From the NCBI GenBank assembly GCA_032622095.1, contig CP136066.1:203942978-204006977 (forward strand): DNA of 64,000 nt. Direction: 5' to 3'. The notes under the pieces are model-generated. The model did not search any database, was not told where the DNA came from, and was given only the letters and a program-made list of their open reading frames with translations. Position 1 is the first letter of the stretch, and each line of letters starts with the position of its first letter. This document shows, piece by piece, positions 1 through 64,000 of this stretch. Source of the DNA: Siphonodentalium dalli. Lineage: Eukaryota > Mollusca > Scaphopoda > Gadilida > Siphonodentaliidae. The position numbers and the translations under genes are program-made.

Positions 1-38
1 ATGGCACACTACTTGAGCAAATGTGCACCTCAAAATCG

Positions 39-335
39 AAGGACAGAGAGAAGGCACGAGCTTACAGGGTCAAGGACAGAGAGAAGGCACAAGCTTACAG
101 GGTCAAGGACAGAGAGAAGGCACGAGCTTACAGGGTCAAGGACAGAGAGAAGGCACGAGCTTACAGGGTCAAGGACAGAGAGAAGGCACGAGCTTACAGG
201 GTCAAGGACAGAGAGAAGGCACAAGCTTACAGGGTCAAGGACAGAGAGAAGGCACAAGCTTACAGGGTCAAGGACAGAGAGAAGGCACGAGCTTACAGGG
301 TCAAGGACAGAGAGAAGGCACTAGCTTACAGGGTC
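39..335 (+). repeat. 33-bp minisatellite, 9 units, inside a family B MITE
   Basis: Nine head-to-tail 33-bp units differ only at a cac(g/a/t)agc position. Because 33 is a multiple of three and the unit has no stop in any forward frame, all three frames stay open; one reads as KDREKARAYRV repeats. The unit ends in gcttacagggtcaagg, and the sequence after the last unit (taaatattgttaggcca) continues as in the middle of family B elements at 13824-14069 and 35955-36102. I therefore read the array as an expansion within the MITE rather than as coding sequence. Confidence 0.85.
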
Positions 336-468
336 AAGGTAAATATTGTTAGGCCAATTCTCTATTCTCTTATATATGCAAGGGTCCCTATGAGAGACTC
401 ACATATATAAGAGAATGCATTGGTACAGGGTTTTTGCAAAATTTCCGGAAGCTCCAAGCATTGAAGGG
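336..468 (+). mobile_element. Right part of a family B TTAA MITE
   Basis: It contains one imperfect hairpin built from ctcttatatatgc arms (about 360-423) followed by the conserved tail ggtacagggtttttgcaaaa and the terminal ...ttgaaggg, then TTAA at 469-472. The left half is replaced by, or lies beyond, the 33-bp array at the window edge. Confidence 0.7.
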
Positions 469-647
469 TTAATAATGGAGTATTTGCATCTTCATCACTC
501 TTTGTAATGGGAGCTTCATGTTTCATGATGACATGATTTTCTATAAAGCAAACACCTCTCTAACTTATAAACAAAAAGGTCAGTCCGATGGGTGTTTGGC
601 TTGGAGATATTTTACTGTAATATTGAATATGTAATAAATAAAATCAC

Positions 648-1189
648 CTCATCAAAAACTTTCAAATCATAAGTGTTGTCGTCATCAGCAAAATAAAGCA
701 CGCCTGGCTTGTTCCTCGGAATATTGGCTCGAATCCAATCCAGACCAGCATTTCGTTGCAATACACCTCGCGGTTTCAACCAGTTGGGATCCTGTGAGTT
801 CATCTTAAACTCCTGGGGAGTTCGAGCATTAAGATGTGTGTAAGTAACACTGCATCGTAAAAGAAATCTCGACACCAAATCAGTCTTAACACTGGAGTCT
901 TCTATTATGATCCAGTGCAGATTTTTAACATGTAGGAATGTATAGCACAGTCTTGTGAGTTCGGCCTTTTGTTCTGCTCTGGCATACGTAGGAGTTATGA
1001 GATATATGATTGGGAGGTTTTTCACAAATGCATCCGTATTTGGCCGAATCACCTTCTGCTTCTCTATATCGGATGCTAGTTCACTGACTCGCTGCTTGAG
1101 CTCACCAACTTCTTTAGTCTTTTCATCGAGAGACTTTTTCAGAACTTTAATGAGAGAGGTAACCTCCTTGCCTGTATCGGGTGGACAGA
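648..1189 (-). CDS. B3GAT-family beta-1,3-glucuronosyltransferase, one internal exon (partial gene)
   Basis: This is an exon of a GT43 enzyme that transfers glucuronic acid from UDP-GlcA to galactose-terminated acceptors, such as the proteoglycan linker or HNK-1 precursors, in the Golgi. The exon begins after an acceptor tatcttgcag at 1190 and ends at GAG before a GT donor at 647-646. It is 542 nt: 2 nt plus 180 codons. In order it encodes a charged heptad-like stem (KEVTSLIKVLKKSLDEKTKE...), the GT43 start PIIYLITPTYARAEQKAEL, the segment NLHWIIIEDS, a YTHLN segment, RGVLQRNAGLDWIR, and the metal/UDP-binding motif YFADDDNTYDLKVFDE. The upstream cytoplasmic/membrane-anchor exon should lie at higher coordinates and the remaining catalytic exons left of the window; I found neither. 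Which B3GAT paralogue it is cannot be decided from this exon. The apparent extra N-terminal and C-terminal residues of the open frame are intron read-through. Confidence 0.93.
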
Positions 1190-1761
1190 CTGCAAGATAA
1201 ACAAGAGGTTGCACCGTCGGTGCTGGCATACCCCCCCCCCCCCCCCCCCAGTGTATTCAAACTGACAGTAAGGTGGAGCTATCTGCCCAGATGGAAATAA
1301 AAACCCAACATTTTCATATAAGCAAATATAAATAACCATAGAATGGAAAATATGAACAAAACGATTGAACACTCAATTGATTGTCCTCATAGTAGAGAAC
1401 ATCCATACCAAATTTCATTGATATACGCCAACCAGTGGTGGAAATACGTACAAAAAAACCAACACTTCCAAATAAAAAGATGTACAACTCTAGAACGGAA
1501 AACATAAAAAACGATTGAACAAGCAATTGATTGCTCTCATTGTAGTGAACAATATCTATATCAAATTTCATTGAGATTTGTCAACCGGTGGTGTAGATAT
1601 CTACACGGACAGACAAATAAACCAACATTTCAAGATAAACAAAGATGAATAACTCTAGAACAGAAAATCAGGAAAAAAAATAATTGAACACTCCACTAAA
1701 TACAATCATAGTAGTTAACATCCATACCAAATTTCATTCAGATCCGATAACTGATGTTTAA

Positions 1762-2153
1762 CCCTTTACCCAACAGAAGGGCCCTGTGCCAATGCATTCT
1801 CTTATATATGCGAGTCGACCATAGGTCGCCTCGCATATATAAGAGAATGCATTGGCTTAACACATTAAAAATTATAAAATTGTTAAAGAATGTAAGAAAA
1901 AATGGTAAAAAGTGTTAAAAAAAGATTTTTGTTAGGCCAATGCATTCTCTTATATATGCGAGGCGACCTATGGTCGACTCGCATATATAAGAGAATGCAT
2001 TGGCACAGGGCATAACTGTAACCATCACAATGTGGTCAAGGAGCCGGTTCCAATGATATCCATATTTGTATGGTTCTATTGAGACAGACCGAAGATATTT
2101 TAGGCTGTTGAAGCTTTATTTGGCCGGTTTTGGCCGGTTTGTTGGGTAAAGGG
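1762..2153 (+). mobile_element. Family A TTAA MITE with two mirror hairpins (copy A1)
   Basis: The element has ends CCCTTTACCCAACAG and ...TGTTGGGTAAAGGG and exact TTAA on both sides (1758-1761, 2154-2157). TTAA duplication with CCC ends is the hallmark of piggyBac-like elements. Hairpin 1 spans 1788-1856 (27-bp perfect arms) and hairpin 2 spans 1936-2004; hairpin 2 is the inverse complement of hairpin 1. They are separated by an A-rich linker of about 79 nt. To the right of hairpin 2 is a unique stretch ending in two ggccggttttggccggttt repeats. No transposase is encoded. Confidence 0.88.
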
Positions 2154-2235
2154 TTAAGATGTCCGCTCGGATTGATAAAAAAAAACAACATTTCCAGATA
2201 AACAGATGAATAACTCTAGACCGGAAAATACGATT

Positions 2236-2385
2236 GAACACTCCATTGAATGCCCTCATAGTAGTGAACACTCCATTGAATGCCCTCATAGTAGTGAACA
2301 CTCCATTGAATGCCCTCATAGTAGTGAACAATCCATTGAATGCCCTCATAGTAGTGAACAATCCATTGAATGCCCTCATAGTAGT
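2236..2385 (+). repeat. 30-bp tandem repeat, 5 units
   Basis: Five 30-bp units start with gaaca(c/a)tccattgaatgcc; the first three read acactcc and later ones acaatcc. A sixth begins at 2386 and diverges. The array is a local amplification inside the dispersed repeat that contains it. It leaves frames open on both strands, but I see no reason to call it coding. Confidence 0.85.
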
Positions 2386-2950
2386 GAACAATCCATACCA
2401 AATTTCATTCAGATCTGACAACCGTAGTTTGATATATTTGCCCGGATGGATGGACTGATGGCACAGATAGATAAATGTCCAGACGGACGGACAGATAAGG
2501 TCAATCCAGTATACCCCCCCCCCCCCCATTCTCTACAAGAGTGGGGGTATAAAAATATGTCAACGATAATACAATATGAAACTGACTGATAAAAGATGGT
2601 CTATCTCTTACAGGCCATTGTTACAACAACATTTATTTTATAAATCCTGATTTCAAAACTACAAATAGCCATTTTGTGAATAAAATTCAGAAAATAAAAC
2701 TGAAGATGGGGTATATTACTTGTCCACCTATATATTTAGGTATAATGAAGTTGTTTATAGCCATCATTTTTCAATTTGTTAATCGCAGTGTATTCGGCAA
2801 TACATAAATTCATTCATATGTTACCTTGAAGATTATCGGCAATACATAAATTCGTTCATATGCTATTACAGGTTCTATCTTATTACAGCTGAGTTGGTCA
2901 ACATCACATAGTTCTGGGTACTAAATTACCCTTCTTATTATTATTCTTAA

Positions 2951-3049
2951 AGGTACGGATGACCTGAGTTGTAGGTTGTAAATTAGTATTAAAAGTTACC
3001 AAATTATGAATTTCCGCATTAACAGCAATATCCATCGCAAAGGTCATCT
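2951..3049 (+). mobile_element. Short family E relative flanked by TTAA
   Basis: The left end AGGTACGGATGACCTG follows TTAA (2947-2950) and the right end aaggtcatct precedes TTAA (3050-3053). At 99 bp it resembles a shrunken copy of the family E element 170 bp downstream. Confidence 0.5.
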
Positions 3050-3224
3050 TTAAAATGGGTACCCAGCTTTGCCAAACAACCCAGGTTGATCAAACCTTGT
3101 CAGTACAAACTGTGACAAGTTCCTGTGAAAAATATGACTTTGTGTCACGCAAAATTAATAATATTGTTATAATCATGGATAAATTTCCAACATCACTGCA
3201 CACATCAAGAATTCAGTATATTAA

Positions 3225-3605
3225 AGGCACGGATGGCCTTCATGGTGGGTATTGTTGTTAAAATAGTCACTTTCGAATAAAACTGCCAAAACAGAAAGAA
3301 TATTAAAATATAGACAACACATTGTTCTTATACCAATCATAAATAATGTGTAAATAGTATGTTATTGTCAAGTTAATAGTATGCTTTGTTATGTAAACAA
3401 AAGCCAAAAATGTTACAGAACCTGGCTTTTGTTTACATAACAAAGTGTACAAACTTGACAATAACATACTATTTACATGATATTTATGATTGGTATAAGG
3501 ATAAAATATGTCTATATTTTAATATTCTTTCTGTTTATGGCAGTTTTGATGGGTGTGATTTAGTCTATGTTAACAGCATACCCACCGGGAAGGCCATCCG
3601 TGCCT
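3225..3605 (+). mobile_element. Family E foldback element, TTAA-flanked
   Basis: The ends are AGGCACGGATGGCC...GGC(C)ATCCGTGCCT with TTAA on each side (3221-3224, 3606-3609). The two halves are long inverted repeats of roughly 170 bp, including tttgttatgtaaacaaaagcc at 3396 and its complement near 3424. A small unpaired centre remains. Related copies are at 14286-15128 and 17527-18013. TTAA duplication fits piggyBac-like or Kolobok-type transposition; the ends do not decide which. Confidence 0.75.
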
Positions 3606-3609
3606 TTAA

Positions 3610-4111
3610 CACTGAAAGTGTGCGCAGATATCCTCAAAGCAGCAATCAACTGGCTCAGGCACTGATTGGTGGAATATATTTGCTAATATTTATTTGATTT
3701 GATACTTAATTCAGTATATTTTCATGGCAGAGAATAAGGCAATCATCACTGAAAGTTCTTACCGAAATTAATGATGAACCATATAGAGGCTGCTCCAATT
3801 ATCAGGAAATATAAGTTGATTAACTTCCGTGGTCTACATCTTAATGCCATTGTAATCCACGCCACCTGTGTGTGCCATTCCCAACATCAACAGCTGTAAT
3901 GATATAAATGCCTTCATAATGAGCTTTCAAGGCGAAATAATAAAAATTCTTCTAAAGAGCAAGTCATGCATGTATTCCATGCAAATTCACAAAATTAGAA
4001 TAGATATTGTGAAATGAAACTTTGAAATGATTTTACCAAACCGAGTGATTGACCAGCGATGCTGCTGCCTTGATAGGTTCTCAATCCTGGAAATTATGTG
4101 TCCGTCATTTA
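3610..4111. other. No gene recognised
   Basis: AT-rich sequence without a recognisable exon, RNA gene or repeat boundary. Confidence 0.5.
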
Positions 4112-4204
4112 CAGAATGAGGCCCTCCAGAAGGTGAATTTAGTAATGCTAACCCACACAGCAAAATCGCATCACAAAATTCACCCTGTGGGGACCTCATT
4201 CTGC
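4112..4204 (+). mobile_element. Family D palindromic core
   Basis: The inverted pair cagaatgaggccctccagaa / ggggacctcattctgc surrounds ggtgaatttagtaatgcta and its complement. The outer CAAGCCTTGAAATAG ends seen in complete copies are degraded here. A (GATT)n stretch follows at about 4250-4262. Confidence 0.7.
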
Positions 4205-4341
4205 TAAGGTCTCATCTTGTGGGATGTATCTATAGTCGCAAATTAATATTGATTGATTGATTGAGTTAATTCATCCGTTACATTGATGTAAAATATGAAA
4301 AAGATACAAGAAAGACTATTCAATATAGTAAATGTAATCAG

Positions 4342-4570
4342 GGATGTGGCAACAGGGGGGGGTTTGGTCAAAATTTTCAATAGTTCGAAAATTTCATGAC
4401 TGACACTACATTAGTTGGAAATTTTACACCACATATAGGTTTAAATTGTTCCCATTGTTTGATTTTCCAATCAGTTATTAGTGGGGGAATATGTTGTTTT
4501 ACACAATGCAATAGCTGCATATTTTTCTACTTTTGGTCAAAATGTTTGTCTGAAATGGCCATCTAAACAG
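4342..4570 (+). mobile_element. Fragment of the CAGGGATGTGG hAT family
   Basis: It starts CAGGGATGTGGCAACAGGGG. The following ttggaaattttacaccacat and gtttgattttcc match segments near 46149-46330 and 57597-57790. No right end is found. Confidence 0.5.
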
Positions 4571-4864
4571 TACGAATTGATCAAGGTCGATCGCACAGAA
4601 TACTTAAACTCTTCTATCCTCGAAACAATTCGTGATTGAAACCACCTAGAACAGGATTCTTATGCACTCTCTAATTTCACCAGAGGATGAAACAATGCCA
4701 AACATCATAGTCCCATCCCGTGTGCTCATACATCCGCTAGGATCCTGTACTGAACCAGATAGAGAAAGATTAATAATATTTGCTTAATATATGTGAAATT
4801 AGTTGTTGAAAAACCTGCTGAATTTTGTCTTGTCACTTTAATATTTGACATTTATATTTTGTTG

Positions 4865-4920
4865 TAGCACAGTTCCTGGACATAAAGTCCCAAAAATCAG
4901 GTTTCAATCAAATTTCTAAC
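4865..4920 (+). repeat. Half copy of the foldback at 7444
   Basis: The sequence gcacagttcctggacataaa and the following gtcccaaaaatcagg match the left arm at 7444-7490 with several differences. Another half copy in opposite orientation lies at about 7950-7991 (ccagtaactgtg). Confidence 0.55.
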
Positions 4921-5046
4921 CAGTATTAACAAGAGCGCTTGAGTCTTGATGATACCGGCATAGTCTCCAATAAAGAATCAGTTAATTAATTAATATTAAC
5001 TTTTTCCACCAAATAGCTATCTCTATAGTAGAGGTAATATATGGAG

Positions 5047-5204
5047 GATATCTAGTGTTTTTGAGTGGATACCGAAAAATATGTCATGAGTGATCGAGAC
5101 AAATGTTTATTTTCGCGAGAGGCTTGCCGCGAGCGAAAATAAACATTTGTTGCGGTCACGAATGACATATTTTTCGGTATCCACAACAAAAAACACTAGA
5201 TATT
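5047..5204 (+). repeat. Foldback element with nested hairpin
   Basis: The arms atatctagtgtttttgagtg... (5048) and ...acactagatatt (ends about 5203) enclose a second pair, gacaaatgtttattttcgcg against cgcgagcgaaaataaacatt, at about 5098-5148. No target duplication could be resolved. Confidence 0.7.
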
Positions 5205-5739
5205 CTTTTTATTATACGCATTTCCACAGAAATTCACCATTTACGACGTTAAATGATCTCACAATCGTCTTCAATCGATGCATCATTTTGAAGAGATCAG
5301 CTGCCTGTTCACGCAATGCTACGTCACCATCCGCAGAATATAAAAATGTAGTTCCCGTATTATTCCCTTTTTTTATTTCCCCCTATAATATGTCGAATGT
5401 CAACAGAAAATAGATTTTATTTATAACTGATATATCAGTGAATATAATATAAATTAGAATATCACAATGGGTTCTTTCACATTGTCCTTCTTCAACAGTA
5501 CAAACCGGAAAGAGTATTGGTACACGCAAGTGAATCGGTCGCACTCGCAAGCTAGTGTGAAAGTATATTCTTCTATATCCCCTTCTGGGTGATATCAATG
5601 TTTATCCAAACGCGTTTTTTTCTATAATTCACTGTTGAGCGTATAATAAATTTAATTCTTACATTCTAATCAAGGGAATTTCCAGTCAAACATGATGGGT
5701 GACAAACATGACATGCAGGAACATTGTGTGAAGAATTAT
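5205..5739. other. No gene recognised
   Basis: AT-rich sequence containing only short open frames without codon structure or a recognisable domain. Confidence 0.45.
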
Positions 5740-5985
5740 TTAAAGCTGATAATAAACGATCTTTATTGCTAATTATTAGAGCCTCTTTATGTCATTTGAG
5801 GACAACGGCACCTATCCCATGACATTTCCCATGTCATGTTACCACTGTGCACCAAGTTTCCCACATATTTTCTGGGCTGATAATAAACACTCTTTAATAT
5901 ATTAATAATGCAATTTATCAGTCCCTGTTTAAGTCATCTGAGGTCAAAGGCGCCTATCCCGTGACATTCCCCTGGTATTTGAGTA
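5740..5985 (+). repeat. Degenerate tandem repeat, two units of about 130 bp
   Basis: Two units share gctgataataaac(g/a)(a/c)tcttta, a gtcat(t/c)tgaggtca stretch and cctatccc(a/g)tgacattccc. A third diverged copy is at about 7170-7260, where aaacatgacatgcaggaa also recurs (compare 5705). Confidence 0.55.
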
Positions 5986-5992
5986 CCAATTG

Positions 5993-6830
5993 ATTGATTG
6001 ATCGAGTTTATTGGCCGATGCCTGGGATAGCACAGGAAAGGCTCATAGAAGTACATAACCTTATACCTTATGTTGTTAGTGGACACTGGCTTCTATAGAT
6101 GCCACTATATCCACCTCTGATTCTTCATCTTCTGTTTCTCCGAACTCTCCTGAATTTTAGTTTTTTGTTTGACTGATTGTATCAGGGTCTGTCAGCCTCA
6201 ACTCAGCCTTGAAATTAATTTAATTTCTTGGTCCTGCCAATGGTAATCAAGATTGTTTTTGAATGTGTTCATGTCTTCTGCATAGACCACTTTTTCTGTT
6301 AGATGATTCCATGGCTCCACCACTCTTAGGCTGAATGAGTATTTCCTCACATCCCTGTTTGCTCCTTCCAGAAATAATTTATAGTTATGTCCTCTGGTCA
6401 CTTCTGAGTTCGGTGCTTCTTCTTAATATGTCATTCACTTCCGGATCATAGGTGTTAAATATCTGGAAGCATTCTATCATATCTCCTCTTATTCTTCTGT
6501 AGTTAAGTGTTGGTATATTTAGCTTCTTTAGTCTTTCTTCATATGGTAGTTCTTTTAATTCTGGTATTAGTTTTGTGAATCTTTTTTGGACTTTCTTGAG
6601 CATTTCAATGTCTTTCTTTAAGTGTGGACTCCAAGCCGGTTGGGCATATTCTAGATGTGGTCTCACCAGACTTTTGTGTAGTTTCAACATTGTTTTGGTG
6701 TCCATGTGCGTAAATGCTCTGCGTATAGCTCCAGTGACTGCATTTGCTTTCTGTATTTTCTCATTCATGTGTTGGTCAAATTTCAGTTTGTTATCACTGT
6801 GGTCCCATCGGATGACTCAAATGATGATCA
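5993..6830 (-). pseudogene. 3' fragment of a non-LTR retrotransposon reverse transcriptase
   Basis: On the minus strand the frame at 6768-6385 encodes the thumb and C-terminal part typical of jockey/CR1-like LINE polymerases: KLHKSLVRPHLEYAQPAWSP, then KKDIEMLKKVQKRFTKLIP and LPYEERLKKLNIPTL. A frameshift near 6390-6400 passes to a second frame (6401-6198) with TRGHNYKLF, VRKYSFSLRVVEPWN and MNTFKNNLD. Only the C-terminal region is present, so this is a 5'-truncated dead copy, as usual for LINE insertions. Its 3' side ends at a short (AATC)n microsatellite on the minus strand around 5990-6005. Confidence 0.85.
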
Positions 6831-6839
6831 GGTAATTTT

Positions 6840-7155
6840 GCCATTTTACCTATGACTTCATCGATCCAATGGTGTGCCTAACACAGTGTCATCCCTGGAC
6901 ATAACCATAGAGGAGCAGAGGAACGAAATTCGCCCAGTACATGTTTTTCAAATTTTGTCTGAGATTGTTTTGCTTCTGGCCCAGGAATCGTTCTCAGAGC
7001 ACTGATCGTCGCATCAATGGTTGATTTGTGATGCCCATGGTAATGGGGATGCAGATGGCAACAGAGTCTGACCGATACTATGTCGAATTTGGACCCTTAA
7101 TGTCTCAAAGTTTAGCTGAGAGGTTGGCCTGCAAACCAACTGAGCTATCCACTCC
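6840..7155 (-). mobile_element. tRNA-derived SINE
   Basis: Read on the minus strand, the 5' end at 7155 is GGAGTGGATAGCTCAGTTGG, a tRNA acceptor/D-arm sequence with an A box (TAGCTCAGTTGG). After it come ccaacctctcagct and a degraded B-box-like ggtccaaattcgac, then an unrelated body down to about 6840. The body is not tRNA-like and the anticodon arm does not fold as a tRNA, so a SINE is more likely than a tRNA gene. It lies directly beside the LINE fragment in the same orientation. Confidence 0.62.
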
Positions 7156-7443
7156 TATATATATTCTAATAAGCTGATGAGGAATGCTCTTTATTGCTCA
7201 TATATGCCCTTATAAGTCATCTGTGGTCAAAAATGACAGGTAAAAAACATGACATGCAGGAAAATATTGTCACCGCTGATAACAATATACAGAAAGCCGG
7301 CAAACGGTGCGCGGAGTTTGTCTGGAATTTAATTTATGTCAGAGGCTGCAGAAACCACATTCTTCTTTAGAGAAGATAATGCACTATATCAGTAAAATAT
7401 TGCCTTATAAAAACCTTTGGAAAACGCGTTATATATCTCTAAT

Positions 7444-7570
7444 CACAGTTACTGGACATAAAGTCCCAAAAATAAGGTTTTAATCGAGTTTACTTCTTTA
7501 TAAGGATACCGATTTCTAAACTCGATTAAAACCTTATTTTTGGGACTTTATGTCGGACAGTAACTGTGCA
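7444..7570 (+). repeat. Foldback element, CACAGTTACTGGACAT ends
   Basis: The left arm cacagttactggacataaag and its continuation (to about 7492) are mirrored by a right arm ending gacagtaactgtg at 7568. The loop is about 25 nt. The arms are nearly perfect except for a small interruption near 7550. Confidence 0.75.
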
Positions 7571-7608
7571 CACAGACAAACACTTAACTTTTATATTCAA
7601 GTTGATCG

Positions 7609-7862
7609 ATATATGAGGCCCCCACCCCCCTTTTTCGTACGCCGTATTCCATGCCCTGTTATGAGGTACGCCGTATTCCGGCCCCTCTGTTAGGAGGTAT
7701 TCAGTATTCCAAAAATACCGGTATTCGTACGCCGACTTTCCCAAAAAATGAAGTTTTCATATATTTTAAATTTATGTATTCCATATGGCTGTTAACTGGT
7801 ATTCCAACCTCTTAGTTAAGTGGTATTCCGTATTCCATGTGGGGTGGGGGGCTCATATATGA
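7609..7862 (+). mobile_element. TIR element with ATATATGAGGCCCCCACC ends
   Basis: The left end atatatgaggcccccacccc is mirrored by ggggtggggggctcatatat at the right. The interior repeats a gtacgccgtattcc phrase several times in diverged form. No target duplication was resolved. Confidence 0.6.
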
Positions 7863-8162
7863 CATGGATAGTGATTCCCAGGACAGAGGACTGTGTCACA
7901 GTGTCAGTGTGTGTGATTCTGAAATCTGGTTGGAAATTCGAAACCTGATATTTTGCCATTTTTGGGAATTCATGTCCAGTAACTGTGTTTGTACAAACGG
8001 TATTATTTTATACCAGATTATTGAAATGAGTATAAACTATGAAATTGACAAAATCTCAATACCAGACCCAATAAAAGCAGACAGATTATTTTTCTCTGAT
8101 GACCGCCACGCGTTCGATGTAAATATGGAAATCCCCAACTTGACGTTTGGTATCTATTTATA

Positions 8163-8428
8163 GATTTTAGAATGTTCCATTTTCTATTACGATCACATTT
8201 TTATTAAAATGCGATATTTAAATTGTCAAATTGTCAACCTGTAATGATTTTTGCGTTCGAAATCAATGAATAGTTAGGTTTTGTATATAAGTTTCTGCCT
8301 TTTAACTAAATATTCTAATTTGTATCAAAAGCGAAGACACCCGCTGAAACTGTTATACCTGTACAAAAATAGGACTGCCCGACCGGCCAGTTTGTGACTC
8401 ATTTAGTTGACGGGAAAACCCCAAAATA
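8163..8428 (+). promoter_or_regulatory. ATXN3: ATXN3 upstream region / 5' UTR
   Basis: The stretch immediately upstream of the ATXN3 start holds no other gene. I see no convincing TATA box or initiator. The context aaaataATGG gives A at -3 and G at +4, a favourable Kozak setting. Confidence 0.4.
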
Positions 8429-8452
8429 ATGGAAGCAATTTTTCACGAAAAG
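8429..8452 (+). CDS. ATXN3: ATXN3 exon 1 (coding part)
   Basis: Encodes MEAIFHEK and ends at AAG before gtaaaa. The short first coding exon of eight residues matches the vertebrate gene structure, which is why I chose this start 3.4 kb upstream of exon 2. Confidence 0.93.
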
Positions 8453-11400
8453 GTAAAACTGTAATTTTCACCCACATTATCTGGCTGATATGAACATATA
8501 CTAGTTTTATCAGATTCCCAATATCTTGTAGTACCTTCAGATAGCAGTAGATCATCTAGGCTGTTATATCCGTCATAATATTTGACAATCTAAACTTAAC
8601 TGTTGTATTCTCGAGGTAAACACGGTTAACATCACTGCCAATGTGACGATTGTCTCTGGGTCAGTATGGTTCAGTAAATCGATTCTTTGAGTTCTGTATA
8701 CTATTATATTGACTTTCGTGACTGCACCGACCAAGATATAGTTGATGATATGACTGAACTATGATTTGTTTGTTGACTATGATTTAATTAAATAATTCAC
8801 ACTTCCCCGTTAAATGAATTTTGCCATTTTTGGGCTGAATTTTCTTGAAATCATCAATGTTAACCAAAAATGTAACGTGCATGTAGTAGAGATGGGCGGT
8901 TAACCGTGGAATCAGTTCCGTTTCGGTTGTCGGGGAAAAAACCGGAAATGACAACCGTGGTAAGTTGTAGAGCTGGGACGGTTATGGGTTTTTCGTGACC
9001 GGTTATGAACGGCAAAAAACCGCGATTAACCGGTTAACCACATATTATAGGTACTATTATGGGTGGGTAAGCCCAGTATGCAGAACGGCGATGATTGTGA
9101 TGCTCACTGACATGGTAAGTTTGAGAACGGCTCCTGCCCATTATACAAAGAAGTTGTCACCCATGACACACATAATCACATATCTAATTAATTACTGTAA
9201 GCCCAGGGGGCACGTGCACGTTTTTGTCCAAAAAGTGGGTACTGCATGGGCTTACTCACGGGGATCCCCCCGTGCAAAATCTCAGTTAGCCTTGAGATGC
9301 TGGTTTACCATCGTATTTTATACTGATACCAAGAGTAGTTGCGTTATATAAAGAGAATGATGCGTTTTATTAAGATAAAATCATATAATAATAACAAGAT
9401 ACAGATGTCGACAGGTAAAACAAAAAATACAATTTATACGTTGTAAACATGCGTATGGAACGGTTAATAGCGCACATAAATAGCACAAAGTTCAGAAGAC
9501 GACAAGTCCATCGTCGTCGAAACCATCGAACTCCAGGTCGTCGTCAGAATCTTCCTCGAAGAAGAAAAAATTTATGAATTTCGCGGTAATCGACGAAACG
9601 TATTATGTACGTTCTGCAACAAGAACAATAACTCTATAAATTCGAGGTGGATTAATATTCGAATGGAAAAACTCATTATCTGATACTATTTTAAATGTAA
9701 TGGTTCAAAAATGATTTAATATAAATATTAGCTGCTCTGATATATATATTGCCTCATGTTAAAATGAAATAATCCAAGATTAATTAACGGCAATTGAGCC
9801 ACAAAGATTGTAAACGAATTAACACCAGAGAACGTGGCAACTTTTAAAAGTATATCATAGAAAGCAGGACTGCTCGTGGAAATTATTGGGCTCAATTTAT
9901 ATTTTCTTGGGATCAATTTGAAAACACAATAGTTGTGTAATGAGTTCACACCCAAATTTAGCCTTCAAAGAGCCGACACACCGCGTTTGATGTTGTTCCG
10001 TCAATCTCGGATTCATTTTAATTGACAGAGACAGATTAACCCTCTTATAGCCAGTTATAGCTGACCATCACAGTGATCATACACTATAATAGTGTATGTC
10101 ACGGCCATAGTTGGTGGTTAACCGGTTAACCGCATAACCGTCCCAGCTCTAGTAAGTTGGGAAAACCCGTAGTTTCGGTTGTCACAACTTCCTATAATCA
10201 TGGCAGAGCACGACGAACAAACAAGTCATGTGTGGAAATATTTTTCAAAGAAAGATAAGAAATCTAAGTGTGCCGCCTGTAATATATGCAGAAAGGAGTT
10301 CGCATGGTGAAATCGCGCAACGAATTAATTACGTTGCTTCCGTGTACACCTATTTTCGCCGTCACGTTAGTAAAAACAACACAAGTCAGTTTATTTCTCA
10401 TGTTCTTTTAATCATTAAGGCCGTAAAAATACTCTGAAAGGTGAATTTGATAATGAGGATATGATATCAAAAGGTATCAATGATTGTTACCCGCATTCCC
10501 TATTAGTTTTTATTACTGTTTGGATGTTAAATCGTCAAATATATTTGTGCGCTGTTGATTAAAAATGTTATGCCGGAATCGGAGCCAGAATGAATTATAC
10601 TGTTTGTCGGTAAACTGTTGAGAAATAGCACTCATTCAGGTAACTTGTATTGGATGCATGTACCGGTATAGTGTGTACAGTATTATGTTCCCTAAATATG
10701 GTAATAGGCAGATAGCCAGTTAATGTGATTGAGAGATTCTAGTCATGTTTTATTTTCATTTTGTTTATTTCAAATTTTATTTTTCAAATCATAACTATAT
10801 ATACACATATATCTAGTCACACACATTAGTTTTATGCCAATGTAAATGATCATTATATTATTTCACACTTATGATCATATGATGCTGAATTGCAGTCAAA
10901 CACAATACACAGACTCACTTGCATTCTAGCACTGCCACTCGACATGGACATTAACAATATAATAGTAACAATATGATACGTAATTTACAATTATAACAGG
11001 ACATGTACCTCACAAGTTATGGTGATAAAATTTGTGTGTTTTCTTTGTAATATGATGAAGCATAATTAGATTTTGTTCACATTAGTCATTTTTATTAATA
11101 AAAACCGAAACCGAGACTCAACTCTTTTTCCACAACCGAAACCGAGGCAAATTTTCACAACCGCCCATCTCTAGCATGTAGGTTAAGGTAAATCTCAAAA
11201 TTTTATGTTCTGTCTCGTAGCCCGTTGCCTGTCATATGTTCTCTGGTGAGGTTATCTTATGAGATAATCATCTCTTCCATCTGTGACTCAGGCTGGTAAT
11301 CCTATTTATCGAGAACAACCAAGAACAAGTTTTAAAATGCATTAAATAGACATAGACTCAGATTAAAGTCCCCAAATGGTGAATATTGTGATGTACACCC

Positions 11401-14400
11401 ATTGGGAACCTCGATTATGCAATGTGTTGTCTGCTAATTTGGGGATATAGAGAAACTAAACTAAAAAAGAAATAGAATCTTTGTGAAAATAGAAATTATG
11501 ATAAAAAATTTCCAGAGAAGATGAGGCCTCAGCAGAATGAGGTCCCCAGAGGGTGAATTTAATGATGCTAGCCTCAGTAGCCTGCTATGCTGGATAGCAT
11601 CACTAAATTCACCCTCTGGGGGACCTTATTCTGCAAATTACAGGCACACTATGTAAAAGTACTAACAAGTCCTACTAAAAACATATACCCCTCCCAAGAA
11701 TAACAATACTAACACAAAAGTCTATACAGCTGTTGTGTTGGTGTGTATGCCAACTTAGAGCCATCGGCGGTTCTCCTGACATAGGAGGTATTTACAATAT
11801 AAGGTAAGAAGATAAGATAAGACTAAACTCAGACTTGAGCACAAATCACAGTATAATTTTCTAATTTTTTAGCAAGAGGGATCTCTCTGCGCGCAACACT
11901 GTTTGAACGCCCTCCTGCAGGGTAACTATTTCACTGCTGTCGACCTCGCTGAGATCGCCAGACAATTAGATGAGTCTGAACGACAACGTATGGCAGAGGG
12001 AGGAGTTCATTCTGAAGAATATCAAAGATTCTTACAGGTATACAGTAATGCCCTAATTAATCGACTGCTTAACCACAACAGAATTATGGGTAACTTTTCA
12101 GGATTTAGTCGGAAATATGGCTTGTTGCCATTCATCGGAAAGCTCTCGGGGAGCCATATTTCAGACTAAATCCTGAAAAGTTACCCATAATTCTGCTGTG
12201 GTTATGGAGTCGATCAGGTGATTCTCTTATATGAGTGTTTGTTCAGGCCTGATAATATGGTAGAATGAGGTCCCCCAGAGGGTGAATTTAGTGATGCTAC
12301 CCTGCACAGTGGGTTAGAGTCACTCAATTCACCCTCCGGGGACCTCATTCTGCTTAGGCCTCAACGTATGGCAGAGGGAGGAGTTCATTCTGAAGAATAT
12401 CAAAGATTCTTACATGTATAATACATACCTGAAAATATGGTGCTGGATATTCACAGAATGAGGTCCTAATTTAGTGGTGCTACCCCGCACAGTGGAGCTA
12501 CATGTAGCAGCCAAATTCATCATCTGGGGACCTACTAGTAATTCTTTATGGCCTGCTGTGGGAGACCTAGACTCATATTTAAGTTCCCAGATGGTAAATT
12601 CTGATGTGCACCCATTGGGAACCTTGATGATTCAATGTGTCATCTACCAATTTGGGGGTATAGAAAACCCAAATTAAAAAAAAGAAAAAGAAACTTTCTA
12701 AAGAAGTTGTTTATTTGATAATAACTTAATAAGGATACTTTACAGAGAAGATGAAGCCTAGGCAGAATTAGGTCTCCAGAAGGTTAATTTAGTGATGCTA
12801 ACCCACTGTGTGAGGTAGCATCACTAAGTTTACCCTCTGTGCACCTCATTCTGCAAATGTCGGCACCATATTTTCAGGCCTGCATGTTGACCGAAAGTGC
12901 AAGGCTTTTCTGCGGTTCTCAATCAAGACACAGTATTGCCCTAAATAATCGACTCCTTAACCACAGCAGAATTATGGGTAATTTTTCAGGATTTAGTCGG
13001 AAATATGACTTGATGCCATTCATGGTGAATGGCAACAAGCCATATTTCCGACTAAATCCTGAAAAATTACCCATAATTCTGCTGTGGTAAAGGAGTCGAT
13101 TATTTAGGGCATTACTGTATTTATTACCTCGCTCCTGTCTGATGTATGTACATGGGTACTGCGAAAACTTAATATTGATATAATAATTTTTTAAAGGGCC
13201 TATATTGCCATAATATTGGCATATTTCAGCTGCTCTTGTATTCTATCGGTCAAATACTAAGGCTTCAGGCTATTGCCGATGTAATAACATTACTTCTGGT
13301 CAGTATACTCATTATGAAATTCTATATAGGAAGACTATCTAGGGTTCAAGGATGCCAATCATGCCATGTTAAAAAATGTTGTCTTGTTAGTCATATTAGC
13401 TCATCGATCTAAATGGTGACTTTTTTTCTATGGAATCTTCTTATTTTTAAACACAGTCTCAGATATTTTGCAATAATTGGAAAGTTTGTATTATAATGCA
13501 GCACACATATATAAATGGAATTTAAAACATAGCTAACATGCTAACATGTTAAGAATTATCAAAATGTTCTTTTTAAGTTAATTTTACGGGTTTCTCTTTT
13601 CTGTAGCGACCATCAGATAATTTTGACGACAGTGGCTACTTCTCTATACAAGTGATAAGCAATGCTGTGAGTGTTTGGGGTCTGGACCTCGTACCTTACA
13701 GCAGTCCAGGTGCAGCACAGTCAAGGCTCTATCCAACGTATGTTTGATAATTATTTAACCATCTGTACCTGTTTCTCTGTTAATGCAACATATAATATTC
13801 AAGCCTCAAATCTAACATATTAACCCTTTAATGGGGCTTCATGATGGAGGCTGCGTTTGTGCAGCATTAAAGATTCTCTTATATATGCGAGTCTCCCATA
13901 GAGAGCCTCATATATGTAAGGGAATGGCTTACAAGGTCAAGTTAAATATTGTTAGGGTAATGCATTCTCTGATATATGCACGGTTCTCTACGGGAGACTC
14001 GCATATATAAGAGAATGCATTGGCACAGGGTTTTTCGCAAAATTTCAGGAAGGTCCAGTCATGGAAGGGTTAAAGTGAATATTTTTCTCTTGTTTATTGT
14101 AGACACGAAAGGGCTTTCATTTGTAACTTCAAGGATCACTGGTTTGCCACTCGAAAACTTGGGAACCAATGGTTTAATTTGAATTCTCTTTTGACTGGAC
14201 CAGAATTGATATCAGATACATACCTCTCTATGTTTCTCACACAGCTACAGAATGAAGGTAAGTTTCTGTTACGCCTGCCATTTAAAAGCACGGATGGCCT
14301 TCGTTATAGGTTATAATTGAGAAATAACAGTTACCATATTATGAAAATTCACCCAAGAATATACTGTTACTAGTATAGTATAATGCGAAATTATCCACAA

Positions 14401-17400
14401 AACACACTATGTGTGAGTCGAGCATTTGTTAATATACATCACGAAAATAGTGAGCGTTAAGCAATACAGTCAACACTGTGGTGATTATTTTAGGAGAGTG
14501 ATTCATGGTGACCCATTCTACAACGAAATCTTAAGAGGCGAGGATTAGCGAGTGCTATAATGGTATGTTGTAATGAACTTGGTACAGTTTTTACCAAAGT
14601 TCACTTTGTTGATATTTATGATTGGTATAAGAACAAAATCTGTCTGTAACTTAATATTCTTTCTATATATGGTGGTTTTAACCCTTTACCCAACAGAAGG
14701 GCCCTGTGCCAATGCATTCTCTTATATATGCGAGTCGACCATAGGTCGCCTCGCATATATAAGAGAATGCATTGGCTTAACACATTAAAAATTATAAAAT
14801 TGTTAAAGAATGTAAGAAAAAATGGTAAAAAGTGTTAAAAAAAGATTTTTTTTAGGCCAATGCATTCTCTTATATATGCGAGGCGACCTATGGTCGACTC
14901 GCATATATAAGAGAATGCATTGGCACAGGGCATAACTGTAACTATCACAATGTGGTCAAGGAGCCGGTTCCAATGATATCCATATGTGTATGGTTCTATT
15001 GAGACAGACCGAAGATATTTTACGCTGTTGAAGCTTTATTTGGCCGGTTGTGGCCGGTTTGTTGGGTAAAGGGTTAATGGATGTGACTAATTTAACACCA
15101 ATACCCATCGCGAAGGCCAACTGTATCTTTAAGATTAGTGGTATTGGAATTTCAGGTTTGGTATTGATATTGCTATTTTCGCGGCACAACCTGTTTTCAA
15201 TATCCATTTCGATATAAAACAGAGGCAGCCCTGTTTACAAGCCTGGAAATAGTGTGTCTGAGATTTTCAGAATGAGGTCCCCAGAGGGTGAATTTAGTGA
15301 TGCTATCCCTAATGGCAGGCTATCATCACCAAATTCACCCTCTGGTAACCTCATTCTGCTTAGGCCTCAAATGCTAGGGAGGCCTAGGATCAGATTGAAG
15401 TTCCACAGTTGAAGGTGATGATGTTCACCCATTAGTCACCTCGATTATGCATTTTATTTGCTGCAAATTAGCGTATATAGAAACTGAACAAAAGGGAAAA
15501 AACTAAAACTAAAAACAATACTAATTTGAGACTATAGATACTTCCCAGAAGATGATGCCTAAGCAGAATTTGTTGACGCTAGCCCTCTGGGGACCTCATT
15601 TTGAAAATGTCAAACACACCATTTCTAGGCTTTCCTGTTAATTTTTATCGGCTCTCGGCTGAGCCGAGGCAAAATAAATTTCCAATTGAAACAATTTGCT
15701 GAAGAAATTTTCTTAATAGTGTTGCAATTTGGAAGTCTGCATACAGCAAAAAAAATCCTTGTTAAATGCCAAGGACTACTGAGTTAAGGACTATCTTGAT
15801 AATCAGCAATTGTAAGCCGGACCCAACAAATCTTTGTCATGATAATGGACAAAGTTCTAATTGTAAACTAAAGTGTAGAGCATGCAACTATGTGGCTTTT
15901 TAGTTGATCAAATATTTCTGGATAGGCAATTGTTTAGCTTAGGCAAATTTCTGCTAAATAACCCTTTACCCAACAGAACGGCCCTGTGCCAATGCATTAG
16001 GTCGCCTCGCATATATAAGAGAATGCATTGGCTTAACACATTAAAAAACATTTTTTTAGGCCAATGCATTCTCTTATATATGCGAGGCGACCTATGGTCG
16101 ACTCGCATATATAAGAGAATACATTGGCACAGGGCATAACTGTAACCATCACAATGTGGTCAATGAGCCGGGTTCCAATGATATCCATATTTGTATGGTT
16201 TTATTGAGACAGACCCAAGATAATTTAGGCTGTTGCAGCTTTATTTGGCCGGTTTTGGCCGGTTTGTTGGGTAAAGGGTTAACAAAACTGTAGAGGGAAA
16301 GAAGATAGCATTCAAGGGAATATAAATTGCCAAGTTATAACTTTAATTTAATTTCTAATACCTAAGTTCATCGTCGATTGTCATTTAAATCCACACTGAG
16401 GTTTGCACTCCAAATAGAACCCGAAGCCGCCATCGTACGCCGCCGCCGCCAGCCATATTGGCCACAAGCCGCCGCCAGCCATATTATTTCTAACGCCAGC
16501 CACATTTAAAAATCTCCGCCGCCGGAATTGTAAAATGGCTGAGCCATGTGCATGGGCTTATATGTCAAGCCTAACTGTACTGTGAATCGCAAAGAACTAA
16601 ACCGCATTGCCTAATATTGGCATACTCGCATGGTTGTTATATTATCAGAACACCTGGCCCCTTAATGTGGAATAGACTATCCCAATGCATGCTTTCATAT
16701 AACTGAATTCGGTATTGAAAGGGTTAAAATATAAATTCTTTATATCGACAACACCCAGTCTCAGACATCACTGGCATTTGTCAATATATACACATAAGAA
16801 TAGAAAATAGTTTGAAATAGTATATATCATTACTATCCGGTTCGTCATTCAATGGTGCATGCATATATTGCAAGATGGCAGTGATGATAGCAGTCTGAAG
16901 TCGACAGAAGTCCCAATGTAACTACTTATACCGATTAGATGGGAAACTACATAGTATATCCATGACAGTCCTTCGTGAATTTCGCCATAATGGAAAAGCC
17001 CAACATCAAAAGATTACGTGTGGTCTGGAATTCTACGGGTTCACCACAAACGCTAAAAAAAACGGCATCTATAACCGATAACAGGGGATTAGGAACATTT
17101 CGGAAACGGAAATACGCTGAATGATAACATCTCAGCCGGCTGAGCCGCCATATTTCGTCAGCCACGAACGTCGTGACTGAGCCGGCTTAGCTTGCTAACC
17201 AGCCACGAAAATCGGTTGAGCCAGCCATGAAAACTATTTGTCGTGGCTTCGGGGTCCAACTCCAAAATACACCTTATAATATTTGCATTTGTATATTTTT
17301 CCGTGTTTCAAAATAGGTCTATAAATAACTGAACTACCTTTCTATTAGCATTATATTTTCAAGAAAGACGCATTGATTTCATAAAAAATTAAACTTCGAA

Positions 17401-20400
17401 CACAATGTTTGGGTCCCAATCAAATATTTGGACATTTGTATTCATTGCAATTCTGGAATTGGAATATCACGTGACTTCCGGAAAAGGTATACATGTATAG
17501 CCTTAATTTAGCATGAAACAATTTAAAGGGACGGGCGGCGTTGGTTGCATAAATATTCATATTTGTTCAAATCGCCATCAACAGGAGGAATATTAAAATA
17601 TATATAGTTTTGTTCATATGCCAAACATAATCAGCGCGTAAATAATATATTGTTGTCAAGACGTACGATGGTGTACGTAAACAAGAGAATGCTCGTGTTA
17701 CAGAAGTTTTGCTCAATTCTATTGGTTAATCACACACAAATGATATAAACGCTCTTTATTTTTTCCATATCAGGAAAACAGTAACAAATAACGCTCTTTA
17801 TGTTTACCATATCCGGATCTAAACAAAAGCCAGGAAATGTAACGATTTTCTTTTGTTTACATAACAAGGGAAAAACATTTGACAATAACATACTGTTTAT
17901 GCCATATTTCTGATTGGTATAAGAACAAGGTCTGTCTATTATTTCTGTTTATGGCGGTTTTTGACGGAGGTGAATAATTTAACAGCATACCCACCGCCAA
18001 CGCCGCCCGTATCTTAAAAAAACTTCACACACTGCTTTCTCTTTGTTTAATCAAAATTATGTCGTACCATAAACATTTCAGACCGAAGACAGCTGTAGAC
18101 GTTCTTCCCATGGTCTACATGTTCAATTTCTGTGACTGAGAAATTGGTCTCAAGTATATTGAAAAATATAAGAAACAAAACACGTTTTTTCAGTGCTATA
18201 TCAATGAATTTGTTTGGAAATCTTCTGAGTATGTATATTTTGAGATACCTCTTACCAATGGAGTTCGAACAAGCCATCTCCACTTCAATAAAAAACGTTG
18301 AATGCAGATGATTTTCTGGGGGTAAAATAAAAGTGTACCGGTCATATTTAATCGTAGATCATCTTTGCAAATATGGTACCACTCACAATGTGCTTGATGG
18401 ATCAATCGAAAATGCAGAATACTGATGATTCACTGGTAGTAGTATGATATGGAATGATTCCTTATAATATTTTGCACAAACTCAGCACAACAGATTCGTC
18501 AATAACACCCCTTTACCTGTTGCATTGTACATTCCAGGGTATTCAATATTTGTGGTATCGGGCAATTTACCAGAATGTGAAGCAGATGAATTATTGAAAC
18601 TCATACCTGCTGTCCAGCCAATCAAGCCATCCCTTATAACAGATTCTCACAAAAGCAACCAATCAGATCCAGAGATAGAACATGCTTTGGAAGCTAGCCG
18701 ACATGCAGTGGATGCAGATGATGAGAGCTTACAAAGAGCTTTACAGATGAGCATGGAAGGTCACTATAATCATATTAACCCTTTACCCAACAGAACGGCC
18801 CTGTGCCAATGCATTCTCTTATATATGCGAGCCGACCATAGGTCGCCTCGCATATATAAGAGAATGCATTGGCTTAACACATTAAAAATTATAAAATTGT
18901 TAAAGAATGTAAGAAAAAATGGTAAAAAGTGTTTTTTTAGGCCAATGCATTCTCTTATATATGCGAGGCGACCTATGGTCGACTCGCATATATAAGAGAA
19001 TGCATTGGCACAGGGCATAACTGTAACCATCACAATGTGGTCAATGAGCCGGTTCCAATGATATCCATATGTGTATGGTTCTATTGAGACAGACCGAAGA
19101 TATTTTAGGCTGTTGAAGCTTTATTTGGCCGGTTTTGGCCGGTTTGTTGGGTAAAGGGTTAAAGATATATAATCTGAATTAACACTCCTAAATTACTATT
19201 TCTTTGGCTTCGGGGGTAACAAATATTTGATTCGAGGAACCCACCCATCAAAGCTCAGAGTTCTCCGTCAGATATTGATTTTTGAAATCTGTTATTTTTC
19301 ACCACCTGGAATATTTGGCAGCCTAGCATATAGTCGATGAGCTGACTGACATACACTCTTGATACCAAATTGCGTTGAACAAAAGTTGATATATAACATG
19401 TTTTGGAAAATTTTGTACTGGATTTGACAGCATTATTTTGTTGGTAATTAATCGATTCTGATAACTAAAACATCTTTTAAAGAACTGTTGTATTTGTTGG
19501 ATTCTGATGATATGGGCACAATCGAATCAGATTGTGTACCTTTAATGGCAGATGGACATTTGCAGAATGAGATCCACAGAGGGTGAATTTAGTGACGCTA
19601 CCCTGCACAGTGGGCTAGCATCACCAAATTTGTCATCATTACGTGCGCTCGCGCAACAGTATGGCGATCAGACAGATTCGTAGGTTGGTGTCACACTCCA
19701 TGACGTCACCAAAAACGACGTAAAACCTCGTGGCGTTCTGACATTTGTACTGTGCCGCGTTTTTGCTATCTTTATTTTATGTGTTGTTTTCGATTATTTG
19801 TTTGTCGCCGATATCGCCATTTGTCAGGATTCCCTGTTTCTATATTTAAAACTGGCATGCTCGTAGTGAGCCTCGATTTCGATTTTTTCTCCCATGTCAA
19901 CATACGTCAGAGTTATGACAAAAATAGATCGACCTACATTTTCTCCATCAGAACTCTACATCAAAGAGTCTATAGACTCCTTCGGGACCTACATAGACTC
20001 CTTCATTTGGGTATTTTTACTTATAATTGGGAAGTTTTATCATTTTTGGTTCGTGCGAAGACCTCTTTTTATCGTGCGGGAAAAGAGAGACATTCAAAAC
20101 GCGATTTCGTAATTCGACGCAATAGGCTGAACAGCCTAACCTTCAGCCGAGTTCCGGGTCAAATACGACGAATGACGTAACACAAAACAAAACGCATTTG
20201 TTGACACAAACACCGTTTGAAGAGTTTATTATTACATAAATTGATCGTTATTGATTAATTATTGATATTTATTGTTGCAATATTGGCTGCTATCAATATT
20301 TACACAAATAGTATTAATTATTTCTTATAATTGCTCCTTTGGTCAACTTTGACTATCGGAAAATGAAAATCAAAATATGCCGCTGATAAAAATGTAATCG

Positions 20401-23400
20401 ATATTAAAGTCTCATCCTTTCGCCAACATGGAATTGGTTTTAATTACTTAAATGATTAATATAGTAATTTGCCTTTTATCTGTGATGAAATGAGAAATGG
20501 TAATTGTCTTTTTTTGCTAACATTAAATTAAATTAAATTAAGTAAAATACAGTGAAATTATTTTTTTAATTATTGTTTATTACATTTTTGCGCACGTTGG
20601 CATCTCTCTGAGTGCATTCTAGTTTTGCATGGCCATTATTAAATAATTCAGCACACTAGGCAGCCAACATGTTAATCCAATTGATCCCAATCTTCATATG
20701 GCTCTTTGAGTTGACATCTCGTTTTGCTTAAACATTTAAACATTCTGCATCCCTTATTTCTACATTGACTGTCATATATGACATTATCCCCTCTCCAAGT
20801 TGAGCTACAGTGTCATTAACGCTTTCATCTTAGGATACTTTGCCGACCCATCACAGCCGAGTGTCTTGGGCTCTTCTACCTCCAAATTGTATGAATCCCC
20901 CACATCAGATGAACTACGACAGAGGCGATTAGCATATTTAAACAGAGATCCTTCTCAGCAGTCACAGAATGCTACCACTTCTTCCAATGCAGCTGGTGAG
21001 TATCAAGTCCAATGGACCAGGGTTCGCGCTGCCATTTGCCAAATTTGCCAATGGCAAAAATAATTCACATTTGGCAAAATATATTTTTCATTTGGCAAAA
21101 ATGTTGGCAAGTCACTTTTTAATTCCTCAAGAAAGTTGATAAAATATTGGTCAATAAATACCTTTCACTTCTGTAAACTCTTACAATATAATTATATTAG
21201 TGGTGTTTTATAAGGTTTAGGACAAGTTAACACCTCTATATCAAGAATCAGCTAATCTTATAGCAATGTGTGAAGGGATTAATAGTATTTATTGCCATGG
21301 TGTTTACATATTTAGCTAATCCTCTTGTGATGCGCCCTTCTGATGAATCAACCCTTCTAAAATTTAATTGTTCAGTTCTTGATTTATTGTTGTATGATAA
21401 ACCACAACAGAGCGGTTAGATTAATTAATAACTTAATAACTGCTTTTCTATCGATATCAAAAGTCGTTAAAACAGCGATTGTTGAATTGATACTAGCATT
21501 TGGCAATTTCAAGAATAATTCGGCAAAAAATATTTTCATTTTGCAAAACATTTCTTGCAAAAGTAAATTTCATTCCAGTGTGGACCCTGCAATGGACATT
21601 GTGTTGGGTATTAAATCTAATAGAACATGCAAATAATTTATAAATGTTTCTAATGAAATTTTCATAAATATTATGCGTTAGTTGCAATGCATGTAAGAAA
21701 ATTAAAAATATATTTACTGAAATAAATACACATAAAACATTTTATATTCTCAATATGTTGGTGCACAACTACACGATGAACCCTCACAAATACATGTAAA
21801 TGTAAACAGCTTATGTGTTTATTGCTTGCTTGTTTCTATTTTCAGTCGTTGTTTACAAGTTATATAGTGAGGTTTTTTTTCAATCAAATTTGATAATTTA
21901 ATTGAATTTATTTCATTATTTATTCCTGTGGGATCAAAATGTTGGAAACGAACAATTGTAATCAGATGTAATCGAAAAGTAATTGATTACATTTAATAAA
22001 GTAATTGTAATTGTAATCAATTACATCAACAAAAATGTAATCCGTAATTGTAATCATAAATCATGTAAATCAAAAGTAATTGTAATCACAATCGTTTACA
22101 TTGGCATGTAATCATCCCAACCCTGAAGTTTCTGTTGCACGGAAAAGCAATGGTACATTGCTTAACCCTTTACCCAACAGAAGGGCCCTGTGCCAATGCA
22201 TTCTCTTATATATGCGAGTCGACCATAGGTCGCCTTGCATATATAAGAGAATGCATTGGCTTAACACATTAAAAAATATAAAATTGTTAAAGAATGTAAG
22301 AACAAATGGTAAAAAGTGTTAAAAAAAGATTTTTTTTAGGCCAATGCATTCTCTTATATATGCGAGGCGACCTATGGTCGACTCGCATATATAAGAGAAT
22401 GCATTGGCACAGGGCATAACTGTAACTATCACAATGTGGTCAAGGAGCCGGTTCCAATGATATCCATATGTGTATGGTTCTATTGAAACAGACCGAAGAT
22501 ATTTTAGGCTGTTGAAGCTTTATTTGGCCGGTTTTGGCCGGTTTGTTGGGTAAAGGCTTAAACACTTCATCGCCGGGTACAGAACTGACGACGTTACCAG
22601 TGAAATGTTATATATGTTACTACTGACTTTAGTATACACTGATACTCAAAATTTCAAAATTAACCCTTTTGATACCTCACGGTCTACACATAAGTTCTGA
22701 TTTTCAAAATTGGTAAAAACCCAACTATGTACCACGTTCCCTTCTTTATAGTAAACTACCAGTATACGAGAATCATGATACTGATGCTTATTTAAACTTA
22801 TATGATGCACATACATTTAACTATGATGGTGCATGATTCTACGATACTGGTACCCATCCGCTTGTCATATGGTATGCTCTTATTTCCAAAATTTTAAAAC
22901 ACCAAGCATACATCTGTTATGCTCCTATTAGTTTATTTGACTTCTAAATTGTCCTTGTGGCGCTTCGGAATGTATACCTAGATTTATTACACACCTTTGT
23001 CCATGTTACCGAAGACAAGTTTACCCCTGTATTCTACGGTGTTCCCAGCCCCCCTGGATCTCTGTATCTTACAACACCAATCATGTTTACTTCTGGTCAG
23101 TCCAGGGACCAGCCTAGGGTCAAAATATAGGGAGAAGTGACTTCTCCCTCTTGGAAAAATAAGGAGAAGTGAGGGCTTACCAGGGAGAAGTGGAGAGTTA
23201 GTGCGACTATTTGTCGCTAGTAACTATTCATTAGAACTGATTGTTTTAGCTGTTATTATTGTCCACAATAGATTTTCTACATGTGTGAGGATAAACTGGA
23301 AGTGTTAAGCTGAGCAGTAGATCATCCAGTCACCAATTCTTCAGGGAGACTAAAAATTTAACTTTTTTTTTTAGGGAGACATCCACTTCTCCCTGACGTC

Positions 23401-24729
23401 ATTTCAGGGAGACTTGCGGCCACACAGGGCGACTATTTCGCCCACGTCGCCCCCTAGGCTGGTCCCTGGGTCAGTCTCTTTGAAAAGCCGACGAAAATCC
23501 TATCGGATGTACGTCTCTAGATTTGTTATTTAACCATTTCATTGGAGAGTGGCACAGAGTATGCACGATTTCATTGGTTAATGGCATAACAGATCACTTC
23601 ACAGATCAGAGGTCAATGACATGTTGACAATTTTCCCAAGCATTGTCAGACACAACTAATGTTGGAAAACTGAATACAGGCGATGTAACCGTAATTAATT
23701 TTTCTCATCGCAAGACATCTTTTACTTTTTATCAGTCAACGATATTCATGACTGATTATTCTTTCACATCTTGTTGTATTTATAACTATCTCTAAACAAT
23801 ACGGTTCTCACAAACATTTACTACGCCAGGAATGCACTCCATATTTGGAAACGGTTTATTATGTCATGTAGAAATGAAATATAATTGACGCAGATTAATC
23901 AGATGTTGGCTTCGGTAAAATAATCCTCATTCTCGCATTAATTGTTTTGAGAAGAGAGTGACTTTCACCAAATTCACCTAGCTTATGTAGGCTTATGTAA
24001 TAAAATCCCATTGTTAACATTTTTGATAGTCGGCAACAAAAGCATGGACATGCGATGTGCTAATTACTCATACAGTGTAGATGTGCAATTTCCAAATGCT
24101 CGCTGAGGTGGCTTGCACTTCTATTATTTGGATTTGGTTGTTATTATGGGTTATTGGGGATTTGCAGGTGACAATTAGTACCAGCGGACCCACAAATTTA
24201 CGAAACCATGAAAAGTGATACCAACAAATTTAAAGCCATTCACAGTGAACCAAGAAAATTGATGCCAATTAAATTAGAGCCTTTTGCGGTATTTTGTTGA
24301 ATTCTGATACAAGCCACATATTATCCAGTAGCAAACCTTGAAATAGGGTGTCTGTCATTTGCAGAATGAGGTCCCCAGAGGGTGAATTTAGTGATGCTAC
24401 CCCGCATAGCGGGCTAGCATCACCAAATTCACCCTCTGCGAACCTCATTCTGCTGAGGTGTAAGCAGAATGAGGTCCCCAGAGGGTGAATTTGGTGATGC
24501 TAGCCCGCTATGCGGGGTAGCATCACTAAATTCACCCTCTGGGGACCTCATTCTGCAAATGACAGACACCCTATTTCAAGGCTTGTCCAGTAGGTATTTT
24601 TACCTGCTCACTATTACCCATTGTTTCCTTGTGTGACCATTCTTTTCATGCCAATTGTTCTGTATTTCAGACATCAGTGATGAGGAAATGCTTGCCAAAG
24701 CTATAGCTATGTCAATGGAGCCTACTTGA
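8429..24729 (+). CDS. ATXN3: Ataxin-3 deubiquitinase, complete gene, seven coding exons
   Basis: Ataxin-3 is a Josephin-family cysteine protease that trims ubiquitin chains and works with VCP/p97 in protein quality control. Coding exons: 8429-8452, 11873-12037, 13607-13737, 14103-14257, 18538-18759, 20834-20995, 24671-24729. All junctions are GT-AG with matching phases, and the total is exactly 918 nt (305 aa plus stop). The Josephin domain (about 1-180) starts MEAIFHEKQEGSLCAQHC; the catalytic triad falls at C14, H119 (KDHW) and N134 (FNLNS), the human positions. Tandem UIMs lie at about 202-216 (PEIEHALEASRH) and 219-233 (ESLQRALQMSMEG), a third at 289-303 (EEMLAKAIAMSME). ELRQRR at 259-264 matches the arginine-rich VCP-binding site. 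Where human ataxin-3 has polyglutamine this protein has only PSQQSQNATTSS. The protein is shorter than human (about 360 aa), mainly between the UIMs. Five of the six introns carry transposons. No AATAAA is evident in the 300 nt after the stop. Confidence 0.97.
8968..10151 (+). mobile_element. Nested hAT element (inner)
   Basis: The ends TAGAGCTGGGACGGTTATGG and CATAACCGTCCCAGCTCTA are flanked by a perfect 8-bp duplication gtaagttg (8960-8967, 10152-10159). It is inserted 81 bp inside the left end of the outer hAT element, so it is younger. Subterminal ttaaccggttaacc palindromes lie near both ends (about 9029 and 10115). Its 1184 bp show no transposase frame, so it is non-autonomous. A further inverted pair, gggtaagcccagtatgcag (9065) against ctgcatgggcttac (9242), may be yet another insertion. 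Confidence 0.92.
10200..10310 (+). pseudogene. BED zinc-finger remnant of a hAT transposase
   Basis: A short frame starts MAEHDEQTSHVWKYFSKKDK and continues KSKCAACNICRKEFAW before a TGA at 10308-10310. SxVWKYF followed by KCxxC is the start of BED-type zinc fingers found at the N-terminus of many hAT transposases. The expected histidine pair is present only in another frame downstream (RRHVSKNN near 10360), so the frame is broken. It lies inside the outer hAT element, just after the inner one. Confidence 0.75.
11182..11531 (+). repeat. Internal region shared by longer family D derivatives
   Basis: Phrases such as cacccattgggaacctcgat and tttggggatatag recur at about 12585-12665 and, more diverged, at 15360-15490. 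They lie next to family D palindromes each time, so a longer family D element with an internal body is likely. Confidence 0.5.
11532..11634 (+). mobile_element. Family D palindromic core
   Basis: Arms gcagaatgaggtccccagag and the inverse ending ctgggggaccttattctgc, with tgatgcta/tagcatca in the interior. Located 240 bp upstream of ATXN3 exon 2. Confidence 0.75.
11873..12037 (+). CDS. ATXN3: ATXN3 exon 2
   Basis: Encodes residues 9-63, QEGSLCAQHCLNALLQG through EEYQRFLQ, with the oxyanion glutamine Q9 and nucleophile C14. The acceptor is aattttttag and the donor CAG|gtatac. A family C element begins at 12043, only five bases into the intron. Exactly 55 codons. Confidence 0.97.
12043..12220 (+). 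mobile_element. Family C foldback MITE touching the exon 2 donor (copy C1)
   Basis: The left end cagtaatgccctaattaatc follows TA at 12041-12042. Arms with ttatgggtaacttttcagga and ttagtcggaaatatgg are mirrored to about 12205; the right end is degraded, and the expected cattactg is lost. Family C elsewhere shows TA duplications, as in Tc1/mariner-like MITEs. Confidence 0.85.
12262..12353 (+). mobile_element. Family D palindromic core
   Basis: Arms tagaatgaggtcccccagag and ccggggacctcattctgc, with tgatgctaccc in the centre. It lies between the true end of exon 2 and its decoy copy. Confidence 0.7.
12362..12420 (+). pseudogene. ATXN3: Decoy partial copy of ATXN3 exon 2
   Basis: These 59 bases repeat 11984-12042 (the last 54 bases of exon 2, its gt donor and three more intron bases) with one difference: G at 12037, the last exon base, is T at 12415. 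The copy therefore reads CAT|gtata where the functional junction reads CAG|gtata. It lacks its own acceptor and the upstream two thirds of the exon. Confidence 0.9.
12454..12854 (+). mobile_element. Diverged family D derivative with internal body
   Basis: Degraded palindrome halves occur at about 12454-12535 and a better palindrome at 12772-12854 (gcagaattaggtctccagaa, ...gcacctcattctgc). Between them is the body phrase cacccattgggaaccttgat also found near 11398. The outer end ttttcaggcctgcatg follows at about 12880. Confidence 0.6.
12931..13118 (+). mobile_element. Family C foldback MITE (copy C2)
   Basis: The ends cagtattgccctaaataatc and ...atttagggcattactg are full-length inverted arms with a very short loop near 13020-13030. 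The right side continues with TA. It lies in ATXN3 intron 2. Confidence 0.85.
13607..13737 (+). CDS. ATXN3: ATXN3 exon 3
   Basis: Encodes residues 64-107, including DDSGYFSIQVISNAVSVWGL, the centre of the Josephin fold. Acceptor ttctgtag, donor AAC|gtatgt. It appears to combine what are two exons in the human gene. Confidence 0.95.
13824..14069 (+). mobile_element. Family B TTAA MITE (copy B1)
   Basis: The ends CCCTTTAATGGGGCTTCATG and ...CATGGAAGGG are flanked by TTAA at 13820-13823 and 14070-14073. It contains two imperfect hairpins built on ctcttatatatgcgag and its complement, separated by ggcttacaaggtcaag. It ends 29 bp before the exon 4 acceptor junction. Confidence 0.85.
14103..14257 (+). 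CDS. ATXN3: ATXN3 exon 4
   Basis: Encodes residues 107-159, with catalytic H119 (FKDHWFATRKL) and N134 (QWFNLNSLLTGPEL). Acceptor tttattgtag, donor GAAG|gtaagt. Confidence 0.97.
14286..15128 (+). mobile_element. Family E element split by a family A insertion
   Basis: The left end aagcacggatggccttcg follows TTAA (14282-14285), and the right end cgaaggccaactgtatct precedes TTAA (15129-15132). It is interrupted by the TTAA element at 14692-15073, so family A moved after this copy. The arms are more diverged than in the 3225-3605 copy. Confidence 0.7.
14692..15073 (+). mobile_element. Family A TTAA MITE (copy A2)
   Basis: Complete copy with both mirror hairpins, ends CCCTTTACCCAACAG and GTTGGGTAAAGGG, and TTAA at 14688-14691 and 15074-15077. 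Very similar to copies A1 and A5. Confidence 0.88.
15238..15634 (+). mobile_element. Longer family D element with internal body
   Basis: It starts caagcctggaaatagtgtgt and has a palindromic core at about 15270-15359, a body related to 11390-11460, a degraded second core at about 15563-15605, and an inverse end accatttctaggcttt. Confidence 0.6.
15640..15955. other. No gene recognised
   Basis: Intronic AT-rich sequence; the only notable motif is tcggctctcggctgagccga near 15648. Confidence 0.4.
15962..16278 (+). mobile_element. Family A TTAA MITE with internal deletion (copy A3)
   Basis: It has family A ends, but hairpin 1 has lost its left arm (tgcattaggtcgcc) and the linker is short. The left target site reads ATAA rather than TTAA; the right site TTAA is at 16279-16282. 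It is an older or damaged copy of 317 bp. Confidence 0.82.
16283..17522. other. Intron sequence with a GCC-rich island, no gene recognised
   Basis: Repeated gccgcc(a)gcc phrases occur at about 16428-16520, and gagccggc/gagccagcc phrases at about 17134-17230. Sequences ccaaatagaacccgaagcc (16407) and ggcttcggggtccaac (17246) are roughly inverse, so a degraded transposon spanning about 16400-17270 is possible. Confidence 0.4.
17527..18013 (+). mobile_element. Family E element, TTAA-flanked
   Basis: The left end agggacgggcggcgttgg follows TTAA (17523-17526); the right end ccaacgccgcccgtatct precedes TTAA (18014-18017). It shares the aacaaaagccaggaaatgt and gattggtataagaacaa segments of the other E copies. 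Confidence 0.72.
18018..18537. other. ATXN3 intron 4, 3' part
   Basis: No repeat or second gene recognised up to the exon 5 acceptor. Confidence 0.4.
18538..18759 (+). CDS. ATXN3: ATXN3 exon 5 (UIM1 and UIM2)
   Basis: Encodes residues 159-233: end of the Josephin domain (GYSIFVVSGNLPECEADELL), a linker, then tandem UIMs EIEHALEASRH and LQRALQMSMEG. Acceptor cattccag. The donor GAAG|gtcact is a weak match to consensus but is required to reach the next exon in frame (74 codons, phase kept). Confidence 0.94.
18779..19158 (+). mobile_element. Family A TTAA MITE next to exon 5 (copy A4)
   Basis: Complete copy with both mirror hairpins and TTAA at 18775-18778 and 19159-19162. It starts 20 bases after the exon 5 junction. 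Confidence 0.88.
19163..19555. other. No gene recognised
   Basis: ATXN3 intron 5 sequence without recognisable features. Confidence 0.4.
19562..19632 (+). mobile_element. Truncated family D palindrome
   Basis: Left arm gcagaatgagatccacagag and centre are present; the right arm stops after gctagcatcaccaaattt. Confidence 0.65.
19645..20833. other. ATXN3 intron 5, no gene recognised
   Basis: An open frame at 19752-20180 shows no recognisable domain, and its composition does not suggest coding. An inverse pair could exist around 19645-20190 (gtcacc...acgacgt), but I could not define ends. Confidence 0.35.
20834..20995 (+). CDS. ATXN3: ATXN3 exon 6 (linker that carries polyQ in vertebrates)
   Basis: Encodes residues 233-286 including SPTSDELRQRRLAYLNRDPS and QQSQNATTSSNAA. 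DELRQRRLAY aligns with the segment just before the human glutamine tract. Only QQSQ stands in its place and there is no CAG run. Acceptor catcttag, donor GCTG|gtgagt. Confidence 0.94.
21018..21589 (+). mobile_element. Non-autonomous hAT element in ATXN3 intron 6
   Basis: The ends CAGGGTTCGCGCTGCCATT and ...AGTGTGGACCCTG are flanked by a perfect 8-bp duplication caatggac (21010-21017, 21590-21597). Subterminal tttggcaaaa repeats occur near both ends. It has 572 bp and no transposase. Its left target duplication begins 14 bases inside the intron. Confidence 0.88.
21950..22125 (+). mobile_element. Solo right end of another hAT family
   Basis: It ends atcatcccaaccctg and contains many taattgtaatc/gattaca subterminal repeats. 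A matching left end cagggttggg was not found, so the copy is truncated. Confidence 0.5.
22166..22557 (+). mobile_element. Family A TTAA MITE (copy A5)
   Basis: Complete copy with both mirror hairpins; the right terminus carries one change (GTAAAGGC). TTAA lies at 22162-22165 and 22558-22561. Confidence 0.87.
22562..23094. other. ATXN3 intron 6, no gene recognised
   Basis: AT-rich sequence without features I can name. Confidence 0.4.
23103..23468 (+). mobile_element. Non-autonomous hAT element
   Basis: The ends CAGGGACCAGCCTAGGG and CCCTAGGCTGGTCCCTG are perfect 17-bp inverted repeats, flanked by the 8-bp duplication ggtcagtc (23095-23102, 23469-23476). Internal tagggagaagtg and inverse cacttctccctg repeats lie near the ends. 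It is 366 bp. Confidence 0.9.
23477..24323. other. ATXN3 intron 6, no gene recognised
   Basis: No repeat boundary or exon recognised. Confidence 0.4.
24332..24585 (+). mobile_element. Complete family D element with 8-bp target duplication
   Basis: The ends CAAACCTTGAAATAGGGTGT and ACACCCTATTTCAAGGCTTG are flanked by tccagtag (24324-24331, 24586-24593). Two palindromic cores in tandem (about 24360-24455 and 24465-24555) lie in the middle. Duplication length and CA...TG termini suggest a hAT-mobilised foldback element. It ends 77 bp before the last ATXN3 exon. Confidence 0.85.
24671..24729 (+). CDS. ATXN3: ATXN3 exon 7 (UIM3 and stop)
   Basis: Encodes residues 287-305, DISDEEMLAKAIAMSMEPT, then TGA. 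This is the C-terminal UIM of the three-UIM isoform type. Acceptor tgtatttcag. Confidence 0.95.
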
Positions 24730-25040
24730 TGTGTTAATTGTACATCTCCATCCGTGGAGCTAAATCTATAGCCATGTCAGTGAAACTGGACAGTCTTACA
24801 GAGCTGCTTGCTGTATAGCTATGATCATGAACTAAATTGTATCAATTTCCATATCATTTATACCATATATGGTTCATTACCAATCATGTCAGTCAACATA
24901 CACAATTTGACCAAACAAATGACTTTCCACCGTGCCCATCATAGACTCATCTTCTCTCAAACCTGTTCACTGGGATGATATTATTATTATCCCCCGCCAA
25001 ATTGAAAATTTGCGGGGGATATATGAATGTGTTCCGTCCT
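24730..25040 (+). other. ATXN3 3' flank
   Basis: Probable 3' UTR; no AATAAA or ATTAAA is evident. A short inverted pair occurs at 24990-25019 (tcccccgccaaattg against aaatttgcgggggata). Confidence 0.4.
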
Positions 25041-25800
25041 TTGGACTTTGTTTATTATTTTTGTTGAATTTACCAAATAGTAAATAGACGACGTCACAGG
25101 GCTCATTTCCACAAATCTCAACGGATTTCAAAGATATTTGGTATATGATTTCACTTGACCAGTATCTAGAACGAGTTCGCAAACCAGATCCGGCCGTATA
25201 TTTTAAGCGGACTTATTGGACTTTGTTTATTTTTTTGTGTGCAAATGGACGACGTCACAGGGCTCATTTCCACAAATGTCAACGGATTTCAAAGATATTT
25301 GGTATATGATTTCACTTGACTAGTATCTAGAACGAGTTCGCAAACCAGGTCCGGCCGGATATTTTAAGCGGACTTATTGGACTTTATTTATTTTTTTGTG
25401 TGCAAATGGACGACGTCACAGGGCTCATTTCCACAAATGTCAACGGATTTAAAAGATTTTTGGTATATGAGTTCACATGACCAGTATCTAGAACGAGTTC
25501 GCAAACCAGGTCCGGCCGGATATATTCAGCAGAGTTATTGGATTTTGTTAATTTTTTTTGTGTGCAAATGGATGACGTCACAGGGCTCATTTCCACAAAT
25601 GTCAACGGATTTCAAAGATTTTTGGTATATCAGTTCATATGACCAGTATCTAGAACGAGTTCGCAAACCAGGTCCGGCCGGATATTTTTAGCAGAGTTAT
25701 TGGACTTTGTTTATTATTTTTGGTGCAAATGGATGACGTCACATGGCTAATTTCCACAAATGTCAGTACCTAAAATGAGTTCACAGGCCAGGCTTTTTGA
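25041..25800 (+). repeat. Satellite of about 161 bp, 4.5 units, downstream of ATXN3
   Basis: Unit starts at ttggactttg (25041), then 25216, 25377, 25538 and 25700, giving periods of 175, 161, 161 and 162. Each unit contains gacgtcacagggctcatttc or a close form, a tctagaacgagttcgcaaacc segment and ggtccggccgg. The last unit breaks off near 25760. Open frames across it are a by-product of periodicity. Confidence 0.85.
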
Positions 25801-25984
25801 CAAAATCCCACCTCTTGTTTAGCACATACTGAGAACACAAACATTATTGAGAATGCACTTCCCCAACTGCACAATTCGGCGGGGGATACCGTCGTCTGTG
25901 ACTGCTTGTTTTAGCATTTGGTTTAGGTCATGTAAAGTCAATTTCCCTTTTCTGAGGCCAAAAAGTGTTGAAAATCATGCAGGA

Positions 25985-26330
25985 GTGCGTATTTATTTTT
26001 ATACCCCCACTTTTCAAACAAAAACTGTCAGTCTGTTCGTCCGTCCATTTGTCAATCCTTCCGTCCGGGCATTTAACTCAGCTTTGGGTTTTCGTATCCA
26101 AATTAAATTTGGTCTGGATGTTTGCTATCATTACTGCTTTCAAAAGAGGGCCAAATGACTTTGTTCGTGTTTTCAATTCTAGAGTTATCCTTCTTTATAT
26201 CTCTGGAAATCTCAGTCATGGGTTATCGAATCTGAATGTAAATTTGTATGGAGGTTCACCATCATGAATGCCTTCAAAACAGTACCCAATGACCTTTCAG
26301 GGTTAAAACTCAGGATAGGTAGGGCCGACC
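25985..26330 (+). repeat. Dispersed mollusc-type repeat (same family as 1232-2560)
   Basis: It begins tttttatacccccacttttc, followed by cgtccgtcc and ttcgtatccaaattaaattt. Orientation is opposite to the copy at the start of the window. Confidence 0.55.
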
Positions 26331-26451
26331 ATGGTTTGGCCCATCGTATGCAAATTTTGAAATTCCAAAAACCTTTATAGTATGAAATGGAAATCTGAAC
26401 TGGGAAATGGGTCTATTCGATCTCAATTATCTCAAATAATTATATATGTAT

Positions 26452-27072
26452 TGGGCCCCTGCGAATCAGGCATTTTCATTTCGAATTGAATCTCGAATCG
26501 AATCAGCCAAGTGATTCCGATTCGAATTGAATCTCGAATCGAATAATTGCATCAGTGGTATCAAGAGTGAAGATATAGATATCACTAGACTGAGTGGCCG
26601 TACCGGTATGAATTTGCTCACTTGGGAACGACGATAAGTGATTGTCAGTATATAATGTAAATATTGTCCATAACTGGATCAAATTCGCATTTAACCAATT
26701 AAGTGCACATTTGTAGTGTCCATCTCTGCTATAAAATAATGAAACAGTATCTTAAGTATTAATGAAGTCCATAAGCAATCACATTCACGCAGCTGAAGTT
26801 TGACATATATTAAATTTTGCAAGATCAGTTACATCAGTCGTGCAATGCTTCGGTGGTCTATATAGTATAGCTCAGACTACAACAGTGATAGTGTATGTGG
26901 TCTTTCGTTGGTATCATAATCTATCTCTGCGAAAAAGTAAAGGTGTCAGTTGAGAATGCAACTGGTGCCAATGATTCGACACAATTCGAATCAGGACAGT
27001 CGATTTCAAATCAAATAGAATCAGACGAAAGATTCTGAATCGCATCGAATCGAATCGATTCACAGGGCCCTA
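26452..27072 (+). mobile_element. Non-autonomous hAT element
   Basis: The ends TGGGCCCCTGCGAATC and GATTCACAGGGCCCTA are flanked by a perfect 8-bp duplication atatgtat (26444-26451, 27073-27080). Dense subterminal tcgaattgaatctcgaatcg repeats at the left and aatcgcatcgaatcgaatcg at the right would serve as transposase-binding clusters. It is 621 bp with no ORF of note. Confidence 0.88.
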
Positions 27073-27234
27073 ATATGTATAATAATATATATGTATAATA
27101 AACATACCGCAATTATAATGTACCGATCAAATCTTTCCTCACAGATTGAACGTGAATTGCATGTGCTGGTTTTCGGGACCATGCACGCGGCCTGTGAAAC
27201 GGGAAATTGACTTCGCATCAAGCCTGCAAATAGG

Positions 27235-27655
27235 CAAGCCTTGAAATAGTGTGCCTGTCATTTGCAGAATGAGGTCCCCAGAGGGTGAATTTAGTGATGC
27301 TACCCCACATAGCGGGCTAGCATCACCAAATTCACCCTCTGGGGAGCTCATTCTGCTGAGGTGTAAGCAGAATGAGGTTCCCAGAGGGTGAATTTGGTGA
27401 TGCTAGCCCGCTATGCGGAGTAGCATCACTAAATTCACCCTCTGGGACTCAGAATGAGGTCCCCAGAGGGTGAATTGCTGACGCTATCCCGGATGTAGGC
27501 TAGCATCATTAAATTCACCCTCTGGGGACCTCATTCTGCTTAGGCCTGAATCAGGAAAAAATTAGAATGAGGTTCCTAGAGGGAGAATTTGGTGATGCTA
27601 GCCCACCATGCGGGATAGCATCACTAATTGCATCCTCTGGGAACCATAGGTCGTT
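27235..27655 (+). mobile_element. Cluster of four family D palindromes
   Basis: It starts caagccttgaaatagtgtgc. Cores follow at about 27264-27357, 27368-27450, 27451-27541 and 27567-27650, the last degraded. No outer right end is preserved. Confidence 0.75.
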
Positions 27656-27659
27656 TGTT

Positions 27660-28013
27660 GAATTTATTATCTGAAAAATTCCCACCAATGAATATGAATC
27701 ATTCTGCTCTTGTATTATTTGTTTTTCTGTCTGTTGTCTGCTTTTATTACCTGAACACACCTCTAAAGGAATAATAGACCATTCCAATGTATATTTGTAT
27801 AACTGAATGGGAGAATCCATTTAGTATAGAAAGGGTTAACCCTGGGTTTGGAACCCATACAAACTGAAACAAATTCCCATAGAACCTGGTTAAACCAAAA
27901 ACAATAAATTTACCAAATTGCATTTATAATTTTTTTTGGCTAGTCGGTAACTAGTTCTATTTGTTAATTACCCATACACCATGATGCAAATTAGAATGTT
28001 TGTGTTTATAGCT
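27660..28013. other. No gene recognised
   Basis: AT-rich spacer between repeat clusters. Confidence 0.4.
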
Positions 28014-28017
28014 TTTA

Positions 28018-28108
28018 ACCCTTTCTTGGCGCAAGGTGCAGCATTAAATATCCTGTGCCAGTGCATTCTCTTATATATGAGAGTCTCCCATAGGGACCCT
28101 ATTTGCCT
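28018..28108 (+). mobile_element. Truncated family B element (left part)
   Basis: TTAA (28014-28017) precedes ccctttcttggcgcaaggtg and the hairpin arm tgcattctcttatatatgag. It stops where a family C fragment begins. Confidence 0.65.
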
Positions 28109-28110
28109 GT

Positions 28111-28215
28111 GAGAGCTTTCCGATGAATGGCAACAAGCCATATTTCCGACTAAATCCTGAAAAATTACCCATAATTCTGCTGTGGTTAAGGAGTTGATTA
28201 TTTAGGGCATTACTG
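28111..28215 (+). mobile_element. Half of a family C foldback (copy C3)
   Basis: Only the right arm is present, from gagagctttccgatgaatgg to ttagggcattactg followed by TA. Confidence 0.75.
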
Positions 28216-28388
28216 TATCTCAAGAAAATTCGTAAAGGGATTTGATAAACCAACTTGCCCATCTGCCAGTCAAAGATGCTCTATCTCTTCCTATTAACAG
28301 TTTTATATAGATTCCTGGGTATAAAATAATAGATATGAGTCGAAGCCACCTGTCCGGATACGCTTCCATCAATTAGTATTGATTTTAT

Positions 28389-28551
28389 AGAGAGTAATCA
28401 ATTGGTTCCGAGAATTACATTAAATAATTCTCGAGAGGAGAGAGACGTCGGTAAGAAACGAGTGCGTGTTAGCGCTCTCGTTTCTTACCTAAACGTATCT
28501 CGCCTCGAGTGAATTATTTAACTTAATTCTCAGAACTAATTGATTACTCTA
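28389..28551 (+). repeat. Foldback element, AGTAATCAATTGGTTC ends
   Basis: Arms agagtaatcaattggttccg and gaactaattgattactct enclose a second pair, gtaagaaacgag and ctcgtttcttac, around ttagcgctct. No target duplication resolved. Confidence 0.7.
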
Positions 28552-29108
28552 TTTCTTACACCTCTGCATCAATATGGTTCACCCGATGCGGAGAAAGATC
28601 AACCATCAAAAATTCAGTCTATATCAGTAAGCAACATAGCGTCAATGACGTCACTAGAAATGACATAATTCACTACTGACATTACCATTTGTAATTAACG
28701 GCATTTTCAATGGAAATCGCACATAGGAGTGCAATAAATATCAATAATTTCTAAAAAACATGCTTTAATCAATTGGGACAATTGTTCATTACTATTTTAA
28801 GAATTTGTAGATAGAATTATCCCACATGCTATGCTCCGAACGAATTTGTATAGATTGTATGTGTATTATGCCAGAAAATTTGAAATAAAATCAATATTAA
28901 TTGATAGAAGCAACCCTCGTTTCTTATCTATTATTTTATACCCAGGAAATTATATAAATATTGTTATAGGAAGTGATAGACCATCTTTAAATGTTATAAC
29001 TGTTGTTGTTATAGTTGTTTTACATGTACATGTACTTCCTGGACATCTGATTCATTTCTAACTTTTGCTTCAACGATTTGCATGGAAATCCCTATTCAAA
29101 GTTAATCA
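28552..29108. other. No gene recognised
   Basis: AT-rich; open frames here are short and unremarkable. Confidence 0.4.
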
Positions 29109-29116
29109 CTTGACGT

Positions 29117-29336
29117 CAAGCCTTGAAATAGGGTGTCTGTCATTTGCAGAATGAGGTCCCCAGAGGGTGAATTTAGTGATGCTACCCCGCATAGCAGGCT
29201 AGCATCACCAAATTCACCCTCTGGGAACCTCATTCTGCTGAGGTGTAAGCAGAATGAGGTCCCCAGAGGGTGAATTTGGTGATGCTAACCCACTATGCGG
29301 GGTAGCATCACTAAATTCACCCTATTTCAAGGCTTG
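29117..29336 (+). mobile_element. Complete family D element
   Basis: The ends CAAGCCTTGAAATAGG and CCTATTTCAAGGCTTG are flanked by cttgacgt (29109-29116) and cttgacct (29337-29344), an 8-bp duplication with one mismatch. It has two tandem cores; the second has lost its terminal arm. Confidence 0.82.
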
Positions 29337-29799
29337 CTTGACCTTCCTCTTAAAGGCCCACTTAATTTTTGAATTCCCAGATCGCATTATGTACAACATA
29401 TTCCATATTATATACAATTTGGAAGAGGAACTAAAAATATATATATATACCACTGGAATACAAAACAGCTGTGACCTAGGAGTGTCCGCCAAGTGACAGA
29501 GATTATCAGATTCACACCAAGACTTCCCCTGTTATTTACCACCAGAATGCATCATAATTCATAACTACGAGATAGTTATTCACCTTCCCCATTGAGAATC
29601 ATAAACTGGCATTACAGACCAGATCAAAATTAAGCACAGAACACACGTTGGTACCTTGACAAAATCAACATGTAAACAGTTTATTCGACCGGATAAGTTG
29701 ATAATACAATGTTTTTGGAGCTTCTTCTTTTAAATGATATATAATATGGAATATGTATGTAATGTGATCTGGGGATTCGAAAATTAAGTGGTCCTTTAA

Positions 29800-30241
29800 C
29801 CCTTTACCCAACAGAACGGCCCTGTGCCAATGCATTCTCTTATATATGCGAGTCGACCATAGGTCGCCTCGCATATATAAGAGAATGCATTGGCTTAACA
29901 CATATTAAAAATGATAAAATTGTCAAAGAATGTAGAAAAATATTATAAAAATTGTTAAAAAATGTAAGAAAAAATTATAAAATTGTTAAAGAATGTAAGA
30001 AAAATGGTAAAAAGTGTTTTTTAGGCCAATCATTCTCTTATATATGCGAGGCGACCTATGGTCGACTCGCATATATAAGAGAATGCATTGGCACAGGGCA
30101 TAACTGTAACCATCACAATGTGGTCAATGAACCGGTTCCAATGATATCCATATTTGTATGGTGTTATTGAGACAGACCGAAGATATTTTAGGCTGTTGAA
30201 GCTTTATTTGGGCGTTTTTGGCCGTTTTGTTGGGTAAAGGG
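29800..30241 (+). mobile_element. Family A TTAA MITE, expanded linker (copy A6)
   Basis: TTAA at 29796-29799 and 30242-30245. The A-rich linker between the hairpins is duplicated (ttgttaaagaatgtaagaaa phrases recur), giving 442 bp. The right part has changes such as ggcgtttttggccgttttg. Confidence 0.86.
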
Positions 30242-30584
30242 TTAAACTCAACACTGATAATGTCCATACTGTGTATGGACTAGATCATGTCACAAATCTC
30301 TAGATCTACTCGTGACTGAGAAGTTTACAACATTGAAAAAACAGTGTAGGTAATATATTTTTTAGTTAATACCTGTTCCTTAATAATATATTTCACTCGA
30401 AATTACAATATTTAGGTGACTTTTGTGAACCAATTTCCCAATAAGCATTTAACTGATTACCCAGGGGAGATGACAATATTGTGAGTGACTCAAAGTAAAA
30501 TCAGCTCATAAAAGTTTATTTCATTCCAAGTACACAAGCATCTTGGAAAGAGTTATGACCTAATGTTAAACGGTTATTTCTATA

Positions 30585-30995
30585 CAGTGATGCTCTAAGT
30601 AATCGACTTCTTAACCACAGGAGAATTATGGGTAACTTTTCAGGATTTAGTCGGAAATATGGCTTGTTGCCATTCATCTCTCCCCGAGAGCTTTCCGATG
30701 AATGGCAACAAGCCATATTTCCGACTAAATCCTGAAAAGTTACCCATAATTCTCCTGTGGAGTGCCAGGTCGATTTTGTATCAACCCATATACCCTGTGC
30801 CAATGCATTCTCTTATATATGCGAGTCGACCATAGGTCGCCTCTCATATATAAGAGAATGCATTGGCCTAACATTTTTTTTTTTTTACAATTTTTTTACA
30901 ATTTTAATAATTTATTCTTATATTGTTTAACAGACTTATTTTGTAGGTTTAGGGCACTCAAAGGGTTAAGAAGTCGATTACTTAGAGCATTACTG
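30585..30995 (+). mobile_element. Family C foldback with a later insertion (copy C4)
   Basis: The ends cagtgatgctctaagtaatc and ...cttagagcattactg are flanked by TA (30583-30584, 30996-30997). Its right arm is interrupted at about 30763-30964 by another hairpin element that ends ...cactcaaaggg before TTAA. Confidence 0.85.
30763..30964 (+). mobile_element. A/B-type hairpin element inserted in copy C4
   Basis: It contains one complete 69-nt class hairpin (gccaatgcattctcttatat ... at about 30799-30867), then a poly-T tract and ...caaaggg followed by TTAA (30965-30968). The left boundary is degraded. Ends agtgcc and ggcact are inverse. Confidence 0.65.
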
Positions 30996-31326
30996 TACAT
31001 AGTCAGTGTTATTGGCTATTGTTGGCATGAAATAGAACAAAAAAAGTGTCCATCAAGTGATACAGATTCTCAGATATTTCACTGTAGGTGAAGGTCTCAG
31101 CTCGAAATTACAACATTTATGTGACTTTTGTGAGCCAATTTCCCCAATACTCATTTAACTGATTACCCAGGGGGGGATTCCAATATTGTGAGTGACTCAA
31201 AGCAAAATCAGCTCATAAAGTTTATTTCATTCCAACACCCAATCATCTTGGAGAGAGTTATGACCTAATGTTAAACGATTATTTCTATACATAGTCAGTG
31301 TTATTGACCATTATTGGCATGAAATA

Positions 31327-31539
31327 CAGTAATGCTCTAATTAATCGACCTCTTAACCACAGCAGAATTATGGGTAACTTTTCAGGATTTAGTCGGAAAT
31401 ATGGCTTGTTGCCATTCATCGGAAAGCTCTCGGCGAGAGCTTTCCAATGAATGGCAACAAGCCATATTTCCGACTACATCCTGAAAAGTTACCCATAATT
31501 CTGCTGTGGTTAAGAGGTCGATTAATTAGAGCATTACTG
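31327..31539 (+). mobile_element. Complete family C foldback (copy C5)
   Basis: The ends CAGTAATGCTCTAATTAATC and its complement are flanked by TA (31325-31326, 31540-31541). The arms are about 100 bp and almost perfect, with ctctcggcgagag at the turn. Confidence 0.9.
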
Positions 31540-31544
31540 TAGAA

Positions 31545-32190
31545 CAAAAAATATATATATATTCTACCAGGATAAAGAACAGCTGAGGCCTAGGAGTGTC
31601 CATGAAGTGATAGAGATGATCAGATTCACCCCAAGACTTTATCTTTATTTACCGAAAAAGGCAGCAAAATTCAAAAACTAGGAGATACAGTTATTCCCCT
31701 TCCCTCGAGAATAATAGACTGCCAGTCCAGATCAAAAATAGGCACAGAACCATGGACTCAGAACACATGTCGGTACCTTCATAAAAACAATATGTTTAGA
31801 TGTGTTCACAGTTTATTCGATGGGATAAGTTGATAATACAATGTTTTGGAGTTTCCTCTTTCAAGTGGTATATAATATGTTGTATATAATGTGATCTGGG
31901 GATTCAATCCACGTCATTTATAAAACTGAACCTATTGTCATTTAGGAAGTCAACCTGGTGTTTTATCTACCAGTTGTGTCTCTTATGGATAACACCAATA
32001 AATTAAATTAAATTAATGTACTAATATCGCTGAGTGGATGCTTGCTCGAAACATGAAACTTGTATCATATAAAACAACGCGGAGCTCAGGTGTCTCTGTG
32101 GAATGCGTCATCCACATGCCAATGCAAATGGAGATATAATATTACGGTATAAGTAGACAAAGAGTCCCACGCAATTCTGACAATTACAGT
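31545..32190. other. No gene recognised
   Basis: Right part of the local duplication followed by unremarkable AT-rich DNA. Confidence 0.4.
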
Positions 32191-32191
32191 A

Positions 32192-32406
32192 AGAGTAATG
32201 CACTAAATAATCAACTCCTTAACCACAGCAGAATTATGGGTAATTTTTTAGGATTTAGTTGAAAATATGGTTTGTTGCCATTCATCGGAAATCTCTCAAT
32301 GAGAGCTTTCCGATGAATGGCAGCAAGCCATATTTCCGACTAAATCCTGAAAAATTACCCATTATTCTGCTGTGGTTAAATAGTCGATTATTTAGGGCAT
32401 TACTCT
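32192..32406 (+). mobile_element. Family C foldback (copy C6)
   Basis: Arms gagtaatgcactaaataatc and its inverse (...atttagggcattactc) with atctctcaatgagagctt at the turn. The ends carry changes relative to cagtaatgc. Confidence 0.8.
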
Positions 32407-32409
32407 ATT

Positions 32410-33147
32410 TGGGCCAGGTAACTCATTATTTATGGACCAGTTTGAACATGATTCTGGTATTATGAGATCAGTCTGTGTTTCGGCAACAAAATTATTATTT
32501 AACACGTATTTTCTCCAATTGACAAGAATCTTGTAAATTCTGGTATTTGGACAGTGTCGATAATGTGAGAGAGGTTAGCGACGCTATGAGAGCTCACCTT
32601 GTGGTCAGTAAACCCTGATGTTGATGTTGAAGGAGTGTTTCCTGTTGTTTCTGGATATAATCAAAATTCTTTTCTATTGTTGATTTCATTCGCATTTTCA
32701 TTTTCACATCATATCTGATAAATATCATGTTATTAAATTTATTAAATTAATTTCATTATTTGAATTGGATCATTTCTGAAAATAGTGTTATACTTTTTAG
32801 ACTTTCAGGTGTACCAACTTCCCAATGAGATCCTAGAATAATTTAATATATATTCATAAAACAATCAAAGCAACAAAGAGCTTGTCTCAGCTACAGGGAA
32901 CGGAACCACCCGACCACGGAACAACCCAACCCGCGACCTGGGACAACCCGAACCAAGGACAACCCGACCCAAATAAAGCATAAATTGTGACTCAACTTTA
33001 TTTAAAATAAGAATAAAATATATGGGGAAAACATGAGGACAAATACTTGTAGCTGTGATACATACATCTTCATAAAAGTATGCAATGGAATGGAATATAT
33101 AGTATGCTTTAGTGACGTTCACAATGTGATCCAACATGAAAACAGTA
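32410..33147. other. No gene recognised
   Basis: A short repeat of (g)gacaacccga(a/c)cc occurs at 32920-32970. Otherwise nothing seen. Confidence 0.4.
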
Positions 33148-33151
33148 TTAA

Positions 33152-33598
33152 CCCTTTCATGACGGGAGCTTCCTGAATTTTTGCGACCATAGGTTGCCTC
33201 GCATATATAAAAGAATGCATGGCTTAAAAGATTTTATATTATTTTATAATTGTTAAAGAATGTAAAAAAAATGATAAAATATTGTTAAAGAATGTAGGAA
33301 ATAATGATAAAAATTGTTAAAGAATGTAAGAAAAAATGACAAAAAAATGATAAATTATTTTAAAGAATGTAAGAAAAAATAAAAAAAATAAGAAGGTAAG
33401 AAAAAATTATAAATAAAGTGATAAAAATTGTAAAAGAATGTAAGAAAAATTGATAATAAAAAAAAAAGATAAAAAATTGTTAGGCCAATGCGTTCTCTTA
33501 TATATGCAAGGTGACCTATGGTCGACTCGCAAACATAAAAGAATGCATGGGCACAGGTTCTTTAATGTGGCGCCAGCGCAGTTCCCGTCATGAAAGGG
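33152..33598 (+). mobile_element. Complete family B TTAA MITE (copy B2)
   Basis: The ends CCCTTTCATGACGGGAGCTT and ...CCCGTCATGAAAGGG are flanked by TTAA (33148-33151, 33599-33602). Half-hairpins gaccataggttgcctcgcat and aggtgacctatggtcgactc flank a long A-rich linker of repeated aaagaatgtaagaaaaa. Confidence 0.87.
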
Positions 33599-33602
33599 TT
33601 AA

Positions 33603-34000
33603 TAAAAATATAGTTGTGATACAATACTGTCAATACAACATGTACATATATATGAAAAGGACGGAATATAGTGTACTTGGAGTGTTAATATTCAGAGAGT
33701 TATCTCTGTGTCCAATCCTCGTACCAACCTCGTGGCCATCACTATCCGTTACACAATAAGTGTCAATATTATTTATTTGGTGATAACATGAAGAAATCAA
33801 GTAATTTATTGGTTTTTTTAAAATATAAATTGTACATTTCGAAGAAAATATAAAGATAAAATTGTGAATATGACAAAAAATATTTAATCAAAACATGGCA
33901 TGGCATCCAAAATACGCCCGGGCGGGTGACACACACCGTCCCTTTCCATTCAGAAAAAAACTGATGTAGGTCCACTCTATATTTTGCCCATGCAGGCATT
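33603..34000. other. No gene recognised
   Basis: AT-rich spacer with a (atgat)aaa-like stretch but no recognisable coding. Confidence 0.35.
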
Positions 34001-34690
34001 ATTATGCCCCCGATCTCCGATGGAGATTTGGGGGGTATATAGTGGAGCCCTCCGTCCGTCCTTCCGTCCGTCCTTCCGTCCGTACGAACGTTTCAACTCA
34101 CAACTTTGGTTTCGCTAACTTAATTCTGTTGATCTTTGGTATGCTAATAGACCAGCCGGGGGGACAAGATTTCCCCATAACTGCGGTTTCGTCTGCCCAT
34201 TTTTTCCAGAGTTACGCCCCTTTTTGGACTTAGAAAATTCAGTTTTCTGTGGCATACGAACGTTTCAACTCATCACTTTGTTTTCGCTAATTAAATTCAG
34301 TTGATCTTTGGTATGCCAATAGACCAGCCGTGGGGACAAGATTTCCCCATAGCCGTGGTTTCGTCCGCCCATTTTTTCCAGAGTTACGCCCCTTTTTGGA
34401 CTTAGAAAATTCAGGTTTTCTGCTACTTTTTTGGTTTCCAGATGATAACTTGATTTTGGATTGTTTATTTGCAAAATACGTTTTTTTGTGTATTACCAAT
34501 ATCGCAATACAGGTCAAGGTAAAATTTCGGTTCAATCGGATAATTTTTGTGAGAGTTATGACCCTTTTTCGACTTAAAAAATTCAGTTTTTTTTTTTTAG
34601 AAAATTCAGTTTTCCTTCTATTTTTGTGGCACCAGACCAAATTTGAAGCTAATATAGAACAACATGTGGCATTTTTATAGCGCTTAACCA
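34000..34690 (+). repeat. Dispersed CCGTCCGT repeat with internal duplication
   Basis: It begins at tatgcccccgatctccgatg and a run of ccgtccgtcc(t)t at 34051-34083. The phrase acgaacgtttcaactca recurs at 34085 and 34257, each followed by tgatctttggtatg and agaccagccg, a tandem repeat of about 172 bp. Typical of mollusc interspersed repeats; origin uncertain. Confidence 0.6.
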
Positions 34691-35399
34691 GAAAGTTTCT
34701 CTGATTTTACAGTCGGGGCCGTTACCTCCGCCCAGCGGTGCACTTGTTATTTTATGCACTAGTTTCATAAATGACTACAGATGTATTCATATTATTTTTG
34801 GACACAGATGGTCACAGTGTATTATGAAAACATATATGGCTCAAAATGTAGTAAAATAGTTAAGGACCATTTCCCTGTAGTAGCGTTGAAAATGTGGTTA
34901 CAATGGATACGAGCATCCACCTGCTCATATATTATGGGTATCACAAAACAAAATAAATATTTTAGTTTTTTGTAGCATTTGCAGAACTATTTTTTGGAGG
35001 AAAAATCCCCATAAAACAACACAATGTCTAAAAGATGAATCAGTATTGAGTGTTGATGTCTGCCAGATTATTGCAAACATGGTCGAATAATATTTATGTT
35101 ATTTTATATTTTTTATAGTTCTGCAAATGGCTACCGAACACTAAATTATGCAATGAAAAATGTCACGATTTAAGATAGTAGACAAGAGTATAAACCCTAG
35201 TTGGATTCCTAAGCTAGATAATGCAGTGTGTTTTTCGCAAATATTTCTTGTCAAACTCTCAAATGACCTCTCAAACTCTCTTTTCTTTTTTTTTTAACCA
35301 AATTTTTTTTAAATATCATATCTCTCATGTTGTGAGGGTAAACAGGTGTTGTTATAGTACTATAGCATACATTGGTTATAAAGGATAATTATTTTTAGT
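34691..35399. other. No gene recognised
   Basis: AT-rich sequence; the pair ttttgtagcatttgcagaac and ttatagttctgcaaatggct (34970-35130) suggests a degraded inverted repeat. Confidence 0.35.
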
Positions 35400-35770
35400 T
35401 CACTTGAGATGAAGTCTCTGGTGGAGCTATAGTCATCACTCCTCGTCCGTCCATCATCCGTCTGTCCATCGTCCGTCCGTCAACAATTCTTTAAACATCT
35501 TCTTCAAAACCATAAGACCGAATGGGTTCATATTTGGTGTGGTTGTTCCAAAGGTGACTCACATTCAGATTTGTTAAACTGAGGTCACCAAGTCAAATAG
35601 TTGTGAAGCCAGGGCCATAACTCTTTCCCTCCATAGTAATTCTTAAAACAACTTCTCAAGAACCATTGTGCCTATTTAGCTTATATTTGGTATGGAAGGT
35701 CCTTGGATGACTGGGATTCACATTTGTTGAAATGGGGTCACTGGGTTAAACAGTGGTGGAGGGAGGGACA
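35400..35770 (+). repeat. Dispersed repeat with gtccgtccgtc run
   Basis: It contains catcgtccgtccgtcaacaa followed by two diverged halves with ttcatatttggtgtgg / ttatatttggtatgg and gaggtcacc / ggggtcactggg. Similar units are common in bivalve genomes; this attribution is from memory of the pattern. Confidence 0.5.
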
Positions 35771-35954
35771 TAACTCATAAACAAAAATATAGATTGAAAT
35801 CCAATTCAATTCAATTCGTTTAATCTTGTCGACCCATAATACATATAATACATTTTGCTCACTTAAAAAAAAATTGAAATGAGAAAAAAAATGAAAATAT
35901 ATATTGTTAGATTTAAATATTTTTTTATACACACCACAACCACCCCCTGTCGCC

Positions 35955-36102
35955 TATGAGAATGCACTGGCTTAAAAGGTCAAGGTGAATATTGTTAGGC
36001 CAATGAATTATCTTATATATGCAAGGTTCCCGTACATATATAAGAGAATGCATTGGCACAGGGTTTTTTGCAAACTTTCAGGAAGCTCCAGACATGGAAG
36101 GG
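35955..36102 (+). mobile_element. Truncated family B element (right part)
   Basis: It begins tatgagaatgcactggctta, has the middle phrase aaggtcaaggtgaatattgt and ends cagacatggaaggg before TTAA (36103-36106). It marks the left edge of the 10-kb duplicated block; the counterpart in copy 2 is 46579-46692, with an internal deletion. Confidence 0.7.
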
Positions 36103-36111
36103 TTAAGTTAA

Positions 36112-36502
36112 CCCTTACCCAACAAACCGGCCAAAACCGGCCAAATAAAGCTTCAACAGCCTAAATTATCTTGGGTCTGTCTCAATAAAACCATACAAAT
36201 ATGGATATCATTGGAACCGGCTCGTTGACCACATTGTGATGGTTACAGTTATGCCCTGTGCCAATGCATTCTCTTATATATGCGAGTCGACCATAGGTCG
36301 CCTCGCATATATAAGAGAATGCATTGGCCTAAAAAAAATCTTTTTTTAACACTTTTTAACATTTTTTCTTACATTCTTTAACAATTTTATAATTTTTAAT
36401 GTGTTAAGCCAATGCATTCTCTTATATATGCGAGGCGACCTATGGTCGACTCGCATATATAAGAGAATGCATTGGCACAGGGCCGTTCTGTTGGGTAAAG
36501 GG
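36112..36502 (-). mobile_element. Family A TTAA MITE, reverse orientation (copy A7), absent from the paralogous block
   Basis: It begins CCCTTACCCAACAAACCGG, the inverse of the usual right end, and ends CTGTTGGGTAAAGGG. TTAA lies on both sides (36108-36111, 36503-36506). In copy 2 the corresponding sequence at 46691-46710 has one TTAA (46698-46701) and no element, an exact empty site. Confidence 0.95.
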
Positions 36503-37185
36503 TTAAATGATTGGTATGGTTATTTAAAACCTGTCATACACTTTGTCTGTTTTATCCTACTATTTTAACTTTTAAATTTGAGTATGAACTACCTGCATTA
36601 CTTAGTTCCTAATAACATGCTCTTTTCAGATTTATATTTATTTATTTCTGAATGTTAGTGTAATACAATGTTTTGTCTTCCAACACATATAAGCACATAA
36701 TGTCAACATCTGAATCTCATATCAGGTTTGCTCATGATTGGTTATTCAAAAAGCAGATTTACTACTTCAAATTAATTGAATTAAGAATGTGCTTGTATGT
36801 CAATGTAAATACTTTCTAAGTTGGGGGTATAGTTCTAACTACTTATGTTGAAGTGAATTTGACAAGTACTGACTGTTGTAGTCTTCAGAGTCCCAGTCGT
36901 CTCAGTCTTTACAGTCAGGTGAGCGACTCCACAGTCATTGATTGTCTTGTCTCCTTCAAATTGATCTTCTGACATTTTTTGAAAATTCATGAATGGGGCA
37001 CCTTCTTATGGGCAAGCTTATAATATGCCACAAGAACAGATGCAAAATGAAAATTGAAGCCATCCAATGAATGTGTTATGCCTCTCTTGTCAAGCAAGTT
37101 TACCTTTGAACAATAGATTGTTACCGATTGTCCAGTAAAAATTCAGCAGTAAATTCAGAGATTGGATATGTATAGTGTTGCAGGG

Positions 37186-37300
37186 ACGTGGCTAAAGGGC
37201 TCTCCATTTGGTTGAACTTTCCTCTACTGGTGGTGCAACCTTTCCAACCTACCCCCCCCCCCCCCCCCCCAAGATTGGAAATTTCCAAAATGATTGCCAT
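37186..37300 (+). mobile_element. Left end of a CAGGGATGTGG-type hAT element (also in copy 2 near 47379)
   Basis: It starts cagggacgtggctaaagggc and carries a poly-C run and ttggaaatttcc repeats continuing to about 37460. No right terminus found. Confidence 0.5.
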
Positions 37301-39037
37301 TTTAGTCCAAACGTACAATAATCGAATTTTCTTCTAAAAACAACAAAGTTCTAAAAATTATAAATTTGTTGGAAAATCAAACTATCAGAACCAGTAAAAT
37401 CTATATTTAGTCTGAAATTTCCAACTAATTCTTTGTCTGGCATGACATTTCCAACTTTTGAAAAGTTTGTCAACATTTTGTTTGGGGGGTGGGCACAGAG
37501 GCTTGCTTGAAATGTGCTCTGCTGCCCGCCCGTCCATCAACTGCCCTTACAAGCCGTCCCTATACCCGCGCCTGTCCTATACATTATGGTAGTCTCTTGT
37601 ATAATATACCATAACGTGAAGCATGCGAGTATATAGAGCGGCGTGTAAGGGCAGTGCAGCGGATCGTGTTTCAAGGCCCTGTTTGGGGGGGGGGGGGGGC
37701 TATCGCCACTTCCCTGATGACCTGTCCTCTATCGGGTTCCAACAATGTCAATGAATTCAGACCACAAGACAAATAAAACAAGTGACCAAATGAACATTGT
37801 CTTCCGACTGTGTTAATTATAAGGATCGCGGTTTTATGATACCAGGGTAGTGTAGCAAACAACATTTATAAGACGACACATCGCCGTCTAAACTGTCAAT
37901 ATGTCACCGGGATCGATAGTATAACAGATTCAGAACAATAACCAGATTAGTATCATTCTCAACCCTTTCATGAGGTTCATGGCGGGAGCTGTGCTGGTGC
38001 AACATTAAAGTAATGTGAAACACTCCGGTTGGGTGATCAAATAGAATTAGAGAATAATCTTGCCCAGAGTAGTTATTTTTACGAATATTAATCCAAATTT
38101 ACAGCACACACCGTCATTCTTATATTAGTCGGATTCCTTATGTCATTTTGCATTTTTGGTTTGTTAAAAGCGATCTGAAAACGGATTATGTATGTCTAGT
38201 AGGTGTGTTTTCAGGATTGACTTGTTTCCATTCTTGAATTTTGGCGGGTCGGCCTAAATCGGGGTCAACATAATTTAGAGAGCGTTTCGTATTTACTGAA
38301 AACGATAGATGGTGCCATCTGGCGTATGGTGGTCGGTGCGAGATGAAACTTCTCCAAACTACTAGATATGACCGTTACATGTATTTGTGAAAATTTTGAT
38401 GTGATCGGTTCATTCTTGTTGACTACAGTTGTGATCAAAATTTAACACTGAGCCCTATGGAGATTCTAGAACTTTGGATAAATGGCGCCATTTTGCGTAT
38501 GATGATATGCGCGTACTGATATTCCTAAGTATGAAACACAGACGTAGTTTTAAAAAGAATGGATGTGATCAGATGATTCTTGCTGGCTACAGTTGCGATC
38601 AAAATTAAACACTTAACCCTATGGAGAGTTTCGTGTAATGCTCAAACGTTGATTGTAATATCACTTATTGGCAATCCTGCGCAACTATATATGAAGTTGA
38701 ACACTCGTGTTTGACCCACTGTAACTATCCGTGATTTAATATTTGCAACATATGACATAGTTATGCCCCAAGATACAATAATTGGCAAAAGTAAGTGTCA
38801 AATGGTTTTGTAATTTTGATAATATGCAGCCTATTGAATCAAACGAAAATATTCACAACCAGACTGTTCACGATGTGATTACATATTATATTATTGTTTT
38901 ATTTGATACTTGTCTGTCCTGTTGTCCACTGACTACTTAAAACCACATCGTTGATCATAACGGGATGTAGTGTCACAAATACACAGGTATAGATGGTATT
39001 TGTTCGTTGTCATTAACTCAATCGTTGTCATCGGAGT

Positions 39038-39331
39038 CTATACCACATGTACTGAGAGAATCTGTGTTTTCACAGGATTTGTGCTACTGATAAATGGACA
39101 TTTCGGTGCAGCTGAGATCTTTACTATAGCAGTATAGGCTTTGCTTTCATACTTCCCACGCCAGTTACTTTTGGCCAACTCCAGTACAGTGACTGAAACC
39201 CAACATTCACCATCAATATTCTGACCACAATTAATCACCACGCTTCGTGTATAGCAGTGAAAATCAAGTAAATTCGAATTTCCACTAAAGTAGAGCTTAA
39301 TGAGTAAAATTGATATCAACCATAGTTGCAT
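39038..39331 (-). CDS. Hypothetical 97-aa ORF with possible signal peptide
   Basis: A complete open frame begins MQLWLISILLIKLYFSG, a hydrophobic start resembling a signal peptide, then has four cysteines (HCYT, NCGQ, ECWV, KCPF). The paralogous frame at 49230-49523 is intact with two amino-acid changes and one silent change. I recognise no family. It may be a chance frame or one exon of a larger gene. Confidence 0.25.
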   Translation of the reverse strand: MQLWLISILLIKLYFSGNSNLLDFHCYTRSVVINCGQNIDGECWVSVTVLELAKSNWRGKYESKAYTAIVKISAAPKCPFISSTNPVKTQILSVHVV

Positions 39332-39890
39332 CTTCCTGCAAATTCCGAGTATATGTGCTTAGTAACAGTTACTAAGGAGCTATCGGGACCGGTGGCAAAG
39401 TCTCCCGATCTTATAATGATCAGTGGCCTATGCAGAAAATGGCTGCATAGTTTTAGACATGCATGTGCCCAACTTTGAACAAAACCAGCAACATGTGATT
39501 AGACACTGACTAAATTAAGTCAATACCAATTAATGATTATTACACCATTGTGGTATTTGATGAGCAACCTTTGCCAACCTTAGATAAGACATCTGGTTCA
39601 CTTTGACGACCAGGTATATCTCAAATTTGACATTTGAGTATTAACTGCATCGGATAAACCCGATCAGGAATTATAGAACAACCATCTATATAAGCCCAGC
39701 AATATTTAGCAATACATATGGACATGATAACATTGTTTAACATTTTTAAACAATACCGCCCTATCCACATGTATATGGCTAAACATATCATTGGCATAGA
39801 TGAGTTGTTGGAGTTGTTACATTGGTGCTGGTCGGGTTTCTCCAAATTTAATAGCAAAACAGAATGACCCATAAGCTACGGTGGCTGGTT

Positions 39891-40994
39891 TAGGACATGG
39901 GATTTTTTATTTTTATTTTGTGGCCACGAAATACTAATTCGTGGCCACGAAATAACCAATTCGTGGCCACGAAATAACTGATTGACCTTTGCATATATCC
40001 AGATACATTTACGATATGGTTACACTAAGTTGATGTTCTAGAAACAATGCGTACGATCGCAGAGAAGCTACTATAAACCCCTTATGGCGTGGGACCCGGG
40101 TTCTGTGGGGATATGAACGTCCGATATAAACTAGCCCAGGGATAATGGGGAAACACGGGTCAGATGACTCCAAGACTAACTGAATATTTATTAGTTTTTA
40201 CCACAAGGGATCGAATGGGAATGACATTTCTCTCGGCATATTGGCCAATTTAAGTCAATTAAGGGGTTTTGTAGGGTGGGCCCAAAACAAACTTATAAAT
40301 ATTCAGCCATACCAGACCCAAAATGGACGCCGTCAGAAGGGGTCAAATAGGGTACACATCATTTCTCGGTCACTTGAACGATATCGATCAAATAAAGGGT
40401 GTTGTACCGTGGCTATCAAAGCAAGCTAAATTTTCACACCTTCTAACTAATGATAACTAATCAGAGGGGTCAATATATGGTACCATGCACCCCCCCCCCA
40501 TTTGATGTCGAATACAGTGTATTGTAGGCTGACCCCTGAGACAAACTAAATATTCACCCTCTTTCACCATCACCGATCCAAAATGGCCGCCCCAGATGGG
40601 TTCAAATATGGCACCTATACAATTTCTCGACCCCTTATCCGATTGATGTGATATAATTGGTGCGGTAGGGTGGCCCCAAGATATACTGAATGTCGTGGTG
40701 GCTATTTACCACCCCCCCCCCCTAGGACGGCGGCAACTTTGGATCGGGTTGGTGATTACTTAATTTGTTTTACGGGCCACCCCACAACACCCTTTATCTC
40801 AAATCGCCGTGGCTCATGCCATGATGGTGGACAACAACAACAACAACCAGATCATCTCTATCCGCTTCCATCACAACAATGGGACTGATGATCGTATATC
40901 ACAATTAGTTATTTCGTGGCCACGAATTAGTTATTTCGTGGCCACGAATTAGTATTTCATGGCCATGAAATACAAAAAATATTCCCATGTCCTA
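39891..40994 (+). mobile_element. TIR element with tandem ggccacgaa palindromes (copy 1)
   Basis: The ends TAGGACATGGGA and TCCCATGTCCTA form the outer inverted repeat. Directly inside lie three ttcgtggccacgaa-type palindromes at the left (39919-39978; the first begins ttgtgg) and two plus one ttcatggccatgaa at the right (40915-40972). The interior has ccaaaatgg(a/c)cgcc phrases and poly-C runs. No transposase or clear target duplication. Confidence 0.75.
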
Positions 40995-42462
40995 AAAGTT
41001 TTGACAGACACTTACATAGATATGACTCGCAGATTTGTTAGCACACAACTCCGTATTATGCGGTACTTCGTCCTGGTAATAAACATTAATTTTGTCAATT
41101 GATGAAAAAACACCATCAATCAATTTTACAACGATATCCTGAAACTTTAGTCTTGATAAACATTACATTTCCAGAATATTGGACATTATCACTGAAGCAC
41201 GTGATTGTGATTTATATGATTGATGTGAACCACATTTTTTTTATCAACTTTTGTATCTGGTGGCCTGACTATATTGCAAGCTAATTTTGTAAAATCACAT
41301 GTAATTACGATATATTACATGTAAGAGTCATGCATATATGATAGCCATTAAGTTCCACCCTGTGAACATTTGAGTAAATTGTCAAACTCTCTATAAGGTC
41401 CAACGTTAGTTCTGTTCGCAACTGTAGTACTATACCCACGGAGACTTATTTGACGACACCATTCTCAAAAATACATTTCAGAGTCATACTTGACATATGT
41501 GCATAATTTCAACTCGCGCAATTCATGAAAAGGCTAATCGTGTTAGTTAATATCTGTATAATCAGGAAACGCTCTTTATTTATTTTTTTAAAACCGTCCA
41601 AACAATTTGTTTCCACTAAAATGTCAGACTGGAAACAAGTAGACCCTGGAAGTAGACTGCCATATTTGACACTTTTGTTAATTTCAACTCGCACAGTCCA
41701 CCATAAAGTTAGTTATGAGGATTAATATATGTATATTAAGCAAACGCTCTTTAAATTCTTTAAAAAGTAAAAAATTTTCAACTGGACACAGGTAAACTCT
41801 GAAAGTAGTCACGCTATTGATAAATAAACCAATAATGTCCTCTTAGACAATCCGAAATGGCGCGACCATTGTTTTCGACCAAAGGAATCTGACTTGTGAA
41901 ATCAGCGAGGGTGGGGGTAGGGTTAGCTTTTCTGCGATATCTTAACCAAAAATCGATGTATCGAAGTTTTGTTTGTGGCATATGATCAAGATATCCTTGT
42001 AGATTGTTCATGTTCGTCTATATGTTATGTAGCTGATTTTAAGAACATACAATACCTTAATATTTGGACAGAAAATTGAAAATGCTGTCATAAATACAAT
42101 TCATCTGATGATTTTATGATAAAATTCCTTATTAAGATATGTAATTAAGTAATTTGTGGCAAGATCTCGCCATGTTTTTCGATTGCCATGAACAAAGAAA
42201 GCCACTTACCGAACTTGCTATGCGTAATAGCATGTTTTTATTACCAGGTGGACGGGGGAAAATTGGAGGGGTACACAAACAAAAGCCTCACACAAACCTG
42301 TTTCCACTAAAATATCAAGCTGGAAACAAGTAGATTCTGAAAATAGACACACTGGTGGTATAGAAACTGTTCTCATATCGCTTTTAACATTCCGAAAACG
42401 CGCGATCATTTTTTTCGACATAAGGAATCCGACTATATATCAATTAAATACAATGGCTCTCA

Positions 42463-42654
42463 ATGGCGGAATCATTTGCGTTAGTTTATCGCCAATTGTT
42501 GCGTCCCGAATCGAGATGTAAATGTTTACAATTATGCGTAGTTCAGACGATTATATCTATGGTAGATTTCTTTGAAATATTCGGCGATGTTATTAGAATG
42601 CTACAGTCCCATCAGTACTGCGAAGCTGTCGAGTCTATGCAGGGATGTGGCTAG
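42463..42654 (+). CDS. Hypothetical small ORF cut by a hAT insertion
   Basis: The frame starts MAESFALVYRQLLRPESRC and ends in the left terminus of the hAT element at 42640. Removing the element and one 8-bp duplication would give a stop within two codons after SM. The copy at 54050-54241 differs by one residue. A TATA-like tatatatc lies 30 bases upstream of the ATG. Coding status is doubtful. Confidence 0.18.
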   Translation: MAESFALVYRQLLRPESRCKCLQLCVVQTIISMVDFFEIFGDVIRMLQSHQYCEAVESMQGCG

Positions 42655-43813
42655 AGGGTCTCCGCTGGGGGGGGGGTGTCCACCTTGGGAATTTCCAACT
42701 GCACCCCCCCTTGAGTCGCAATCACACCAACACAACTTTTTGCATAATTCCATTTGCACCCCCCCCCCCCCCTTGAGTCGGAATCACACCGACACAACTT
42801 TTTGCATATTTCCATTTGCACCCCCCCCCCTTGTACCTCGTGCTCAGGCCTAATTTCCTATATATTCATAAGCCATGCTTCTATTTTCCCAGTATGAGAA
42901 CATTAAGATATTTTAACCTGAAAATTGCCCCCCAAAAAACAACTAGTGATCTAATTCCAGACAAATGCACACAGCTACCGACAACAGACCAGGGAACACC
43001 GGGCCGACCATGGTTGTTCGGCCCGGTGTGAGAAAATTTTGAAAACTATACAAGAAAATCGCAAATCCTAGCATCAAGACTGGCATCAACTGAAGCTTTC
43101 CTAGTGTTGGAAATTTCAAACCTCATACTCCCCCTCAGGTTGGAAAATTCTTCAACTGATGACCATTTATGTCTACAAGTTTGACCAAATGTAGTAAAAT
43201 ATTGTTTTGCTAAACTAATTAGCAGTTTTGTATTGGCCATGTGAATGGGGCAATGACACACCGGGCCGACCATGGTTCGGCCCGGTGTGCGAAAATTTTG
43301 AAATCTGAAAAAGAAAATCGCAAAATCCTAACATCTAGACTAGCCTCAAGCCTTCCTACTGTTCGAAATTTCAAACCCTACACCCCCACTTAGGTTGGAA
43401 ATTTTCCAACTGATGACAATTCCAATGACAATGTTGACCAATTGTATGACAATATTGTTTTCTTAAATTAACTAGAAGTTTTTGACTGGCCACGGGGGAG
43501 AGACCAGGACACAAGCTTTCCAAGTGTTGGAAATTTCCAACCTGTCACCCCCCTAAGGTTGGAAAATTTCCAACTTATGACCATTTCTGTCAAAAATTTT
43601 GACCAAAAATAGGAACATATGCAAATATTGGTCGAAAAACAATAAATTCCCCCAATAAATTGTTTTATAATCAAACTACAAGAACATTTTCAACCTATTG
43701 TTGGTGTGAAATTTCGTTGTGGCAGGTATGAAATTTCCAACTATTGAAAATATAGCTCTCTGCTGGGGGGGGGGTGAGACACCCCCCACAACCCCCCTCT
43801 AGCCACATCCCTG
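42640..43813 (+). mobile_element. hAT element of the CAGGGATGTGG family (copy 1)
   Basis: Perfect inverted ends CAGGGATGTGGCTAGAGGG and CCCTCTAGCCACATCCCTG are flanked by the 8-bp duplication agtctatg (42632-42639, 43814-43821). The 1174-bp body is full of ttggaaatttccaac-like phrases, poly-C/poly-G runs and two gggccgaccatggttcggccc palindromic segments. No transposase. Fragments of the family occur at 4342, 37186, 46147, 58735 and 61313. Confidence 0.92.
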
Positions 43814-44133
43814 AGTCTATGGTTTAACAAGATATGACAAATTGCATAAATATTTCTAAATTTTTCACTAAACTTGCGGCGTATATACTATAGTGCATTC
43901 GTGGTGGTCGGCTCTAAATAGTGTGTGAATTCAAAATCATTTCTCCTTATATATAGAAGTCTTACACAGCAGGTCCATATCTTGCAACACCACCCTCTCG
44001 CAAACAACGGTATAATTATGATGGTTCAGTTCTCTGTGTGGCGTCTTCGCAACTCACCAATCGTGACAGAAGCCCGCTTATTGTACCTTGACATCATACA
44101 AGCGTGGCGTTAACTCCGCGGGATGTATGTATA

Positions 44134-44230
44134 GGATATTCCCCGAGCTGTCGGGCATTCGGAAAAATAATTCACCGAGGCGTGGCCGATGTGTTTATTT
44201 GGACGAATGCCCGACAGTGAGGGGAATATC
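44134..44230 (+). repeat. Imperfect hairpin, 97 bp (copy 1)
   Basis: ggatattccccgagctgtcg and its continuation to 44162 are inverse to gaatgcccgacagtgagggg ... at 44205-44230. The copy 2 equivalent is 55577-55675. Confidence 0.7.
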
Positions 44231-45084
44231 TGTCTTAAACTAGAGAATTTACGGAATAACAAGACGAAATTCAAAATTTTCGCTATAATTTTATTTAGAA
44301 ATTTGTCAATGATATTACAATGTATGATATATTTAACTAAAAGTCAAATAAAAATTTTAACGAAAAATGTGAACATCACCATTAAACAAAACAAGTTCCG
44401 AGTCTGTCAGACAAATAAAGATTTATTATTTCGCAGTTTTATTTTGGGAGGGATGGGTACCAGGAAATTGTGAGATATAAACATGACATTTCTTAACCCT
44501 AGCATATATACGGGCCTCAAGCTTTCCAATTGTTGTAAATATCAGATCTGACACCGCCTCTAAGGTTGGAAAATGTCCAACTGACAGAATGTAGAAAAAT
44601 ATTCGAAACTTGTCTTAAACGACATATTTGACAATGAGTATTGTTTGGAAAACGGAACTCTCATAACAACTATAACCTTTTCTCAGTCTGGACTTTTAAA
44701 GTGTTGATGATGCTTGCATGAACTTTACACAATGTTCCCCTATTTTGTAATGAAACACATCAGCGCCCATTTTCGCCATGTCCCTGGTTTCTTCTGACAT
44801 GTTTTGGGAGTTCAAGGGAACAACCGCCCCTGTTTGAAAGCTAGTCGATTGCGGTGTGTCCGTGAGCGATATATCACACGCTGATTAAGATTTGCGATTA
44901 AGCAACAACTCATGAGTTGAACTTAATAATATAATGCATATATATGACTATTGTCTCACTCATCACCAGCGGCCTTAGTTCACCTTAAATGTGTTAACTA
45001 ATTAATGCGCGCTACCTATTTTGTGTTCACGAGAATAAATGTTCACAGAAAGTGGTGGTATTCTAAGATGTACACACAACCACC

Positions 45085-45237
45085 ATGGACTCAGATGATG
45101 ATTTTAGAAGTACTATGACCCAGTCAACGTATAGAGTGGAATCGTCATCAGATAAGGATCCTGTTTCGTTTGTCGGAATTTCGACACAAGATATACTTTC
45201 TGACGTATTTTGTTTGGAAGAGGACGTTATTGATTAG
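45085..45237 (+). CDS. Hypothetical 50-aa acidic ORF or first exon (copy 1)
   Basis: The frame begins in accaccATGG, a strong Kozak context, reads MDSDDDFRSTMTQSTYRVES and continues to a stop after EEDVID. The duplicate at 56531-56683 is intact with two changes (R to K, terminal D to G). It is rich in D, S and T. I recognise no family; it could be the first exon of a larger gene. Confidence 0.28.
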   Translation: MDSDDDFRSTMTQSTYRVESSSDKDPVSFVGISTQDILSDVFCLEEDVID

Positions 45238-46146
45238 TCACACCAATTTGACCTTCCGGTGTGTCAGCAAGTGGAGAGCACACCAAACAATGACTTGTGA
45301 TTGTTATGACAATACCATGGGAATGCACAATTTTTGTTAAAATAATGCACAGTTATTGTTACCAGCGGGTAATCGGCTGGAGATTGTGCAAGGGAGAACA
45401 ATAGAAAATATGGCGACTGTGGTTTAAATTCAATTAATCTAACTGCTGCCGACAGAGACATGAGCAATGTAACACGCACCACGGTCAGTTGTTAACAAAT
45501 TGATTTTGCTATATGTGATGCCACATGTAGGCGAATAAAAATGACATTTAAGCCGAATCAAACGTGAAGAATACGGAATTTGCATATTTTATATTAAAAG
45601 CATCGTATATACGATACATGGAAAATATGTGAACTCGCCATATCTGTAACCGTGACCAACCGACAATCTAGCCCAGATGCACAAATCTGGCTACTACTCC
45701 CTGGAACATAAATGCGCGCTTATTCAGCTTCCAGCGCCGTCGATAGTTTGACCTCTTGGTAATTGGCTTGTGATGAATATTAAACTGGCGTCAACGTGAT
45801 CAATGTGTTAACCTTGTAGAATCTTGGTTAGAATCGGAAATGTACAATGCCACTTATTAATTATCAAAAATAACCTTGGCATTAATTGAGTTATAGATTT
45901 TCAAGTAACACATCGGTAACCATTTTTTCGCGGTTGTGAAAATTGAATACCAAAATATTCCTAAAAAGAAATCTGTTTGATGTCCGGTTTTTACAGCATC
46001 AGAGATCAGAAGTTGAGAGAGATATATAGCTCATATATAGCATAATAGCTTGCTTATAAAATATCTTTGGAAAATATAGATAAAAATAGAATCTTGCCGA
46101 GATTTTCGAGCAAATTCTGCAAACCAGGAAATACTAACAAGCCCGA

Positions 46147-46380
46147 AACAGGGACGTGGACGGTGAGGGGGGGGGGCATAATTTTCAATATATACTTGGA
46201 CATTTCATGCCTGACAAAAGATTAGTTGGAAATTTTACACCACATAATTGTTCTCAATGTTTGATTTTCCATCAAGTAATTAGTGGGAAATTTGTTCTTT
46301 TTAGACCAACAGTAGCACATTTTTCTACTTTTGTAAAACAAATTATATGGCCATCATTTAGAAATTTTGAACCTTAGGTG
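46147..46380 (+). mobile_element. Left fragment of a CAGGGATGTGG-type hAT element
   Basis: It starts cagggacgtggacggtgagg followed by a poly-G run and the ttggaaattttacaccacat phrase shared with 4342-4570. The copy 2 counterpart is 57595-57830. Confidence 0.5.
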
Positions 46381-49229
46381 GGTGTCATGTTGGAAATTTC
46401 CAACAGCTTGTGGTACCAATTACAAAGTTCCAACCCAGGTTCCGGCAGCTGGGAATCCAGCGCAGGGGAGTGAACTCTGCATGGAGCTTGATTACCATGG
46501 TCTCGTACCCTGACTCAATCAAATACGTTTGCTGGCCTGGGTACTAGGCTAGATTACCAGCATATGAGAATGCTCGCATATGAGAATGCACTGGCTTACA
46601 AGGTCAAGGTGAATATTGTTAGGCCAATGAATTATCTTATATATGCATTGGCACAGGGTTTTTGCAAACTTTCAGCTCCAGACATGGAAGAGTTAAGTTA
46701 AATGATTGGTATGGTTATTTAAAACCTTTCATACACTTTGTCTGTTTTATCCTACTATTTTAACTTTTAAATTTGAGTATGAACTACCTGCATTACTTAG
46801 TTCCTAATAACATGCTCTTTTCAGATTTATATTTATTTATTTCTGAATGTTAGTGTAATACAATGTTTTGTCTTCCAACACATATAAGCACATAATGTCA
46901 ACATCTGAATCTCATATCAGGTTTGCTCATGATTGGTTATTCAAAAAGCAGATTTACTACTTCAAATTAATTGAATTAAGAATGTGCTTGTATGTCAATG
47001 TAAATACTTTCTAAGTTGAGGGTATAGTTCTAACTACTTATGTTGAAGTGAATTTGACAACTACTGACTGTTGTAGTCTTCAGAGTCCCAGTCGTCTCAG
47101 TATTTACAGTTAGGTGAGCGACTCCACAGTCATTGATTGTCTTGTCTCCTTCAAATTGATCTTCTGACATTTTTTGAAAATTCATGAATGGGGCACCTTC
47201 TTAAGGACAAGCTTATAATATGCCACAAGAACAGATGCAAAATGAAAATTGAAGCCATCCAATGAATGTGTTATGCCTCTCTTGTCAAGCAAGTTTACCT
47301 TTGAACAATAGATTGTTACCGATTGTCCAGTAAAAATTCAGCAGTAAATTCAGAGATTGGATATGTATAGTGTTGCAGGGACGTGGCTAAAGGGCTCTCC
47401 ATTTGGTTGAACTTTCCTACTGGTGGTGCAACCTTTCCAACCTAACACCCCCCCCCCCAAGATTGGAAATTTCCAAAATGATTGCCATTTTAGTCCAAAC
47501 GTACAATAATCGAATTTTCTTCTAAAAACAACAAAGTTCCAAAAATTATAAATTTGTTGGAAAATCAAACTATCAGAACCAGTTCAATCTATATTTAGTC
47601 TGAAATTTCCAACTAATTCTTTGTCTGGCATGACATTTCCAACTTTTGAAAAGTTTGTCAACATTTTGTTTGGGGGGTGGGCACATAGGCTTGCTTGAAA
47701 TGTGCTCTGCTGCCCGCCCGTCCCTCAACTGCCCTTACAAGCCGTCCCTATACCCACGCCTGTCCTATACATTATGGTAGTCTCTTGTATAATATACCAT
47801 AACGTGAAGCATGCGAATATATAGAGCGGCGTGTAAGGGCAGTGCAGCGGATCGTGTTTCAAGGCCCTGTTGGCGTGGGGGGGGGGGGGCTATCGCCACT
47901 TCCCTGATGACCTGTCCTCTATCGGGTTCCAACAATGTCAATGAATTCAGACCACAAGACAAATAAAACAAGTGACCAAATGAACATTGTCTTCCGACTG
48001 TGTTAATTATAAGGATCGCGGTTTTATGATGCCAGGGTAGTGTAGCAAACAACATTTATAAGACGACACATCGCCGTCTAAACTGTCAATATGTCACCGG
48101 GATCGATAGTATAACAGATTCAGAACAATAACCAGATTAGTATCATTCTCAACCCTTTCATGAGGTTCATGGCGGGAGCTGTGCTGGTGCAACATTAAAG
48201 TAATGTGAAACACTCCGGTTGGGTGATCAAATAGAATTTGAGAATAATCTTGCCCAGAGTAGTTATTTTTACGAATATTAATCCAAATTTACAGCACACA
48301 CCGTCATTCTTATATTAGTCGGATTCCTTATGTCATTTTGCATTTTTGGTTTGTTAAAAGCGATCTGAAAACGGATTATGTATGTCTAGTAGGTGTGTTT
48401 TCAGGATTGACTTGTTTCCATTCTTGAATTTTGGCGGGTCGGTCTAAATCGGGGTCAACATAATTTAGAGAGCGTTTCGTATTTACTGAAAACGATAGAT
48501 GGTACCATCTGGCGTATGGTGGTCGGTGCGAGATGAAACTTCTCCAAACTACTAGATATGACCGTTACATGTATTTGTGAAAATTTTGATGTGATCGGTT
48601 CATTCTTGTTGACTACAGTTGTGATCAAAATTTAACACTGAGCCCTATGGAGATTCTAGAACTTTGGATAAATGGCGCCATTTTGCGTATGGTGATATGC
48701 GCGTACTGATATTCCTAAGTATGAAACACAGACGTAGTTTTAAAAAGAATGGATGTGATCAGATGATTCTTGCTGGCTACAGTTGCGATCAAAATTTAAC
48801 ACTTAACCCTATGGAGAGTTTCGTGTAATGCTCAAACGTTGATTGTAATATCACTTATTGGCAATCCTGCGCAACTATATATGAAGTTGAACACTCGTGT
48901 TTGACCCACTGTAACTATCCGTGATTTAATATTTGCAACATATGATATAGTTATGCCCCAAGATACAGTAATTGGCAAAAGTAAGTGTCAAATGGTTTTG
49001 TAATTTTGATAATATGCAGCCTATTGAATCAAACGAAAATATTCACAACCAGACTGTTCACGATTTGATTAGATATTATATTATTGTTTTATTTGATACT
49101 TGTCTGCCCTGTTGTCCACTGACTAGTTTTAAAACCACACCGTTGATCATAACGGGATGTAGTGTCACAAATACACAGGTATAGATGGTATTTGTTCGTT
49201 GTCATTAACTCAATCGTTGTCATCGGAGT

Positions 49230-49523
49230 CTATACCACATGTACTGAGAGAATCTGTGTTTTCACAGGATTTGTGCTACTGATAAATGGACATTTCGGTG
49301 CAGCTGAGATCTTTACTATAGCAGTATAGACTTTGCTTTCATACTTCCCACGCCAGTTACTTTTGGCCAACTTCAGTACAGTGACTGAAACCCAACATTC
49401 ACCATCAATATTCTGTCCACAATTAATCACCACGCTTCGTGTATAGCAGTGAAAATCAAGTAAATTCGAATTTCCACTAAAGTAGAGCTTAATGAGTAAA
49501 ATTGATATCAACCATAGTTGCAT
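49230..49523 (-). CDS. Hypothetical 97-aa ORF (copy 2)
   Basis: Duplicate of 39038-39331 with LEL changed to LKL and SKAY to SKVY. The start, hydrophobic leader and four cysteines are retained. Confidence 0.25.
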   Translation of the reverse strand: MQLWLISILLIKLYFSGNSNLLDFHCYTRSVVINCGQNIDGECWVSVTVLKLAKSNWRGKYESKVYTAIVKISAAPKCPFISSTNPVKTQILSVHVV

Positions 49524-50083
49524 CTTCCTGCAAATTCCGAGTATAGGTGCTTAGTAACAGTTACTAAGGAGCTATATATCGGGACCGGTGGCAAAGTCTC
49601 CCGATCTTATAATGATCAGTGGCCTATGCAGAAAATGGCTGCATAGTTTTAGACATGCATGTGCCCAACTTTGAACAAAACCAGCAACATGTGATTAGAC
49701 ACTGACTAAATTAAGTCAATACCAATTAATGATTATTACACCATTGTGGTATTTGATTAGCAACCTTTGCCAACCTTAGATAAGACATCTGGTTCACTTT
49801 GACGACCAGGTATATCTCAAATTTGACATTTGAGTATTAACTGCATCGGATATACCCGATCAGGAATTATAGAACAACCATCTATATAAGCCCAGCAATA
49901 TTTAGCAATACATATGGACATGATAACATTGTTTAACATTTTTAAACAATACCGCCCTATCCACATGTATATGGCTAAACATATCATTGGCATAGATGAG
50001 TTGGAGTTGTTACATTGGTGCTGGTCGGGTTTCTCCAAATTTAATAGCAAAACAGAATGACCCATAAGCTACGGTGGCTGGTT

Positions 50084-51182
50084 TAGGACATGGGATTTTT
50101 TATTTTTATTTTGTGGCCACGAAATACTAATTCGTGGCCACGAAATAACCAATTCGTGGCCACGAAATAACTGATTGACCTTTGCATATATCCAGATACA
50201 TTTACGATATGGTTACACTAAGTTGATGTTTTAGAAACAATCCGTACGGTCGCAGAGAAGCTACTATAAACCCCTTATGGCGTGGGACCCGGGTTCTGTG
50301 GGGATATGAACGTCCGATATAAACTAGCCCAGGGATAATGGGGAAACACGGGTCAGATGACTCCAAGACAAACTGAATATTTATTAGTTTTTACCACAAG
50401 GGATCGAATGGGAATGACATTTCTCTCGGCATATTGGCCAATTTAAGTCAATTAAGGGGTTTTGTAGGGTGGGCCCAAAACAAACTTATAAATATTCACC
50501 CCTTTCAGCCATACCAGACCAAAAATGGACGCCGTCAGAAGGGGTCAAATAGGGTACACATTATTTCTCGGTCACTTGAACGATATAGATCAAATAAAGG
50601 GTGTTGTACCGTGGCTATCAAAGCAAGCTAAATTTTCACACCTTCTAACTAATGATAACTAATCAGAGGGGTCAATATATGGTACCATGCACCCCCCCCC
50701 ATTTGATGTCGAATACAGTGTATTGTAGGCTGACCCCTGAGACAAACTAAATATTCACCCGCTTTCACCATCACCGATCCAAAATGGCCGCCCCAGATGG
50801 GTTCAAATATGGCACCTATACAATTTCTCGACCCCTTATCCGTTTGATGTGGTATAATTGGTGCGGTAGGGTGGCCCCAAGATATACTGAATGTCGTGGT
50901 GGCTATTTACCCGCCCCCCCCCCCCCCCCTAGGACGGCGGCAACTTTGGATCGGGTTGGTGATTACTTAATTTGTTTTACGGGCCACCCCACAACACCCT
51001 TTATCTCAAATCGCCGTGGCTCATGCCATGATGGTGGACAACAACAACAACAACAACCAGATCATCTCTATCCGCTTCCATCACAACAATGGGACTGATG
51101 ATCGTATAACACAATTAGTTATTTCGTGGCCACGAATTAGTATTTCATGGCCATGAAATACAAAAAATATTCCCATGTTCTA
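50084..51182 (+). mobile_element. TIR element with ggccacgaa palindromes (copy 2)
   Basis: Duplicate of 39891-40994. The right end has one fewer ttcgtggccacgaattag unit, and its terminus reads TCCCATGTTCTA. Confidence 0.75.
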
Positions 51183-52572
51183 AAAGTTTTGACAGACACT
51201 TACATGGATATGACTCGCAGATTGTTAGCACACAACTCCCGCTATTATGCGGTACTTCGTCCTGGTAATAAACATTAATTTTGTCAATTGATGAAAAAAC
51301 ACCATCAATCAATTTTACAACGATATCCTGAAACTTTAGTCTTGATAAACATTACATTTCCAGAATATTGGACATTATCACTGAAGCACGTGATTGTGAT
51401 TTATATGATTGATGTGAACCACATTTTTTTTTATCAACTTCTGTATCTGGTGGCCTGACTATATTGCAAGCTAATTTTGTAAAATCACATGTAATTACGA
51501 TATATTACATGTAAGAGTCATGCATATATGATAGCCATTAAGTTCCACCCTGTGAACATTTGAGTAAATTGTCAAACTCTCTATATATAGGGTCCAACGT
51601 TAGTTCTGTTCGCAACTGTAGTACTATACACACGGAGACTTATTTGACGACACCATTCTCAAAAATACATTTCAGAGTCATACTTGACATATGTGCATAA
51701 TTTCAACTCGCGCAATTCATGAAAAGGCTAATCGTGTTAGTTAATATCTGTATAATCAGGAAACGCTCTTTATTTTTTTTTTTAAAACCGTCCAAACAAT
51801 TTGTTTCCACTAAAATGTCAGACTGGAAACAAGTAGACCCTGGAAGTAGACTGCCATATTTGACACTTTTGTTAATTTCAACTCGCACAGTCCACCATAA
51901 AGTTAGTTATGAGGATTAATATATGTATAATAAGCAAACGCTCTTTAAATTCTTAAAAAGTCCAAAAACACTTTTTTCCAATAAAATTTCAACTGGACAC
52001 AGGTAAACTCTGAAAGTAGTCACGCTATTGATAAATAAACCATTTGCATGTCGTCTTAGACAATCCGAAATGGCGCGACCATTGTTTTCGACCAAAGGAA
52101 TCTGACTTGTGAAATCAGCGAGGGTGGGGATAGGGTTAGCTTTTCTGCGATATCTTAACCAAAAATCGATGTATCGAAGTTTTGTTTGTGGCATATGATC
52201 AAGATATCCTTGTAGATTGTTCATGTTCGTCTATATGTTATGTAGCTGATTTTAAGAACATACAATACCTTAATATTTGGAAAGAAAATTGAAAATGCAG
52301 TCATAAATACAATTCATCTGATGATTTTATGATAAAATTCCTTATTAAGATATGTAATTAAGTAATTTGTGGCAAGATCTCGCCATGTTTTTCGATTGCC
52401 ATGAACAAAGAAAGCCACTTACCGAACTTGCTATGCGTAATAGCATGTTTTTATTACCAGGTGGACGGGGGGAAATTGGAGGGGTACACAAACAAAAGCC
52501 TCACACAAACCTGTTTCCACTAAAATATCAAGCTGGAAACAAGTAGATTCTGAAAATAGACACACTGTGGTA

Positions 52573-53938
52573 TAGTCCAAGTCTTCTCGTACTAAAAACC
52601 GGCTAAGATATTGGGATGGAGGTGCCGGTCTTTAGTCCGAGTTCCAGGCCCATGCATTCTTATGACACGACTTAAGCGTTTGTGACCCGCTCAAATAAAA
52701 CCACAATTATATGAAATAAAATATCACAATTGCGACAATAAACGGATATTTTCCGCAGAAGACATGCTATTTGATCTGAAACCCACATCAGTTGTGAATT
52801 GAAAGCGGTAATTTAATGCGAAAAGAGACATTTACCGCAATGTTTACAAATTTTTAAAAGTATGCGAACTCAGTTGACCTCGCGAACTGTGTTCGGCATT
52901 TTCCGTTGAAAATATTCCGTAGATTTTCGAATGACCACGCAAATTACGATGAATTCTCCATTGTAATCGTAATTATGTGTGTCAATAAATAAAAAATAAA
53001 TAGATTAATTAAACATTGAAGATATAAATGTAATACATTAAATAAATTACGGGGAATTACAACCCTCTCAAAGTTTAAAACTGTGTAAACACAACGACCA
53101 TTAGAATAAATAATATGGTGCTACATTTCCCACATTTGGTGGACTTCAGCGAAATTAAGATATATACTAAGCGAACAGAGCAATATACTGCTCTTGTTAA
53201 GCACACACAAAATCAAACAAAATTTGTATAAATTTTTAACCTTAAGTTTGAAAAGTCCCACTAAAACGGAAGAACTATATTTCGAAACTGTGTGATTCGG
53301 TTCTCCGATTATTTTATCAACACAAAAGTCAAAATGCACATGGATGAAAATCACACGCATGGCAAGTCAGACACAAGAGTTCTAATTTGCTCCAATTTTG
53401 ACAAGTTGCTTGCGAAAATTGTCAACAAAACTACCTTTCTGATCCTCCATTATGTCATTAAGTTTTTAGTGCGGGAATTGTTCTCAAAGCACATTGGAAA
53501 CTGGACTTTGCGGCGATCGGGTTTCGCTATTTTGTTCGGAAAACCCCGCGCTATATATAGAAACGGAAACTAGAATACTCAGAACAAACACCGGACAATG
53601 CCGAAGTTCTTCGGAACCTGAGTTCGGCTTTCAGTTAAGTAAACAAACAGAAAAAACAGCGATGTTGGTGACAATCAACGGGAATATTCTATGCGTAATT
53701 TAACATGAAAGTTAGATTATTATACACCATTATGACCATAAGATGTCTCTCTTTCCGATGTATATAGCATCATGTATTGATTCATTAGGTAAATCGAGTA
53801 AAATACACCACAGATTCCCGCCACAGATCGTGGGCGTAACTCGTGTGATAGGATTGGTAAGCAAGCGGGCTTGGACTAAAAACAGCAAATCGCCATCCCA
53901 ATATCTTAGCTGGTTTTAGTACAAGAAGACTTGGACTA
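52573..53938 (+). mobile_element. 1.37-kb TIR transposon unique to copy 2, 9-bp target duplication
   Basis: The outer ends TAGTCCAAGTCTTCT and AGAAGACTTGGACTA are part of imperfect inverted repeats of about 48 bp (both containing agctaagatattgggatgg or the near form). The flanks share actgtggta (52564-52572, 53939-53947). Copy 1 at 42340-42370 shows the uninterrupted site cactggtggtatag. Nine-base duplications with long inverted repeats fit Mutator-like elements; an 8- to 10-base range cannot be excluded. A 93-aa frame at 53292-53573 has no recognisable domain. Confidence 0.88.
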
Positions 53939-54049
53939 ACTGTGGTATAGAAACTGTTCTCATATCGCTTTTAACATTCCGAAAACGCGCGATCATTTTT
54001 TTCGACATAAGGAATCCGACTATATATCAATTAAATACAATGGCTCTCA

Positions 54050-54241
54050 ATGGCGGAATCATTTGCGTTAGTTTATCGCCAATTGTTGCGTCCCGAATCG
54101 AGATGTAAATGTTTACAATTATGCGTAGTTCAGACGATTATATCTATGGTAGATTTCTTTGAAATATTCGGCGATGTTAGTAGAATGCTACAGTCCCATC
54201 AGTACTGCGAAGCTGTCGAGTCTATGCAGGGATGTGGCTAG
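54050..54241 (+). CDS. Hypothetical small ORF cut by hAT (copy 2)
   Basis: Duplicate of 42463-42654 with one residue changed (DVIRML to DVSRML). Confidence 0.18.
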   Translation: MAESFALVYRQLLRPESRCKCLQLCVVQTIISMVDFFEIFGDVSRMLQSHQYCEAVESMQGCG

Positions 54242-55355
54242 AGGGTCTCCGCTGGGGGGGGGTGGGTGTCCACCTTGGGAATTTCCATTTGCACCACCCC
54301 CCCCCCCTTGAGTCGGAATCACACCGACACAACTTTTTGCATATTTCCATTTGCACCCCCACCCCTTGTACCTCATGCTCAGGCCTAATTTCCTATATAT
54401 TCATAAGCCATGCTTCTATTTTCCCAGTATGAGAACATTAAGATATTTTAACCTGAAAATTGCCCCCAAAAAAAACAACTAGTGATCTAATTCCAGACAA
54501 ATGCACACAGCTACCGACAACAGACCAGGAAACACCGGGCGACCATGGTTGTTCGGCCCGGTGTGAGAAAATTTTGAAAACTGTACAAGAAAATCGCAAA
54601 TCCTAGCATCAAGACTGGCCTCAACTGAAGCTTTCCTAGTGTTGGAAATTTCAAACCTCATACTCCCCCTCAGGTTGGAAAATTCTTCAACTGATGACCA
54701 TTTATGTCTACAAGTTTGACCAAATGTAGTAAAATATTGTTTTGCTAAACTAATTAGCAGTTTTGTATTGGCCATGTGAATGGGGCAATGACACACCGGG
54801 CCGACCATGGTTCGGCCCGGTGTGCGAAAATTTTGAAATCTGAACAAGAAAATCGCAAAATCCTAACATCTAGACTAGCCTCAAGCCTTCCTACTGTTCG
54901 AAATTTCAAACCCTACACCCCACTTAGGTTGGAAATTTTCCAACTGATGACAATTCCAATGACAATGTTGACCAATTGTATGACAATATTGTTTTCTTAA
55001 ATTAACTAGAAGTTTTTGACTGGCCACGGGGGAGAGACCAGGACACAAGCTTTCCAAGTGTCGGAAATTTCCAACCTGTCACCCCCCTAAGGTTGGAAAA
55101 TTTCCAACTGATGACCATTTCTGTCAAAATTTTTGACCAAAAATAGGAACATATGCAAATATTGGTCGAAAAACAATAAATTCCCCCAATAAATTGTTTT
55201 ATAATCAAACTACAAGAACATTTTCAACCTATTGTTGGTGTGAAATTTCGTTGTGGCAGGTATGAAATTTCCAACTATTGAAAATATAGCTCTTGCTGGG
55301 GGGGGGGGGGGGTGAGACACCCCCCACGACCCCCCCCCCTCTAGCCACATCCCTG
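54227..55355 (+). mobile_element. hAT element of the CAGGGATGTGG family (copy 2)
   Basis: Same insertion as 42640-43813, with agtctatg at 54219-54226 and 55356-55363, so it predates the duplication. It lacks one internal poly-C unit and differs in poly-G length. Confidence 0.92.
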
Positions 55356-55576
55356 AGTCTATGGTTTAACAAGATATGACAAATTGCATAAATATTATAT
55401 ATAGAAGTCTTACACAGCAGGTCCATATCTTGCAACACCCTCTCGCAAACAACGGTATAATTATGATGGTTCAGTTCTCTGTGTGGCGTCTTCGCAACTC
55501 ACCAATCGTGACAGAAGCCCGCTTATTGTTCCTTGACATCATACAAGCGTGGCGTTAACTCCGCGGGATGTATGTA

Positions 55577-55675
55577 TAGGATATTCCCCGAGCTGTCGGG
55601 CATTCGGAAAAATAATTCACCGAGGCGAAGCCGATGTGCTTATTTGGACGAATGCCCGACAGTGAGGGGAATATC
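55577..55675 (+). repeat. Imperfect hairpin (copy 2)
   Basis: Duplicate of 44134-44230; the loop reads gaggcgaagccgatg, restoring symmetry relative to copy 1. Confidence 0.7.
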
Positions 55676-56530
55676 TATCTTAACCCACAGAATTTACGGA
55701 ATAACAAGACGAAATTCAAAATTTTCGCTATAATTTTATTTAGAAATTTGTCAATGATATTACAATGTATGATATATTTAACTAAAAGTCAAATAAAAAA
55801 TTTAACGAAAAATGTGAACATCACCATTAAACAAAACAAGTTCCGAGTCTGTCAGACAAATAAAGATTTATTATTTCGCAGTTTTATTTTGGGAGGGATG
55901 GGTACCAGGAAATTGTGAGATATAAACATGACATTTCTTAACCCCTAGCATATATACGGGCCTCAAGCTTTCCAATTGTTGTAAATATCATATCTGACAC
56001 CGCCTCTAAGGTTGGAAAATGTCCAACTGACAGAATGTAGAAAAATATTCGAAACTTGTCTTAAACGACATATTTGACAATGAGTATTGTTTGGAAAACG
56101 GAACTCTCATAACAACTATAACCTTTTCTCAGTCTGGACTTTTAAAGTGTTGATGATGCTTGCATGCACTTTACACAATGTTCCCCTATTTTGTAATGAA
56201 ACACATCAGCGGCCATTTTCGCCATGTCCCTGGTTTCTTCTGACATGTTTTGGGAGTTCAAGGGAACAACCGCCCCTGTTTGAAAGCTAGTCGATTGCGG
56301 TGTGTCCGTGAGCGATATATCACACGCTGATTAAGATTTGCGATTAAGCAACAACTCATGAGTTGAACTTAATAATATAATGCATATATATAACTATTGT
56401 CTCACTCATCACCAGCGGCCTTAGTTCACCTTAAATGTGTTAACTAATTAATGCGCGCTACCTATTTTGTGTTCACGAGAATAAATGTTCACAGAAAGTG
56501 GTGGTATTCTAAGATGTACACACAACCACA

Positions 56531-56683
56531 ATGGACTCAGATGATGATTTTAGAAGTACTATGACCCAGTCAACGTATAAAGTGGAATCGTCATCAGATA
56601 AGGATCCTGTTTCGTTTGTCGGAATTTCGACACAAGATATACTTTCTGACGTATTTTGTTTGGAAGAGGACGTTATTGGTTAG
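56531..56683 (+). CDS. Hypothetical 50-aa acidic ORF (copy 2)
   Basis: Duplicate of 45085-45237; context accacaATGG, two amino-acid differences, stop retained. Confidence 0.28.
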   Translation: MDSDDDFRSTMTQSTYKVESSSDKDPVSFVGISTQDILSDVFCLEEDVIG

Positions 56684-57967
56684 TCACACCAATTTGACCT
56701 TCCGGTGTGTCAGCAAGTGGAGAGCACACCAAACAATGACTTGTGATTGTTATGACAATACCATGGGAATGCACAATTTTTGTTAAAATAATGCACAGTT
56801 ATTGTTACCAGCGGGTAATCGGCTGGAGATTGTGCAAGGGGAGAACAATAGAAAATATGGCGACTGTGGTTTAAATTCAATTAATCTAACTGCTGCCGAC
56901 AGAGACATGAGCAATGTAACACGCACCACGGTCAGTTGTTAACAAATTGATTTTGCTATATGTGATGCCACATGTAGGCGAATAAAAATGACATTTAAGC
57001 CGAATCAAACGTGAAGAATACGGAATTTGCATATTTTATATTAAAAGCATCATATATACGATACATGGAAAATATGTGAACTCGCCATATCTGTAACCGT
57101 GACCAACCGACAATCTAGCCCAGATGCACAAATCTGGCTACTACTCCCTGGAACATAAATGCGCGCTTATTCAGCTTCCAGCGCCGTCGATAGTTTGACC
57201 TCTTGGTAATTGGCTTGTGATGAATATTAAACTGGCGTCAACGTGATCAATGTGTTAACCTTGTAGAATCTTGGTTAGAATCGGAAATGTACAATGCCAC
57301 TTATTAATTATCAAAAATAACCTTGGCATTAATTGAGTTATAGATTTTCAAGTAACACATCGGTAACCATTTTTTCGCGGTTGTGAAAATTGAATACCAA
57401 AATATTCTTAAAAAGAAATCTGTTTGATGTCCGTTTTTACAGCATCAGAGATCAGAAGTTGAGAGAGATATATAGCTCATATATAGCATAATAGCTTGCT
57501 TATAAAATATCTTTGGAAAATATAGATAAAAATAGAATCTTGCCGAGATTTTCGAGCAAATTCTGCAAACCAGGAAATACTAACAAGCCCGAAACAGGGA
57601 CGTGGACGGTGGGGGGGGGGGGGGGGAGGGGGGCATAATTTTCAATATATACTTGGACATTTCATGCCTGACAAAAGATTAGTTGAAAATTTTACACCAC
57701 ATAATTGTTCTCAATGTTTGATTTTCCATCAAGTAATTAGTGGGAAATTTGTTCTTTTTAGACCAACAGTAGCACATTTTTCTACTTTTGTAAAACAAAT
57801 TATATGGCCATCATTTAGAAATTTTGAACCTTAGGTGGGTGTCAGGTTGGAAATTTCCAACAGCTTGTGGTACCAATCACAAAGTTCCAACCCAGGTTCC
57901 GGCAGCTGGGAATCCAGCGCAGGGGAGTGAACTCTGCATGGAGCTTGATTGCCATGGTCTCGTACCC

Positions 57968-58150
57968 AGAGGCGTTATTTCGCTAAAATCCGATTCAGAT
58001 TCTGGATTCAGATTACAGATTGGTCCCCGTACGACTTGGTTCGGCAAAAGAACAGACCAGAAATTGGCCGAATCAGTAAACGAACAGACCGTAATCTCAA
58101 TTTCGTGGTAATCCGATTGGGATTCGGATTCCGATTACGGACTCAAATGT
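57968..58150 (+). repeat. Short dispersed repeat, gaggcgttatttcgctaaaa
   Basis: The first 75 bases recur at about 61831-61905 (gaggcgttatttcgctaaaa, then ctggattcagattacaga). Further diverged copies of a ccgatt(c)(a/g)gatt phrase follow at about 58105-58140. It starts exactly at the right edge of duplicated copy 2. Confidence 0.6.
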
Positions 58151-58180
58151 TCGTAATGTAAACAAACCGAGATTTCGCCA

Positions 58181-58734
58181 CCTCAGAGTTTAAAAACACA
58201 ATAAAAACATACATCCGTCTCTTGTGTACAAATTATTGCAGAATATAAACGATCTATATCAAAGAATTTTAAATGCGGAGACAAATTTGTTTTATTGAAT
58301 GTAAACTGGAGAATATTACTGAAATTAGCCAAATAATAACGCTATTGATAGTAACGCTGGGGGAGCACTTCGGTTGATGGCGAAGCAATTGCAAATCATT
58401 GTTGATTGTCACTTTCATATGTCTATTTCATAATTCCATCCTTAAAATACCGCCCGAACGCATGTCGATTTCGAATTCGGCGGATACGTCACCATTGACC
58501 GAATTCATATGAACCTGCATGGATATGTCTTCTGCTGTGTTCGTTATTATAATGTTTCTTCTTATTCAAGAAATAGTAGGATTATATGGTATCGATGGAT
58601 TATCAAATACACGTATGTACTATCATCTAGTCTTAAAGTTATAGCAATTTCATGTTTAACATGTTTTGTTTCGTTAAATGCAGTCGTTTTGCACAATAGT
58701 CTCTGTATAGACAACAGACACATGTTCCAGGGAC
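58181..58734. other. No gene recognised
   Basis: AT-rich sequence between the duplication edge and the gap. Confidence 0.4.
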
Positions 58735-58777
58735 GTGGCTAGAAGTTTCCTCAAATTTCCGGCCAACTGCACCCCCC
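58735..58777 (+). mobile_element. hAT left end running into the assembly gap
   Basis: Cagggacgtggctagaagtt with poly-C at the gap edge, the same terminus as 42640. The gap probably arose in the element's poly-C/poly-G body. Confidence 0.55.
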
Positions 58778-58877
58778 NNNNNNNNNNNNNNNNNNNNNNN
58801 NNNNNNNNNNNNNNNNNNNNNNNNNNNNNNNNNNNNNNNNNNNNNNNNNNNNNNNNNNNNNNNNNNNNNNNNNNNNN
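58778..58877. other. Assembly gap of exactly 100 N
   Basis: One hundred consecutive N, the conventional size for a gap of unknown length. Confidence 0.99.
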
Positions 58878-58914
58878 TAGTAATTTATGGACTTCTATAG
58901 TGGTACAATACAAA

Positions 58915-59520
58915 TTAGAATCAAATGATAAAAAATATGTATGTAACACAACTATACCGATGAAAGTAAAAATAATAATTTAGGCCGGGATAAGATGTTG
59001 GTTTGGTTATATGGACTCGGAGAAAAAGGGGTTCGTACCGATGAACTGACATAAATTAGTGGAGCGATGTTGCCATGTAATGCATCGCGACTGTACTAAA
59101 GCAGCAATGATATAAAATTGGGGGGGCCCGGGGGGGTCGGAAATTATCTCTATCTCTATAGATGGCACCAGAATTATATAGAAAGGAATAGCAATTGATA
59201 TACGTATACGGTATACTATAGTAATACCATAGACATATAAGTACAAGTATCACTCAATAAAATATTTCGTAACGTGACTATAGCGATGAAAAAAATAAAT
59301 AAATTGGACTGGGATTAGAGATTGGGTTGGTTATATGTGGATAATTGGATATGGAATTCATACCAATGAAATGATACAAATTAGTGGAGCGATAAAGACC
59401 AATGTTGACACTTAGTCAGGCTACGCGGGGGAAATAGGGGTTGATACGATAGACCGAAATAAATTTGTCGAGTGATAATGACCAATGTTGACGTATAAAG
59501 TAACGCGACTGTACTGTTGC
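58915..59520 (+). repeat. Diverged tandem repeat, period roughly 300 bp
   Basis: Phrases acta(t)a(c/g)cgatga(a)a, tggttatatg(t)gga and aattagtggagcgat recur near 58950-59070 and 59277-59393. A third partial unit follows at about 59427-59510 (aaatttgtcgagtgataatg). Confidence 0.5.
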
Positions 59521-59613
59521 ACAATTATCATGTAGAACCAGTCAAATATGGACTCTGGTGCCAATATGGAACAGCTCAGAAAACATTTGAAGGGCCCTAA
59601 AATTTATGGGATC

Positions 59614-59965
59614 TGCCATACAAATCGATTTATGTTGATAAATCTCTTATTTTTCAAAATTTTAAGCTGAGACTTGGTGTGTTTGAGTGGGATACGTATA
59701 TATTCCTAAAATGATAGGATACAGCACATAATTATGTTTTAGGTGGAAGAAATGAATTTTTTTCGATGATAAAATTTAACAATAAGTTAAATTTTAATAA
59801 CATGGGATTTGCAAATAAAATCGATTTATGTCGACAAAACTGTCATTTTTCAAAATTTTGAGTTGAGAATTCGTGTGTCTGTGTGTAATACTTATATATT
59901 CTTAAAATGACAGAGTCCAGCGCGTAATTATCTTTTAGATGGAAGAAATTGAATTTGTTTTCGAT
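59614..59965 (+). repeat. Tandem repeat, two units of about 185 bp
   Basis: The two units share aaatcgatttatgt(t/c)gaca-like sequence, tttttcaaaattttgag and atatattc(t/c)(t)aaaatgac, then ttttagatggaagaaatt. Confidence 0.6.
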
Positions 59966-60239
59966 AACCATCTACGGCCGTACTACGGCCGGGTTTATCG
60001 AGTACGCTATTTTATAAACAAACTTTTGTCAATAGCCGTTTTGGTCAAACTAAACCTTTTTCGACCGGGAAAGCAGATCCGAATAGTAGCTAAGATGTAT
60101 TTAGATAGAATTATCAAAAGAATTTGACCGATTAGGGTGCATTTTAAAAGAATCGAGTGGAGAAATCTTGGTGACATTTTCATAAAACACGCCGATAATT
60201 CCAAAGATAAAAGATGGCGGTTACTACAAAAAAAACAGA

Positions 60240-60790
60240 CATGCGCACTCCAATTAAAATTACCCATAATTCAGTTCACTACACCAGGGGCTCCCAACAG
60301 GTTATACAATATTTTCAGGCTATCAGATTATTTATATTTTCGACTTTAAGTTTACAATTTGAGCCTGTCCTCACTCTATCGATACGATTTATCATAAACA
60401 TATTATACACCAGTGGCGTTAACTTTACAACTTCGGCATCTACGTGATTATATCGGTACGATTCAGTAAGGTACAAACAATCTCCATAAAATACCCACAA
60501 TTCAGTTCACTACATGCAGGGGCTCCCAATAGGTTATTCCCATTTATTATGGGCTCCCAATAGGTTATACAATATTTTCAGGCTATCAGATTATTTATAT
60601 TTTCAACAAGATATTATTACACCGGTGACTTTAAGTTTACAATTTGAGCCTGTCCTGACTCTATCGATAGGATTTATCATATTTTCATAAACGTATTATA
60701 CACCGCTGGCGTTAACTTTACAATTTCGGCATCTACGTGATTATATCGGTACGATTGAGTAAGGTACAAACAATCTCCAAGAATACATTC
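60240..60790 (+). repeat. Tandem repeat, two units of about 280 bp
   Basis: The units share aattcagttcactaca, ggggctcccaa(c/t)aggttat, atattttcaggctatcagat, tgagcctgtcct and gcatctacgtgattatatcg. A short third piece (gggctcccaataggttat) sits between them at 60549. Confidence 0.75.
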
Positions 60791-61170
60791 GCCCTGTACT
60801 CCATGCGATATAAAAAAAACAAATGCTAGTAACACCACACTAGGTGGCATAATAATGTAACGCATACGATGATTTAAGATCTAATTTATTCAGCGAAATT
60901 GAGAAACACGATAGTGAATTCAATAATTTGAATGATGCAGATAAATTTGCACTGATTATGAGAAATGATAACATTAAATTAATTAACAAGGTTTGCAACA
61001 TAGTCCGGCTATTCTTCCTTCGGCGGAATAATAAAACTTCAAGAAATTGTTGAGGGAATGTTGATAAGAACTGTGTTTGTTATAATAATTTTGTTATGTA
61101 TTGCTTATTTATGTATATGATATTCATCAGTATCTTGCAACTGCCCATTGGGTTGTTTTGCAATAAATTC
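60791..61170. other. No gene recognised
   Basis: AT-rich sequence without a recognisable feature. Confidence 0.4.
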
Positions 61171-61172
61171 TT

Positions 61173-61300
61173 GTACTGTTTATGCCATATTTCTGATTGG
61201 TATAAGAACAATGTCTGTCTATATTTTACTATCCTTTCAGTTTATGGCGGTTTTTGACGGAGGTGAATATTTTAACAGCGCCAACGCCAACGTCGTACTG
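61173..61300 (+). mobile_element. Right part of a family E element
   Basis: tgtttatgccatatttctga, ggtataagaacaatgtctgt and tttatggcggtttttgacgg match the right arm of the copy at 17527-18013; the terminus is altered (gccaacgccaacgtcg). Confidence 0.55.
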
Positions 61301-61312
61301 TTATACACAGGG

Positions 61313-61480
61313 ACATAGCGACAGGGGACCGGGATATTACACCACACAACTTGGGTCAAAATGTTCAACAGTTTGGAATTTCATGCCTGACACAAACATA
61401 TCGGAAATTTTCCAACTGGTCACATGCAGGGTCGAAATATCTCATGGGTGTCTGGAAAGAAATATCGAATTTTCGCGATA
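61313..61480 (+). mobile_element. Fragment of the CAGGGATGTGG hAT family
   Basis: Starts cagggacatagcgacagggg and has the ttcatgcctgacacaaac and attttccaactgg phrases of the family. Confidence 0.45.
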
Positions 61481-62027
61481 TGTTTCTTTTCATACACAAT
61501 GAGATGTTTCAGGTTTTCAAAAAAAAAAACTGTAGGTATTCCAGGGTATTTTTTTTTCAACTTTACGCGGGTGTGATTGTCTTCGGAAAGTTTTTCGCTT
61601 GTTTTACTTGTGCCTTCTTCGTATATGGTGGTTCTCCTGTGAAACGACGGATTAAATAAATAACTCTTGCATTTCGAATAAGTTTATGGGTTATAACCGA
61701 TAAGTTTGCATACAATTTACTATAACTCGTGGTTATATAATTTGTTTTCAAATGTTCGCTCGGATAAACCACCTGCAGACTGCAGTGAAATATAACGAAA
61801 CCTACAGTGAAATAACGATATCGTATTTCACTGAGGCGTTATTTCGCTAAAATCCGATTTGGATTCTGGATTCAGATTACAGATTTGTCCCCGTACGACA
61901 GAAGATAGAGGGCCTCGTTCGCGCCACATCTAAAAATAGAATCTTTGGGTCTAAAAATTGTTTGAGGGTAAAATTGTTTGAGGGTAAAATTGGTTGTACT
62001 AAAATATTCCCAAAATATCAAAACCCA

Positions 62028-62366
62028 AAATATTTTTTCAAAACCCAAAACTTCCAAAATTTCAAAAACTTCCAAAATTTCAAAAACTTTCAAATATTTC
62101 AAAAATTTCAAAAACTTTCAAATATTTCAAAAATTTCAAAAACTTCCAAAATTTCCAGAATTTCCAAAACTTCCAAAATTTCCAAAACTTCCAAAATTTC
62201 CAAAATTTCCAAAACTTACAAAATTTCCAAAACTCCAAAAATTTCCAAAATTTCCAAAATTTCCAAAATTTCCAAAACTTCCAAAATTTCCAAAACTCCA
62301 AAAATTTCCAAAACTTCCAAAATTTCAAAAACTTCCAAAATTTCCAAAACTTCCAAAATTTCAATA
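62028..62366 (+). repeat. 9-bp-period simple repeat (ttccaaaac / ttccaaaat)
   Basis: About 37 units of a 9-bp motif alternate C and T at the last position with some ttcaaaaac variants. The period keeps frames open on both strands, giving false lysine/serine/isoleucine or tryptophan/lysine/phenylalanine proteins. Confidence 0.85.
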
Positions 62367-62579
62367 TAATGAAGATGACGAGCAACCAATTTTCGACTGG
62401 CCTGAGGCATTACGTTATGGAATGAATAACGACAGCGGATCAGAATGCATACATATAGTACGTCACTTGGACATTTTATCAGTTTATCACGTGATCACTA
62501 AATGTGGCAATCGGGTATCCACCGATGCCTGCAATATATTATTTATAATAATTGGACTCATTGATCTCACGTGAATAAT

Positions 62580-62995
62580 ACTCTTAGTTGTTCCAATAAA
62601 ATAGTTATCAAATTCGATCACCAATAGATTTGACTGTGGAATGTAAGGACCTTTAACTTATTTATCGATCTAAAGGGACACTCATTATGAATGAATGTTA
62701 ACAATACAAGCGCACGAATGAAGAGCGTTGAACATATACGAAATTACTACACGAATGAATTGAACCTTGAAATTTATATTTTCAAATCTTACCAACAACA
62801 GCTACAGACATAATCATAGTATTATACTGTCTTGCATGTACACACGCTATGACATCATTAAAGGCGGACAATCCACTCACGGTGTGACAACAGATACGGA
62901 CATAGGCATGGTGTTATACAGTCTTCTATGTACCCACGCTATGACACCATTAACGTACATTGGATGTTAGGTATATGACTCTTGAGTATGTACCG
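62580..62995. other. No gene recognised
   Basis: Two related phrases, tacacacgctatgac-like at 62838 and tacccacgctatgac at 62930, suggest a small tandem duplication of about 92 bp. Confidence 0.45.
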
Positions 62996-62999
62996 ATCA

Positions 63000-63738
63000 A
63001 TGAGCAAATGAGCAAAAAAACTGAGCAAATGAGCAAGAAAATGAGCAAATGAGCAATAAAAATGAGCAAATGAGCATAAAAATGAGCAAATGAGCAAGAA
63101 AATGAGCAAATGAGCAAGAAAATGAGCAAATGAGCAATAAAAATGAGCAAATGAGCAAGAAAATGAGCAAATGAGCAAGAAAATGAGCAAATGAGCATAA
63201 AAATGAGCAAATGAGCAAGAAAATGAGCAAATGAGCAATAAAAATGAGCAAATGAGCAAAAAAATGAGCAAATGAGCAAGAAAATGAGCAAATGAGCAAT
63301 AAAAATGAGCAAATGAGCAAATAAATGAGCAAATGAGCAAGAAAATGAGCAAATGAGCAATAAAAATGAGCAAATGAGCAAATAAATGAGCAAATGAGCA
63401 ATAAAAATGAGCAAATGAGCAAAAAAATGAGCAAATGAGCAATAAAAATGAGCAAATGAGCAAATAAATGAGCAAATGAGCAAAAAAATGAGCAAATGAG
63501 CAAATAAATGAGCAAATGAGCAATAAAAATGAGCAAATGAGCAAAAAAATGAGCAAATGAGCAATAAAAATGAGCAAATGAGCAAATAAATGAGCAAATG
63601 AGCAAAAAAAATGAGCAAATGAGCAAATAAATGAGCAAATGAGCAAGAAAATGAGCAAATGAGCAAATAAATGAGCAAATGAGCAAAAAAATGAGCAATA
63701 AAATGAGCAATAAAAATGAGCAAATGAGCAAAAAAATG
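63000..63738 (+). repeat. Minisatellite of about 19-20 bp built on atgagcaaatgagca
   Basis: About 37 units each carry two atgagca heptamers, separated by one of four spacers ending in (a/g/t)aaaa. The spacer alternates between aataaa, aagaaa, aaaaaa and ataaaa forms. Antisense frames of up to 302 codons exist only because the array lacks stops. Confidence 0.88.
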
Positions 63739-63913
63739 GGCATACCTGTATGTAGGCCTACCAGTGGATGAATAGTCTGCCGGAGAAGTACTGTGTAGAC
63801 AGGTCTTGTCAGTAAGAGAGTCAGACGATAAGTGAAGGCTCGGCTATTAAAACATAGTAATGCGATAGCGAACATCAAACGAGTCTGAGCACGCATATCT
63901 GTCAAAGGATACG

Positions 63914-64000
63914 ATGGCAGTCATTGGTCAATTTATCCCCGGTGTCAGCTCAGTACCCAATCGGGACGAAGCCGAAGGTCAACTCATTTTTTTTTTGCTC
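63914..64000 (+). CDS. Possible start of a gene running off the window
   Basis: ATG in a good context (acgATGG) opens a frame MAVIGQFIPGVSSVPNRDEA that stays open to the edge. There is too little sequence to identify a family, and a poly-T run follows. It may be a chance frame. Confidence 0.15.
   Translation, partial: MAVIGQFIPGVSSVPNRDEAEGQLIFFLL

Follow-up and report, generated by a model that had tools for sequence, protein, structure and literature searches.

What allows MITEs to multiply to tens of thousands of copies, and whether their non-coding bodies have any function, are long-standing questions. Several described systems bear on them. In mPing, an internal, non-terminal sequence alters transposition, as demonstrated by assay (PMC9921582, abstract). 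A highly conserved V domain of SINEs occurs also in the MITE MER6 (PMC6887750, in part). Pearl elements harbor internal repeats related to satellite monomers, and DTC84 features a conserved palindrome near its repeat junction (both in the portion of PMC5139131 considered here). The Kolobok T2-MITEs of Xenopus combine a TTAA target with AGGRR tips, and in Xmix an internal segment is amplified (PMC6004289, in part).

Family A, represented in the scaphopod Siphonodentalium dalli by the element at 1762–2153, is a non-autonomous TTAA family, both young and very abundant, and its hairpin cassette recurs, whole or in half, in families whose ends differ, at least four in all. With the piggyBac-type TTAA MITEs it shares the TTAA flanks, the short length, the very large copy number, and CCCTTT tips as seen at four transposase loci (L026, L027, L030, and L040); unlike them, it contains, as its body, a cassette of two mutually inverse hairpins that other families possess too. 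The Kolobok T2-MITEs use the same TTAA target, and differ when compared by tip motif alone, AGGRR being given in the excerpted PMC6004289 and the family A tips being CCCTTT, not AGGRR/RR. Compared by description only, pearl-family elements and the bivalve satellite–MITE networks are likewise non-autonomous and modular with internal repeats; those repeats, as far as the same part of PMC5139131 describes them, are satellite monomers, whereas here a 69-nt near-perfect hairpin recurs across differing ends and targets. The SINE conserved domains offer the parallel of one conserved internal domain in elements that move by different means, to the extent covered by the partial PMC6887750, but the domain here is a palindrome and its carriers are DNA transposons. 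As in mPing-type MITEs, an internal sequence would affect mobility, an effect that was assayed in mPing and is inferred here from sequence; a hairpin cassette is unmentioned in the abstract of PMC9921582.

The features discussed below are collected in Table 1, where the window denotes the whole 64-kb stretch of DNA analyzed. The preliminary description had reported two 69-nt hairpins with 27-bp perfect arms, the second (1936–2004) being the exact inverse complement of the first (1788–1856), and both statements hold. Each hairpin comprises 27 perfect pairs, one mismatch, 5 further pairs, and a 3-nt loop, the internal mismatch being T·C in hairpin 1 and G·A in hairpin 2. As RNA, the hairpin has a predicted minimum free energy (MFE) of about −55.5 kcal/mol, with z of about −13 to −15. 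Both hairpins are enclosed by an 82-nt inverted repeat (1781–1862 and 1930–2011) of 99% identity, and the family A body presents the cassette in the order CCCTGT, 69-nt hairpin, AT-rich repeats, inverse hairpin, ACAGGG. The element ends form a 26-nt inverted repeat, TTAA included, of 88% identity. The earlier phrase "palindrome made of palindromes" thus fits the core and not the whole element, as the flanks of the core are unequal (26 nt on the left, 149 nt on the right).

Table 1. Family A element, its parts, and related elements in the 64-kb window
Feature	Positions	Strand	Remarks
Family A element including its flanking TTAA copies	1758–2157	+	Element proper 1762–2153
Hairpin 1	1788–1856	+	69 nt: 27-bp arms, T·C mismatch, 5 bp, ATA loop
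A-rich linker	1857–1935	+	Separates hairpins 1 and 2
Hairpin 2	1936–2004	+	Exact reverse complement of hairpin 1
Tail (long right flank), including right terminal inverted repeat	2005–2153	+	
Family A copy	14678–15077	+	Four arms, all exact
Family A copy	15958–16282	+	Hairpin 1 and linker partly deleted; ATAA in place of left TTAA
Family A copy	18775–19162	+	
Family A copy	22162–22561	+	Right TTAA intact; base just before it changed
Family A copy	29796–30245	+	Linker longer, tandemly repeated (31-nt period)
Family A copy	36108–36506	-	
Family B element	13820–14073		Older diverged hairpins; end sequence differs after TTAACCCTTT
Family B element (TTAACCCTTTCATGACGGGAG... ends)	33148–33602		Related hairpins and long AT-rich repeat array
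Family C copy	30760–30969		One hairpin (30799–30867); left end truncated beside another palindromic element
Older B-type hairpin	353–423	-	
Older B-type hairpin	35999–36057	+	Internal deletion

Seven TTAA family A copies of about 400 bp lie in the window, all where they had been placed previously, save that the second starts at 14682 and not at 14692. TTAA borders both sides of six of the seven, the exception being that at 15958; this copy (15962–16278) lacks most of its linker and a portion of hairpin 1. The earlier observation that the arms are nearly perfect in six of the seven copies is borne out, the four arms of each such copy together differing by at most one base from the family majority. 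Further hairpin copies in the window sit in elements outside family A. Two open reading frames also lie in the window: one at 612–1229 on the minus strand, which we take to resemble a glucuronosyltransferase exon, and one at 18525–18995, presumably akin to an ataxin-3 exon, which runs into the family A copy at 18775.

The genome searched amounts to 2.227 Gb in nine contigs, with the window on contig C6. The exact 27-nt arm occurs 270,242 times (135,135 + 135,107) and its reversed-pattern control not once in the genome, which rules out a chance origin of the arm repeats. The exact hairpin core, internal mismatch included, is present 121,232 times (60,735 + 60,497). Exact ends number 91,621 for family A (45,789 + 45,832), 17,723 for family D (8,840 + 8,883), 14,969 for family C (7,409 + 7,560), and 12,965 for family B (6,421 + 6,544), some of the last, among those listed, lying in 33-bp tandem arrays. 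At 400 bp with its TTAA, a family A element is too short for a transposase gene; that length, the inverted-repeat ends, and the abundance of exact ends are those of a MITE. Copies are found on all nine contigs, and assembly duplicates are accordingly rejected as the whole explanation. The 27-nt arm gave no match in viral contigs. Family A ends are rarer in contig middles, 16 of the 100 matches listed (of 104) falling in the central 40% (p = 3e-7); of the piggyBac transposase loci, 23 of the best 40 of 128 matches lie there. In one family A element (L084, C1:6269590–6272080), some 2 kb of other DNA separates the two hairpins.

The unexpected part, absent from the preliminary description, is the sharing of this hairpin across families with different ends. 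Forty arm-anchored loci from the first 3 Mb of contig C1, some of them mutual duplicates (such as L005/L006 and L015/L045/L046), yielded together with the window 66 hairpins at a strict threshold. Flank words assign 30 of these to A (11 of which were initially A/B by a loose word and were set to A from context), 15 to C, 9 to D, and 7 to B, with one mixed and four without a family. The commonest 65-nt core is identical in A (26/30), C (7/15), and D (5/9), and in one example per family the hairpin matches at 69 of 69 positions between A and C and at 68 of 69 between A and D. A plus-strand BLAST comparison (E up to 0.01) of the family ends, again one example each, finds no mutual match, and the linkers of the single examples compared differ as well. 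Outside the hairpin, the longer A–D match comprises 36 identical, 3 substituted, and 6 gapped positions, and the C–D match 46, 10, and 8, respectively. The boundary CCCTGTGCC is common to A, C, D, and those B copies that retain that part. Families A, B, and C target TTAA and have only TTAACCCTTT in common as end sequence; family D ends start TGTGACCCGCC, and its target is TA-like: of the 10 cases examined, 7 are flanked by TA at both ends and none by TTAA. The possibility that all four are one family is therefore rejected, given ends that differ beyond TTAACCCTTT and the distinct target of D. When C elements are picked by their ends, 18 of 20 hold both arms with at most 4 edits, L115 with its centre deleted among them.

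A family D element (L203/L204, C1:12491683–12492168) is inserted in a B-type hairpin arm at TATATA. At L012 (C1:542000–544900), family B hairpins are repeated as 97-nt tandem units and family B ends as 33-bp tandem arrays; here transposon end and body are apparently turning into satellite DNA.

Family A was most likely moved by a piggyBac-type transposase, judging from its target and tips. The piggyBac transposase profile PF13843 has 128 matches in the genome, of which 24 loci were examined. Four of these show a TTAACCCTTT end, on one side each, with the tip TTAACCCTTTATCTGC at L026, L027, and L030 and TTAACCCTTTCGACGG at L040; the opposite end was not found in the fetched DNA of these four loci. 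Full ends of family A, B, or C were seen at none of the 24, with about 1.3–1.5 kb of flank covered per side. These TTAACCCTTT-type tips at piggyBac loci, like the TTAA target, speak for families A, B, and C being of piggyBac-type origin. At L026, L027, and L030, GCGAC-N4-GTCG palindromes occur at distances of about 20 and 65 nt from the element tip, and L028, whose tip was not seen, has them also. The hairpin centre reads GCGAC-N5-GTCG, of which these palindromes may be reminiscent, a resemblance that we treat as a lead only.

The spread of family A appears recent, as had been proposed: sampled copies carry about 0.6% private changes, in samples that demand one or two exact ends and hence lean towards young copies. 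One sample was drawn across the genome and blind to the arms, by a family A end preceded by an arbitrary 5-mer, and 60 of the 100 matches listed (of 104) were fetched; among these, all four arms are exact in 28, three in 18, two in 9, one in 3, and none in 2. In the 55 of 60 kept, with both ends and a recognizable tail, private changes stand at 33/5672 in the arms versus 74/10996 in linker and tail (p = 0.54). An earlier sample, with 31 of 33 elements remaining after removal of two duplicates and 13 single-ended copies left out, gave 18/3260 versus 48/6240 (p = 0.24), and the two pooled gave 37/8932 versus 88/17236 (p = 0.30). Within the power of the samples, family A copies decay equally in arms and non-arm DNA after insertion, and host-level purifying selection on copies is set aside on this ground. 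The expectation that simple MITE decay should erode the arms was thus misplaced for young copies; as the copies are young and mutate equally after insertion, little remains of the puzzle of the undecayed arms.

Shared changes are distributed otherwise. They amount to 8/5672 in the arms versus 179/10996 in linker and tail (n = 55), with none in the loops, and to 6/3260 versus 112/6240 in the earlier sample (n = 31), these cells being mutually non-independent. Counted by position, variants shared among the 55 elements occupy 4/108 arm positions versus 34/210 in linker and tail (position-level p = 8e-4), and 14/108 versus 49/210 in the pooled samples (p = 0.037). The rarity of shared variants in the arms suggests that constraint acts on propagating lineages. 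Divergence of the arms at the pace of the linker, earlier put forward as evidence against function, is therefore found for private changes and not for lineage-level changes. In family C (19 of 20 elements aligned), private changes outside the AT linker are 6/964 in arms versus 15/1254 (p = 0.19), and shared positions 0/54 versus 4/66 (p = 0.13), which is the same direction as in A and not significant. With the AT linker counted, shared positions become 0/54 versus 17/133 (p = 0.0036) and private changes are fewer in the arms, at 6/964 versus 51/2486 (p = 0.0025); this private deficit would speak against equal decay unless it stems from misaligned T runs, as we think it does.

Gene conversion, between copies or between arms, had been offered as another explanation for the intact arms, and looks minor. 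Private mutations are undepleted in family A arms, and the mismatch is intact in the 121,232 exact cores, on which basis strong arm-to-arm correction is rejected. Cores with a changed mismatch give 755 matches at T and 2,161 at C, in which the pair-restoring cores, being palindromic, are counted on both strands. Among the first 100 matches listed for each site, counted by eye, changes at T are T>C 30, T>G (pairing) 28, and T>A 15, and those at C are C>T 39, C>A (pairing) 26, and C>G 9; family A private changes overall are T>G 18, T>A 25, C>A 27, and C>G 15. Pair-restoring changes at the mismatch are somewhat favored, and arm-to-arm correction is at most weak.

A wider search of the fetched DNA returned 292 hairpins. 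The old ones, 14 distinct and mostly B-type hairpins with at least 7 differences and at most 6 gaps, show two-sided Watson–Crick changes at five pair positions and retain the T·C mismatch in 13 of 14, in a set whose rows are not independent, since 8 of the 14 come from the tandem array L012. Because pairing forms are somewhat favored, some of the two-sided changes could come from arm-to-arm copying. One-sided changes in the old hairpins comprise 33 G·T cells (10 types) and 14 A·C cells (8 types), and in 73 distinct young hairpins 19 (10 types) and 29 (19 types), respectively. By type, neither G·T nor A·C is clearly preferred, and thus there is no firm sign of RNA-strand selection.

The explanation that we favor, at a strength just short of probable, is that the hairpin is a portable cis-acting palindrome cassette that would aid the propagation of its carriers, whichever transposase moves them. 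Elements that lose the palindrome may propagate less well, and the palindrome would be kept in this manner. It would act as DNA in the donor element, either bound or extruded, where it might help replication, end pairing, or chromatin access. Because families with differing ends and target sites all retain the hairpin, its action should not hinge on one transposase. Equal private decay in family A suggests no protection of copies after insertion, and the paucity of shared hairpin variants suggests that elements still propagating carry intact hairpins. The hairpin-dependent transposition step invoked previously can be retained as a step in propagation, which fits the depletion of shared variants in the arms, with transposition itself putative. 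Recombination, template switching during repair, and nested insertion are candidate routes by which the cassette may have passed between families. It is possible, if doubtful, that any non-autonomous DNA transposon gains the ability to propagate once it picks up the cassette, whatever its transposase and target site. If so, it would be a DNA-transposon counterpart of the SINE conserved domains, with more than 120,000 exact cores in one genome. A palindrome near-constant across lineages whose copies are free to decay makes selection during propagation separable from host-level constraint, and the defined 69-nt sequence is available for scrambling in a transposition assay. A search of the literature, with Dfam and Repbase outside its scope and with part of a ciliate paper (PMC9942856) included, found no description of the cassette layout; the 27-nt arm sequence likewise had no match in the literature.

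The strongest alternative is neutral hitchhiking with concerted evolution, in which a satellite-like module is exchanged by recombination and owes its uniformity to exchange or gene conversion, not to usefulness. We hold it to be rather unlikely, though several observations lean its way: palindromes are recombinogenic, one family B locus (L012) carries the hairpin in tandem units, a B-type hairpin is interrupted by a D element (L203), and family C has fewer private changes in the arms when the AT linker is counted. Satellite monomers that recur in mobile elements are, moreover, described in bivalves (PMC5139131, in part). Conversion from a larger pool nevertheless predicts fewer private arm mutations, and those of family A are not lowered; nor does free exchange sit well with an identical boundary and an internal mismatch retained in three families. 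A plain young MITE burst, with the hairpin as inherited ballast that nothing keeps, would account for the youth of the copies and the equal private decay of family A, but is highly improbable given the marked scarcity of shared variants in arms and loops and the recurrence of the same hairpin in four families.

Two further readings assign the hairpin a definite molecular partner or product. Transcribed, it could yield structured RNA or small RNAs that shield the element from silencing or act in trans. MITE-derived microRNAs are known, the predicted RNA fold is strong, many C and D copies have a T-rich run after the hairpin, and G·T cells exceed A·C cells in old hairpins. This reading is improbable all the same, as the excess is not clear by type and is reversed among young cells, one array supplies 8 of the 14 old rows, and Rfam has no match in the window at gathering scores. 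Alternatively, the hairpin centre might bind the C-terminal domains of a piggyBac-type transposase, by analogy with the tip palindromes of piggyBac and piggyBat; piggyBac transposases bind palindromes (PMC11707139, in part). The N4 palindromes near three tips, set beside the N5 hairpin centre, suggest such a role, which is distinctly improbable because family D carries the same hairpin despite a different end and TA-like sites, most B-type hairpins are without the GCGAC centre, 20 of the 24 transposase loci have no such palindromes in the fetched DNA, and the resemblance is short and was spotted post hoc.

Other palindromic elements are present in the window. A second, unrelated type, with ends CAAGCCTTGAAATAGGGTGTCTG, also consists of two mutually inverse hairpins (24332–24585, 27264–27446, and 29146–29323), so this layout apparently has more than one origin; we assume this type to be of a hAT-like class, and one copy shows an apparent 8-bp duplication, TCCAGTAG. 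The TTAACCACAG elements at 12930–13118, 30615–30760, 31325–31541, and 32192–32406 are single long palindromes with arms of 64–108 nt.
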